A stretch of 37,910 nucleotides of DNA, taken from positions 1-37,910 of the forward strand of contig CAIQWN010000030.1 of NCBI GenBank assembly GCA_903875555.1, read 5' to 3'. Source of the stretch: an uncultured bacterium (GTDB taxonomy: Bacteria; Patescibacteriota; Minisyncoccia; Phycocordibacterales; UBA5272). A program made the translations under genes and the position numbers. The notes under the pieces were generated by a model, which saw nothing but the letters and a program-made list of their open reading frames with translations, made no database searches and was not told the DNA's origin. This document shows, one piece after another, positions 1 through 37,910 of the stretch (the first letter of the stretch is position 1; each line of letters starts with the position of its first letter).

Positions 1-59
1 AAAATAATATTAGATAATTTGTTCATATACTTATATTATACTATTAATTTATAAAAATT

Positions 60-199
60 CTATCAGGAACCGCGAGTACGCTTTCGGTTACAGATAATTT
101 TTTGCCGTCGCAAAAAAATTCCGCGACCCCGTCTCGTCCATTTTTTCTACTGAAAAAATATGACCCCGCGGTTCGATTCCTGTCAAGAGTACACATAAG
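60..199 (+). other. Possible structured RNA or decayed tRNA-like 3' end
   Basis: This stretch is much more GC-rich than its surroundings and has no convincing reading frame. Its left end (about 64-74) can pair with its right end (about 171-186), which contains the T-arm-like string GGTTCGATTCCT. A terminator-like palindrome follows at once, and -10-like boxes lie near 40-50. The same CGCGGTTCGATTCCT core followed by a related palindrome recurs at about 18129-18202. I could not fold it into a normal tRNA, because the T stem does not pair, nor find tmRNA 5' hallmarks. It could be a tRNA relic or an unrecognised small RNA. Confidence 0.3.
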
Positions 200-243
200 T
201 TAAAATATAAATCACCACAAGTTTGTGGTGATTTATATTTTAA
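200..243. terminator. Bidirectional hairpin terminator
   Basis: A perfect 21-bp inverted repeat with a 2-base loop and A/T-rich outer arms. It could stop transcripts entering from the left and from the minus-strand tRNA-Lys on the right. Its core AAATCACCACAA is shared with the hairpin at 18156-18202. Confidence 0.6.
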
Positions 244-368
244 TGTGTCCAAATCAGGAACCGTACCCCACTCGTGCGCTCTAATAGGTTCTGTTTCCTG
301 TTTGGGTGCTAAATTATGTTTCTAAAAAACTCTTATAAATTATACCTTCTCGTGCTAGCACGTCATTG

Positions 369-441
369 TGTCCCCAGCAGGAATCGAACCTGCGACCGTC
401 TGCTTAAAAGGCAGCTGCTCTACCGGCTGAGCTATAGGGAC
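369..441 (-). tRNA. tRNA-Lys (anticodon TTT)
   Basis: On the minus strand the sequence folds as a standard cloverleaf: acceptor GTCCCTA pairing with TGGGGAC, a D arm, an anticodon loop CTTTTAA giving TTT, T loop TTCGATT and discriminator A. CCA is not encoded. The hairpin at 200-243 lies downstream. Confidence 0.93.
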
Positions 442-513
442 ATATATATTATTCTAACTAACTTTAAGTCTTTTTCTTGTTGCCAAAAAATATAGCAATA
501 GAATTCATATACT

Positions 514-551
514 CTATCAAAAAAATCGTAAAATTCCAAGTTTTTTGATAG
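514..551. repeat. Hairpin upstream of the amidohydrolase operon
   Basis: CTATCAAAAAA and TTTTTTGATAG form an 11-bp stem around a 16-base loop. The sequence right after it (about 555-571) shares the word AAATTTTATTTAACAGG with the leader of the iscU-like gene near 8355. The function is unknown; termination of minus-strand transcription or a regulatory role are both possible. Confidence 0.4.
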
Positions 552-647
552 GGTTAAATTTTATTTAACAGGACAAAAACGCGAAATGACGACGAAGAAA
601 TATAAACACAGAGTTGATACTTGCTGGAATTAAAATTATAAGTTTTA

Positions 648-656
648 TGTTAGAAT
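648..656 (+). promoter_or_regulatory. Extended -10 promoter, leaderless type
   Basis: TGtTAGAAT ends 6 bases before the ATG at 663. The predicted start of transcription falls on or next to the start codon. Confidence 0.5.
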
Positions 657-662
657 TTAATT

Positions 663-1448
663 ATGTATTTTGAAACTGGTGAAAATGATAATAGTCCGAT
701 AATATGTAATGTCCCACACTCAGGAAATCTAATTCCGAGTGAATTCATTGATGACTTCTCTTTATCTCCTAATGAACTTGATGAAGAAGTAAAATATATG
801 GCTGATAATTATACTGACCAACTTTACGCAGAATTATTATATGTTTCTAGTTTTATAAAATCAAAATTAAGCAGGATAGTTTTAGATATTGAGAGGTTTA
901 AAAATGAAGCAGACGAACCAATGTCAAAAGTTGGTATGTCAGCGTTATACACTCGGACAAGTGACGGAAAAATTTTAAGAAACATATCACCCACTTCTAA
1001 AAATAAACTAGAAAATATTTATGAAGATTATTATAACACCTTTACAAATTTAGTTAGTTCGGTATTAGAAAAAAATAATATTGCAGTAATAGTTGATTGT
1101 CATTCTTTTCCATCTAAACCAAGAAGTTATGAAAGTGACAAAGAAGATAATCGTCCAGATATTTGTATTGGTGTAGATGATTACCATACCACAGAAGGAC
1201 TTATGAATTTATTAAAAAATAATTTTGAAGAAGTGGGTTTTAGTGTAAAAATTAATTCACCATTTTCTGGAAGTATTGTTCCGTTAAAATTTTATAAAAA
1301 AGATAAAAGAGTTGTTTCAGTCATGATAGAGGTTAATAGAAAACTGTATATGAACGAAGATACTTTTCAAAAGTTAAAAAATTTTTCTGGTGTGGGAAAT
1401 AGTGTGTCTAGGTGTGTAATTAAAAGTATTAATCAATTTTTAAAATAA
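663..1448 (+). CDS. N-formylglutamate amidohydrolase family protein
   Basis: The 261-residue protein resembles the N-formylglutamate amidohydrolase family (Pfam PF05013, HutG-like zinc hydrolases). Visible family landmarks are VPHSG at residues 17-21, DCHSFP at about 145-150, RPDICIG at about 164-170, and a late MIEVNRKLYM segment. Members hydrolyse N-formyl or similar N-acyl amino acids, classically N-formylglutamate in histidine breakdown. No histidine-degradation genes are nearby, so the substrate is open. It is the first gene of a tight operon: the next start is 2 bases after its stop. Its ATG follows a leaderless-type -10 box by 6 bases. Family assignment is good; the reaction is uncertain. 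Confidence 0.8.
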   Translation: MYFETGENDNSPIICNVPHSGNLIPSEFIDDFSLSPNELDEEVKYMADNYTDQLYAELLYVSSFIKSKLSRIVLDIERFKNEADEPMSKVGMSALYTRTSDGKILRNISPTSKNKLENIYEDYYNTFTNLVSSVLEKNNIAVIVDCHSFPSKPRSYESDKEDNRPDICIGVDDYHTTEGLMNLLKNNFEEVGFSVKINSPFSGSIVPLKFYKKDKRVVSVMIEVNRKLYMNEDTFQKLKNFSGVGNSVSRCVIKSINQFLK

Positions 1449-1449
1449 T

Positions 1450-1923
1450 ATGTCGCAAGAAGAGTTGCAAGATTTAGAGGTAAAAACATTTTGTATGGTG
1501 AGTGTAGATGAGTTTATAAAATTTCGTGATATGTTGGAACCCGACCTCTTTGCTTTTTTGACAGCGCACACTTTAGAAGATTATGGAAATAAAGAAACCA
1601 GATTGTTTTTATCTCAAGATTTGAAATCCGGTTTTGGTATTAACCCAGACGGAGAACTAATTTCAGTTTTTGCTTTAGAAAGAGGAAGGGGTCAAATTTT
1701 GGTTAAAGAAGCAAGAGATCAAGGTGCTTCGTATTTGTGTTGTATGGGTGATCATCTGTTGAATCTATATTCTGAATTTGGTTTTTCTCCTGTAAGTGTT
1801 TTGAGGTGGGATAATAGATTTGCTCCAAAAAATTGGAATTATGAAAGATTTGGTTACCCAAATTTATATGAGATGAAATTATTAAATCCTTATATAAAAA
1901 AATATGATAAACCTAGAAATTAA
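1450..1923 (+). CDS. GNAT-like acetyltransferase, putative
   Basis: A 157-residue protein. The middle (about residues 60-115) reads like a short GNAT fold: a strand with GINPDGELISVF, then a glycine/glutamine turn followed by LVKEARDQGA, and a late LYSEFGFSPV segment typical of the last GNAT strands. That suggests acyl-CoA-dependent N-acetylation, but the pyrophosphate-binding loop is weak. It sits between an amidohydrolase and a CYTH gene with almost no spacing, so the three are probably cotranscribed. The gene overlaps the next by 20 bases. The substrate is unknown. Confidence 0.5.
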   Translation: MSQEELQDLEVKTFCMVSVDEFIKFRDMLEPDLFAFLTAHTLEDYGNKETRLFLSQDLKSGFGINPDGELISVFALERGRGQILVKEARDQGASYLCCMGDHLLNLYSEFGFSPVSVLRWDNRFAPKNWNYERFGYPNLYEMKLLNPYIKKYDKPRN

Positions 1924-2416
1924 AGTTGTTGCTTCAAATATTGAAGAAATAAAAAATAAAGCGATAAAAATAGGGGTAAGCAATAATGGCGTTTTACAAC
2001 AAACAGACACATATCTTCTTGTCGGCAAAAAAAGATTGAAGTTAAGAGAAGAGACAGACAGAAACCATTTAGTTTTTTATGTAAGAGAGAATACAAATGA
2101 TAGTAAATTTTCTAAATATTATATAGTTAATATTCCAAAATATTTATCACCAATAATTAAAAAAATACTCTCGGCTATCTTTGGTGTGAAAGTTATTGTA
2201 AATAAAAAAAGAGAATTATTAATTTATAAAAATACAAGGATACATTTAGATACAGTAGAAAATTTGGGAACTTATATTGAACTAGAAACAGTATTTAATA
2301 ATAATCAAAAAGAAATTGATTTAACAGGCGAACATAATTTCGTTATTAGTTCCCTTGGTTTAAATAATCTAGAAAAAATTTCAAGTTCGTATTCCGATTT
2401 GTTACTCTCCAAGTAA
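1904..2416 (+). CDS. CYTH domain protein (class IV adenylate cyclase / triphosphatase-like)
   Basis: The 170-residue protein opens with the CYTH signature pattern NLEIKVVA, in which acidic and basic residues line the triphosphate tunnel. It continues with QTDTYLLVGKKRLKLREE (about residues 33-50) and ends with a LGTYIELE strand (about 121-128), all hallmarks of CyaB/thiamine-triphosphatase-like tunnels. Known members hydrolyse inorganic or organic triphosphates or make cAMP. The start overlaps the upstream gene by 20 bases, indicating translational coupling. A central basic segment, IIKKILSAIFGVKVIVNKKRE, matches the substrate-binding half. The exact triphosphate substrate cannot be read from sequence. 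Confidence 0.8.
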   Translation: MINLEIKVVASNIEEIKNKAIKIGVSNNGVLQQTDTYLLVGKKRLKLREETDRNHLVFYVRENTNDSKFSKYYIVNIPKYLSPIIKKILSAIFGVKVIVNKKRELLIYKNTRIHLDTVENLGTYIELETVFNNNQKEIDLTGEHNFVISSLGLNNLEKISSSYSDLLLSK

Positions 2417-2575
2417 CTATTTTGCTTTAACATCTGCTGGTCCTATCTTTTCTAGTTGTCCGCCAACCGCTCTGATATATGGTTTGGTTTTGTCATCGCG
2501 AAGTGGGCCACCTGTTACATACCAAAGAAGCCATATTGCCCAAAATCCAACAAATATTTTTAAGAAGAGTTCCAT
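2417..2575 (-). CDS. Small single-span membrane protein (52 aa)
   Basis: A short minus-strand gene with ATG at 2575 and TAG at 2417-2419, ending exactly where the convergent CYTH gene stops. It starts MELFLKIFVGFWAIWLLWYV, a strongly hydrophobic N-terminal helix, followed by a polar tail of about 30 residues rich in charged residues. It was found by reading the spacer, because it is small. The abutting stops and clear membrane helix argue that it is real. The function is unknown. Confidence 0.55.
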   Translation of the reverse strand: MELFLKIFVGFWAIWLLWYVTGGPLRDDKTKPYIRAVGGQLEKIGPADVKAK

Positions 2576-2585
2576 AGATATATTA

Positions 2586-2695
2586 TAACAATACTAGCCA
2601 ATAGCCACTAGGGTATAGCCAATAGGAGATGCTGAATTTTGCGAAGCAAAATTCAGCATCTTAACTAAACCCTAATCACTAGTGGTTAAAACCTG
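2586..2695. repeat. Word-array plus perfect hairpin element (copy 1)
   Basis: At 2628-2660 there is a perfect 15-bp stem with a GAA loop. On both sides lie short repeated words (TAGCCAATAGCC, CCACTAGGG on the left; CCCTAATCACTAGTGG on the right) that are roughly inverted copies of each other. The same layout recurs at 6155-6243, 15556-15660, 30880-30975 and 34944-35043. Confidence 0.6.
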
Positions 2696-2714
2696 CAAAT
2701 GGTATCATTTGCTT

Positions 2715-3629
2715 ATGCCAGAACTTCCAGAGGTTTATACAACCGTTAAGGGGTTGCAAGAAAATATTCTTGGGTTAAAAATTACAGATATTTGGTCTGG
2801 TGTGTTCAGTGATCACAAGCTTTTTCGTAACACAATTAAGAATAAAAAATATTTTGTTTCATTTAAAAAGAATGTAATTGGTGCGAAAGTTATTTCTGTG
2901 AGACAGGTCTCTAAAAATATTTTAATAAATTTAAACAATGATTTTACTATTGTGATTCATATGAAGATGACAGGACATCTATTATACGGATCATGGATAA
3001 AGGATGAAGGATTATGGAAACCCAAAGACAAGAAAAGTTTATTGAATGATCCGTACAATAGACATATCAGGGCAATGTTTTCTTTTTCAAATAATAAACA
3101 ACTCGCGTTTTGTGATTCAAGAAAATTTGGCACAATAGAAATTTTTGAAACAAAAGAAATTGAAAATGATTTTAAAGGCATTGCTCCGTCACCACTCGAC
3201 CTGCCAACACAGGCAGGTAAAAAATTTTCTGAAAGAGAAGTTAAAGAAAAATTATTGAAATCGTCTCGGGATATAAAAACTCTTTTGATGGATCAAAAAA
3301 TAATTGGTGGTATCGGAAATATTTATTCTGACGAAATGCTTTTTAAGTCGCATATTTTGCCAACAAGAAAATCCAAAAGTTTAAATGATAGTGAGTGGAA
3401 ACTTTTATTTAAAAGTATGAAAGAAGTTTTAAAGAGAGGGATAAAATTTGGTGGTGACAGTATGAGTGATTACAGAAATATTTTTGGAGAGAAGGGGAAT
3501 TATCAAAATGCACATTTGGTATACGGAAGAGTAGGACAAAAATGTTTAACAAAAAATTGTTCAGGAATAATTAAGAAGAAAAAAATCGGAGGACGAAGTG
3601 CGAGTTATTGTGATGTGTGCCAGAAATAG
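2715..3629 (+). CDS. mutM: Formamidopyrimidine-DNA glycosylase (Fpg/MutM)
   Basis: This enzyme removes oxidised purines such as 8-oxoguanine and nicks the abasic site. I place the start at 2715 rather than the upstream in-frame ATG at 2682, because the protein then begins MPELPEV; the proline after Met is the catalytic nucleophile and must be N-terminal. Glu follows it, and IHMKMTGHLLY carries the conserved lysine. The C terminus has the zinc finger C-x4-C-x16-C-x2-C ending CDVCQK, with the DNA-contacting GGRSASYC segment. The length (304 residues) is slightly above the usual ~270. An odd perfect palindrome, CCTGCC-6-GGCAGG, lies in the coding sequence at 3200-3217 (see findings). Confidence 0.95.
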   Translation: MPELPEVYTTVKGLQENILGLKITDIWSGVFSDHKLFRNTIKNKKYFVSFKKNVIGAKVISVRQVSKNILINLNNDFTIVIHMKMTGHLLYGSWIKDEGLWKPKDKKSLLNDPYNRHIRAMFSFSNNKQLAFCDSRKFGTIEIFETKEIENDFKGIAPSPLDLPTQAGKKFSEREVKEKLLKSSRDIKTLLMDQKIIGGIGNIYSDEMLFKSHILPTRKSKSLNDSEWKLLFKSMKEVLKRGIKFGGDSMSDYRNIFGEKGNYQNAHLVYGRVGQKCLTKNCSGIIKKKKIGGRSASYCDVCQK

Positions 3630-3642
3630 TTTGTATTTGAGT

Positions 3643-3730
3643 GTCATACCTGCGAAGGCAGGTATCCAGTGTCTTATGGCTGGTTTTGTGTAATTCAAAC
3701 ACACTGGACCCATGCCTTCGCAGGGGTGAC
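3643..3730. repeat. Palindromic repeat element, two inverted GTCAT...CCAGTGT arms
   Basis: Two 30-bp arms (3643-3672 and 3701-3730) are inverted copies with about five mismatches. Each arm is itself a small hairpin (CCTGCGAAGGCAGG type) bounded by GTCAT at the outer end and CCAGTGT at the inner end. Related units occur at 8840-8970, 13246-13274 and 37881-37910. It resembles dRS3/REP-like dispersed palindromes. Confidence 0.7.
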
Positions 3731-3785
3731 AAATACACAAAGTTTCATCTGTTTATACAGATTAGCAGTCCAGTGATAAATACGA

Positions 3786-3791
3786 TAAAAT
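3786..3791 (+). promoter_or_regulatory. -10 box, leaderless type, for FemAB-like gene
   Basis: TAAAAT ends 6 bases before the ATG at 3798. There is no Shine-Dalgarno sequence. Confidence 0.4.
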
Positions 3792-3797
3792 AGATTA

Positions 3798-4835
3798 ATG
3801 AAAAAATACGAGTTTCGAGAATTAAAGGGTGATGAAATTTTTGAGCCGAGTGATATTTGCGTAAGTGTTCCATTTACTCAGGCGGGGTTTTATGGAGACT
3901 GGCAAAAGACTCTCGGTAGAACAGTGAGAAGATTTTTGATAAATAAAAACGGTGAGACTGTTACATATTTTCAACTCGTTAAATATCCGCTGATATTTAA
4001 AAAAAGTTATTTATATATTCCATACGGACCAGTTACAAAAGATTTTTCTGAGGATCTTTTAAAAAGTTTGAAAGAAGAATTAAAGAAAATTGCGAAAAGT
4101 GAAAACGCAGTTTTTGTTCGTCTTGATTTTACTCCTGCTATACATAACGATTCTCACACAAAAACTTTATCAAAAATTTTTTACAAAGCTCCAATCTACA
4201 CATACAAAGCAGCGTACTTCCAACCTCGCGCGGAATGGTTTCTTGATCTTACAAAAACAGAAGACGAGATTTTGAAAGAGATGCACGAAAAGACAAGATA
4301 CTCGATTCGTCTTGCAGAAAAGAAGGGGATAAAAATAGAAATAATTTCATCGGACTTCACCCAATACTTTGAAACATTTTATGAAATAATGTCTACAACA
4401 TCTTTGCGTAACGGGTTTCACTTACACAGCAGAGAATATTATAAAAAAGTTTTTCAAAATTTGAAATCAGAAAATTCATATCTTTCAATTTCAAAATTCG
4501 ATGACAAAATATTGTCGATTTATTTGGTGATTCATTACGGAGGAATTGCGAACTATGTTTATGGTTGTTCGAGTAATGAGCACAGGGAACTTGCGCCAAC
4601 ATATCTCGCTCATTGGAAAGCGATACAGCATTCAAAGAGTCTTGGTGCAACGGCATATAACTTCGGAGGAATTTCTTTCGGTGAGGTTTATAAAAAGATA
4701 AATATGGACAGTCTAACAACTTTCAAAAAGAAGTTTGGTGGTTACGAAGTAATTCATTCTGATTTCTACGATGTAATTGTGGAACCGTTTTGGTATCATT
4801 TGTATAATTTTAGAAAACTTATTAAGAATAAATAA
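3798..4835 (+). CDS. FemAB/FemX-family peptidyl (aminoacyl) transferase
   Basis: The 345-residue protein matches FemABX enzymes, which use aminoacyl-tRNA to add amino acids to the peptidoglycan stem peptide. Visible landmarks are an N-terminal GNAT-like half with PYGPV (about residue 78), the EMHEKTRYSIRLAEKKGI segment (about 160-177) typical of FemX, and a second GNAT half with YGCSSNEHRELAPTYLAHW and YNFGGI. The MurE-like gene starts 4 bases after its stop, so the pair is an operon for wall precursor building. The sequence suggests a soluble cytoplasmic enzyme. The amino acid that it transfers cannot be read from the sequence. Confidence 0.88.
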   Translation: MKKYEFRELKGDEIFEPSDICVSVPFTQAGFYGDWQKTLGRTVRRFLINKNGETVTYFQLVKYPLIFKKSYLYIPYGPVTKDFSEDLLKSLKEELKKIAKSENAVFVRLDFTPAIHNDSHTKTLSKIFYKAPIYTYKAAYFQPRAEWFLDLTKTEDEILKEMHEKTRYSIRLAEKKGIKIEIISSDFTQYFETFYEIMSTTSLRNGFHLHSREYYKKVFQNLKSENSYLSISKFDDKILSIYLVIHYGGIANYVYGCSSNEHRELAPTYLAHWKAIQHSKSLGATAYNFGGISFGEVYKKINMDSLTTFKKKFGGYEVIHSDFYDVIVEPFWYHLYNFRKLIKNK

Positions 4836-4838
4836 TGT

Positions 4839-6158
4839 ATGAAAAAGTTAAAAAATATTATTAAAAAATTTGTTCCAAAAAAGATTTTGTTAATTTATCA
4901 TCTTGCGCTCGCATATTTTGCAACGGTTTACTACGGATTTCCTTCGAAGAAAATGATCGTGATTGGCGTAACAGGTACGAAAGGAAAAACTTCGACGATA
5001 AATTTCATTTGGTCTTGTTTAAATTCTGGTGGATATAAAACAGGAATAATAAGCACAGCAAATATTCGTATTGGTGAAAAAGAATTTTTGAATAAATATC
5101 ATATGACAATGCCTGGCAGGTTTACTATTCAAAAGTTGATGGCACAAATGGTAAAGGAAGGGTGTAAGTGTTGTATTGTGGAGACGACATCGGAGGGAAT
5201 CAAGCAACATCGTCACGTGGGTGTGTATTATGACATCGCTGTCTTTACAAATTTATCACCAGAACACTTGCAGTCACACGATGGATCTTTTGAAAAATAT
5301 AAACAAATGAAAGGAAAAATGTTTGAATCACTTTTTTCTTGTCAGAAAATAATTAATGGAAAGAAAATTGAAAAAACTATCATCGTAAATAACGACGATA
5401 ATCATAATGGTTATTTTTCTGAATTCAAAGCAGATAAAAAATTGTCATTTGGAATTAATAACAAAGCAGATATTATGGCGACTGACATCAAAGAAACAGA
5501 AAGAGGTGTCGAGTTTAATGTTGTAGAGTCGCAATTCTCCATTGAAATACTTGGAAAGTTTAATGTGTATAATGTTCTTCCTGCGATTGCGATTGCGAGA
5601 ATGCTAGGGGTGAATGATGAAGATATGAAAAAGGGATTGAGTGGTTTAGAAATTATCCCAGGGAGAATGGAGAAAATAAACGAAGGACAAAGTTTCACTG
5701 TGCTTGTTGATTATGCTCACGAAAAAGAAAGTATGACATATGTTTTGCAAACTGCGAATAATATGAGAAGTGGTGATGCGAAAATAATTATTATGATTGG
5801 TGCTGAAGGTGGTGGGCGTGATAAAGCTAAGCGTCCGATTATGGGAGAACTTTCTGCGAAGATGGCAGATTATGTTGTGGTAAGTAATGTTGATCCATAT
5901 GAAGATGATCCAAAACAAATTTTGGAAGACATTGCTATTTCGTCAGAAAAATTTGGAAAGGTGAGAGAGAAAGATTTGTTTGTGATTGAAGACCGAAGAG
6001 AAGGAATTAGAAAAGCGTTGTCGCTTGCGAGCGGAAATGATATTGTTTTGATTACAGGAAAGGGGGCAGAGCAAACGATTATTATTGATGGAAAAGTTTT
6101 ACCTTGGGATGACAGAAAGGTTGTGAGAGAAGAATTATTGAAAAGAGTGAAGGATTAG
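4839..6158 (+). CDS. MurE-like Mur ligase with reduced N-terminal domain
   Basis: An ATP-dependent amide ligase of the Mur family, 439 residues. The ATP loop GVTGTKGKTS sits at residues 43-52, followed by TTSEG, TNLSPEHLQSHDGS, the LGKFNVYN segment of the central domain and VDYAHEKESM in the C-terminal domain. Typical MurE has roughly 100 residues before the ATP loop; here only about 42, so most of the UDP-MurNAc-binding first domain is missing. The DNPR motif that selects diaminopimelate aligns with VDPY. It most resembles MurE, but the substrate may differ. It follows the FemAB-like gene closely. Confidence 0.82.
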   Translation: MKKLKNIIKKFVPKKILLIYHLALAYFATVYYGFPSKKMIVIGVTGTKGKTSTINFIWSCLNSGGYKTGIISTANIRIGEKEFLNKYHMTMPGRFTIQKLMAQMVKEGCKCCIVETTSEGIKQHRHVGVYYDIAVFTNLSPEHLQSHDGSFEKYKQMKGKMFESLFSCQKIINGKKIEKTIIVNNDDNHNGYFSEFKADKKLSFGINNKADIMATDIKETERGVEFNVVESQFSIEILGKFNVYNVLPAIAIARMLGVNDEDMKKGLSGLEIIPGRMEKINEGQSFTVLVDYAHEKESMTYVLQTANNMRSGDAKIIIMIGAEGGGRDKAKRPIMGELSAKMADYVVVSNVDPYEDDPKQILEDIAISSEKFGKVREKDLFVIEDRREGIRKALSLASGNDIVLITGKGAEQTIIIDGKVLPWDDRKVVREELLKRVKD

Positions 6159-6243
6159 GGATAATAGATGAAGTAGAAACAATAGACACACAAAACCGAA
6201 GGTTTTGTGTGTCTATTCATAATCCTTAATCCATCATCCTTCA
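6155..6243. repeat. Word-array plus perfect hairpin element (copy 2), likely bidirectional terminator
   Basis: A perfect 17-bp stem with a GAA loop lies at 6181-6217. Flanking words (GGATTAGGGATAATAGATGAAG on the left and its rough inverse on the right) form an outer imperfect inverted repeat. It separates the convergent MurE-like and ruvA genes. Confidence 0.65.
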
Positions 6244-6272
6244 TTCTCAAAATTAAAATAAAATTGAAAATT

Positions 6273-6833
6273 TTATTTTAATTTTGTTAAAGCTTCCGTA
6301 ATTAATTTACTTACATTCTTTTCTTTTTTATCTAACTTACTAACCACTTCGTTTACTTCGCGTGGGGTGTAACCGAGCGCTTCAAGGGCGAGGCGAACTT
6401 CGAAGGTGTTGTCGTTACTGTCTGTATTTTGCAAGTGCGCAAGCTTTCCTCTAAGTTCTAAAATAATTTTTTCTGTTGTTTTCTTCCCGATGCCAGGGGT
6501 GTGGGTGAGTAACTCCGAATCTCCTCTTTCTACTGCGTCAGCGATCGATGAAGGGGAATGAACAGAGATCATTGCCAGAGCAGACTTTGGTCCAACACCA
6601 GATACATCTAATAATTTTTCAAAAACAAATAAATCAATTTCTTTTTCAAAACCATAAAGAGTGATAGCATCTTCACGAACACGAGTATGAATGAAAAGAT
6701 TTTTATTCTCATTTTTTTTAGATGAGAGAAGGGTGGGAAGAGGACAGAAAATTTGATAGCCCACACCAGCAACATCAAGAACGATTTCTTTTTCAGTTAC
6801 ATAAATAATTTTTCCAGAAAGGTGACGAATCAT
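6273..6833 (-). CDS. ruvA: Holliday junction branch migration protein RuvA
   Basis: RuvA binds Holliday junctions as a tetramer and loads the RuvB motor. The 186-residue sequence shows all three domains: an OB fold (MIRHLSGKI, then VAGVGYQI and ITLYGF), two helix-hairpin-helix motifs (LLDVSGVGPKSALAMI and LLTHTPGIGKKTTEKIILEL) and a C-terminal RuvB-binding domain (VRLALEALGYTPREV). The length is close to the usual ~200. It stands alone without ruvB or ruvC here; ruvX is nearby at 15677. Confidence 0.96.
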   Translation of the reverse strand: MIRHLSGKIIYVTEKEIVLDVAGVGYQIFCPLPTLLSSKKNENKNLFIHTRVREDAITLYGFEKEIDLFVFEKLLDVSGVGPKSALAMISVHSPSSIADAVERGDSELLTHTPGIGKKTTEKIILELRGKLAHLQNTDSNDNTFEVRLALEALGYTPREVNEVVSKLDKKEKNVSKLITEALTKLK

Positions 6834-6902
6834 ATTGTTATTACTAGTTTAACATAAAAAGAGTACGTCATTTTAGAACACTTTTGATATACTTAAATTA
6901 AT

Positions 6903-7067
6903 ATGAGTAGAAAAACAGCAATCTGGGTTTGGATGTTTGTAATATCAACCATTGGTGCCTATATACCCGCTATTTGGGGTGAAGGAGTTTTCTCACTTTC
7001 TTCAGTTTTTCTTTCAGGGATTGGTGGATTTATAGGAATATGGATCGGTTATAGAACAGGAAATTAA
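6903..7067 (+). CDS. Small two-span membrane protein (54 aa)
   Basis: The short frame begins MSRKTAIWVWMFVISTIGAY and continues with a second hydrophobic, glycine-rich stretch ending GGFIGIWIGYRTGN. Two membrane helices are likely. A TATACT box lies 9 bases before the ATG. It sits alone between ruvA (divergent) and iscS. Function unknown; the uninterrupted hydrophobic pattern and promoter support it. Confidence 0.5.
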   Translation: MSRKTAIWVWMFVISTIGAYIPAIWGEGVFSLSSVFLSGIGGFIGIWIGYRTGN

Positions 7068-7078
7068 TTTTTTAAAAA

Positions 7079-7087
7079 TGCTATAAT
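7079..7087 (+). promoter_or_regulatory. Extended -10 promoter of iscS, leaderless type
   Basis: TGcTATAAT ends 6 bases before the ATG at 7094. Confidence 0.6.
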
Positions 7088-7093
7088 CCCGAA

Positions 7094-8323
7094 ATGGACA
7101 ATCGGGAAGTATATTTAGATAATGCAGCGACCACACCTATAAACCATAATGTTTTGGAGGTAATGTTGCCGTTCTTGAAAGAGAATTATGGCAATCCGTC
7201 GTCCCTTCATAAATTTGGAAGAATAAGTAAAAGTGCGATTGAAAATTCAAGAAATAAAATTTCTCAGATTATAAACTGCGAGCCTTCAGAAATTATTTTT
7301 ACAAGCGGAGGAACAGAAGCAAACAATCTAGCAATACTGGGCATTGCTCGTGCGAATAAAAATAAAGGTAAACATATTATTGTTTCTTCGATCGAACACA
7401 AATCTATTTTGGATGCATGTAAGGTTTTGGAAAAAGAAGAGTTTGAAATTGATTATTTAGATGTAGATAAAAATGGTTTAGTTAAACTTGAAGATTTAAA
7501 AAATAAAATTAGAAAAGATACAATTTTAGTTTCGATAATGTATGCGAATAACGAAGTTGGAAGTATACAGCCGATAAAAGAAATCAGTAGATTTCTTAAA
7601 GGGTTAAGTATGAAGTCAAAAACTAATAACGAACAACGGCTAACGAATAACTTTCCACTCTTTCATTGTGATGCTTGCCAGGCAGTAAATTATTTACCTG
7701 TCGACATTAAAAAAATCGGAGTCGATTCTTTAACTATTAGTGCTTCAAAAATTTATGGACCAAAAGGAACAGGCATACTTTATGTAAATAAAAAAATAAA
7801 AATTGCGCCGCTTATTGTTGGTGGAGGCCAAGAAAGAGGGTTAAGAAGTGGAACACCCAATGTTGCTTTTATTGTTGGTACGGCTTCAGCATTAAAAATT
7901 TCTGAAATGAAAAGAGAAAAAGAAAGTGAAAGACTAACAAAACTTCGCGATTATTTTTTGTTACAAATAAAGAAAAAAATTAAAGGAATAATTGTTAATG
8001 GTGGAATGAAAAATCGTTTACCAAACAATTTAAATATTTCTGTGAAAGGTGTAGAAGGGGAAACGTTACTCCTTATACTTGATGACAAAAATATTTATTG
8101 TTCAACTGGATCTGCTTGTTCTTCTATGGATTTAAACCCGTCTTATGTGCTAGTTAATATGGGCTTGCCTTTAGGGTTTATCCATTGTAGTATCAGATTT
8201 GGTCTAGGTCGCCACACAAATAAAGCAGACATAGATTATACGGTTAAAGTTTTATCCGAAAGTATTAATAAAATAAGGGCAATGTCACCTGCCCCGTTAA
8301 ATGATTTTAAGGTGGAGTCTTAA
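7094..8323 (+). CDS. iscS: Cysteine desulfurase (IscS/NifS family)
   Basis: A PLP enzyme that moves sulfur from cysteine to a scaffold or tRNA-thiolation partner. Visible: YLDNAATTP at the N terminus, SGGTEANNLAI, the cofactor histidine in SSIEHKS, HCDACQAV, the Schiff-base lysine in SASKIYGPKG, GGGQERGLRSGTPN, and the mobile active-site cysteine in CSTGSACSS (about residues 337-345). The IscU-type scaffold follows directly, so the pair makes Fe-S clusters. At 409 residues it is slightly long; an unusual low-complexity insertion (about residues 175-189, MKSKTNNEQRLTNN) sits just before the HCDACQ motif and resembles spacer repeats elsewhere in the window. Confidence 0.94.
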   Translation: MDNREVYLDNAATTPINHNVLEVMLPFLKENYGNPSSLHKFGRISKSAIENSRNKISQIINCEPSEIIFTSGGTEANNLAILGIARANKNKGKHIIVSSIEHKSILDACKVLEKEEFEIDYLDVDKNGLVKLEDLKNKIRKDTILVSIMYANNEVGSIQPIKEISRFLKGLSMKSKTNNEQRLTNNFPLFHCDACQAVNYLPVDIKKIGVDSLTISASKIYGPKGTGILYVNKKIKIAPLIVGGGQERGLRSGTPNVAFIVGTASALKISEMKREKESERLTKLRDYFLLQIKKKIKGIIVNGGMKNRLPNNLNISVKGVEGETLLLILDDKNIYCSTGSACSSMDLNPSYVLVNMGLPLGFIHCSIRFGLGRHTNKADIDYTVKVLSESINKIRAMSPAPLNDFKVES

Positions 8324-8326
8324 AAT

Positions 8327-8362
8327 CAAAATTTGAAACTGGGGCTAATGTTTCAAATTTTA
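8327..8362. repeat. Hairpin between iscS and iscU-like gene
   Basis: AAAATTTGAAAC and GTTTCAAATTTT make a perfect 12-bp stem around 12 bases. It begins right after the iscS stop and overlaps the upstream ATG at 8333, which favours the scaffold gene starting at 8387. It may attenuate or process the transcript. Confidence 0.5.
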
Positions 8363-8386
8363 TTTAACAGGGTAAATAAAATACGC

Positions 8387-8836
8387 ATGAAAAACAATAA
8401 TATAACACAAGGTTGTTCCACTGATGGAGAGGGTTGGGTTTATAGCCAAGCCGTAAAACTTCATTTTTTTTGCCCAAGAAATATTTTATTAGATGAGAAA
8501 GATTTTGATGCTGACGGGTATGGGACAGTTGGAAGCCCAGAATGCGGAGATGTTTTAAATGTTTGGATAAAAATTGATAAAGAAACTAATCGCATTAAAG
8601 AATGTAAATGGAGAACGTTTGGTTGTGCTACGGCGATTGCTTCGGCTTCTATGATGTCTGTAATGGTGACAGAAAATGGTGGAATGGATTTGAAAGAAGC
8701 ACAGAGATTAAAACCAGAACAGATAGTGGAAAGATTGGGTGGGCTTCCAGATAGGAAGTTTCACTGTTCAGTTTTAGGGCATATGGCATTACGTGAAGCT
8801 GTGCTCGATTATTTAAAAAATGCAAAACGACACTAG
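8387..8836 (+). CDS. iscU: Iron-sulfur cluster scaffold protein (IscU/NifU-N type)
   Basis: A 149-residue scaffold on which Fe-S clusters are built from sulfur supplied by the upstream desulfurase. The three cluster cysteines are present: GSPECGDV, FGCATAIASASM and HCSVLGHMAL. The NVWIKID and LKPEQIVERLGGLPDRK segments match IscU. I chose ATG 8387 because the in-frame ATG at 8333 lies inside a hairpin and would add 18 residues unlike the family. The N terminus carries a short unusual lead (MKNNNITQGCSTDGEGW) before the conserved YSQAV helix; its extra cysteine is unexplained. Confidence 0.9.
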   Translation: MKNNNITQGCSTDGEGWVYSQAVKLHFFCPRNILLDEKDFDADGYGTVGSPECGDVLNVWIKIDKETNRIKECKWRTFGCATAIASASMMSVMVTENGGMDLKEAQRLKPEQIVERLGGLPDRKFHCSVLGHMALREAVLDYLKNAKRH

Positions 8837-8839
8837 TGT

Positions 8840-8970
8840 GTCGTCCCTGCGAAGGCTCCCGATTTCTTAAATTGTAATCAATTTGTTGAAATCGCAGTAC
8901 TGTAAGTGCAGGGATCCAGTGTGTTAATTTAAAATACAAACACTGGATTCCAAATCAAGTTTGGAATGAC
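8840..8970. repeat. Palindromic repeat element with an interrupted left arm
   Basis: The right arm (8941-8970) is the exact reverse complement of the 30 bases that end this window (37881-37910). The left arm starts GTCGTCCCTGC and resumes GCAGGGATCCAGTGT after about 55 extra bases, as if something had inserted into its hairpin loop. It lies between the iscU-like gene and the flavin reductase. Confidence 0.7.
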
Positions 8971-8985
8971 ACACAACACAAAAAT

Positions 8986-9687
8986 ATGATAAACAAAAAA
9001 ACAGAATTTATTTTAATAGATAAAAAAATTGAAGCAGATGAAGTAGTATCTTTGTTTTTTAAATCTGTTGATAATTTGGAATATAATTTTATTGCTGGGC
9101 AATATGTAAATATAAAATCTCCATTAGGGGGACATAGCAAGTCATATACGATCTCTAATTCACCAGATGAAGAGTTTGTTCGCATAACAATTAAAAGGAA
9201 GGGAAAAGTTTCATCAGAGCTTAGCGATTTAAATATTGGCGATAAAATATTTTTGGAAGGGCCTTACGGATATTTTTATCCTGAAAATTTTAATAAAGAT
9301 ATTGTTATGATTGCTGGTGGTATTGGAATTACACCTTTTAAAAGTATAATTAAAAGCTTAATAAATAAAAATCAAAAAGTAAATGTTACGTTATTTTATA
9401 GTAATCAAAATATTAAAGACATAACTTTTTTTGAAAAATTAAATGAGATTACAAAAAATAATTCACATATAAAAGTCATTAATCTGCTTACACAAGAAAA
9501 AACAAAGAATGATTCAATAAAAGAATATTCTCGTATTGATAAAAATATTTTGAAAAAGGATCTTGGTAATTTTGAAAATAAAAATTATTTTATTTGTGGA
9601 TCGATTGAATTTGTAAATAGTATATGGAAACTTTTGAAAGATGAAGGTGTGGACGAGTTAAATATTTTTACTGAGTCGTTTTTTTAG
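8986..9687 (+). CDS. FAD/NAD(P) ferredoxin-reductase-like protein
   Basis: A 233-residue flavin oxidoreductase of the FNR superfamily without extra domains. The FAD half shows AGQYVNIKSP, the FAD-binding SYTISNSP (RxYS-type) and GDKIFLEGPYGYF. The NAD half shows MIAGGIGITPFKSII and a C-terminal FICGS. It should move electrons between NAD(P)H and a partner such as ferredoxin or a flavodoxin; no partner gene is adjacent. It follows the Fe-S scaffold after a repeat element, so a role in supplying electrons for Fe-S assembly is possible but unproven. An extended-family cousin is fused to a membrane domain at 24893. Confidence 0.85.
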   Translation: MINKKTEFILIDKKIEADEVVSLFFKSVDNLEYNFIAGQYVNIKSPLGGHSKSYTISNSPDEEFVRITIKRKGKVSSELSDLNIGDKIFLEGPYGYFYPENFNKDIVMIAGGIGITPFKSIIKSLINKNQKVNVTLFYSNQNIKDITFFEKLNEITKNNSHIKVINLLTQEKTKNDSIKEYSRIDKNILKKDLGNFENKNYFICGSIEFVNSIWKLLKDEGVDELNIFTESFF

Positions 9688-9716
9688 TGTGATATAATTA
9701 TTTGTATATAAATTTA

Positions 9717-9722
9717 TATAAT
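9717..9722 (+). promoter_or_regulatory. -10 box, leaderless type
   Basis: TATAAT ends 7 bases before the ATG at 9730. A further TATAAT lies near 9693. Confidence 0.45.
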
Positions 9723-9729
9723 ATTAATT

Positions 9730-10035
9730 ATGGCAGTACAAATTTTGATTCATGGCATTGTGGTTTTATTTTCTTTTCTTGGTATGGTTTCGCTTTTTCT
9801 TTTTTCGAGAAGATTAGAAGGAAAGGAGTTTCAAACAGTTACTCAACTTATGGTTGGTGGAATATTTTTTGCTGTTTTTCTTCACTCGATAGTCGAATTA
9901 TTAGAATCAATCGATCTTTTTAGTGCTGGTATTGAGTCACTGCTCATGAATTTCTTATTAGCTTTTGGTTCTGTGTTTTTTATGTACGCAGGGAAAGTAG
10001 GGTTAGACCTAGTTGATATTAATAATAAAAACTAA
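9730..10035 (+). CDS. Hypothetical membrane protein, three spans
   Basis: A 101-residue protein with three hydrophobic segments (about residues 4-26, 39-60 and 72-93). The loops are short and charged (SRRLEGKEFQ, VDINNKN). No family is recognised. A -10 box lies 7 bases upstream and a terminator-like hairpin follows, suggesting a single-gene transcript. Confidence 0.6.
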   Translation: MAVQILIHGIVVLFSFLGMVSLFLFSRRLEGKEFQTVTQLMVGGIFFAVFLHSIVELLESIDLFSAGIESLLMNFLLAFGSVFFMYAGKVGLDLVDINNKN

Positions 10036-10048
10036 ACAAGATAATTTT

Positions 10049-10090
10049 AAAAGAAAAACATCTGAAAAAATATTCAGATATTTTTCTTTT
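10049..10090. terminator. Hairpin terminator
   Basis: ATCTGAA and TTCAGAT form the core stem, extended by AAAAGAAAAA pairing with TTTTTCTTTT; the right side is U-rich. It ends the membrane-protein transcript. The rest of the spacer to 10316 holds no gene I can see, only a DnaA-box-like TATCCACAG near 10198 of uncertain meaning. Confidence 0.6.
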
Positions 10091-10316
10091 TGCGAATGGT
10101 TCGCACATATTTTTTGAAAGTGGGTTTTGCCCTTGCGTCCTTATATTATATGTGTTTTTGTGGGTTTTTTACCTTCCAAAAATAAGGGTTTTTAGCTATC
10201 CACAGGAAAAAAATTGCGCAATCTGTCAACCTAACTGATAATAAAAATATACACCCATGGCTGCTAAAAGTTTGTTTAAATTTATTAAGATGTGTCTAAA
10301 TTAAGTTAAAAAATAT

Positions 10317-12485
10317 ATGCTTACAAAAATCATTAAAAGAAATGGTAGTGAAGAGGTCTTCGACAAAGAAAGAATTATAAGTGCGCTTGCAAAAGCTGGC
10401 AAAGCAACTGGAGAATTTAGAGATGAAGAGGCGAGAGATTTGACTGAGAAAGTTATTTCTCATATCGAACATAAAGTAACTGATCGCGCTCCAAAAGTTG
10501 AAGAGGTGCAAGACGCAGTAGAACAAGTTTTGATGACATCAAAATTTAAACAAACAGCAAAAGCATATATTCTTTATCGTGAACAACATGCCGAGATGCG
10601 TGCGTTTGCAACATCAGCTTCTCTTGGTTTGATTGATGGGTATCTTGATCAAATTGATTGGCAAGTAAAAGAAAATAGTAATATGGGTTACTCAATTCAA
10701 GGACTCAATAATCACATTTCACAAGAAATAAGTAAGACATATTGGTTAAATAAAATTTATCCAAAAGAAATTCGTGACGCATACGAGAGTGGAGATCTTC
10801 ATCTTCATGATTTAGGAACAGTTGCCGTTTATTGTGTTGGCTGGGACTTAATGGATTTATTAATTACAGGCTTTAAGGGTGTTCCAGGAAAAGTAGAATC
10901 AGCACCAGCAAAACATTTTCGTGCTGCGCTTGGTCAATGTGTAAATTTTATGTATACCATGCAAGGTGAGGCGGCTGGTGCGATTGCGTTTTCAAACTTC
11001 GATACGCTACTTGCACCATTCATTCGTTATGACAGTCTTTCACAAAAAGAAGTGAAGCAAGCCCTTCAAGAATTTATTTACAATATGAATGTAGCGACTC
11101 GTGTTGGATTTCAAACTCCATTTTCTAATATAACTCTTGATCTTACGCCTGCTGTTAATTACAAAAATTCACCTGTGATAATTGGCGGTAAAATAATGAA
11201 AGAAAAATATTCAGAGTTCCAAAATGAAATGGACATGTTCAATGAAGCGTTCTTTGAAATTATGGCAAAAGGTGATGCGTCTGGAAGAGTGTTCTCTTTC
11301 CCAATTCCAACAGTGAACGTTACAAAAGATTTTAATTGGGAAAATCCAAAACTAAATGGACTTTGGGAAATTACAGCCAAGTATGGAATTCCATATTTTT
11401 CTAACTTCGTTACTTCAGACATGAAACCAGAAGATTCTCGTTCTATGTGTTGTCGTTTACGTCTTGATCTTAGTGAATTAGACAGAAGAGGTGGTGGATT
11501 ATTTGGTGCTAATGCTCTTACAGGTTCTGTGGGTGTTGTCACAATTAATCTTCCTCGTATTGCTCACACAGCAAAGAAAGACACACAATCACTTGAAAAA
11601 GCAAAAGAATTATTTTACGAAAGATTAAACAAGCAAATGGATATTGCCAAAGAAAGTTTGGAGATTAAAAGAAAGCTTTTGGAAAAATTAACTGATGCGA
11701 ATCTATACCCATATACAAAATTCTATTTGAGAAATATTAGAACAGCACACGGGCAATATTGGAAGAATCACTTTTCTACAATTGGTCTTATCGGAATGAA
11801 CGAAGTTTGTGTAAATCTTTTTGGGGAAAACATTGCTTCAGAAAATGGACAAAAGTTTGCTGGAGAAGTTCTTGATCATATGAGAAACAGATTGATTGCT
11901 TATCAAAAAGAAACCGACAACCTTTATAATCTAGAAGCCACACCAGCAGAAGGAGTGACAAGAAGATTTTCTAATAAAGACAAAAAAGTTTATCCAGATA
12001 TTATTGTGGCTAATGAACATGAGGTTAGAACAAAACGAGCAAAGCCGTTCTATACAAACTCAACACACCTTCCTGTAAATTATTCAAACGATATTATTCA
12101 TTCACTTAATATCCAAGATAATCTGCAAACAAAATATACTGGCGGAACAGTGATACATCTTTTCTTGGGTGAAAGAATTTGTGATTATACAGCAGTGCCG
12201 AAACTTGTGAAGAAGATTTGTGAGAGTTATAAACTTCCATATTTTACATTCACCCCAACATTTAGTATTTGTCCTTCACATGGTTATGTAAACGGCGAAC
12301 ACTTTAGTTGTCCAACTTGTAATAGTGAGTGTGAAGTTTATTCTCGTATCGTAGGATACATTCGTCCTGTTCAACAGTGGAATGATTCTAAACAAGCAGA
12401 GTTTAGTATTAGAAATGAATTTATTCCAGAATTAAATCATCAAGGAATGAGAGTGGAAGAAGTTGTCGCGGCAAGCGTTCAGTAA
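10317..12485 (+). CDS. nrdD: Anaerobic ribonucleoside-triphosphate reductase (class III)
   Basis: NrdD makes dNTPs from ribonucleotides using a glycyl radical and works only without oxygen. The 722-residue protein starts with an ATP-cone (KIIKRNGSEEVFDKERIISA), which senses dATP/ATP, followed by the catalytic barrel. The C terminus has zinc cysteines (FSCPTCNSEC) and the glycyl-radical site in RIVGYIRPVQQWN. Internal SNFDTLLAPFI and HDLGTVAVYCVGWDL match the family. The activase nrdG begins 1 base after its stop, so they are cotranscribed. Its presence indicates dNTP synthesis under anoxia. Confidence 0.96.
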   Translation: MLTKIIKRNGSEEVFDKERIISALAKAGKATGEFRDEEARDLTEKVISHIEHKVTDRAPKVEEVQDAVEQVLMTSKFKQTAKAYILYREQHAEMRAFATSASLGLIDGYLDQIDWQVKENSNMGYSIQGLNNHISQEISKTYWLNKIYPKEIRDAYESGDLHLHDLGTVAVYCVGWDLMDLLITGFKGVPGKVESAPAKHFRAALGQCVNFMYTMQGEAAGAIAFSNFDTLLAPFIRYDSLSQKEVKQALQEFIYNMNVATRVGFQTPFSNITLDLTPAVNYKNSPVIIGGKIMKEKYSEFQNEMDMFNEAFFEIMAKGDASGRVFSFPIPTVNVTKDFNWENPKLNGLWEITAKYGIPYFSNFVTSDMKPEDSRSMCCRLRLDLSELDRRGGGLFGANALTGSVGVVTINLPRIAHTAKKDTQSLEKAKELFYERLNKQMDIAKESLEIKRKLLEKLTDANLYPYTKFYLRNIRTAHGQYWKNHFSTIGLIGMNEVCVNLFGENIASENGQKFAGEVLDHMRNRLIAYQKETDNLYNLEATPAEGVTRRFSNKDKKVYPDIIVANEHEVRTKRAKPFYTNSTHLPVNYSNDIIHSLNIQDNLQTKYTGGTVIHLFLGERICDYTAVPKLVKKICESYKLPYFTFTPTFSICPSHGYVNGEHFSCPTCNSECEVYSRIVGYIRPVQQWNDSKQAEFSIRNEFIPELNHQGMRVEEVVAASVQ

Positions 12486-12486
12486 A

Positions 12487-13176
12487 ATGGAATTCGGCGG
12501 ATTAGAAAAATTTACTTTAATAGATTATCCAGGGAAAATTGCATGTATTATTTTTACAATAGGATGCAATTTTCGTTGTGGATTTTGTCACAACCCAGAA
12601 CTTGTTAATTGTAATGTTACTGAGAGAATTAAAGAAAAAGAAATTTTAGATTTTCTTGAAAGTCGCAAAGGGTTGCTTGAGGGTGTGACGATAACAGGAG
12701 GGGAACCAACAATGCATGGAGAGAGACTTCTTAATTTTATTCGTAAGGTTAAAGTGATGGGGTTTCTAGTTAAGTTAGATTCTAATGGAACGAATCCAGA
12801 TATTTTACAGAAGGCGATTGATGAAAAAATTATTGATTACATTGCTATGGACATAAAAGCACCATTTGCAAAATACAAAGAAGTAACAATGAGGTTAGAT
12901 GACTTAGACTCGATTAAAAAAAGTGTGAAGTTGATTATGGAGTCGGAAATTGATTATGAATTTAGAACAACTGTCGTGAAGTCGCAGTTATCGTTTGAAG
13001 ATTTTGATGTTATTGGTGAAGAAATTCGTGGCGCAAAAAATTATTATCTGCAAAAATTTATCCCAACGAAAATTTTGGATGAGAGTTTTAAGAATGAACA
13101 TACGTATAGCGACGAAGAGTTTAAATTGTTGAAAGAGAAGATGGATGGGTATGTGGAGAATTGTGGAATACGATAA
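12487..13176 (+). CDS. nrdG: Anaerobic RNR activating radical-SAM protein
   Basis: This activase reduces S-adenosylmethionine at a 4Fe-4S cluster to place the glycyl radical on NrdD. The CxxxCxxC motif reads CNFRCGFC at about residues 26-33, followed by HNPEL; TGGEPTMHG is the SAM-binding GGE motif. I start at ATG 12487, just past the nrdD stop, rather than at an upstream TTG. At 229 residues it is longer than E. coli NrdG (154) and like the NrdG2/pyruvate-formate-lyase-activase-related forms found beside nrdD in many anaerobes. Confidence 0.93.
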   Translation: MEFGGLEKFTLIDYPGKIACIIFTIGCNFRCGFCHNPELVNCNVTERIKEKEILDFLESRKGLLEGVTITGGEPTMHGERLLNFIRKVKVMGFLVKLDSNGTNPDILQKAIDEKIIDYIAMDIKAPFAKYKEVTMRLDDLDSIKKSVKLIMESEIDYEFRTTVVKSQLSFEDFDVIGEEIRGAKNYYLQKFIPTKILDESFKNEHTYSDEEFKLLKEKMDGYVENCGIR

Positions 13177-13178
13177 TA

Positions 13179-13245
13179 GTTATTCGTTAGGAAGTTAGTT
13201 GTTCTTAGTTTAAATGCACGGGTTCGCTTCGCGAACCCGTGCATT
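13179..13245. repeat. Word array and perfect hairpin after nrdG
   Basis: A word-rich stretch (GTTATTCGTTAG, GAAGTTAGTTG) precedes a perfect 15-bp stem with a TTC loop (13213-13245). The stem is GC-rich and is probably the nrdDG terminator. The word GTTATTCGTTAG is the reverse complement of a word inside the iscS coding sequence near 7640. Confidence 0.6.
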
Positions 13246-13274
13246 GTCATTCCCGTGAAAACGGGAATCTGGGT
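13246..13274. repeat. dRS3-like palindrome
   Basis: GTCATTCCCGTGAAAACGGG continues into AATCTGGGT. It fits ATTCCC-N8-GGGAAT exactly, the consensus of the neisserial dRS3 repeat, and shares the GTCAT end with the elements at 3643, 8840 and 37881. Confidence 0.65.
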
Positions 13275-13350
13275 CCAAATTTTGAATCTAAAAGTATTTC
13301 ATTTTATTTAAAATTTGTGTTATATTATCTCGATAATCGCAAGATTAGAG

Positions 13351-13437
13351 GGATAGGTGGCTGAGTGGTCTAAAGCAACAGTCTTGAAAACTGTCGTCTG
13401 AGCAATCGGACCGTGAGTTCGAATCTCACCCTATCCG
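13351..13437 (+). tRNA. tRNA-Ser (anticodon TGA)
   Basis: The acceptor GGATAGG pairs with CCTATCC; anticodon stem ACAGT/ACTGT frames loop CTTGAAA, giving TGA. A long variable arm (about GTCTGAGCAATCGGAC) confirms the serine type. Discriminator G; CCA not encoded. Confidence 0.95.
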
Positions 13438-13444
13438 CTAGAAC

Positions 13445-13473
13445 AAAAATCACAGGTTTTGCCTGTGATTTTT
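13445..13473 (+). terminator. tRNA-Ser terminator
   Basis: A 12-bp stem AAAAATCACAGG/CCTGTGATTTTT with a 5-base loop, starting 8 bases after the tRNA. Confidence 0.75.
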
Positions 13474-13601
13474 AAATGTAGTGAACTAATATAACGTCGT
13501 TGACTTACTTCGTATAAAGAATACACTTAGATTATATTAAAATTTTTATGGAAAAATAGATGAATCGGTTACAAAAATTAACCAGTTGAAATATAATTAA
13601 T

Positions 13602-14414
13602 ATGAAAAAAATAGTACAAACAAATATACACCCAAAGATTTTTGAAGAAAAAGAAATCCGTCGCGTGTGGCACGAAGAAAGATGGTTTTTTTCTATCTCT
13701 GACATAGTGCAAGTTTTAACAGACTCTAAAGATGTTAAAGAGTATATAAAAAAGATGAAGACGCGTGACACAGAACTTTCTGTCAAGTGGGGGACAATTT
13801 GTACCCCCCTTGACGTGGTATCCAAAGATGGCAAAAAGAGAAAAGAAAACATGTCTGAATTACAAGGGGTATTTAGAATTATACAATCAATTTCATCTCC
13901 TAAAGCTGAGCCGTTTAAAAATTGGCTTGCACAAGTCGGCAGGGAAAGATTAGAAGAAATGATTGACCCAGAGAAGGCTTTAAATAGATCTAGAGAATAT
14001 TGGCAGAAACATGGTAGAAGTGAAAAGTGGATACAGCAAAGAATGATGGGTCAAGAGACCAGAAATAAATTAACCGATTATTGGAAAGGGTCAGGTGTAC
14101 AAGAAGGAAAAGAATATGCGATTCTCGCAGATATTATTCATTCTGAGTGGGCAGAAATTTCTGTTAAAGATCATAAGAAAATTAAAGGATTAAAATCTCA
14201 AAACTTGCGCGATCATATGAGTGAAGCAGAGTTAATATTTACTGCTCTTGCTGAATCAGAAAATGTTGTTGGTTTTAAAGAAAATAAAATACCCGCTAAG
14301 CGTGGAGGTAAAATAGCAAAAGACGCAAAGCTTGCACTAGAAGAAAAGACTGGTAAAAAAGTTGTGAGTAACGAAAATTATCTACCAAATAAAAAAAATA
14401 GAAAGATAAAATAG
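13602..14414 (+). CDS. BRO-N / phage antirepressor-like protein
   Basis: The 270-residue protein opens with a BRO-N-type domain (about residues 10-115): EKEIRRVWHEERWFFSISDIVQ, VSKDGKKRKENMSELQGVFRI and FKNWLAQVGRERLEEM are typical of prophage antirepressor BRO-N proteins. The C-terminal half is basic and charged (WQKHGRSEKWIQQRM, KIKGLKSQNLRDHM), likely nucleic-acid binding. It lies just downstream of tRNA-Ser, a common integration site, but I found no integrase or direct repeat. A TATAAT lies 4 bases before the ATG. It may be domesticated prophage DNA. Confidence 0.7.
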   Translation: MKKIVQTNIHPKIFEEKEIRRVWHEERWFFSISDIVQVLTDSKDVKEYIKKMKTRDTELSVKWGTICTPLDVVSKDGKKRKENMSELQGVFRIIQSISSPKAEPFKNWLAQVGRERLEEMIDPEKALNRSREYWQKHGRSEKWIQQRMMGQETRNKLTDYWKGSGVQEGKEYAILADIIHSEWAEISVKDHKKIKGLKSQNLRDHMSEAELIFTALAESENVVGFKENKIPAKRGGKIAKDAKLALEEKTGKKVVSNENYLPNKKNRKIK

Positions 14415-14418
14415 AAAT

Positions 14419-15075
14419 ATGGCAAACATAACAACCGAAGAATTGTTTCAGTCTAAATCCCTCGTTCTCTCATATCTAGATCTTAGAAAGGCGATCGGTA
14501 TTATTGGGATGACACTTCCATTTATTTTGGTTTTAGGAAAAATTATTTTTGAAAGTTCTGGAATCCAAAGTTCAATCAGTGCTTATTATTACACTGTTAT
14601 GCGCGATGTTTTTGTTGGTGGTTTATGTGCGATTGGAGTTTTCTTGGCTTCATATCGTGGGTATGGACGTATTGATAATATTGCAGGCAATCTTGCTTGT
14701 GTTTTTGCACTAGGGACTGCTTTCTTTCCAACAACTCCAGAAATTAGTACAACAATAAGTTCTTTTATTGGAATAATACATTATATTTTTTCTGCTAGTC
14801 TTTTCTTTACTCTCGTATTTTTCTCACTTGTTCTTTTTAGAAAGACGAGTCCGAATGTAGTACTTACACCTAGAAAAGAAAAAAGAAATTTAATTTATAC
14901 AATTTGTGGTTATGTAATTTTAATTTGTATGTTGCTAATTGTTGCGGTTGATAATATGCCGAACAATTTACAATTACAAAATTTATCTCCAGTATTTTGG
15001 CTCGAGTCTACATCACTAATCGCTTTTGGTATTTCTTGGTTTGTAAAAGGCGAAGCAATTTTGAAGGATAAATAA
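14419..15075 (+). CDS. Hypothetical membrane protein, about six spans
   Basis: A 218-residue protein with about six hydrophobic helices and a conserved-looking segment SISAYYYTVMRDVFVGGL (about residues 53-70). The arrangement recalls DUF998-like membrane proteins, but I cannot assign a function. The gene starts 5 bases after the BRO-N-like stop, so the two are probably cotranscribed. Confidence 0.6.
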   Translation: MANITTEELFQSKSLVLSYLDLRKAIGIIGMTLPFILVLGKIIFESSGIQSSISAYYYTVMRDVFVGGLCAIGVFLASYRGYGRIDNIAGNLACVFALGTAFFPTTPEISTTISSFIGIIHYIFSASLFFTLVFFSLVLFRKTSPNVVLTPRKEKRNLIYTICGYVILICMLLIVAVDNMPNNLQLQNLSPVFWLESTSLIAFGISWFVKGEAILKDK

Positions 15076-15126
15076 TAAAATAACTAGATTAAATTAAAAA
15101 AATAGTGTAGTATCTATCAAATACAA

Positions 15127-15198
15127 GCTCTCGTAGTTCAATGGATAGAATTCAAGTTTGCGGTACTTGCGATGCAGGTTCGATTCCTGCCGAGGGCA
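15127..15198 (+). tRNA. tRNA-Arg (anticodon GCG)
   Basis: Acceptor GCTCTCG pairs with CGAGGGC; anticodon stem CAAGT/ACTTG frames loop TTGCGGT, giving GCG. D arm GTTC...GAAT and T arm CAGG-TTCGATT-CCTG are intact; discriminator A. Most bacteria use ACG (deaminated to inosine) for CGN codons, so G34 here is unusual. Confidence 0.88.
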
Positions 15199-15201
15199 CA
15201 G

Positions 15202-15242
15202 AAATTTTAAAGCCACACAATATTTGTGTGGCTTTAAAATTT
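15202..15242. terminator. Bidirectional terminator between tRNA-Arg and rpsT
   Basis: A perfect 19-bp stem with a TAT loop, A-rich on the left and T-rich on the right. It serves the tRNA (+) and the convergent rpsT (-), whose stop is 7 bases away. Confidence 0.75.
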
Positions 15243-15248
15243 TGTAAT

Positions 15249-15515
15249 TTATTTTGCTGAAACCTTTGCAATCGCTTTCGCTAATCTTGATTTCTTGCGG
15301 TCAGCATTTCCTTTTTTTATAGTTCCACGCTTTGCTGCTTTATCAAGTGCTTTGAAAGCTGTTGATAAGTCTTCTTTTAGTGTTGTAGCCTTTGTAGAAA
15401 CATTCTTACGAACTGTTTTTACTGCTTCCTTCATAGTGCGACGACGCTTGTCATTTGAGACGCGCTTTCTTTCACTCACACCTATTGCTCTTTTTGCATT
15501 TTTTGTAATTGCCAT
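15249..15515 (-). CDS. rpsT: 30S ribosomal protein S20 (bS20)
   Basis: The 88-residue, very basic protein binds 16S rRNA early in 30S assembly. It begins MAITKNAKRAIGVSERKRV, followed by NDKRRRTMKEAVKTVRK and the C-terminal AAKRGTIKKGNADRKKSRLA, the standard S20 pattern and length. Monocistronic, with a shared terminator downstream. Confidence 0.95.
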   Translation of the reverse strand: MAITKNAKRAIGVSERKRVSNDKRRRTMKEAVKTVRKNVSTKATTLKEDLSTAFKALDKAAKRGTIKKGNADRKKSRLAKAIAKVSAK

Positions 15516-15555
15516 AATCGTATTAATTTAACACAAAAATGATAAATATACAACA

Positions 15556-15660
15556 TCTTTGACTTTAGACTTTAGACTTTAGTTTTTAGACGAAACAAAC
15601 ACACAATTTGGTTATTCACTTTTTCTAAAGTCTAATGTCTAAAAACTAATATCTAGTTTG
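15556..15660. repeat. Word-array inverted repeat (copy 3)
   Basis: The left half is a triple GACTTTAGACTTTAG-like array followed by TTTTTAGAC; the right half (about 15626-15655) is its rough inverse (CTAAAGTCTAATGTCTAAAAA). They are separated by about 35 bases. It lies between the divergent rpsT and ruvX. Confidence 0.6.
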
Positions 15661-15669
15661 TGATATAAT
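15661..15669 (+). promoter_or_regulatory. Extended -10 promoter of ruvX, leaderless type
   Basis: TGaTATAAT ends 7 bases before the ATG at 15677. Confidence 0.6.
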
Positions 15670-15676
15670 TTCATTT

Positions 15677-16141
15677 ATGAAATATTTAGGAATAGATTAT
15701 GGTTCAAAGAAAGTTGGGTTCGCACAGTCAGATGACGATGGAAGACTTGCTTTTCCGCTCATGATTGCACCTAATGATAAAAACTTAGTAAAAGATATAG
15801 TGGAACTTATTCGTGAGATGAAAATTAGTACTGTGGTGATAGGGGAAAGTGTAAATTCACAAGGAAAGCCAAACGAGATAGCAAAAGGGGCTCGCGAGTT
15901 TGGAACGACACTAGAAAATAGTATTGATGTGAGGATTGTTTTTGAAAAAGAATGGTTTTCAACTGTTGAGGCTCGCAAACAACCCGGCAAAGAAGGATCA
16001 CACGACGTAGATGATCAAGCCGCAGCGATTGTGCTTCAAAGATATTTAGAAAAAGTAAACGGACCAAGTGCTGGAGAGGAGATTACTTATGCAAATGAGG
16101 AAGAAATCGAAGAAGTAGAAAACAGAAGTGGAAACTGGTAG
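15677..16141 (+). CDS. ruvX: Putative pre-16S rRNA nuclease / Holliday junction resolvase (YqgF/RuvX)
   Basis: An RNase H-fold nuclease family. The first motif, LGIDYGSKKVGFAQSD (residues 4-19), holds the first metal aspartate; STVVIGESVNSQGKPNE and FEKEWFSTVEARKQ follow, and DVDDQAAAIVLQRYL carries the last acidic residues. Length (154) is normal. The C-terminal tail is acidic. Family members have been assigned both rRNA-processing and junction-resolving roles. The next gene starts 9 bases downstream. Confidence 0.93.
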   Translation: MKYLGIDYGSKKVGFAQSDDDGRLAFPLMIAPNDKNLVKDIVELIREMKISTVVIGESVNSQGKPNEIAKGAREFGTTLENSIDVRIVFEKEWFSTVEARKQPGKEGSHDVDDQAAAIVLQRYLEKVNGPSAGEEITYANEEEIEEVENRSGNW

Positions 16142-16150
16142 TATAAGAAT

Positions 16151-16531
16151 ATGAACGAAGAAATAAAAACAGAAGAAAAAGTTGAAGAGGTGATTTCAAA
16201 AAACAATTACATAACTATTGATGATTTTGCAAAAGTAGAAATTCGTGTGGGAGAGGTATTGTCGGCAGAGATTGTTGAAGGTGCTGATAAGTTGTACAGA
16301 CTGTCTGTTGATTTTAACGAAGAAAAACCAAGACAAATTCTTTCTGGTATACGTGAATATATAAACCACGAAGAATTAATTGGTAAGCAGTTTCCGTTTG
16401 TAACAAACCTCGCACCAAGAATGCTTCGTGGGTTTGAGTCGCAAGGTATGATACTCGCAGGTAAAGATGAAAACGGATTAGCACTTTTTAATCCTAATAA
16501 AAAATTAGTGAACGGTACTAGATTAAGCTAG
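16151..16531 (+). CDS. tRNA-binding OB-fold protein (MetG C-terminal/CsaA-like)
   Basis: The 126-residue protein matches the stand-alone tRNA-binding domain related to the C terminus of methionyl-tRNA synthetase. Landmarks: IDDFAKVEIRVGEVLSAE, ADKLYRLSVDF, RQILSGIREYI, NLAPRMLRGFESQGMILAG. A 22-residue acidic lead precedes the OB fold. It probably acts in trans as a tRNA-binding or chaperone-like factor. Cotranscribed with ruvX. Confidence 0.88.
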   Translation: MNEEIKTEEKVEEVISKNNYITIDDFAKVEIRVGEVLSAEIVEGADKLYRLSVDFNEEKPRQILSGIREYINHEELIGKQFPFVTNLAPRMLRGFESQGMILAGKDENGLALFNPNKKLVNGTRLS

Positions 16532-16545
16532 TTATAAAATTATTT

Positions 16546-16884
16546 ATGAGTAATACCACTATTCTAATTACCGTGATGTTTCTTAATTTAGTGTTCTCTA
16601 CTATTATGGATGTATTAGCTAAATATTGGAATGTAACAAATAATATTATCTTTTTCTATTTAAGTATGGGGGCTAGTATTTTCACGATGTTTTTCTATAT
16701 ATGTATGATCAAATATGGAAGTTTAACTATTTCAACGACTGTTACACTATTATTAACTATAATAATAAGTGTGTCACTTGGTTATTTCTATTTTTATGAG
16801 CAAGTGGAAACCGTTCAATGGGTTGGTATATTTTTAAGTTTTGTGTCTATTTTACTCATGTTAAATGTTTTTTCTAAAATTTAA
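16546..16884 (+). CDS. Four-span EamA/SMR-like membrane protein
   Basis: A 112-residue protein with four hydrophobic helices, the size and layout of small multidrug-resistance or half-EamA transporters. The last two helices (TTVTLLLTIIISVSLGYFYF and WVGIFLSFVSILLML) with the intervening EQVETVQ loop match the EamA pattern. The membrane-embedded glutamate of classical SMR pumps is not obvious. It is probably a transporter half; the substrate is unknown. Confidence 0.6.
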   Translation: MSNTTILITVMFLNLVFSTIMDVLAKYWNVTNNIIFFYLSMGASIFTMFFYICMIKYGSLTISTTVTLLLTIIISVSLGYFYFYEQVETVQWVGIFLSFVSILLMLNVFSKI

Positions 16885-16920
16885 TTTCGTTATTTGTTGT
16901 TTGCTTGCTACTATTTACTA

Positions 16921-17502
16921 ATGATTAAAAAATTAATTCGCTGGACAGAAAAATTTGCAGAACATAAACATTCGGAGCTAGCTCTTGCTATTGTTTCATT
17001 TACTGAATCGTCTATATTTCCTATTCCTCCAGATTTTTTAATTATTGCAATACTTTCTCATCATATAAAAAAATCTTGGATAAAAATTGCAAGTAACGCA
17101 ACAGTAAGTTCTGTTGTTGGAGGGGTGTTTGGTTATATTATTGGACATTTTTTCTATCAATATGTCGGCATACAACTAGTTCATTTTTATGGAGTAGAAA
17201 ATCAAATAGCAGAGATTGGTATGAAACTTCGAGAAAATGCTTTTTGGTTTTTGATTTTACTTTCATTTACTCCGATACCATACAAGGTTGCCACTATTTC
17301 ATCAGGAATCTTTAATGTAAGTTTTCCTCTGTTTCTAATAGCTTCAATTATAGGCCGCGCCAAAAGATTTTTCTTGGTTGCTTATTTATCACACAGATTT
17401 GGAGAGAGAGCCAAGAAGAAAGTTTTAGAAACAGAGGAAAAATACATTTGGTTTTCATTACTTGCGGTTGTAGTTTTAGTTTATTTACTATTTATTAAGT
17501 AG
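16921..17502 (+). CDS. DedA/VTT-domain (YqaA-like) membrane protein
   Basis: A membrane protein of 193 residues from ATG 16921 (the TTG-like start at 16894 would add nine unlikely residues). The FTESSIFPIPPDFLIIAIL segment (about residues 24-42) and the later FTPIPYKVATISSGIFN (about 119-135) are the paired re-entrant loops of VTT/DedA proteins. DedA proteins help move lipid carriers such as undecaprenyl phosphate across the membrane; YqaA relatives are less well known. Four to five helices are visible. Confidence 0.8.
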   Translation: MIKKLIRWTEKFAEHKHSELALAIVSFTESSIFPIPPDFLIIAILSHHIKKSWIKIASNATVSSVVGGVFGYIIGHFFYQYVGIQLVHFYGVENQIAEIGMKLRENAFWFLILLSFTPIPYKVATISSGIFNVSFPLFLIASIIGRAKRFFLVAYLSHRFGERAKKKVLETEEKYIWFSLLAVVVLVYLLFIK

Positions 17503-17508
17503 TATAAT
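17503..17508 (+). promoter_or_regulatory. -10 box, leaderless type
   Basis: TATAAT ends 6 bases before the ATG at 17515. Confidence 0.5.
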
Positions 17509-17514
17509 TGTTTT

Positions 17515-17751
17515 ATGGAACACCACATTTGTATTTGTGAAGATTTTATAACTTTCGACGGAGAGATTATCCCTTTTGGTAAAAAAGACATTGAAGAACA
17601 TTTTACAAAAGTGTTGCCTGATATTTTTGAAACAATTATTCACAAAATAAAGAATGATAAAAAAGTATTTATTTGTGGCAATGGAGAAGCAAGGAGAATT
17701 TTAGGAAGGAAGTTGGAGGATAGATTGGGGAGGGTGGTGGAGTATGAGTAA
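17515..17751 (+). CDS. Hypothetical protein (78 aa)
   Basis: A small soluble protein. Its C-terminal half, KVFICGNGEARRILGRKLEDR, contains a glycine turn between a strand and a basic helix, reminiscent of a nucleotide-binding loop, but no family is recognised. Two cysteines occur in the first nine residues (HHICICED). A leaderless-type promoter supports expression. Confidence 0.5.
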   Translation: MEHHICICEDFITFDGEIIPFGKKDIEEHFTKVLPDIFETIIHKIKNDKKVFICGNGEARRILGRKLEDRLGRVVEYE

Positions 17752-17757
17752 CTTTTT

Positions 17758-18159
17758 ATGATGGAAAATTTAGAACAATTTAATAGTAGTCAGGAGTATA
17801 ATCGTAATTCTGAAACTTGGGAATCGAAAAAGAAGCTAGAAGATGTTGTTAAATTAGAACAAGAACTTGTTTTAATTAATAAAGAGATTAGTCAACTTGA
17901 ACATCCTCGTCGACTCTCGTATGTGAGTAAAGTTTTGCATACGTTCACCGGGAATAACAACCAAAACAAACTTATACCACTTTATCAAAAGAGACACAGT
18001 TATGAAGCGATGTTGGAAAAACTTTGTTTTTCCAAAAGCCAAAGTGTTCGCGACATTAATTCGCGTGGAATCGCCTCTCATTCTGCTGAGCTCGAGACCT
18101 TCGCACCCTCTTCGGGTGCTGCGGCCCGCGGTTCGATTCCTACGCTAAACACCAGTTAA
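17758..18159 (+). CDS. Hypothetical coiled-coil protein with an anomalous 3' end
   Basis: A 133-residue frame (an adjacent ATG at 17761 is equally likely). Residues 20-100 look helical and charged (KKLEDVVKLEQELVLINKEISQLE). The last ~33 residues are encoded by a GC-rich stretch with strong secondary structure and a T-arm-like string, unlike the rest of the gene, so the natural C terminus may have been replaced or the frame may run by chance into a structured element. No family is recognised. Confidence 0.45.
   Translation: MMENLEQFNSSQEYNRNSETWESKKKLEDVVKLEQELVLINKEISQLEHPRRLSYVSKVLHTFTGNNNQNKLIPLYQKRHSYEAMLEKLCFSKSQSVRDINSRGIASHSAELETFAPSSGAAARGSIPTLNTS
18060..18155. other. GC-rich structured element with a tRNA-like 3' motif
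   Basis: GCGTGGAATCG near 18064 pairs with CGATTCCTACGC near 18134; inside sits a GCACCC-TCTTC-GGGTGC hairpin. The string CGCGGTTCGATTCCT is identical to that at 171-185, and both copies are followed by a related AAATCACCAC hairpin. It may be a tRNA relic, structured RNA or recombination footprint. Confidence 0.35.
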
Positions 18160-18202
18160 AGTAAAATCACCACAAAAACTTTTTGTGGTGATTTTACTTT
18201 AA
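18156..18202. terminator. Bidirectional hairpin terminator
   Basis: A perfect 23-bp inverted repeat with a single-base loop, serving the minus-strand tRNA-Arg and any transcript from the left. Confidence 0.65.
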
Positions 18203-18204
18203 TG

Positions 18205-18276
18205 TGCCCTCGCGTGGAATCGAACCACGAATAACGGCTTAGAAGTCCGCAGTTATATCCATTTAACTACAAGGGC
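18205..18276 (-). tRNA. tRNA-Arg (anticodon TCT)
   Basis: On the minus strand the acceptor GCCCTTG pairs with CGAGGGC; the anticodon loop CTTCTAA gives TCT; T arm CGTGG-TTCGATT-CCACG is perfect; discriminator A. It reads AGA/AGG, the arginine codons favoured in AT-rich genomes. Confidence 0.93.
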
Positions 18277-18329
18277 AATTTGTTTGTATATACTAGCAAA
18301 AAAAAATAAAAAAGACGAGGTATTATAAA

Positions 18330-18365
18330 AATAAAACGACTGGGCACCAAAATCAATGGTCCCAG
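18330..18365 (-). terminator. Terminator of the small kinase-linked gene
   Basis: Read on the minus strand, CTGGGACCA pairs with TGGTGCCCAG around seven bases and is followed by a T-rich run. It lies about 30 bases after the stop of the gene at 18395. Confidence 0.55.
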
Positions 18366-18394
18366 CCGAGCTTTTTCACTTCCGTGAAGTGTCT

Positions 18395-18631
18395 TCATAA
18401 AAGTTTTGGAAGATAAACAACAAACTCACCCATCGCACCAACTTCTTTTACAAGAAAAAACATTGTTGCCTCTGAAAGAAAAGTAGGGTCTTCATCCTTA
18501 ACGAACTTTATTTTGAAATGACTTTCGCCACAAGAGAAACTTGTTTGCTCCTCGTTTATTGCCAGTAGCGCAAGTCGTTTGATTTCTTCAGACGGAATAA
18601 CACCACCATCTATTATTTCAAGTTTTTTCAT
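18395..18631 (-). CDS. Hypothetical protein (78 aa) downstream of kinase-like gene
   Basis: An alternative upstream ATG at 18673 would add 14 residues, but a strong promoter (TTGACA-16-TATAAT at 18662-18689) would start transcription near 18655, and GTGGTGAG precedes ATG 18631, so I prefer MKKLEIIDGG. The protein is compact and mixed alpha/beta (SHFKIKFVKDEDP, GEFVVYLPKLL). No family is recognised. It lies directly behind the kinase-like gene but has its own promoter. Confidence 0.5.
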   Translation of the reverse strand: MKKLEIIDGGVIPSEEIKRLALLAINEEQTSFSCGESHFKIKFVKDEDPTFLSEATMFFLVKEVGAMGEFVVYLPKLL

Positions 18632-18661
18632 GTGCTCACCACTCAAAGAAGATAGTATTTT

Positions 18662-18689
18662 ATTATATATCATATGTTTATTTTGTCAA
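18662..18689 (-). promoter_or_regulatory. Sigma70-type promoter, minus strand
   Basis: TTGACA (18684-18689) and TATAAT (18662-18667), both perfect consensus, are separated by 16 bases. It drives the small gene starting at 18631. Confidence 0.65.
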
Positions 18690-19640
18690 GTTTTGATTTT
18701 TTAATAATTCTTTTAAAACAAAAATAAGATGGGTGAGGTTTTGTTTCATATTTATAAGGTCTACTCTTTTTTCTCGTTCAATAAGATTATCCATTGAGTC
18801 AGAGATTTTTTCATCACCAAATTTTAAATGATATTTTTGTATATTAATAGATTTACCAAAATCTATTAAATAAATTTCACCATCTTTATCTAGGAGGACG
18901 TTTCCACTATGTAGATCTGCGTGTATGATGTTGTTTTTATGTAGAATAGAAATATCATCAAGATATATTTTAAAATTTTCTTCTAATTTTTTAATTATGC
19001 CTTCTAATTTTTCATAATCACCATTAATTAAATTGAAATATTTATCAGGGTGGGTCCCGATGTTAGCAACGCTTAGTCCTTGAACTCTTTTCATAACAAG
19101 AAGACTTTTTTCAGGATTAATTGCGTTAGGGGTGAGGAATGATTCTCCTGGAACTCTTATCATTTTAAAATTTATACCTTTTATATAATCTAGTAATTCA
19201 AATTCTTGGAAGATAGTATTACCATCCTTAGGTTGGGTGTGTATATATTTTATGCATAGGTTTTCATTTCCTTCTTGTGCGTAAACAATACCAGAATTAC
19301 CTCGACCAACAAAAAGAGATTGATTAAAACGCGAGTCTTGGGTTTCTTCTACAGATTTAACGGCGTATTTTAAATATTTATTCGGTAGCCCTGTTAAGTC
19401 CCACTCAACCTCATTTCTTTTGTGAAGTATTGCTAGAAAATTATTTAATATTTCTTTATATTTTTCTTTTGGTAGTTCCTCGGCTAATTCTTCCCAAGAT
19501 AGTTTTGTTCCTTTATCTAAATTATAACTTAAGATAATGTTGTCTGGTACGGGAAGTTCCTTAAGAATAGGGTTTTGTCTGATGATTTGTTGTAGATCTT
19601 CATATGTAGTTTCTTGTATACTTGTTTCCTGTTTTTTCAT
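18678..19640 (-). CDS. Protein-kinase-fold (RIO/Ser-Thr kinase-like) protein
   Basis: A 320-residue soluble protein. After a ~105-residue helical N terminus, a kinase fold begins with the glycine loop VGRGNSGIVYA and the ATP lysine in LCIKYI. LLVMKRVQGLS is the hinge region; the catalytic loop IIHADLHSGNVLLD supplies the catalytic Asp and Asn, and YLIDFGKS is the DFG metal motif. All key residues are present, so activity is likely; the substrate may be a protein or small molecule. It is unusual to find such a kinase without a membrane anchor in a small genome. Neighbours give no clear partner. Confidence 0.78.
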   Translation of the reverse strand: MKKQETSIQETTYEDLQQIIRQNPILKELPVPDNIILSYNLDKGTKLSWEELAEELPKEKYKEILNNFLAILHKRNEVEWDLTGLPNKYLKYAVKSVEETQDSRFNQSLFVGRGNSGIVYAQEGNENLCIKYIHTQPKDGNTIFQEFELLDYIKGINFKMIRVPGESFLTPNAINPEKSLLVMKRVQGLSVANIGTHPDKYFNLINGDYEKLEGIIKKLEENFKIYLDDISILHKNNIIHADLHSGNVLLDKDGEIYLIDFGKSINIQKYHLKFGDEKISDSMDNLIEREKRVDLINMKQNLTHLIFVLKELLKNQNLTK

Positions 19641-19724
19641 TTTTCAAGTATACATATTTAAATTTTAAAACACAAAATAATACAGTTGAATTAATTGAGT
19701 AATTATTGTATTATGGTTTAACTT

Positions 19725-19782
19725 GAGGGATTAATTCAGTTGGCAAAATAAAAATAGACAACTCGTTTACATAAACGAAAAG
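19725..19782 (+). pseudogene. Decayed tRNA-Val relative
   Basis: GGATTAATTCAGTTGG and CAACTCGTTTACA match the D arm and anticodon arm of the intact tRNA-Val 95 bases downstream (the second string exactly), but the spacing is enlarged by about ten A-rich bases and no T arm or acceptor 3' half follows. Confidence 0.55.
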
Positions 19783-19819
19783 AATTTGAATTAAGTTTGA
19801 AAATTGTAAAATATAAAAT

Positions 19820-19892
19820 GGGAGATTAGCTCAGTTGGTAGAGCAACTCGTTTACACCGAGAAGGTCACAGGTTCGAGTCCTGTATCTCCCA
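19820..19892 (+). tRNA. tRNA-Val (anticodon TAC)
   Basis: Acceptor GGGAGAT pairs with ATCTCCC; anticodon arm CTCG-TTTACAC-CGAG gives TAC; T arm ACAGG-TTCGAGT-CCTGT; discriminator A. It is the intact member of a small group of related fragments. Confidence 0.96.
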
Positions 19893-19896
19893 CTTG

Positions 19897-19931
19897 CATA
19901 AAAATGCGCACGCGACAGCGTGTCATTTTTA
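19897..19931 (+). terminator. tRNA-Val terminator
   Basis: AAAAATG...ACGCG pairs with CGTGTCATTTTT around ACAG, followed by TTTTTATT. Confidence 0.55.
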
Positions 19932-20033
19932 TTAAGTGGAAAATAAGAAAATGAACTTCTTTATTTTCGTGAGGGCGAGAATGGGGGTCGCGAAATCATC
20001 TGTGACGAATTTATGAGGAACTAATTTTGTGAC

Positions 20034-20052
20034 CGAGTCCTGTATCTCTCAC
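20034..20052 (+). repeat. Copy of the tRNA-Val 3' end
   Basis: These 19 bases match the 3' end of tRNA-Val (19875-19893) with one mismatch, 159 bases downstream. Another terminator hairpin follows, so this is probably the remnant of a second tRNA-Val with its own terminator, or an attachment-site-like duplication. Confidence 0.6.
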
Positions 20053-20053
20053 T

Positions 20054-20090
20054 AAAAACAAAAACGCGACTAGTGTCACGTTTTTGTTTT
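20054..20090. terminator. Bidirectional terminator before NAD kinase
   Basis: AAAAACAAAAACGCGAC and GTCACGTTTTTGTTTTT form a 17-bp stem with one mismatch and a TAGT loop. It touches the NAD kinase stop codon on the minus strand. Confidence 0.65.
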
Positions 20091-20773
20091 TAGTCTATTC
20101 TTGGATTCAATATTTTTGCGACGTGTTTTGATTTTTTAATTATAATTTCGTCATTAACATCAAGCTCAATATTTTTTTCTTGATTATCTACATAAATTAT
20201 TGCAGGACCCCTAGTTATTTTCATTTTGATAATAGAATCTTCTTTTAGAATCATATGATCAAATTGCTCGGTGGAGTTATTAAAGGCAAGTCCAACACCA
20301 ACATCAAAAAAACTTTTTGTAATACTTCTGAAATATCCAGTCGATCCAAAAGGGGTAGAAACAATAATTCCATCACCAATAATTTCATGACCCAAATCTT
20401 CACCATTAATTTCTAATCTGTATCTAATCGCATGACGAGGGTCTTTGTTATGAACAGTAATATCATTGATACCAAAAAGCTCTACTCCTTTTGATTGGAC
20501 AGAAATTTTCATCAGTTCTTCTTCGCTGTATTCTTTATTAAAAATTTTCTTTAAAACATCTTCATTAGAAAACACAGAACACTTTTTACAGATCATACTA
20601 TTCTTAAGTGCAACCTTTGGAATATCTGGATAAAAACTTTCTGAAAGGACAAGTGTGCCGTCTCCACCAAAAGAAGCCACGATGTCGGCGTTATTTTCTA
20701 CAATATCAAAACCAATTTCCTTTGCAGTTTTTTCTATTTCATTTTTGTCTTTTCCGAAGATGGTTATTTTCAT
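20090..20773 (-). CDS. nadK: NAD kinase
   Basis: Phosphorylates NAD to NADP. The 227-residue protein has the GGDGT motif (ASFGGDGTLVL, about residues 33-43), the NDITV segment (GINDITVHNKDPRHAIRYRL) and GDGIIVSTPFGSTGY, the second conserved loop. It is shorter than E. coli NadK (292), lacking some N-terminal sequence, as is common in compact genomes. Divergent from the pseudouridine synthase gene. Confidence 0.93.
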   Translation of the reverse strand: MKITIFGKDKNEIEKTAKEIGFDIVENNADIVASFGGDGTLVLSESFYPDIPKVALKNSMICKKCSVFSNEDVLKKIFNKEYSEEELMKISVQSKGVELFGINDITVHNKDPRHAIRYRLEINGEDLGHEIIGDGIIVSTPFGSTGYFRSITKSFFDVGVGLAFNNSTEQFDHMILKEDSIIKMKITRGPAIIYVDNQEKNIELDVNDEIIIKKSKHVAKILNPRID

Positions 20774-20821
20774 ACTTGCTTCTAGTATATATCCTGTTAG
20801 AATGGAAGCAAGTTTAAACTT

Positions 20822-21544
20822 ATGAAATTCAAAATATTATATGAAGACGATCATTGTTTGTTTATAGACAAACCAGCAGGAGTAATGGTTCATCCCGATG
20901 AAAGAAATGACGAAAAAACAGTATCAGATTTTTTAAAAGAACAATACAACGTGAATGGTATTGGTGATGAAGGTCGTGAAGGGATAGTTCATAGACTAGA
21001 TAGAAATACTACTGGGGTTCTTTTGCTTGCGAAAGATAAGATTGCTTATACAACATTTAAAAAACAATTCAAGAATCATACAATAAGAAAAGTTTATCAC
21101 GCTATCGTTGATGGAAATATAAAAAGTGACACAGGTATGATCGCTCTTCCTATTGCTAGATCAAGAAGTGATTTTCGTAAAAGAACAATCGTAGACATGT
21201 ATTCTCAAGATCAGAGAGGGGAAGAAAGAGAAGCTATAACTCGTTATAAAGTTTTATCACGTTCTACACTTCCAAACGGTAAAGGATATTCTTACGTTGA
21301 GGTTTATCCATTAACTGGACGTACACATCAAATCAGGGCCCATTTTCGTGGCATTAGACATCCAATTCTTGGAGACGACTTATATGGATCAAAAGAAGGA
21401 AAGAAAGAAGCTAAAAGATCTATGCTTCATGCATATTCTCTGACCGTTGTAATTCCAAAAGATGATGGGAGTGAAGAAAAAACAATCATCGCACCAATTC
21501 CTAAAGATATGAAAGATACACTAAAAAGGCTGTTGCTTGTTTAG
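20822..21544 (+). CDS. RluA-family RNA pseudouridine synthase
   Basis: Converts specific uridines of rRNA or tRNA to pseudouridine. The active-site motif is IVHRLDRNTTGVLLLAKD (about residues 59-76; catalytic Asp in HRLDR). YEDDHCLFIDKPAGVMVHP is the usual N-terminal strand, and PLTGRTHQIRAHFRGIRHPILGDDLYG the C-terminal signature. At 240 residues there is no S4 domain, so it is of the RluA/RluC-short type; the target site is unknown. Confidence 0.92.
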   Translation: MKFKILYEDDHCLFIDKPAGVMVHPDERNDEKTVSDFLKEQYNVNGIGDEGREGIVHRLDRNTTGVLLLAKDKIAYTTFKKQFKNHTIRKVYHAIVDGNIKSDTGMIALPIARSRSDFRKRTIVDMYSQDQRGEEREAITRYKVLSRSTLPNGKGYSYVEVYPLTGRTHQIRAHFRGIRHPILGDDLYGSKEGKKEAKRSMLHAYSLTVVIPKDDGSEEKTIIAPIPKDMKDTLKRLLLV

Positions 21545-21552
21545 TTTTTTTG

Positions 21553-21561
21553 TGATAAAAT
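21553..21561 (+). promoter_or_regulatory. Extended -10 promoter of rplS
   Basis: TGaTAAAAT ends 9 bases before the ATG at 21571, predicting a leader of at most a few bases. Confidence 0.45.
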
Positions 21562-21570
21562 TCCTTTACT

Positions 21571-21993
21571 ATGAAAACAACTATTAAATTAACCCCAGTA
21601 GATATGGAAGCTCGCAAGGCATTAGATTTTTCTTCTGGAGATACTGTTAAGGTTTTTAATAAAATTAAAGAAGCCGATGGAAAGACACGTCTTCAAGCTT
21701 TTGAGGGTATGGTTCTTGCTCGTAAACATGGAAATGAAATCGGAGCAACATTTACTGTTCGTAAAGTAGCGTCAGGTGTTGGAGTAGAAAGAGTCTTTCC
21801 ACTATTTGGTGTAAATATTGATAAAATAGAAATTGTTCGTAAAACAAGAACTCGTCGTAGTAAACTTTATTACGTTCGTGATAAGGCTATGCGTGATGTT
21901 CGTCGTAAGCTTAAAGCAGAAACAAAAGTTGTTAAGAAAAGTGGGGTAACAACGAGAGAAGCTGTTGTAGAAGAAGCAGAAGTTACAGCATAA
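21571..21993 (+). CDS. rplS: 50S ribosomal protein L19 (bL19)
   Basis: The 140-residue protein sits at the interface of the ribosomal subunits. GDTVKVFNKIKEADGKTRLQAFEGMVLARK, FTVRKVASGVGVERVFPLF and VRKTRTRRSKLYYVRD are the L19 pattern. A C-terminal extension of about 25 residues beyond the usual ~115 ends in an acidic tail. A clear terminator follows. Confidence 0.95.
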   Translation: MKTTIKLTPVDMEARKALDFSSGDTVKVFNKIKEADGKTRLQAFEGMVLARKHGNEIGATFTVRKVASGVGVERVFPLFGVNIDKIEIVRKTRTRRSKLYYVRDKAMRDVRRKLKAETKVVKKSGVTTREAVVEEAEVTA

Positions 21994-21997
21994 TTAT

Positions 21998-22030
21998 AAA
22001 ACAAAAAACGCCATAGGCGTTTTTTGTTTT
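21998..22030 (+). terminator. rplS terminator
   Basis: A perfect 15-bp stem AAAACAAAAAACGCC with an ATA loop, ending in a T run. Confidence 0.85.
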
Positions 22031-22101
22031 ATCTTTTTTGTGTTAGTATTTTCTTACATTCAATTTTGTTTAAAAATTAAAAATTGGATAATTTAATATA
22101 T

Positions 22102-22183
22102 GCCCAAGTGGCGGAATTGGTATACGCGTACGATTGAGGTTCGTATGTCTTACGACGTGGAGGTTCAAGTCCTCTCTTGGGCA
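22102..22183 (+). tRNA. tRNA-Leu (anticodon GAG)
   Basis: Acceptor GCCCAAG pairs with CTTGGGC; anticodon stem TACGA/TCGTA frames TTGAGGT, giving GAG; a long variable arm (TGTCTTACGACG) is present; discriminator A. Confidence 0.94.
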
Positions 22184-22231
22184 CAAATTAATTAAAATAC
22201 ACAACTAAATATTGGGTATTTAAATTGCCTC

Positions 22232-22261
22232 TTGACAGTCTTTTTAAAGGTGTGTTATGTT
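22232..22261 (+). promoter_or_regulatory. Sigma70-type promoter of the Asn/Thr-rich protein
   Basis: TTGACA (22232-22237) is followed after 17-18 bases by TTATGTT. The predicted transcription start is within a few bases of the ATG at 22270. Confidence 0.5.
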
Positions 22262-22269
22262 AATAATAT

Positions 22270-23346
22270 ATGAAAAAGATAATTACAATTTTTGGGATAT
22301 TGTTTGTTTTTACAACGATGAATGCTTTTGCTGACAATGAGATTGGCGAGGTTGGAGAAATAAGTGAAGCAGGGGAAATATATAGTAATTCAAATTACAA
22401 CACCCAATCGAGCTTGATTAGTAATATGAATAATCAACTCATTAATAATCAGTCTGGTGTTGTGTCTCAATCGACAAACAATACCGCTAACACTATTCCA
22501 TATTATTCTAATGTAGAATCTCATAATAATTTGGGTTACGATTTAAACACTTACACAAATCAATCAAACCTTGTTAATACATTAAATAATTCTCTTAATA
22601 TTTCTAATTCGGTTAATAATCTTGTCCCACAAAATACTTCTTTGCAGACAACAAATAACACAACACCTTATTATTATGGTGAAAGTCTAAACGATTATAA
22701 TCATTATTACACTACTACACCTATTCAAAACAATAACTATTCAACAAACTTGAATACTACTAGTAATCCTTCTGTAACTAATCAGTCGACTGTAAATAAT
22801 TTATTATCACCATATTATAATAATGATTACTATAGAACCTCTCTGCCAATTAACACACAAACAACTAATCAAAACACTAATACATTAAACAATTCAGTTG
22901 CTCCATATAATTATGGTGATAACAACAATGATTATTATCGTTACAATTCACTCACTAACCAAACGATTACAAGTGGACTACCAAATACTTTACCTAATAC
23001 TTACACAAACGCAAACAACACAACAATAAACACAAACACATCAAATGTAACCACTCCATATTATTACGGTAATGATTTTTATCCATCTGGTTACAGAACA
23101 AATCAAGCAGGTTCAAATTATTCATCACTTAATCAATATGTTCCGACAAACACAAACACAGTGAATAATCCAAATTTAATTAATCAATTAAATAGTTTGT
23201 ATAATCCTTATATAACCCCAAACACGAATACATTAAATAATTATCAATATAATAATTATGTGCCGTCATATCCAAGCAATAATTATGTAGGTCAATATAA
23301 TATGGATTACTGTTCTAATGTTGGTGGAGTAACACAGTGTTATTAG
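22270..23346 (+). CDS. Secreted Asn/Thr/Tyr-rich repeat protein
   Basis: A 358-residue protein with a clear signal peptide (MKKIITIFGILFVFTTMNAFA, cleavage predicted near residue 21). The mature part is dominated by Asn, Thr, Ser and Tyr and has degenerate repeats built around a PYYYG-x-NDY-type core separated by 35-45 residues of N/T/S-rich linker (clear cores near residues 135, 185, 215 and 265). It ends with a possible disulfide pair (DYCSNVGGVTQCY). No family is recognised; composition suggests an extended surface or adhesive protein. It has a strong consensus promoter and its own terminator. Confidence 0.7.
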   Translation: MKKIITIFGILFVFTTMNAFADNEIGEVGEISEAGEIYSNSNYNTQSSLISNMNNQLINNQSGVVSQSTNNTANTIPYYSNVESHNNLGYDLNTYTNQSNLVNTLNNSLNISNSVNNLVPQNTSLQTTNNTTPYYYGESLNDYNHYYTTTPIQNNNYSTNLNTTSNPSVTNQSTVNNLLSPYYNNDYYRTSLPINTQTTNQNTNTLNNSVAPYNYGDNNNDYYRYNSLTNQTITSGLPNTLPNTYTNANNTTINTNTSNVTTPYYYGNDFYPSGYRTNQAGSNYSSLNQYVPTNTNTVNNPNLINQLNSLYNPYITPNTNTLNNYQYNNYVPSYPSNNYVGQYNMDYCSNVGGVTQCY

Positions 23347-23352
23347 TTTGAG

Positions 23353-23386
23353 ATGAAAATACTCACAATCTTGTGAGTATTTTCAT
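23353..23386 (+). terminator. Terminator of the repeat protein gene
   Basis: A perfect 16-bp stem ATGAAAATACTCACAA with a TC loop, ending in TTTTG. Confidence 0.75.
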
Positions 23387-23433
23387 TTTGCACCTTTTAT
23401 TATTTTTGTGCGTATATTATAATGATATACATT

Positions 23434-23985
23434 ATGACAAATCAACAAAAATTTTTTCTTTTAATAGTTCTAATTGTGGCTGGTGCTGGGGCTACTATTT
23501 ATGTTAATACAAATAAAAGTAATTTAAGTGTAGATAATAATTCAAAAAATACAGCTTCTAATATTGTAGATAACATAGACAATACATCGCCAACAGTAAA
23601 TAATACACAAAATACACCAAGTCCTGTTCAAAATACGAACCCAACACCAGTACAAGCAATAACAAGTCCAGTTGTGCAACCTGTTGTTAAAACTCCAACA
23701 CAGTATGTAAACAATGTTTCATACTATACACCATCAGGTATGTCAGAAATGATACATGTTACTATAAGTGTTTTAAATGGAGCTGTTTCAGATATAACTT
23801 TTAGTTATGATAGTCCAACAAATAGAGAATCAGGGAGATATTTATCTAGATTTTCTTCATCCCTCGATAAGAATTTAATTATTGGTAAGAAATTAACAAA
23901 CGTATCATTATCTCGTGTTGGTGGAGCATCACTTACAACAGATGCATTTATGCAAGCGATACAGGATACAGCAAGTAAAGTTTAA
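23434..23985 (+). CDS. Membrane-anchored FMN-binding-domain-like protein
   Basis: Start 23434 is preferred: the ATG at 23422 lies inside the TATAAT box (23418-23423). Residues 6-22 form a membrane anchor, then a ~60-residue Asn/Thr/Pro linker, then a C-terminal domain (about 95-183) resembling FMN_bind (PF04205). The RVGGASLTTDAFMQAI segment aligns with the SGAT-type site where ApbE attaches FMN, but reads GGAS, with Ser in place of the usual Thr and without the upstream Asp. ApbE is the next gene, overlapping by one base, which supports this as its substrate. Likely outside the membrane. Confidence 0.72.
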   Translation: MTNQQKFFLLIVLIVAGAGATIYVNTNKSNLSVDNNSKNTASNIVDNIDNTSPTVNNTQNTPSPVQNTNPTPVQAITSPVVQPVVKTPTQYVNNVSYYTPSGMSEMIHVTISVLNGAVSDITFSYDSPTNRESGRYLSRFSSSLDKNLIIGKKLTNVSLSRVGGASLTTDAFMQAIQDTASKV

Positions 23986-24875
23986 TGAATAGTAAGATTT
24001 TAATTTTAGATAATTTTAAAGCACTAGGAACTGGGTGGTGGATAGAAATTTTTCAAAGAGGAGAAGCCAAGTTTGATGTAGAAAAAATAAAAATAAGACT
24101 AGAAGAAGAAATAAAAAATTTTGAAAATAAATATACTCGTTTCAAAAATACATCTTTACTTTCAGAATTAAATACAAAAAAAGAAATCAAATTTGATAAA
24201 GAATTTTTTGAAATACTAACACTCGCTGATAAGTTTAATAAAAACAGTGGTGGTATTTTTAATGTTTTTATTAAAGAAAAATTAGAAGAGAAGGGGTATG
24301 GAAAAGAAGTGGTTGTTGCGGAAATTTCTAAAAAAGATTTTTCAGAAATTTCCGCAACCATACAAAATGATAATAAAATAATTTTAAAAGGAAATTTTGG
24401 TATTGATCTTGGTGGAATTGGCAAAGGATATTTAATAGACAAACTTTCTAATATTTTACAAAATGAATTTAATCTTGAGTATTTTTTGATAAATGGTGGT
24501 GGTGATATTTATGTAACATCAAATTATGGTGAAGATATTCAATTTTTTTTGGAACACCCAATAAATGAAGGGGAATATATTTATAAAATAAAAATAAAAA
24601 ACAAAGCTTTTTGTGTATCATCATCATTTAAAAGAATGTGGAATAAGGAAGGCAAAGAAGTTAATCATTTTATAAGCGAAGGAGAAGTATGGGCAACGTC
24701 CTATGTTGTTGCTGACAGAACAGTTATTGCAGATGTGTTTGCTACTGTTTCCTGTATATTATCTTCTGATGATACAAAATTAAAAAATATTTATAAAAAT
24801 TTTGACGTGGAATATTTAGTAATAAACGAAGTAGGGAAAATTTTTAAAAGTGAAGGTTTTCCAAAATTAGAATAA
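23985..24875 (+). CDS. apbE: FAD:protein FMN transferase (ApbE family)
   Basis: Transfers FMN from FAD onto a Ser/Thr of extracytoplasmic flavoproteins. The 296-residue protein shows the family order: ALGTGWWIEIF (TMGT-like), FENKYTRFKNTSLLSELN (SxY-R-type), NFGIDLGGIGKGYLIDKL (the DLGGIAKG-type loop) and FLINGGGDIYV (NxGGD). The late VADRTVIADVFATV corresponds to the metal site, usually T-x-AD-x-x-S/AT. No lipobox or signal peptide is obvious, although ApbE normally acts outside; it may act before export. It sits between its likely substrate and the ferric-reductase-like gene. Confidence 0.88.
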   Translation: MNSKILILDNFKALGTGWWIEIFQRGEAKFDVEKIKIRLEEEIKNFENKYTRFKNTSLLSELNTKKEIKFDKEFFEILTLADKFNKNSGGIFNVFIKEKLEEKGYGKEVVVAEISKKDFSEISATIQNDNKIILKGNFGIDLGGIGKGYLIDKLSNILQNEFNLEYFLINGGGDIYVTSNYGEDIQFFLEHPINEGEYIYKIKIKNKAFCVSSSFKRMWNKEGKEVNHFISEGEVWATSYVVADRTVIADVFATVSCILSSDDTKLKNIYKNFDVEYLVINEVGKIFKSEGFPKLE

Positions 24876-24877
24876 GT

Positions 24878-24886
24878 TGTTATACT
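24878..24886 (+). promoter_or_regulatory. Extended -10 promoter, leaderless type
   Basis: TGtTATACT ends 6 bases before the ATG at 24893, so the reductase can be transcribed on its own as well as with apbE. Confidence 0.5.
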
Positions 24887-24892
24887 CATTTT

Positions 24893-26080
24893 ATGAGTAA
24901 TTTATTTTTTCTTGCGAGTCTTATTGGTTATATAGGTATACTGCTTCTGTTTATTCAGGTTACTATTGGTAGTCGTCATGTTTTTAAATATTGGACACGT
25001 GACAATGTTTTTATAAATAAAATTCATAAGCAAATTGGTATTTGGGGAACACTTTTTATTTTTGCTCATCCAGTACTTGAGATGATGGTTAATCTTCAGG
25101 GTTGGGCTTGGGTTTTTATACCAAACACCTTAACAGACGAGAATGAAAATATTACCTATGGACGTGTGGCACTTATTTTAGTTATTTTTATTTGGTTAAC
25201 ATCAGCAATCATTAGAGAAAAAGTTAAGTGGCGCCCTTGGAAATATATACATTTATTTTCTTATCCTGTTTTACTTTTAGCTTTCATCCACATTCCAGAA
25301 ATTGGGACATATTTTAAAGAATATATTTTTATACAAGTTATTTGGTTTATGTGTTTCTTTGTTTTTGGTGTTTCATTTGTTTTAAGATTATTAGCACTTT
25401 CTTCTATAAGCAAAGAAGTTTATTTAATTTCTAAAAAAGAATTAGTTGGAGAAAACATTTTATTAATCTCTCTTAAGCCTGCGAATGGAAAAATTATTAC
25501 GGGAAATATCGGACAACATTTTTATTTACAAACAGATAGATTTTTGAGTGAACACCCATTTACTGTAATGGAACAAAACAAAGAAACAGGCGAATTAACT
25601 TTTGGAATAAGAAAATTAGGAAAGACTTTTGAAAGATTAACTTCAAAAAATATTGGTGATAAAGTTTTTGTAGATGGACCATATGGAAATTTTACGAGAG
25701 AAGCCCAAAATAATGAGAGTAAAGTTGTAATCTCTGGTGGTATAGGTGTAACACCTTTCGTTGATCTGGTTCGTAGATATGGTTCATCAATAACTTATAT
25801 AAACTGTAATAGAAATATAAACGAAGTGATTCGTCGTGAAGTTTTGGTGTTTTGTAAAAAATATATTGATGTAGTTGATGTTTACGATGGTGAACCTAAC
25901 ATAAATATAAAAGTTGGTCGTATCTCTGCTGACCTTATAAAGGAAATAGTTGGCACTGATTTATTAAATCAAAAATATTTTTTATGTGGTTCACCAATGT
26001 TTATTTCTATTGTTAAAGGATTACTAGTTTCTCTCAGTGTTCCAAAGAAAAATATTTATTTTGAAGAGTTAGGTTTTTAA
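24893..26080 (+). CDS. Ferric-reductase-like transmembrane flavocytochrome
   Basis: A 395-residue fusion of a six-span heme-b domain (about residues 5-165) and an FAD/NAD(P) reductase domain (about 175-395). Candidate heme histidines lie in helices as IHKQIG, FAHPVLEMM, YIHLFSY and AFIHIPE. The flavin part has IGQHFYLQ, EHPFTVM (HPF-T/S type), VDGPYGNFT and VISGGIGVTPFVDLV, ending FLCGSP. This is the NOX/FRE layout: NADH on the inside to heme to an outside acceptor. Next to an FMN-binding protein and ApbE it probably passes electrons to the covalently flavinylated protein. Confidence 0.87.
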   Translation: MSNLFFLASLIGYIGILLLFIQVTIGSRHVFKYWTRDNVFINKIHKQIGIWGTLFIFAHPVLEMMVNLQGWAWVFIPNTLTDENENITYGRVALILVIFIWLTSAIIREKVKWRPWKYIHLFSYPVLLLAFIHIPEIGTYFKEYIFIQVIWFMCFFVFGVSFVLRLLALSSISKEVYLISKKELVGENILLISLKPANGKIITGNIGQHFYLQTDRFLSEHPFTVMEQNKETGELTFGIRKLGKTFERLTSKNIGDKVFVDGPYGNFTREAQNNESKVVISGGIGVTPFVDLVRRYGSSITYINCNRNINEVIRREVLVFCKKYIDVVDVYDGEPNINIKVGRISADLIKEIVGTDLLNQKYFLCGSPMFISIVKGLLVSLSVPKKNIYFEELGF

Positions 26081-26112
26081 AATAAAAATCACCTTAAGGT
26101 ATTTTTTATTTA
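26080..26112 (+). terminator. Terminator of the flavin electron-transfer operon
   Basis: AAATAAAAATCACC and GGTATTTTTTATTT pair with a TTAA loop, overlapping the stop codon and ending in T-rich sequence. Confidence 0.6.
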
Positions 26113-26162
26113 TTTATACAAATCCCGGTTTTGTTTTATAGAATTACAAAATAGATTGTAAC

Positions 26163-26171
26163 TGTTATAAT
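26163..26171 (+). promoter_or_regulatory. Extended -10 promoter, leaderless type
   Basis: TGtTATAAT ends 8 bases before the ATG at 26180. Confidence 0.6.
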
Positions 26172-26179
26172 GTTTAAAT

Positions 26180-26521
26180 ATGAAAATACAAAATTTATTA
26201 TTTATTTGCACAAGTAATTTAACTAGAAGTCCGACCTGTGAAGATATATTTAAAAACTCTTTAGAATACAAAACAAAAAGTGCGGGAACCGCAGAACATG
26301 CTGTGGTTAAGGTGTCTCAAGATTTAATTGATTGGGCAGATATTATTTTTGTTATGTGTGAAAGAACAGATAAACATTTGACCTATATTAAGAATAATTT
26401 TAATGTTAAGGATAAAAAAATTATAGATCTAGATTTAGAAGATTTCATTTATGATAAAAGAGATGATCCAGTTTTAATTGAAGATTTAACAAAAAGGCTT
26501 AAACCTTATTTAAATATTTAA
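26180..26521 (+). CDS. Low-molecular-weight protein-tyrosine-phosphatase-like protein
   Basis: A 113-residue protein with the LMW phosphatase loop CTSNLTRSPT (residues 10-19; consensus CxxNxxRSP). The late DLEDFIYDKRDDP segment carries the catalytic-acid region (usually DP). KSAGT and DWADIIFVMCERT also match. It is shorter than the usual ~150 residues; closely related short forms are annotated as protein-tyrosine phosphatases. The next gene begins 3 bases after its stop, an operon with a HIT hydrolase. Confidence 0.8.
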   Translation: MKIQNLLFICTSNLTRSPTCEDIFKNSLEYKTKSAGTAEHAVVKVSQDLIDWADIIFVMCERTDKHLTYIKNNFNVKDKKIIDLDLEDFIYDKRDDPVLIEDLTKRLKPYLNI

Positions 26522-26523
26522 TT

Positions 26524-26964
26524 ATGAAATACGAAGACTTTCTTAAAACCTTAATAGTTTGTCCATTTTGTAACGGGGCTAATAGAATAATTTTAGAATC
26601 AGATAAAAGTTTTCTTACTTATGCACTCGCTCCTTATCATAAACATCATCTACTAGTGATCCCAAAGAGACATGTAGAATCAATAACTCTTCTTAGTCAA
26701 TCAGAACTCGATGACATTGATCTTTTGCAAGAAAAAGCTCTTGGAATTTTAAAAAAATTAGGATATGTAAACATGTCTCTTTTGGTGCGAGAGGGTAATG
26801 TTGAAACACACACAATAGAAGATAATAAAAGCATTGAGCACGTACATTTTCATGCTATCCCAAATATTCATATTGGTGATTTAGATCATTATGGTGAAGT
26901 AAGAAGGATTATGACAAATATTGAAATTGATAATGTGATGAATGAAATAAAACAAGTAGTATAG
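26524..26964 (+). CDS. HIT family nucleotide hydrolase/transferase
   Basis: The 146-residue protein has the histidine triad HVHFHAIP (about residues 110-117), the active-site motif of HIT enzymes acting on nucleotide phosphoramidates or dinucleotides. LAPYHKHHLLVIPKRHV (about 41-57) is the nucleotide-binding strand. Two cysteines CPFC near residue 13 recall the zinc-type N terminus of Fhit/galT relatives. The substrate is unknown. Confidence 0.88.
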   Translation: MKYEDFLKTLIVCPFCNGANRIILESDKSFLTYALAPYHKHHLLVIPKRHVESITLLSQSELDDIDLLQEKALGILKKLGYVNMSLLVREGNVETHTIEDNKSIEHVHFHAIPNIHIGDLDHYGEVRRIMTNIEIDNVMNEIKQVV

Positions 26965-27023
26965 ATTTATATTTTACTAATTTCAGTTCTGATCCTCTCT
27001 ACGATTACACTACAATTTTCTAT

Positions 27024-27062
27024 AACAAAAAAACACAAGCTTTTTGCTTGTGATTTTTGTTT
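27024..27062. terminator. Bidirectional terminator, HIT gene / tRNA-His
   Basis: AAAAACACAAGC pairs with GCTTGTGATTTTT around a T-rich loop. It lies between the + strand HIT gene and the - strand tRNA-His. Confidence 0.6.
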
Positions 27063-27071
27063 GAAAATTGT

Positions 27072-27142
27072 GTGCCTATCGGGATTTGAACCCGAACTGA
27101 GGGCTCCACAAGCCCGCGTGCTAACCGTTACACTATAGGCAC
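27072..27142 (-). tRNA. tRNA-His (anticodon GTG)
   Basis: On the minus strand an 8-bp acceptor GTGCCTAT/ATAGGCAC shows the extra G-1:C73 pair specific to histidine tRNA. Anticodon arm GGGC-TTGTGGA-GCCC gives GTG; T arm CGGG-TTCAAAT-CCCG. Confidence 0.95.
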
Positions 27143-27251
27143 CATATACTTATAAATTAAAGTCTTATGATTTATAGTGAGAAAACTATAACATAAAAGA
27201 TGTTTTTAATAAAGAGTTGGCATATTAGTTACTTTTAATAAAATTTTTATG

Positions 27252-27260
27252 TGTTAAACT
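27252..27260 (+). promoter_or_regulatory. Extended -10 promoter, leaderless type
   Basis: TGtTAAACT ends 7 bases before the ATG at 27268. The same box precedes the inferred avd start on the minus strand at 32692-32700. Confidence 0.5.
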
Positions 27261-27267
27261 TTATCCA

Positions 27268-28128
27268 ATGTCTGAAAATGAACACACAGGGAATATATTA
27301 CACTCGATAACACTTGTTATTGTTTTTTTTACATTATTCATATTTTTATTTTACAAAACAAAAGCAGCGGATGATTTTATAAATTTTATAGATTCGGATG
27401 ATGCTGTTAAAGAAGAGCAAATACATCAAAGTGCGCCAGAGCTTCCACATATAAATGGGGCACCAAGTGTACCAATATTTGTTTACCACAGTGTGAGACC
27501 CTATGTTATAGGTGAATCAAAAATGCAAGACGCTTATGATATAACTCCACAACTATTTGAACAAGAACTTAAATATTTACAAGATAATGGGTACAAAACC
27601 ATTACTCCAGATGAATTAAATGATTATTTTACAAACAATGGCGCCACATCTGTTGATAAATCTGTAATAATAACTTTTGATGATGGTTGGGAAAATCAAT
27701 ATAATTACGCTTATCCTCTGCTTAAGAAATATAATATGAAAGCAACTTTTTATATTTACACTATGCCGATTGGACACAATCATTTTCTTACATGGGATCA
27801 AGTTTTAGAAATGAAAAATAATGGAATGAATATTGGAAGTCATACTGTAAACCATCCATATTTAAAAAAGACAAATGATATTGATTTAAAAAATGAAATG
27901 ACTGAAAGTAAGAAAATTATTGAGAGTCATATTGGTGAATCAGTAAATAATTTTGCTTCACCCTATGGTTATAGTGATGATAGAATAGTATCTTTTATAA
28001 AAGAAGCAGGGTATAAAACTGGAAGAACTTTATTTAAAGGTGTTCACCAAGACGATATGTTTATTTTGAAAGCATATTTAGCAAACGATAATTTTAATGA
28101 TTTTAAATTTATTCTTAGTGTTAAATAA
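27268..28128 (+). CDS. Membrane-anchored polysaccharide deacetylase
   Basis: A 286-residue protein with an N-terminal membrane helix (about residues 10-29) and an external NodB-homology domain. IFVYHSV is the strand before motif 1; VIITFDDGWENQ holds the catalytic and metal aspartates; SHTVNHPYL is the H-x3-H metal motif; ASPYGYSDD is motif 3. It should remove acetyl groups from a wall or capsular glycan (peptidoglycan or N-acetylglucosamine polymer). It stands as its own transcription unit with a leaderless-type promoter. Confidence 0.9.
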   Translation: MSENEHTGNILHSITLVIVFFTLFIFLFYKTKAADDFINFIDSDDAVKEEQIHQSAPELPHINGAPSVPIFVYHSVRPYVIGESKMQDAYDITPQLFEQELKYLQDNGYKTITPDELNDYFTNNGATSVDKSVIITFDDGWENQYNYAYPLLKKYNMKATFYIYTMPIGHNHFLTWDQVLEMKNNGMNIGSHTVNHPYLKKTNDIDLKNEMTESKKIIESHIGESVNNFASPYGYSDDRIVSFIKEAGYKTGRTLFKGVHQDDMFILKAYLANDNFNDFKFILSVK

Positions 28129-28164
28129 ATTCAAAGAGTTTGTTTAATACATACCCAATTGTTA

Positions 28165-28479
28165 TTAGGCAGCTAATTGAATTTCTTCGTCTTCTTCTCC
28201 TATTAATTTTTCCCCAGTTTCTCCAGAATTTTTATTATTGATAAGATATCTTTCATCTTCTAATTTTTCTAGTTCTTTTGTAAGTGATTTTATTTTTGTT
28301 TTTTCGTTATTTGCTTCATCACCAATATATTCACCTTTTTTAATAAGAAGGCTTATTGCTTCATTAGATTCTTTTATTTTTTCTTTTATAACTAAAATTT
28401 CCTTTTCAACCTCGCTTAAATTTTTTGGAAGAGTTGTTACACCACTAGTTAAGTTTAATCCTGGTTCTCTTGGTATCAT
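28165..28479 (-). CDS. Hypothetical coiled-coil protein (104 aa)
   Basis: Soluble and highly charged. Residues 18-80 have regular Lys/Glu heptad-like spacing (LSEVEKEILVIKEKIKESNE, IKSLTKELEKLEDER), so a coiled coil is likely. The tail is acidic (GEEDEEIQLAA). No family is recognised. Confidence 0.5.
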   Translation of the reverse strand: MIPREPGLNLTSGVTTLPKNLSEVEKEILVIKEKIKESNEAISLLIKKGEYIGDEANNEKTKIKSLTKELEKLEDERYLINNKNSGETGEKLIGEEDEEIQLAA

Positions 28480-28534
28480 ATTTATTAAGTATATATAGAA
28501 TCAACGATTAAGTAAACCTTTTTAGATAATAAAA

Positions 28535-28555
28535 AGGGCAGTCATAAACTGCCCC
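28535..28555 (-). terminator. Terminator of the 69-aa gene
   Basis: On the minus strand GGGGCAGT pairs with ACTGCCC, followed by TTTTTATT. Confidence 0.75.
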
Positions 28556-28578
28556 AGTTTTTCGAAAGATCGAAACGT

Positions 28579-28788
28579 CTATTTGCTCATTTCGGATCTG
28601 TAGTGATGAAGCAGTCTACAAAGTTGTTTGGCTCTGGCAGATATTGTCTGCAACTGTTTTTTTTGTTCCTCATTAATCAATGTTTGTGGAAAATCATCTA
28701 CTACCAAATTAAGCAGTGTGAGTTGGTTTTGAGAAGATTGAAGATTATTATATAAAACCTCCTCTGTTGTTTCTTTGATTTCGGGCAT
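28579..28788 (-). CDS. Hypothetical small helical protein (69 aa)
   Basis: I place the start at ATG 28788 because GGAGGC lies 5-10 bases upstream; an ATG 12 bases earlier would lack a ribosome site. The protein MPEIKETTEE... is helical with basic C-terminal RAKQLCRLLHHYRSEMSK. A proper Shine-Dalgarno sequence is rare in this window, which hints at different origin or regulation. No family is recognised. Confidence 0.55.
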   Translation of the reverse strand: MPEIKETTEEVLYNNLQSSQNQLTLLNLVVDDFPQTLINEEQKKQLQTISARAKQLCRLLHHYRSEMSK

Positions 28789-28902
28789 GACAGCCTCCAT
28801 AAATTGTTAGATACTTTCTACACTACTCTTTACTTTAGAAACTGTCAAGAGTTTTATATTTTTTAAGTTACTCCTGTTTTTATCTTTTGTGTAGTAAGAT
28901 TT

Positions 28903-28924
28903 AGTAGTGTGAGACGTCACTACT
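28903..28924 (+). promoter_or_regulatory. Inverted repeat just before the ECF sigma gene
   Basis: AGTAGTG and CACTACT flank eight bases immediately before the ATG at 28926. It could be an operator or a translation-blocking hairpin. Confidence 0.35.
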
Positions 28925-28925
28925 T

Positions 28926-29441
28926 ATGGAGCAAATAGCACCCATTACAAAAGAAGAGTTTTTGAAGGCGTACGACGAGTATGCGGACATGCTTTTTCGT
29001 TTTGCTTTTGTGAAAACAAGCGATAGGGAGATCTCAAAAGATATGGTACAGGATACTTTTGTAAAAACTTTTGAATATTTACAAAAAGGTGAAGAAGTAA
29101 ATAATCTAAAATCATTTTTATATCAAGTACTTAGAAACATAGTGATTGATTATTATAGAAAGAAAAAAAGTTTTTCATTAGACGAACAAATGGAAAATGG
29201 TTTTGATATTTTTGAAACAAACAAAGAATCAAAAATATTTGAGAATGCCGAAGAGAAAGAGGCGATCAGAATGCTTAATTCACTAGAAGATGTATATAAA
29301 GAAACTCTTGTCTTAAGATTCGTTCAAGATATGTCTGTTAATGAGATTGGAGAACTTCTTGGTGTTTCTCCAAATGTGGTATCTGTTAGAATTAGTCGTG
29401 GATTAGAAAAGTTAAAGTGGTTAATGGGAACAAAGAAATAA
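28926..29441 (+). CDS. RNA polymerase sigma factor, ECF type
   Basis: A 171-residue sigma-70-family regulator. Region 2 (about residues 10-85) shows YDEYADMLFRFAFV, MVQDTFVKTFEYL (2.2-like) and LYQVLRNIVIDYYRKKK (2.3-2.4); region 4 (about 115-168) shows LEDVYKETLVLRFVQDMSVNEIGELLGVSPNVVSVRISRGLEKL, a helix-turn-helix that reads the -35 element. The following gene encodes a membrane protein 3 bases downstream, the usual place for the anti-sigma factor. Confidence 0.92.
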   Translation: MEQIAPITKEEFLKAYDEYADMLFRFAFVKTSDREISKDMVQDTFVKTFEYLQKGEEVNNLKSFLYQVLRNIVIDYYRKKKSFSLDEQMENGFDIFETNKESKIFENAEEKEAIRMLNSLEDVYKETLVLRFVQDMSVNEIGELLGVSPNVVSVRISRGLEKLKWLMGTKK

Positions 29442-29443
29442 AT

Positions 29444-30397
29444 ATGAAAGAAGAAAAGATATTCAATTTAATAAAAGAAAAAATAACAAAAATGGAACTC
29501 TCAAGTGAAGAGAAGTCTTTAATGCGTTCAAATATTTCTGAAAAATTGATTGAAAATATTCCTGTAAGATTTGTGGAGGATGTTCCGTCTCCATATGTAG
29601 CGGACACTATGTCGACCCGCTCGATTATAAAATTTAATACAAAAAATAATATGTTAATAGGAGCAATAATAGCAGCAATATTAAGTGGATCAGTGTCATT
29701 CGCAGCACAAAGTTCATTACCAGGAGATACTCTTTATCCAGTAAAGATACACGTTAATGAAAGTGTTGGGGATTTAGTAGCAGTATCATCAGTGTCTCAA
29801 GCAAAATGGGATACAGCAAAAATCGAAAGACGTTTAAATGAAGCAAAAACATTAGAAAAAGAAGGTAAATTAGATGCGGTAAAGAAAGAAATTCTAAAGA
29901 GCGAGGTTGCGCTTCATATACAATCTCTTAAAACAGAATTAAGTAATATTGAAAAGTCTGGAAATAAAGAAGATATTACAAGTATAAAAAATAATCTTGG
30001 GTCACTTATAAGTGAAGAAAGACTTTCATTACCAGCAGGGGAAAGAGGGGTTGGACAAATGATTAATAATTCAACATCAACAGTTAATGCATCAGGAACT
30101 GTTATTGTAAGTAATATTACAGCATCAAGCACAAAAGGAAGAGGTGATGATGGTGACAACGAAGGTGAATTTGATGATTTTGTTAAGTCATTAAAAGACA
30201 CAGTTGGTAATGTAAACGATGAATCAGAAAATAATAATCATCAAGAAAGAAATAACGAGGCCACATCGACAGGAAATATATATAATAAAGAAATTAATGG
30301 TGAAAACAGTAGTGATGTGAAAAATAAATTTGAATCAGCAAAAGATCAAAATGAAAGAAGTGGTAAAAAAGTAGAAGGTGGAGACAGTAATGATTAA
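29444..30397 (+). CDS. Membrane protein with DUF5667-like domain, probable sigma partner
   Basis: A 317-residue protein starting at ATG 29444, 3 bases after the sigma gene. The N-terminal ~70 residues are cytoplasmic and could bind the sigma factor; one membrane helix follows (NNMLIGAIIAAILSGSVSFA, about 73-92). The external segment AQSSLPGDTLYPVKIHVNE is the hallmark of DUF5667 proteins, which occur beside ECF sigma genes. The rest is helical and then disordered and acidic (about 215-317). I infer an anti-sigma or signal-sensing role; no classic zinc anti-sigma motif is seen. Confidence 0.75.
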   Translation: MKEEKIFNLIKEKITKMELSSEEKSLMRSNISEKLIENIPVRFVEDVPSPYVADTMSTRSIIKFNTKNNMLIGAIIAAILSGSVSFAAQSSLPGDTLYPVKIHVNESVGDLVAVSSVSQAKWDTAKIERRLNEAKTLEKEGKLDAVKKEILKSEVALHIQSLKTELSNIEKSGNKEDITSIKNNLGSLISEERLSLPAGERGVGQMINNSTSTVNASGTVIVSNITASSTKGRGDDGDNEGEFDDFVKSLKDTVGNVNDESENNNHQERNNEATSTGNIYNKEINGENSSDVKNKFESAKDQNERSGKKVEGGDSND

Positions 30398-30406
30398 AGA
30401 AAAATT

Positions 30407-30440
30407 AAAACCAGTACATGTATTATAATGTACTGGTTTT
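30407..30440 (+). terminator. Terminator of the sigma operon
   Basis: A perfect 13-bp stem AAAACCAGTACAT/ATGTACTGGTTTT around eight bases. Confidence 0.75.
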
Positions 30441-30442
30441 AA

Positions 30443-30451
30443 TGTTATAAT
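30443..30451 (+). promoter_or_regulatory. Extended -10 promoter, leaderless type
   Basis: TGtTATAAT ends 8 bases before the ATG at 30460. Confidence 0.6.
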
Positions 30452-30459
30452 CTAAAGAT

Positions 30460-30876
30460 ATGAAAAATTTAATAACAAAAGAGTTTGCTAAGATCATTAT
30501 TTTATCAGCAATTTATTCAACTATCATTAATGTAATTTTACTTGCTTTAGTAAAAGGTCCATCTGGTGCACCAGTTGATTTTGGTCCTTTTGTGTATTCA
30601 GCAGTTGTTGGAGCAACAGTTTTGGGGGTTGTTCTTGCTGGGGCAACTTATGTTCTGATAGGTAAGTTTAATAAGAATTTATTATCAAACTGGACTGTTA
30701 TTTCACTTATTGTTTTAATATTATCGTTTATTCCAGATGTTCTTCTGCCATATTCGTCAGCAGCAGAAGATCAAGGTTCTACACCCTTTATAATTCTTAT
30801 GTTAATGATTATGCATGTTGTTCCAGCGTGGATTGTAATTGTGAAGTTTAATAAATATACAAAAACACAAGGATAA
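30460..30876 (+). CDS. Four-span membrane protein (DUF6069-like)
   Basis: A 138-residue protein with four hydrophobic helices (about 10-30, 44-66, 80-98, 108-128). The layout and PFVYSAVVGATVLGVVLAG segment recall DUF6069-family proteins of unknown role. It forms a single-gene unit with its own promoter. Confidence 0.6.
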   Translation: MKNLITKEFAKIIILSAIYSTIINVILLALVKGPSGAPVDFGPFVYSAVVGATVLGVVLAGATYVLIGKFNKNLLSNWTVISLIVLILSFIPDVLLPYSSAAEDQGSTPFIILMLMIMHVVPAWIVIVKFNKYTKTQG

Positions 30877-30879
30877 GGG

Positions 30880-30975
30880 ATGATGGACGAATCAACAGAT
30901 TCGCGTCTCGGATATTAAGGATGAAGAAAATACTAATAAGTCGCTCCGTAAGGCGCGACTTATTAGTATTAAAAA
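30880..30975. repeat. Word-array plus perfect hairpin element (copy 4)
   Basis: A perfect 16-bp stem at 30929-30970 (AATACTAATAAGTCGC) with a ten-base loop, preceded by words GGATAAGGGATGATGG and GGATATTAAGGATGAAG similar to those around 6165-6240. It ends the membrane-protein unit and insulates the retroelement. Confidence 0.6.
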
Positions 30976-31000
30976 CCCTACAAAATAAGCGTGATTTTGC

Positions 31001-31029
31001 TTGACTTTTTGTTATATGTATGCTATTAT
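31001..31029 (+). promoter_or_regulatory. Sigma70-type promoter of the DGR variable-protein gene
   Basis: TTGACT (31001-31006), a 17-base spacer ending TGC, and TATTAT (31024-31029). It predicts a leader of about 65 bases before the variable-protein gene. Unlike most genes here, this one has both a long leader and a Shine-Dalgarno sequence. Confidence 0.65.
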
Positions 31030-31100
31030 ATTGAAGTCAAATTCTTGACACCTGCTTAGGCAGTTTTAAACAAGTTGTACCTTGATAAAGGAGAATGATG

Positions 31101-31883
31101 ATGCCAGATAATAATCTGATCACATCAAAGCAACAAACACGTATTGTAGACCTTGTTTCAGCAGAAGCAAGGAATGTAACCCTCGAAGCACTCGACAAGA
31201 TGAATCTCGAAAGTACGGTAGCGCAAGATAATATCATCACCAAGGGTGGCGATTTTCAAGCACTGCTTACCACTGGTTTTGCTTCTGTCGTGGCTTCTGC
31301 TCTCAACAAGATGTCTGGGCGGAAACACCCACAAACTGAACCGCTCGAGCAATACTTCGCTGAAGTTTTGGGTTACACCCTCGACCTTTCTGGTGTTGTG
31401 TTTCCCGAAAAGGATGGCTTTGTCACTTACGTGGCGGTGCCGTCTGACCTTGATGAAGACCAAATCTTCAGTCGTATCACTACGCACTTCAAGGTTGGGC
31501 AATACGCATACCAGTCGCCAGTCGCAAGCAACATCAACCGCGAAGTAAAGCAGAAACGTCCGCAAGGGCTTTATGTCTTCGCACACGCAGGTGGTGACGA
31601 GCCTGATGCGAAGCATCTCGGCAAGTCCTACGACGACGCAATGGCGGTCAACATGACTTTCATGAATCCCAAGGAATATCTCTTGGCCACAGGCTTCCAT
31701 CGCTTTATGAACAAGGACCACTTCATGGATGTGAAAGGATGGACTCGCACATCCTCTTTGTGGTCCGCTGGCTACTTGGTGGACGGTTACTGGGATCCGA
31801 GCGATGGCGAGCTTGACCTCTGCAATGGCTATCGTGCCCATCGCGGTTCGGGCAGCGGTCCTCGTGAGCTGTTTCTGGGTTAA
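31101..31883 (+). CDS. DGR variable (target) protein
   Basis: A 260-residue cytoplasmic protein (no signal peptide or membrane helix) whose last 40 residues (220-259) are encoded by the variable region. Of three consecutive ATGs (31095, 31098, 31101) I take the third, 7 bases after AAAGGAG. The C terminus begins LWSAGYLVDGYWDPSDGELD and is likely the exposed face of a C-type-lectin-like fold, as in other DGR targets; YLLATGFHRFMNKDHF lies before it. Relative to the template, 15 residues vary (223, 225, 228, 232, 235, 237, 239, 241, 244, 246, 247, 249, 251, 252, 257). The gene is clearly more GC-rich than its neighbours, suggesting transfer. The ligand is unknown. Confidence 0.85.
   Translation: MPDNNLITSKQQTRIVDLVSAEARNVTLEALDKMNLESTVAQDNIITKGGDFQALLTTGFASVVASALNKMSGRKHPQTEPLEQYFAEVLGYTLDLSGVVFPEKDGFVTYVAVPSDLDEDQIFSRITTHFKVGQYAYQSPVASNINREVKQKRPQGLYVFAHAGGDEPDAKHLGKSYDDAMAVNMTFMNPKEYLLATGFHRFMNKDHFMDVKGWTRTSSLWSAGYLVDGYWDPSDGELDLCNGYRAHRGSGSGPRELFLG
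31758..31877 (+). repeat. DGR variable region (VR)
   Basis: These 120 bases align without gaps to 32162-32281. There are 18 differences; at 17 the template has A and the VR has G (9), T (4) or C (4). The one exception is G at 31815 versus T at 32219. The matching ends are TTGTGGTCCG and GTTTCTG. Confidence 0.93.
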
Positions 31884-31931
31884 CTTATACTTAACCCTTC
31901 TGACTTTTACCCTTGTGTTTGGGTTTGGGTC

Positions 31932-31970
31932 AAAAAGCTTCGCAATTCATTGCGGGGCTTTTTTCTTTTT
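31932..31970 (+). terminator. Terminator after the variable-protein gene
   Basis: AAAAAGCTTCGCAA pairs with TTGCGGGGCTTTTT, followed by T-rich sequence. It should largely separate variable-protein mRNA from template RNA. The 190 bases between it and the template repeat contain no gene that I can support. Confidence 0.75.
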
Positions 31971-32161
31971 TATATACTAAAAATGGTGATTGTAAAATCG
32001 ATCTAGCAATTAATTTTTTGCGTGATAACGATTTATTGCCAAAAGAAACTGCCTGCATCATAGTATGTATTTATATATACAACACATTGCTCCCAGTGGA
32101 GGAGAAACACAGAAAATTTGGAAACAGACAATCGGTGAACAGACGCTATGATGTAGAACAA

Positions 32162-32281
32162 TTGTGGTCCGATGGCAACTTGGTGAACGGTTACTGGAAT
32201 CCGAGCAATGGCAAGCTTTACCTCAACAATGGCAATCGTGACAATCGCAATTCGGACAACGGTCCTCGTGAGAAGTTTCTG
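32162..32281 (+). repeat. DGR template repeat (TR)
   Basis: The 120-base donor copy of the VR. It contains 31 adenines, 17 of which differ in the VR. Read in the VR frame it has ten AAC/AAT codons, which cannot mutate to stops by adenine changes in the first two positions, as is typical of templates. It is noncoding here, 343 bases upstream of the RT start. Confidence 0.93.
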
Positions 32282-32286
32282 CACAT

Positions 32287-32311
32287 AAACCCGACTACTT
32301 GGTCGGGTTTT
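32287..32311. terminator. Hairpin at the TR 3' flank / avd terminator
   Basis: AAACCCGAC and GTCGGGTTT form a 9-bp stem with loop TACTTG, 6 bases after the TR, and overlap the last avd codons. It can terminate avd or mark the TR RNA for the RT complex. Confidence 0.6.
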
Positions 32312-32682
32312 GTGTTATATATTTTATCCATCCATTTGTCATTTTTGATATTTCAATTAACACGCCTTCAATTCTAAAATATGTTTTATCGTTTATGATT
32401 TTTAATTCATATTCTGTGCGAATTAAATGTTTTAATAATTCAAGTGATGTTCTTACGTGTTTAAGTTTTTCTAATTTATCGATTTTGTTTTCAAATGACG
32501 CACTTATAACATTATTCATAACTTCGAGAGTTATGTTTTCTATATGAGTATGAATACCAAGTTTATCTCGTTTCGTTAATTTGTTTCCAGTTTGATACAC
32601 TGTTGCATATAATTGTTTTACAATATGAATAATAGAGATATCAGTAGTTGTTCGGGGGGGGGGTAATTCTAACCTGTTCCAT
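32295..32682 (-). CDS. avd: Avd-like four-helix-bundle DGR accessory protein (frameshifted by G/C run)
   Basis: Accessory variability determinant: a basic four-helix protein that binds RT and template RNA. The conserved frame (from about 32650 down) reads IIHIVKQLYATVYQTGNKL, then RDKLGIHTHIENITLEVM, LLKHLIRTEYELKIIND and the family-typical C-terminal IEISKMTNGWIKYI. From ATG 32682 (MEQVRITPP) the frame enters the ten-base C run and hits a stop after 13 codons; with nine C it continues into the conserved frame, giving 128 residues. As assembled, only a GTG at 32600 would give a 101-residue form without the first helix. An extended -10 (TGTTAAACT) lies 9 bases before ATG 32682, supporting that start. 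Opposite orientation to the RT is unusual. Confidence 0.75.
32608..32613 (+). promoter_or_regulatory. -10 box before the RT start
   Basis: TATAAT ends 11 bases before ATG 32625, close to the leaderless-type spacing of the neighbours. It supports 32625 as the RT start and lies inside avd on the other strand. Confidence 0.4.
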
Positions 32683-33687
32683 AATGTTTCTAGTTTAACA
32701 AATCTTTTCGATGCTTGGAATGAATTTAAAAAAGGAAAGAGAAAAAAGAAAGATGTTGCACTCTTTGAGCTTCATTTAGAAGAAAATATTTTTAATTTAC
32801 ATAAAGAACTTCGTAATAAAACATACAATCATAATCCATACGAAGATTTTTATGTTTGTGATCCGAAGCGAAGACATATTCATAAAGCAAATATTAGAGA
32901 TAGGGTAATGCACCAAGCACTTTTTAGAGTTTTGTATAAAGTGTTTGATAAACATTTTATTTACGATTCGTATTCATCGAGAAATGATAAAGGAACACAT
33001 GCTGGTGTGATTCGTCTTAATAATGCTATACGAAAAGTAAGTAAGAACTGGAAGAAAACAGTGTGGGTTCTTAAGTGTGATGTGAGAAAATTCTTTGATA
33101 GCATCGATCATAATATTTTACGAGAGTTGATTTTACAAAAAGTAGACGATAAAGAAATTCTTTGGCTTATAGATATTATATTTTCAAGTTTTGAAAAAGA
33201 AAAATGTAAAGGACTTCCGCTTGGGAATGTTACAAGTCAGTTATTTGCAAATATTTATTTAAACGAACTTGATCAATTCGCAAAACACACTCTAAAGGCA
33301 AAACATTATTTTAGATATTGCGATGATTTTATAATTGTTCATGAAGATAAGAAGTTTTTGGAAATTGTAATTAGAAAGATCGAAGAGTTTTTGAAAAATA
33401 ATTTAAAACTTGAACTTCATCCAAACAAAGTAGAGATACGCAAAGTTTCTCAGGGTATAGATTTTTTAGGTTATGTGATTTTACCTCACGCTATTGTGCT
33501 TCGTACAAAAACTAAAAGAAGAATATCTAGAAAAATTAAAGAAGGTGTAAAACTTTATAACAAAAAACAAATCTCAAAAGAATCTTTTAGATCTATGATT
33601 ACATCGTATCTTGGTGTTTTTTCACACTCTAGATCAAGGAGGGCGACTGATTATTTAAATGAGATCGTTAATGTTTTATCAATTTAA
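32625..33687 (+). CDS. DGR reverse transcriptase (frameshifted by a ten-G run)
   Basis: Copies the template RNA into cDNA with adenine errors. Conserved order in one frame: LTNLFDAWNEFKKGKRKK, VCDPKRRHIHKANIRDRVMHQ, LKCDVRKFFDSIDH (first catalytic Asp), LPLGNVTSQLFANIYLNELD (LGxxxSQ, typical of DGR RTs, at 33220-33240) and FRYCDDFIIVH (YCDD, 33316-33327), then DFLGYVILPH. From ATG 32625 the frame reaches stop TAA right after the ten G (32654-32663); with nine G it joins the RT frame, giving 353 residues with SGGGNSNLF. No ATG, GTG or TTG lies in the RT frame between the run and 32908. So the gene is off as assembled unless slippage or frameshifting occurs. Confidence 0.85.
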
Positions 33688-33717
33688 ATTTTCCTTGCTA
33701 CTTACCATATACTACTT

Positions 33718-33723
33718 TATACT
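33718..33723 (+). promoter_or_regulatory. -10 box, leaderless type
   Basis: TATACT ends 6 bases before the ATG at 33730. Confidence 0.45.
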
Positions 33724-33729
33724 TTTGTT

Positions 33730-34134
33730 ATGGTCACACACTCAACCGAAGGAATATACATACACATGAAAGATGAACCGCTCTTAGTTAAAGAAGGGGT
33801 GTTTCTTGTTGATGGAGAAGTTTGGAATACACAAAAAAGAATTGCAAAAATTTATGGAAGATCAGTTCCAACTGTAAACGATCATTTGAAAAAAATTTAT
33901 AAAGAAAAAGAATTAAGCAAAGTAAATAGTGAAAGAATTTTATTTATAACTCAGAAAGAAGGCAAGAAAGAAGTAACAAGAAAAGTATTGGTTTACAACA
34001 CCAATGTTTTGATTGCTGTTGGATTTCGTGTGCAAGGAGAGTGGGGAAAAGAGTTTCGTGTTTGGGCAAGAGAAGTTGTGCGTGATAGTTATGATCCCAA
34101 AGAACAGATTAAACATTTGTTTAAAAATAAATAA
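33730..34134 (+). CDS. RhuM-family N-terminal domain protein
   Basis: A 134-residue protein matching the N-terminal part of virulence-associated RhuM proteins: FLVDGEVWNTQKRIAKIYGRSVPTVNDHLKKIY (a helix-turn-helix-like segment) and VLVYNTNVLIAVGFRVQGEWGKEFRVWAREVV. Full RhuM proteins are about 330 residues, so this is either a truncated copy or a short form. It lies just downstream of the DGR RT but has its own promoter-like box. The function is unknown, although DNA binding is plausible. Confidence 0.7.
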   Translation: MVTHSTEGIYIHMKDEPLLVKEGVFLVDGEVWNTQKRIAKIYGRSVPTVNDHLKKIYKEKELSKVNSERILFITQKEGKKEVTRKVLVYNTNVLIAVGFRVQGEWGKEFRVWAREVVRDSYDPKEQIKHLFKNK

Positions 34135-34136
34135 GT

Positions 34137-34144
34137 GGTATAGT
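34137..34144 (+). promoter_or_regulatory. Extended -10 promoter, leaderless type
   Basis: TGgTATAGT ends 8 bases before the ATG at 34153. Confidence 0.45.
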
Positions 34145-34152
34145 AAAAATAT

Positions 34153-34944
34153 ATGGACATAAACAATATTGATCACAAAAAAACATTATTAATAATAGGT
34201 AATTTGTTAGGTTGTGCTTTAATTATTTTAGCGTTAGCTTGGTCTTATAAGGTTTTGAAATCCCCAATTTCTCAAGCAGAAGAAAGTGCCGCGATTACAA
34301 TCACAGGAGAAGGAGAGGTGACCGCAATACCAGACGTGGCTAATATTTCTTTTTCTCTTCGTGAGGTTTCAAAAAATGTAGATGACGCACAAAAAATTGT
34401 GAATGATAAACTTACAAAAAGTTTAACAGAAATAAAAGTTTTAGGTGTGACTGATAAAGATATTAAAACTACTTCGTATAATGTTTATCCAAAATATACT
34501 TACACCAATCAAGTTTATTGTTTGGTAAACTGTCCTCTATCAAAACAAGTTCTTGAAGGTTATGAAGTATCACAAACTGTTTCTCTTAAGTTAAGAAATA
34601 AAGACGGTAAAGATTTAACTTCACAAGTTTTGGAAATTTTAGGAAAAAATAATATTACAGAAATAAACGGTCCATCATTTAGTATTGATGATGAAGAAAA
34701 ATTAAAAGCAGAAGCAAGAGAAATAGCAATCAGAAACGCAAAAGAAAAAGCAAAGGTGGTCGCAAAATCTTTAGGTGTTGAATTTGAAAATATAATTGAT
34801 TATCAAGAGGGTGCAAATGGTTACACACCAATGTATGAAGCAAAAGGTTTGGGTGGTGCGATGACCACAGCCTCAGCTGTTTCTGTTCCGACAGGAGAAA
34901 ACACAGTGAAGGTTAGCGTATCAATTACATATTCAGTAAGATAA
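34153..34944 (+). CDS. SIMPL-domain (DUF541) membrane-anchored protein
   Basis: A 263-residue protein with one N-terminal membrane helix (about residues 11-33) and an external SIMPL domain. The family pattern is clear: ITITGEGEVTAIPDVANISFS, VNDKLTKSLTEIKVLGVTDKDIKT, YEVSQTVSLKLRN and AREIAIRNAKEKAKVVAKSLGV. A small insertion with two cysteines (VYCLVNCPL) sits in the middle. SIMPL proteins are periplasmic or envelope proteins of unclear function. Confidence 0.85.
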   Translation: MDINNIDHKKTLLIIGNLLGCALIILALAWSYKVLKSPISQAEESAAITITGEGEVTAIPDVANISFSLREVSKNVDDAQKIVNDKLTKSLTEIKVLGVTDKDIKTTSYNVYPKYTYTNQVYCLVNCPLSKQVLEGYEVSQTVSLKLRNKDGKDLTSQVLEILGKNNITEINGPSFSIDDEEKLKAEAREIAIRNAKEKAKVVAKSLGVEFENIIDYQEGANGYTPMYEAKGLGGAMTTASAVSVPTGENTVKVSVSITYSVR

Positions 34945-35043
34945 TGGGAAGTAGTATGTAGCACGCAGTACGTAGTAAGGAAAAAATACAATGACTTAGT
35001 CATTGTATTTTTCTTTCTACTTGCTACATACTACGTACTACTT
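34944..35043. repeat. Word-array plus perfect hairpin element (copy 5)
   Basis: A central AAAAATACAATGAC/GTCATTGTATTTTT stem (34984-35011) is flanked by AGTAGTATGTAGCACGCAG-type words on the left and CTACTTGCTACATACTACG on the right, rough inverse copies. It is the likely terminator of the SIMPL gene. Confidence 0.65.
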
Positions 35044-35052
35044 GAATTTAAT

Positions 35053-35081
35053 TTGACTTGTCTTGCCTTATCTAGTATAGT
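35053..35081 (+). promoter_or_regulatory. Sigma70-type promoter of secE-nusG-rplK
   Basis: TTGACT (35053-35058), 17-base spacer, TATAGT (35076-35081). The predicted transcription start coincides with an ATG at 35088. Confidence 0.6.
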
Positions 35082-35087
35082 GTGTTT

Positions 35088-35114
35088 ATGAATGCCCTGC
35101 GGGGTGTTTTTTAG
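35088..35114 (+). promoter_or_regulatory. Leader mini-frame with terminator-like hairpin upstream of secE
   Basis: An eight-codon frame, MNALRGVF, starts at the predicted transcription start and overlaps a hairpin (AATGCCC/GGGTGTT around TGCG, 35091-35108) followed by a T run. This is the layout of a transcription attenuator before the secE-nusG-rplK genes, but is unproven. Confidence 0.35.
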
Positions 35115-35126
35115 AATAAGATATAT

Positions 35127-35306
35127 ATGAGCTTAATAAATTACTTAAAAGAAACAAAAGAAGAATTAAAAGAGGTTAGTTGGCCAACAAGAAGACAGAC
35201 AATAATTTGGACAATATTGGTTATAGTTATATCAACTATAGTGGCGGTATTTTTAGGAGCTATTGATCTTGGTCTTAAACAACTTCTTTCTACTTTATTA
35301 AAATAA
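35127..35306 (+). CDS. secE: Preprotein translocase subunit SecE
   Basis: A 59-residue single-span subunit that clamps SecY in the protein-export channel. NYLKETKEELKEVSWPTRRQ is the conserved amphipathic helix with the WPTR motif, and residues 25-48 form the membrane helix (TIIWTILVIVISTIVAVFLG). The placement before nusG and rplK is the classic bacterial order. Confidence 0.93.
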   Translation: MSLINYLKETKEELKEVSWPTRRQTIIWTILVIVISTIVAVFLGAIDLGLKQLLSTLLK

Positions 35307-35395
35307 AAATGTAAATTTCGAAATTAGATTTTAATTCTTAGAATTTTTCTAGGTGTTAACTAATAACGAATAACTACTAACTAACAACTATTTAT

Positions 35396-35941
35396 ATGGC
35401 AAAACAAGAAACAGGTGGAGAGCGTCATTGGTATGCTATTCATACATATAGTGGATACGAAAATGCGGTTGTTCGTAATTTGAAACAGCGCATCGAGTCT
35501 CTTGGTATGGAAGACAAAATTTTTAGTGTTGTAGTTCCTGTTGAGAAAAAAATAAAAATTAAAGGAACAAAACGCGTTGAAGTAGAAGAAAAAATCTACC
35601 CAGGGTATGTTCTTGTAGATATGATAGTGGATGATAACTCATGGTATGTAGTGCGTAACACTCCGAGAGTAACAGGTTTCGTTGGAGCAGGAACACTTCC
35701 TGTGCCACTTGCACAAAATGAAATTGATTATCTATTTGGAAGGATGAAGGATGCAAAAGTAGAACATGAAATTACTATTGTGATAGGAGAATTAGTTACG
35801 ATCACAGATGGTCCGTTTAAAGATTTTGAAGGAAAGGTGAGTGATGTTGATAAAGCAAAAGGAAAATTGAAAGTCTTGGTGAATATGTTTGGAAGAGAGA
35901 CTCCTGTCGAGTTAGACTTTTTGCAAGTTAAAAAAGTTTAA
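35396..35941 (+). CDS. nusG: Transcription termination/antitermination protein NusG
   Basis: A 181-residue elongation factor that bridges RNA polymerase and Rho or the ribosome. The NGN domain is visible as WYAIHTYSGYENAVVRNLKQRIE and IYPGYVLVDM with the NTPRVTGFVG strand; the C-terminal KOW domain as ITDGPFKDFEGKVSDVD. The spacer before it carries words (AACTAATAACGAA) of the intergenic repeat class. Confidence 0.95.
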   Translation: MAKQETGGERHWYAIHTYSGYENAVVRNLKQRIESLGMEDKIFSVVVPVEKKIKIKGTKRVEVEEKIYPGYVLVDMIVDDNSWYVVRNTPRVTGFVGAGTLPVPLAQNEIDYLFGRMKDAKVEHEITIVIGELVTITDGPFKDFEGKVSDVDKAKGKLKVLVNMFGRETPVELDFLQVKKV

Positions 35942-36063
35942 AGTCTAAAAAATCACTTCATCTACGTTGTCGCTACGAGAGTTTTATCAGTCAATGTACT
36001 AATGTACATCTCTCTCCAAAAATCTCTATGCTCCTAGTAGCTAAAGCAATTTTTTAAACTTTT
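35937..36063. repeat. Long imperfect inverted repeat between nusG and rplK
   Basis: Arms of about 40 bases (AAAGTCTAAAAAATCACTTC on the left; the inverse of AAAGTTTAAAAAATTGCTTT on the right) are similar but diverged, with ATGTACTAATGTACAT at the centre. It begins at the nusG stop. It could terminate or process the transcript. Confidence 0.55.
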
Positions 36064-36138
36064 GAATACAAAAAGACAGAGGTTGAAATTTATTATAAAA
36101 AGTGTTAAAGTAGCAAGACTTAGAAAAAACTATTTATT

Positions 36139-36549
36139 ATGGCAAAGAAAATAACAAAATACGTAAAAGTTCAAATTGAAGCTGGAAAGGCAACTCCACA
36201 GCCTCCACTTGGTCCTGCTTTGGGACAAGCTGGTGTTCAGATTGGTGATTTCGTAAATAAGTTCAATGCAGCAACACAAGGAATGCAAGGAAAATTACCA
36301 GTAAAGATTTATGTTTATGAAGACAGAACTTATGACTTCGTTGTAAAGACACCAACAGCGACTTCTCTTGTAATGAAATTAGCAAATGTAGCTAAGGGAA
36401 ATTCAAAAGATGGATCTGGAACGATTTCTAAGGATCAAATAAAACAAATTGCTGAAACAAAATTGAAAGATTTAACAGCTCACACCGTAGAGCAGGCGAT
36501 GAAGATCATTGAAGGAACAGCTCGCTCAATAGGTATAAAGGTTAAATAA
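36139..36549 (+). CDS. rplK: 50S ribosomal protein L11 (uL11)
   Basis: The 136-residue protein forms the GTPase-associated stalk base. VKVQIEAGKATPQPPLGPALGQAGVQIGDFVNKFNAAT is the N-terminal signature and LKDLTAHTVEQAMKIIEGTARSIGI the C-terminal rRNA-binding helix. Usually rplA follows; here a terminator and a dCTP-deaminase-like gene follow instead. Confidence 0.96.
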   Translation: MAKKITKYVKVQIEAGKATPQPPLGPALGQAGVQIGDFVNKFNAATQGMQGKLPVKIYVYEDRTYDFVVKTPTATSLVMKLANVAKGNSKDGSGTISKDQIKQIAETKLKDLTAHTVEQAMKIIEGTARSIGIKVK

Positions 36550-36557
36550 AAACACAA

Positions 36558-36596
36558 TAAACAAAAAATCTTGCAAGGTGCAAGGTTTTTTGTTTA
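36558..36596 (+). terminator. rplK terminator
   Basis: TAAACAAAAAATCTTGCA pairs with TGCAAGGTTTTTTGTTTA around AGG, with one mismatch. Confidence 0.8.
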
Positions 36597-36670
36597 ATGT
36601 TAGTATGACCAAGTGCGGTCCTTACAGTTTGTTTGTGGCCGAAATTCTTTTAATTGCTGAGGTGATAATT

Positions 36671-37798
36671 ATGAATATCAATCAAGAGCTTGGTGTTTTT
36701 TCAAAAACGGATTTGAAAGCCCTTATAGAGAACGGGAGAATTATTCCCGGATCTACATTTTTGCCGAGTCATATCGGTGAAGCATCGATCGATCTTACTG
36801 TTACTGGCGAGGTATATAACATAACTCGCGTTATTCAACCAAACCAAGTCCGCGGTGAGAAAGTTAGGGATTTACTCCCTATGATGGGTGCAAGACCTGT
36901 TGATATTGGCAGTGTGCTTAGTGTTGGTAGTTCTTATCTTGCGAAAGCAAGTGTTGAACTAAACCTTCCACCTGGTACATATGGTTTTTGTAACGCCAAA
37001 TCAACATCTGGAAGATTGTTTGTGTTTGTTAGGACGATAGCGGACAGTATTTTTATGTTCGACTCTGTTGATCATCGAAATGAGGGGTATTCTGGTGAGT
37101 TGTGGCTTGTAATTGAGCCGTTAGCTTTTCCGATTATTCTTTCGACTGACGAATGTTTAAATCAACTTCGTATTTTTGATTCCGATACTCGTCTTGGGGA
37201 AACATCTTTGCGAAAACTTCTTCAAAAAAATGATTTGATTTTTCATCGGGAAACAAAGAGACCTTACAAACAGGGTGATCTTTCACTTTTTACAAACGAC
37301 GGTAGTGTTTTATGTACGTTGTTTGCAGAAGGTGATAAACACATTGGTTACAAAACTAGGTTGGGTGGTGTAGAACCAATAGATCTTTCCAGAAGAGATC
37401 TCAACCCAAAAAAATATTACGAGCCAGTCTTTTCAGAAACATTGATTGACAGCAATGAATATTCTCGTGGCGTAAACATTGAGGCTGGGCGTCATTTTCT
37501 TTTGTGCACAAATGAAATGTTTTGTGTCCCACTGACACATTCATCAGAGCTGGTTGCACTTGATAGACGACTTGGTGATGTGTTCACACATTTCGCAGGA
37601 TATTTCGATCCTGGTTTTTTCGGGACAGGTACCCTCGAAGTATTTTCACCAAGAACTGTATTTTTGCGTCATTTACAACCACTCGCAAAATTTGTCCTCG
37701 AGAAGATGCGTTCAGAAACAACTTCGTATCAAGATCGTGGAACATATGCTAGTCAGGTTGCAACAAGATTGCCAAAACAATTTGTAGATTGGGAGTAA
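36671..37798 (+). CDS. dcd: 2'-deoxycytidine 5'-triphosphate deaminase-like protein (PF06559 type)
   Basis: I take ATG 36671, preceded by GAGGTG, rather than an in-frame ATG inside the rplK terminator. The 375-residue protein has two related halves. The first has SHIGEASIDLTVTGEVY, PPGTYGFCNAKSTSGRLFVFVRTIAD and YSGELWLVIEP; the second repeats this as GVNIEAGRHFLLCTNE, AGYFDPGFFGTGTLEVFSP. This tandem layout matches long dCTP deaminases (DCD/DUTPase fold, making dUTP). The gene is richer in GC than its neighbours and has a Shine-Dalgarno sequence, suggesting transfer. Confidence 0.8.
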   Translation: MNINQELGVFSKTDLKALIENGRIIPGSTFLPSHIGEASIDLTVTGEVYNITRVIQPNQVRGEKVRDLLPMMGARPVDIGSVLSVGSSYLAKASVELNLPPGTYGFCNAKSTSGRLFVFVRTIADSIFMFDSVDHRNEGYSGELWLVIEPLAFPIILSTDECLNQLRIFDSDTRLGETSLRKLLQKNDLIFHRETKRPYKQGDLSLFTNDGSVLCTLFAEGDKHIGYKTRLGGVEPIDLSRRDLNPKKYYEPVFSETLIDSNEYSRGVNIEAGRHFLLCTNEMFCVPLTHSSELVALDRRLGDVFTHFAGYFDPGFFGTGTLEVFSPRTVFLRHLQPLAKFVLEKMRSETTSYQDRGTYASQVATRLPKQFVDWE

Positions 37799-37814
37799 TG
37801 TGTTTTGTTTAGAA

Positions 37815-37838
37815 AAAGGGAGCCCCAAAGCTCCCTTT
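37815..37838 (+). terminator. Terminator of the dCTP-deaminase-like gene
   Basis: AAAGGGAGC and GCTCCCTTT frame CCCAAA and are followed by GTTTTTTTG. Confidence 0.85.
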
Positions 37839-37880
37839 GTTTTTTTGTTATAATTAATTTATGAAATTTGTATTTTGGGT

Positions 37881-37910
37881 GTCATTCCAAACTTGATTTG
37901 GAATCCAGTG
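37881..37910. repeat. Dispersed palindromic repeat at the window edge
   Basis: An exact reverse-complement copy of 8941-8970, starting GTCATTCCAAACTTG and ending in CCAGTG at the last base. The ATG at 37861 opens only an 11-codon frame running into this repeat and is not a gene. Confidence 0.75.

Follow-up and report, generated by a model that had tools for sequence, protein, structure and literature searches.

A diversity-generating retroelement of Patescibacteria with a probably phase-variable simple repeat at the avd/reverse transcriptase junction

The stretch of DNA analyzed here, called the window in the following, is 37,910 nt long and carries a diversity-generating retroelement (DGR) comprising a target gene that ends in a variable repeat (VR), a template repeat (TR), an avd gene and a reverse transcriptase (RT) gene (Table 1). 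Eight promoter-like sites were counted in the region against a chance expectation of 7.1, among them the one upstream of the target gene. The palindrome at the end of the VR is a candidate homing hairpin, a role suggested by analogy with known DGRs. The hairpin directly downstream of the TR is possibly the end of the TR RNA; the sister species has one as well. The G+C content is approximately 50% in the target gene and the TR, 26-29% in avd and the RT gene and 32% in the window.

Table 1. Coordinates of the DGR features in the window.
Feature	Position	Strand	Remarks
Promoter-like site of the target gene	31001..31029	+	TTGACT-17-TATTAT; consensus match only
Target gene	31095..31883	+	ORF; 262 aa, variable C-terminus
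VR	31758..31877	+	3' end of the target ORF
Palindrome at the VR end	31877..31897	.	GGGTTAA-7 nt-TTAACCC; 7-bp arms; candidate homing hairpin/cruciform
Terminator-like hairpin 3' of the target gene	31932..31963	+	
TR	32162..32281	+	
Hairpin directly 3' of the TR	32287..32310	.	overlaps the avd 3' end
avd	32295..32682	-	ATG 32682 open only at a G tract of n=9 or 12; closed as assembled
RT gene	32625..33687	+	ATG 32625 open only at a G tract of n=9 or 12
G10 tract (C10 on the avd strand)	32654..32663	.	proposed phase-variation switch common to avd and RT

VR and TR are direct repeats located 404 nt apart, which align in register over 120 nt with 85% identity. Seventeen of the 18 differences are at TR adenines, the remaining one being T to G, although adenines make up just 31 of the 120 TR positions (hypergeometric p=2e-11). 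On the VR side none of the 18 sites carries an adenine. The first-pass annotation had described exactly this, 120-nt repeats with 17 of 18 differences at TR adenines and a VR that ends the target ORF. The same bias was found in two sister loci of the same genome, where all TR/VR differences (15 of 15 and 12 of 12) are at TR adenines. A symmetric scan of 135 related loci placed 2178 of 2310 differences at a TR adenine, with adenine at 4176 of 16306 positions. In the sister species (L144:359-1237) the VR is apparently one base shorter than the TR in an alignment made by eye, and due to this loss the orthologous target gene would continue in another frame.

The target protein represents a small family, with matches in seven of the 297 genomes of the order and none in the libraries that were tried. 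An AF2 model of the protein has a pLDDT of 82, and its C-terminal half, which includes the VR strands, is confident. No significant match was obtained when the model was used for a fold search of the PDB; relatives of the formylglycine-generating enzyme came up, but with E values no better than about 1. The target may plausibly adopt a C-type lectin fold. Searching the rest of the genome with the VR DNA for additional targets gave nothing above chance. A distant target-like paralogue is encoded on contig C4 (L014:6952-7710; 31% identity over part of its length), and no direct repeat of the TR/VR kind was found near it.

The identity of the two machinery proteins was confirmed by profile and structure searches. 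Avd matched NF033474 ("diversity-generating retroelement protein Avd", 5e-12), Pfam bAvd (3e-9) and PHROG 3206 (1e-11); the scores for NF033474 and bAvd are below the curated cut-offs, the query having been the truncated open frame of avd. With a profile built in this analysis, Avd proteins of related loci scored 94-165 bits. The RT contains the motifs PLGNVTSQ and YCDD and matched RVT_1 (8e-24) and PHROG 1423 (4e-117), and known DGR phages, for example ANMV-1 and ACA1, are among the sources of the annotated phage RTs closest to it. Among solved structures, those of the 8ub7 series, which represent the RT of the Bordetella phage DGR, are closest to the RT of the window (1.6e-48). Thus, both the Avd-like protein and the DGR-type RT with LGNVTSQ and YCDD that had been proposed from the DNA alone are borne out by these matches. 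The orientation of avd, on the minus strand and head-to-head with the RT gene, was absent from that first description.

The start codons of avd and RT face each other across the G10 tract, which is part of the 58-bp overlap between the 5' ends of the two genes and is the sole G/C run of at least seven in the window. As assembled (n=10), neither avd nor the complete RT gene has an in-frame ATG, GTG or TTG start, because the tract shifts both frames. The first in-frame starts are a GTG at 32600 for avd and an ATG at 32908 for the RT, both within the conserved domain; the frame of the RT domain is open from 32665 onwards. We varied the length of the G tract, and nothing else, in silico from n=8 to 12. 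Nine or 12 Gs give full-length reading frames for both Avd (128/129 aa) and the RT (353/354 aa), whereas with eight, ten or 11 both terminate after 13-24 codons. Since the tract is located within the coding 5' ends of both genes, its length modulo 3 sets the two frames together. The first-pass annotation had called the DGR complete, and every part that it named is indeed present; "complete" has to be qualified, however, because the G tract puts both machinery genes out of frame in the assembly.

The genome from which the window stems (714 kb, 96% complete; a Ca. Nomurabacteria MAG being its closest named relative by RT search) encodes three DGR RTs, one on the contig of the window (C30) and one each on contigs C7 and C20. 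In the two sister DGRs the features are arranged as in the window, target(+) TR(+) avd(-) RT(+); their junctions contain a G9 tract, and avd is open in both. Tracts of at least nine Gs occur exactly three times in the genome, once per DGR junction, for which the chance is about 2e-11, and chance was rejected as an explanation. The sequence of this genome was read in the stretches around DGRs. A C8 run is present elsewhere on contig C7 (L015:8844), outside any DGR. The sister RTs (L006:5164-6237 on C7 and L007:5288-6394, minus strand, on C20) carry an in-frame insert between RT motifs that encodes a palindromic repeat of the VIPAHAGIQ...LDSRMRGNDK type, which the RT of the window lacks.

Relatives were collected by RT searches at the level of genus, order and phylum and in GTDB contigs, together with stretches from 80 further places. 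This yielded 155 non-identical loci, 152 of them with a recognizable avd. In 149 of these 152 avd is encoded on the strand opposite to the RT gene, the other three being same-strand outliers. A perfect simple repeat is present at the junction in 119 of the 149 head-to-head loci, a proportion that applies to the best matches to the RT of the window and does not carry over to DGRs generally; as the loci are mutually related, the counts are not independent. The repeats are G7-13 (101 loci), GA9-18 (9), GT10-16 (4) and CT10 (2), and one locus each has CTGA8, ATTG7 and TGTCC8. These seven unit types have lengths of 1, 2, 4 and 5; junction repeats with units of 3 or 6 were not found in any of the 149 loci (thresholds of 5 and 4 copies). 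In the 101 loci with a homopolymer it is always G on the RT-sense strand and never C, although the scan accepted C runs.

A repeat scan over 96 loci (410 kb) detected only one other repeat of this strength, which again is at a DGR junction: locus L039 contains two avd/RT junctions approximately 2.4 kb apart (at 1072 and 3452), with G8 and G9 and flanks that are 82% identical. Length differences between homologous junctions are thus seen even inside one locus, and further pairs are G6/G9, G7/G10, G10/G12 and GA12/GA10. The assembly has an N inside the tract in two loci (L073, L093), which is at most a hint of a length mixture. On the RT tree, which was calculated with FastTree and has many weak branches, the repeat class changes at least 22 times; GT and CT account for two changes each, and the loci with CTGA and ATTG are sisters. 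This turnover indicates that the conserved trait is an unstable repeat at this site and not its letters. Only one relative was found in viral contigs, and since it is without a repeat, this is mainly a cellular system in the sample studied.

To score the phase, the frame of the Avd domain was fixed and an upstream ATG was sought in all three phases. Of the 119 repeat loci, 97 have an upstream avd ATG in one phase, 19 in two and three in none. The assembled sequences comprise 33 loci with avd open and 86 with avd closed, somewhat fewer open loci than random phase predicts (33 vs 45, p=0.02). In contrast, an in-frame avd ATG is present in 28 of the 30 loci without a repeat (Fisher p=3e-11), the two closed exceptions having an N-gap in the tract and a short GA5. 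Among the closed loci, four of 86 have an upstream GTG or TTG, and 15 of 86 have a downstream ATG before the core that might rescue Avd. Nearly all of them, 83 of 86, keep an ATG in a neighboring phase, while surplus phases hold one in 19 of 238 cases; the median distance between ATG and repeat is 24 nt in closed loci (neighboring phase) and 29 nt in open ones. Closed loci also retain the Avd domain (median 108 model positions matched). A TR/VR pair was found in 137 of 143 testable loci, and the fraction of TR adenines that are mutated in the VR is 0.54 for ON, 0.53 for OFF and 0.54 for loci without a repeat. The retained ATG, the retained domain and the equal VR divergence fit a reversible switch and not a dead gene.

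How the RT gene depends on the repeat differs between loci. In 80 of 119 an ATG of the RT gene itself follows the repeat, which leaves avd as the only frame-switched gene there. Such an ATG is lacking in the remaining 39, of which 32 have one for the RT on the upstream side of the repeat; in 30 of these 32 loci, where both genes depend on the repeat, RT and avd share an open phase, a number that does not count independent events because the coupled loci are partly related. Both the locus in the window and that of the sister species, which has G11 and is likewise closed, belong to this coupled type.

From these sequence comparisons we conclude that the window carries a Patescibacteria DGR in which the machinery of retro-mutagenesis is very likely phase-variable. 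For the phylum as a whole, it is highly probable that the repeat in the avd/RT overlap acts as a contingency locus, which would switch the DGR mutator heritably and reversibly in sub-populations, in many lineages for both genes together; one localized hypermutation system would thereby control another. Tract length would change through slipped-strand mispairing at replication, resulting in a mixed population. Some cells would make RT and Avd and copy the TR into the VR with adenine-specific errors, and cells with a closed tract would be locked and inherit the current target gene unchanged. The OFF state would be reversible because the remainder of avd and RT stays intact. Loss of Avd, in the window together with loss of the RT, would be expected to halt cDNA synthesis. 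The Bordetella phage DGR requires Avd to synthesize cDNA (restated in PMC6642488), so an avd-only frame switch should suffice to stop mutagenesis.

Several other explanations were weighed against a frame switch. Off-frame lengths could be homopolymer errors of sequencing or assembly, with the true tract always in frame: all data are consensus assemblies, mostly metagenomic and with one genome per species, homopolymers are error-prone, and two tracts contain an N. However, closed loci make up 72% of the repeat loci, which is well beyond plausible consensus error at runs of 9-12, and GA, GT, CT, CTGA and TGTCC repeats are off-frame too. Errors would also leave the conservation and the turnover of repeats at one site unexplained, and we therefore regard assembly error as unlikely to be the sole cause. 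Programmed slippage, ribosomal or transcriptional, might instead yield full-length proteins where the tract is off-phase, homopolymers being slippery templates. The required shifts are both +1 and -1 among the loci, though, and the non-homopolymeric GA, CTGA and TGTCC occupy the same site, so slippage appears very improbable. Slightly less improbable than error, but still improbable, is a repeat that acts mainly on the initiation of transcription or translation, via promoter spacing or the RT leader, and not on the frame. The RT ATG that follows shortly after the repeat in the 80 loci mentioned above, which places the repeat in or near the RT leader, would agree with this; the avoidance of unit lengths 3 and 6 and the single phase of the avd ATG at nearly every locus would not. 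The two modes could coexist.

Two further readings, both very improbable, were rejected. The repeat might be kept for the sake of an N-terminal peptide that Avd requires, and Pro-Pro-Pro is indeed encoded at the site in most loci. But the other repeat units give unrelated peptides, LSLSLS in GA loci and HTHTHT in GT loci, the peptide is unconnected to any ATG in most assembled copies, and loci without the repeat are also without the peptide; moreover, uninterrupted CCC codons persist even in AT-rich genomes. The DGR of the window and the other closed ones could also be decaying pseudogenes, as the absence of a start in both ORFs as assembled might suggest. Against such decay stand the intact domains, the ATGs retained in the neighboring phase and a VR divergence equal to that of open loci. 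In addition, the closed state is scattered over the tree with 29 changes.

A switch set by repeat length would be a simple means by which cells with a DGR could shield a target that already works from their own mutator. If the frame switch is true, most cells would hold the current version of the target while a minority explores, and a slip of one base would lock a winner. For practical purposes, automatic annotation of these genomes will often call avd absent or the RT truncated, the copy in the assembly being in a closed phase.

DGRs are known in Patescibacteria, to which DGR clade 2 is restricted (Roux et al., 2021, PMC8144416), in agreement with the remark of the first-pass annotation that DGRs were already known in CPR genomes. 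That annotation expected possible novelty in the target, ligand or gene arrangement; the evidence points instead to the conserved repeat at the avd/RT junction, a probable switch, of which the annotation made no mention. The DGR in the window resembles clade 2, an assignment that rests on the host phylum, in its RT and Avd, in adjacent TR and VR with adenine-specific differences, in the VR at the 3' end of the target and in the host phylum itself. It differs in that avd is antiparallel to the RT gene, and a junction repeat switch is not mentioned in the accessible part of PMC8144416. With the phage DGRs of Bordetella BPP-1, Vibrio 58.5 and Pseudoalteromonas ACA1 it shares Avd and the TR/VR logic, and the RTs are homologous along most of their length (32-40% identity). 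In these phages, in contrast, avd is on the strand of the RT gene where it is annotated, and no comparable simple repeat was found near the RT in seven phage records with related RTs.

Phase variation by simple sequence repeats (SSRs) is a classic mechanism of contingency loci (reviewed in PMC11868660), and the main text of that review does not name retroelements. In the open-licence literature, which is without some key DGR surveys, we found no paper linking DGRs with homopolymers, SSRs or phase variation; the combination of a DGR with a repeat switch is thus likely, though not certain, to be new. Like the contingency loci of that review, the junctions described here carry tracts of mono-, di-, tetra- and pentanucleotide units close to the coding 5' end that would set ON and OFF by frame. 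They differ in what would be switched, a targeted mutator instead of a surface structure or a methylase, and in that one tract serves two overlapping antiparallel genes.

Follow-up and report, generated by a model that had tools for sequence, protein, structure and literature searches.

The DGR of BPP-1 (mtd-avd-TR-brt) carries all of its parts on one strand, has no repeat at the start of avd, and holds a priming RNA in the TR-brt spacer. Both Avd and the RT are needed for retrohoming, and in the reconstituted BPP-1 DGR inactivation of Avd, bRT or the TR cut repair to ~1e-9 (PMC12875486). The same 2026 paper terms the natural regulation of DGRs an open frontier. DGRs also occur in Patescibacteria (CPR), as RT clade 2 of Roux et al. 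2021 (PMC8144416). In Neisseria and Campylobacter, SSR contingency genes (e.g. PMC5084427, PMC8437040) carry poly-G/C or short repeats in their first codons, with a unit that is not a multiple of three, and are turned ON or OFF by frame; the genes so switched are surface or modification genes. DGRs of Patescibacteria and SSR phase variation are each already known. At the locus described here the two are quite probably joined, such that SSR-mediated phase variation would control the mutagenic machinery of a DGR, namely avd and, in the clade of this locus, avd together with the RT.

The DNA analysed is a stretch of 37,910 nucleotides (the window), which is contig 30 of a 714-kb host genome. Its close relatives are named Nomurabacteria, which indicates that the host is a Patescibacterium. 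The features of the element, in positions of the window, are as follows.

31095 to 31883, plus strand: DGR target gene, an open reading frame of 262 amino acids with the VR within its C-terminal region
31758 to 31877, plus strand: VR, a 120-nt direct repeat of the TR, 102 of 120 positions identical
32162 to 32281, plus strand: TR, 120 nt, the template for the VR
32287 to 32310, plus strand: terminator-like hairpin 3' of the TR, with the avd stop codon inside it
32295 to 32682, minus strand: avd, start ATG 32682 (PF22296, PDB 4dwl/8ub7, frame table)
32608 to 32613, plus strand: RT -10 box TATAAT, 11 nt 5' of ATG 32625, its place kept in the window's clade
32625 to 33687, plus strand: DGR RT, start ATG 32625 (PF00078, frame table)
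32625 to 32682, unstranded: head-to-head overlap of 58 bp, first codons of RT (plus) and avd (minus)
32654 to 32663, unstranded: G10 tract, read as C10 from the avd strand; a slippage switch is proposed here, within the opening codons of RT and avd

The presence of an RVT_1-type RT beside a TR, of adenine-confined TR/VR differences and of Avd identifies the element, on the evidence of its parts, as a DGR. The RT matched PF00078 in Pfam (E = 2e-25), and tblastn matched it to BPP-1 brt (E = 2e-37). Of the 18 mismatches between TR and VR over 120 positions, 17 fall at TR adenines (p = 2e-11). The minus-strand protein matched PF22296 (bAvd) with E = 7e-10, a score of 39.4-39.7 bits that lies just below the curated cut-off of 40, and its best matches in a structural library, PDB 4dwl (Bbp7, E = 0.03) and 8ub7 (Avd, E = 0.19), are both weak. 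PF22296 was, moreover, matched by 14/14 aligned relatives. Together these matches identify the minus-strand frame that stops at 32295 as an Avd. The target protein had no Pfam match in a profile search. The element thus shares with BPP-1 the RT, an Avd of the 4dwl/8ub7 fold family, and a TR/VR pair with adenine-specific differences. It most likely belongs to the Patescibacteria DGRs of RT clade 2 (PMC8144416), with which it has hosts and element type in common. Two more 23S-rRNA-IVP / four-helix-bundle proteins are encoded in the host genome (G000:C1:15788-16105 and G000:C37:27740-28045), and the loci fetched around them contained no RT.

An earlier note on this DNA had placed avd antisense between TR and RT, with its stop codon 13 nt from the end of the TR. 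Both the arrangement and the distance are correct. The orientation is also as unusual as had been claimed: in BPP-1, bbp7/avd, TR and brt share one strand, whereas in the window avd is antisense and its junction with the RT carries an SSR. In nine phage DGR records from outside the phylum, BPP-1 included, an avd or four-helix gene, wherever one is annotated, is on the RT strand, and these records carry no repeat at the DGR. To compare gene order more widely, we combined RT searches over the family, order, class and phylum with the fetched loci and obtained 235 distinct RT loci, 229 of which had a detectable avd. In 225 of the 229, avd lies antisense and head to head with the RT; the loci are kin to each other and were taken from the best RT matches, so that this count and those below are not independent observations. 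The arrangement is a lineage-wide layout and not an oddity of a single locus. Nomurabacteria, Taylorbacteria and Levybacteria are among the named relatives. Five relatives came from a search of genome contigs, one of which duplicates the G003 record, and the viral contigs searched held no close relative of the element.

The two start codons proposed earlier, ATG 32625 and ATG 32682, do face each other across an overlap of 58 bp. They are not, however, in frame with their own genes, as a G10 tract in the overlap, which had been overlooked, shuts both in the assembled sequence. The suggestion that -10 boxes stand at leaderless distance from both starts is borne out by the relatives. Of 211 loci, 52 have a -10-like hexamer that ends 7 nt 5' of the avd ATG (23 at the next highest offset, against a background of 4.5), and in the window's clade a TATAAT ends 11 nt 5' of the RT ATG. 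Shine-Dalgarno-like motifs precede the avd ATG in only 6/211 loci. Given the -10 box at 7 nt and the near absence of such motifs, avd likely starts leaderless, as the note had guessed.

The G10 tract at 32654-32663 is the sole G/C run of at least 7 in the window. With the 10 G of the assembly both ATGs are out of frame, and the RT frame and the avd frame each stop after 13 codons. According to the frame table, 9 or 12 G would leave both open, giving an RT of 353/354 and an Avd of 128/129 amino acids, while at 7, 8, 10, 11 or 13 G both are closed. The Avd domain frame itself is open from ~32633 down to 32295, and neither gene contains a further frameshift or stop. A GTG at 32600 would give an Avd of 101 amino acids without the first helix turns. 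G9+ tracts number exactly three in the 714-kb genome, and every one of its three DGRs has one of them where avd and RT meet.

The same place is occupied by slippage-prone sequence in most relatives. A simple repeat was found in 151/225 junctions, compared with 18/4500 (0.4%) equal-sized windows elsewhere in the same loci, and G/C runs of at least 8 numbered 129 in the junctions compared with 3 in the remaining ~1.05 Mb. The junction repeats are mostly G8-G14 (127 loci), followed by GA (13), CT (4) and GT/TG (3), with one T run, CTGTC x7, TGTCC x8 and ATTG x7 as rarer forms. The unit length is never 3, 6 or another multiple of three, as in the contingency repeats of Neisseria and Campylobacter. 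Since the type of unit varies while its place and slippage-prone nature are kept, and multiples of three are avoided, slippage itself appears to be what is conserved, and selection evidently acts on slippage and not on a peptide or a given sequence. Presence of the repeat is strongly inherited, requiring 24 changes on the RT tree compared with 62 in shuffles. About one third of the junctions (74/225) are repeat-free, and the switch is therefore not essential to the system.

The assembled repeat lengths behave as would those of contingency loci. The avd ATG lies 5' of the tract in 147/151 repeat loci, and thus the repeat is within the 5' coding region. The assembled length puts this ATG in frame with avd (ON) in only 41/151 repeat loci (27%), compared with 65/74 repeat-free loci (88%; Fisher p = 1.2e-18), with one assembly sampled per species. 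Gain or loss of one unit opens avd in 147/151 repeat loci. The ON/OFF state shows no phylogenetic inertia: it required 35 changes on the RT tree, against 35.9 with shuffled labels, and is in other words random. In 33/110 OFF loci an in-frame start, GTG or TTG in 30 and ATG in 3, is present beyond the tract and might give a shorter Avd.

Whether one protein or two are affected depends on where the RT begins. An RT ATG 3' of the tract (median distance 18 nt) is present in 73 repeat loci, and a GTG or TTG takes its place in another 15; in all of these the repeat would switch avd alone. Control of avd alone would suffice, given that retrohoming in the Bordetella system depends on it. In the other repeat loci, including the window, the RT start is 5' of the tract. 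There, avd and RT are open at the same length in 29/33 informative loci, where 1/3 would be expected, and a single tract read from both strands would accordingly switch both proteins together in the window's clade.

These observations can be arranged into a mechanism. Divergent and facing, avd and RT would begin at or near ATGs with little or no leader, and the opening codons of avd, like those of the RT in the window's clade, contain the G10 tract. Slippage during DNA replication would add or remove G residues, and tract length would consequently vary within a population. Cells with 9 or 12 G would make both proteins and could run mutagenic retrohoming. At other lengths both frames would stop within ~25 codons and the element would be silent, as in the 10-G consensus, with loss of Avd and RT protein in such OFF cells. 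In most other Patescibacteria, where the RT starts past the repeat, avd alone would be switched. The population would then be a mixture in which ON cells diversify the target and OFF cells keep a working variant, presumably with a benefit to fitness. Extended to Patescibacteria broadly, we consider it likely that a random repeat switch at the facing avd/RT starts produces heritable diversifying and non-diversifying cell states.

Several other explanations could account for parts of these data, the leading two being slippage in the course of expression and an additional influence on the RT promoter. Slippage might occur during expression rather than replication, with RNA polymerase or the ribosome slipping at the repeat to supply a constant low dose of Avd and RT at any tract length in the DNA and no heritable switch. 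In other systems long homopolymers are known to make polymerases slip, and this process would equally leave the assembled lengths random as to frame. We regard it as unlikely, given that di-, tetra- and pentanucleotide repeats are poor substrates for it, yet are typical of DNA slippage switches. Somewhat less probable is that the tract tunes the spacing or strength of the RT promoter, i.e. transcriptional phase variation, and not the frame. In the 73 loci with the RT ATG 3' of it the tract does lie near the RT -35/-10 region, but in the window's clade it is 3' of both the RT ATG and its -10 box, and the position of the avd ATG 5' of the tract in 147/151 loci points to the frame; promoter tuning may act in addition to frame switching. 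It is very unlikely that the true tract is G9, misread as G10 in sequencing or assembly, and that both genes are intact. Homopolymer length can be wrong in single assemblies and 9 G would make both frames perfect, but the tract is conserved and is of another type elsewhere, and dinucleotide and longer units behave alike. In-frame lengths were found in 33/127 G tracts and in 8/24 other SSRs, a similar share that argues against homopolymer error and is far below the 65/74 of repeat-free junctions in like assemblies. A poly-proline or poly-glycine protein feature was considered and ruled out by the occurrence of GA, CT, GT, CTGTC and ATTG at the same place together with the random frames; a G-quadruplex or other sequence-specific role was ruled out by the variety of units there and, again, the random frames.

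The earlier note had offered a different model, in which the RNA 3' of the TR pairs with avd mRNA and the pairing determines how much template there is relative to accessory protein. TR (plus) and avd (minus) are indeed convergent and 13 nt apart in a layout that is conserved, and any read-through past the TR would be complementary to avd. The pairing is, however, unsupported, and we find the model improbable, because a terminator-like hairpin stands directly after the TR in the window and in the relatives. This hairpin (32287-32310) starts 6 nt after the TR and has a T-rich tail (-18.5 kcal/mol, z = -4.66). Comparable hairpins follow the TR in 137/184 relatives but were present in 27/552 control segments, and their sequences differ. 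The TR RNA thus most likely ends before avd, whereas in BPP-1 the corresponding spacer carries the priming RNA. The RT has its own promoter box, a TATAAT just before its start, and so would need no read-through from the TR. Nor does the antisense model explain the repeat and frame statistics. The structure prediction that the note had suggested for the TR-RT spacer RNA gave a fold somewhat better than that of shuffles (z -2.2), but most of the signal is that of the hairpin after the TR. The symmetrical stem of the hairpin may serve both convergent transcripts. An Rfam search for known structured RNA returned sub-threshold chance matches only. Finally, the locus could be a decaying pair of pseudogenes, as both frames are broken as assembled. 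This is extremely unlikely. Between the window and G003, both OFF as assembled, pN/pS is 0.10/0.59 for the RT and 0.17/0.60 for avd, which indicates purifying selection on both genes and hence recent function of RT and avd in the two lineages. Adenine-specific VR changes are, moreover, as frequent in OFF loci, which average 17.6 TR/VR mismatches with 94% of them at A, as in ON loci (18.3, 95%), and the window's RT and avd are free of other frameshifts and stops.

Phase variation by the repeat differs from that in Neisseria and Campylobacter insofar as it would act on a targeted hypermutation machine, with one tract for two antisense genes. In the literature searched, which covered titles, abstracts and hit counts and had the 2017 CPR DGR survey of Paul et al. 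outside its scope, a repeat switch on a DGR is unreported. The searched text of Roux et al. 2021 (PMC8144416) makes no mention of avd, its orientation, or a repeat switch. Should the proposed switch be real, it would answer the question of regulation in a bacterial lineage that is among the richest in DGRs, and a single element would combine two known generators of diversity, namely SSR phase variation and adenine mutagenesis. A random subset of cells would be ON for mutagenesis, and turning it OFF again would preserve a good variant. Metagenome reads already available could easily be scored for tract length as a marker of the state of each DGR, and an RT or avd gene that is called broken in a CPR assembly may be OFF and not dead.

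Some further observations concern individual loci. The closest relative (L005, on G003:C17) has the same TR-avd-RT module, with 81% identity in the RT and 71% in avd, and different downstream genes (gatC/gatA-like). Its VR seems displaced by ~1 nt, a change that would put the C-terminus of the target out of frame. The assemblies are interrupted exactly at or near the tract, by N gaps or contig ends, at the avd/RT junctions of L191 and L250 and at the contig ends of L030 and L065, the kind of break expected of a population in which tract lengths are mixed. Locus L286 (G017:C28:1-5000) combines a TR-like stretch and an avd with a G11 tract but lacks an RT, at whose expected place another gene starts, and is likely a DGR remnant. 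Rare long C runs near two DGR loci that lack a junction repeat (L154:2604, C13; L155:642, C10) perhaps mark other phase-variable genes. A non-DGR contig (L285, G003:C37) ends in C10 and has a second G10, each of which adjoins a similar GGG(E/I)-leading frame. In the host genome and a sister genome, three DGR RTs (L015, L016 and L017, on G000:C20, G000:C7 and G003:C22) have extra sequence inserted near residue 178 of their RT domain. In L015 and L017 the insert is an in-frame copy of an ATTCCC...GGGAAT (VIPAQAGI-like) repeat, and it is at this point that many of the RTs found at phylum level are split.
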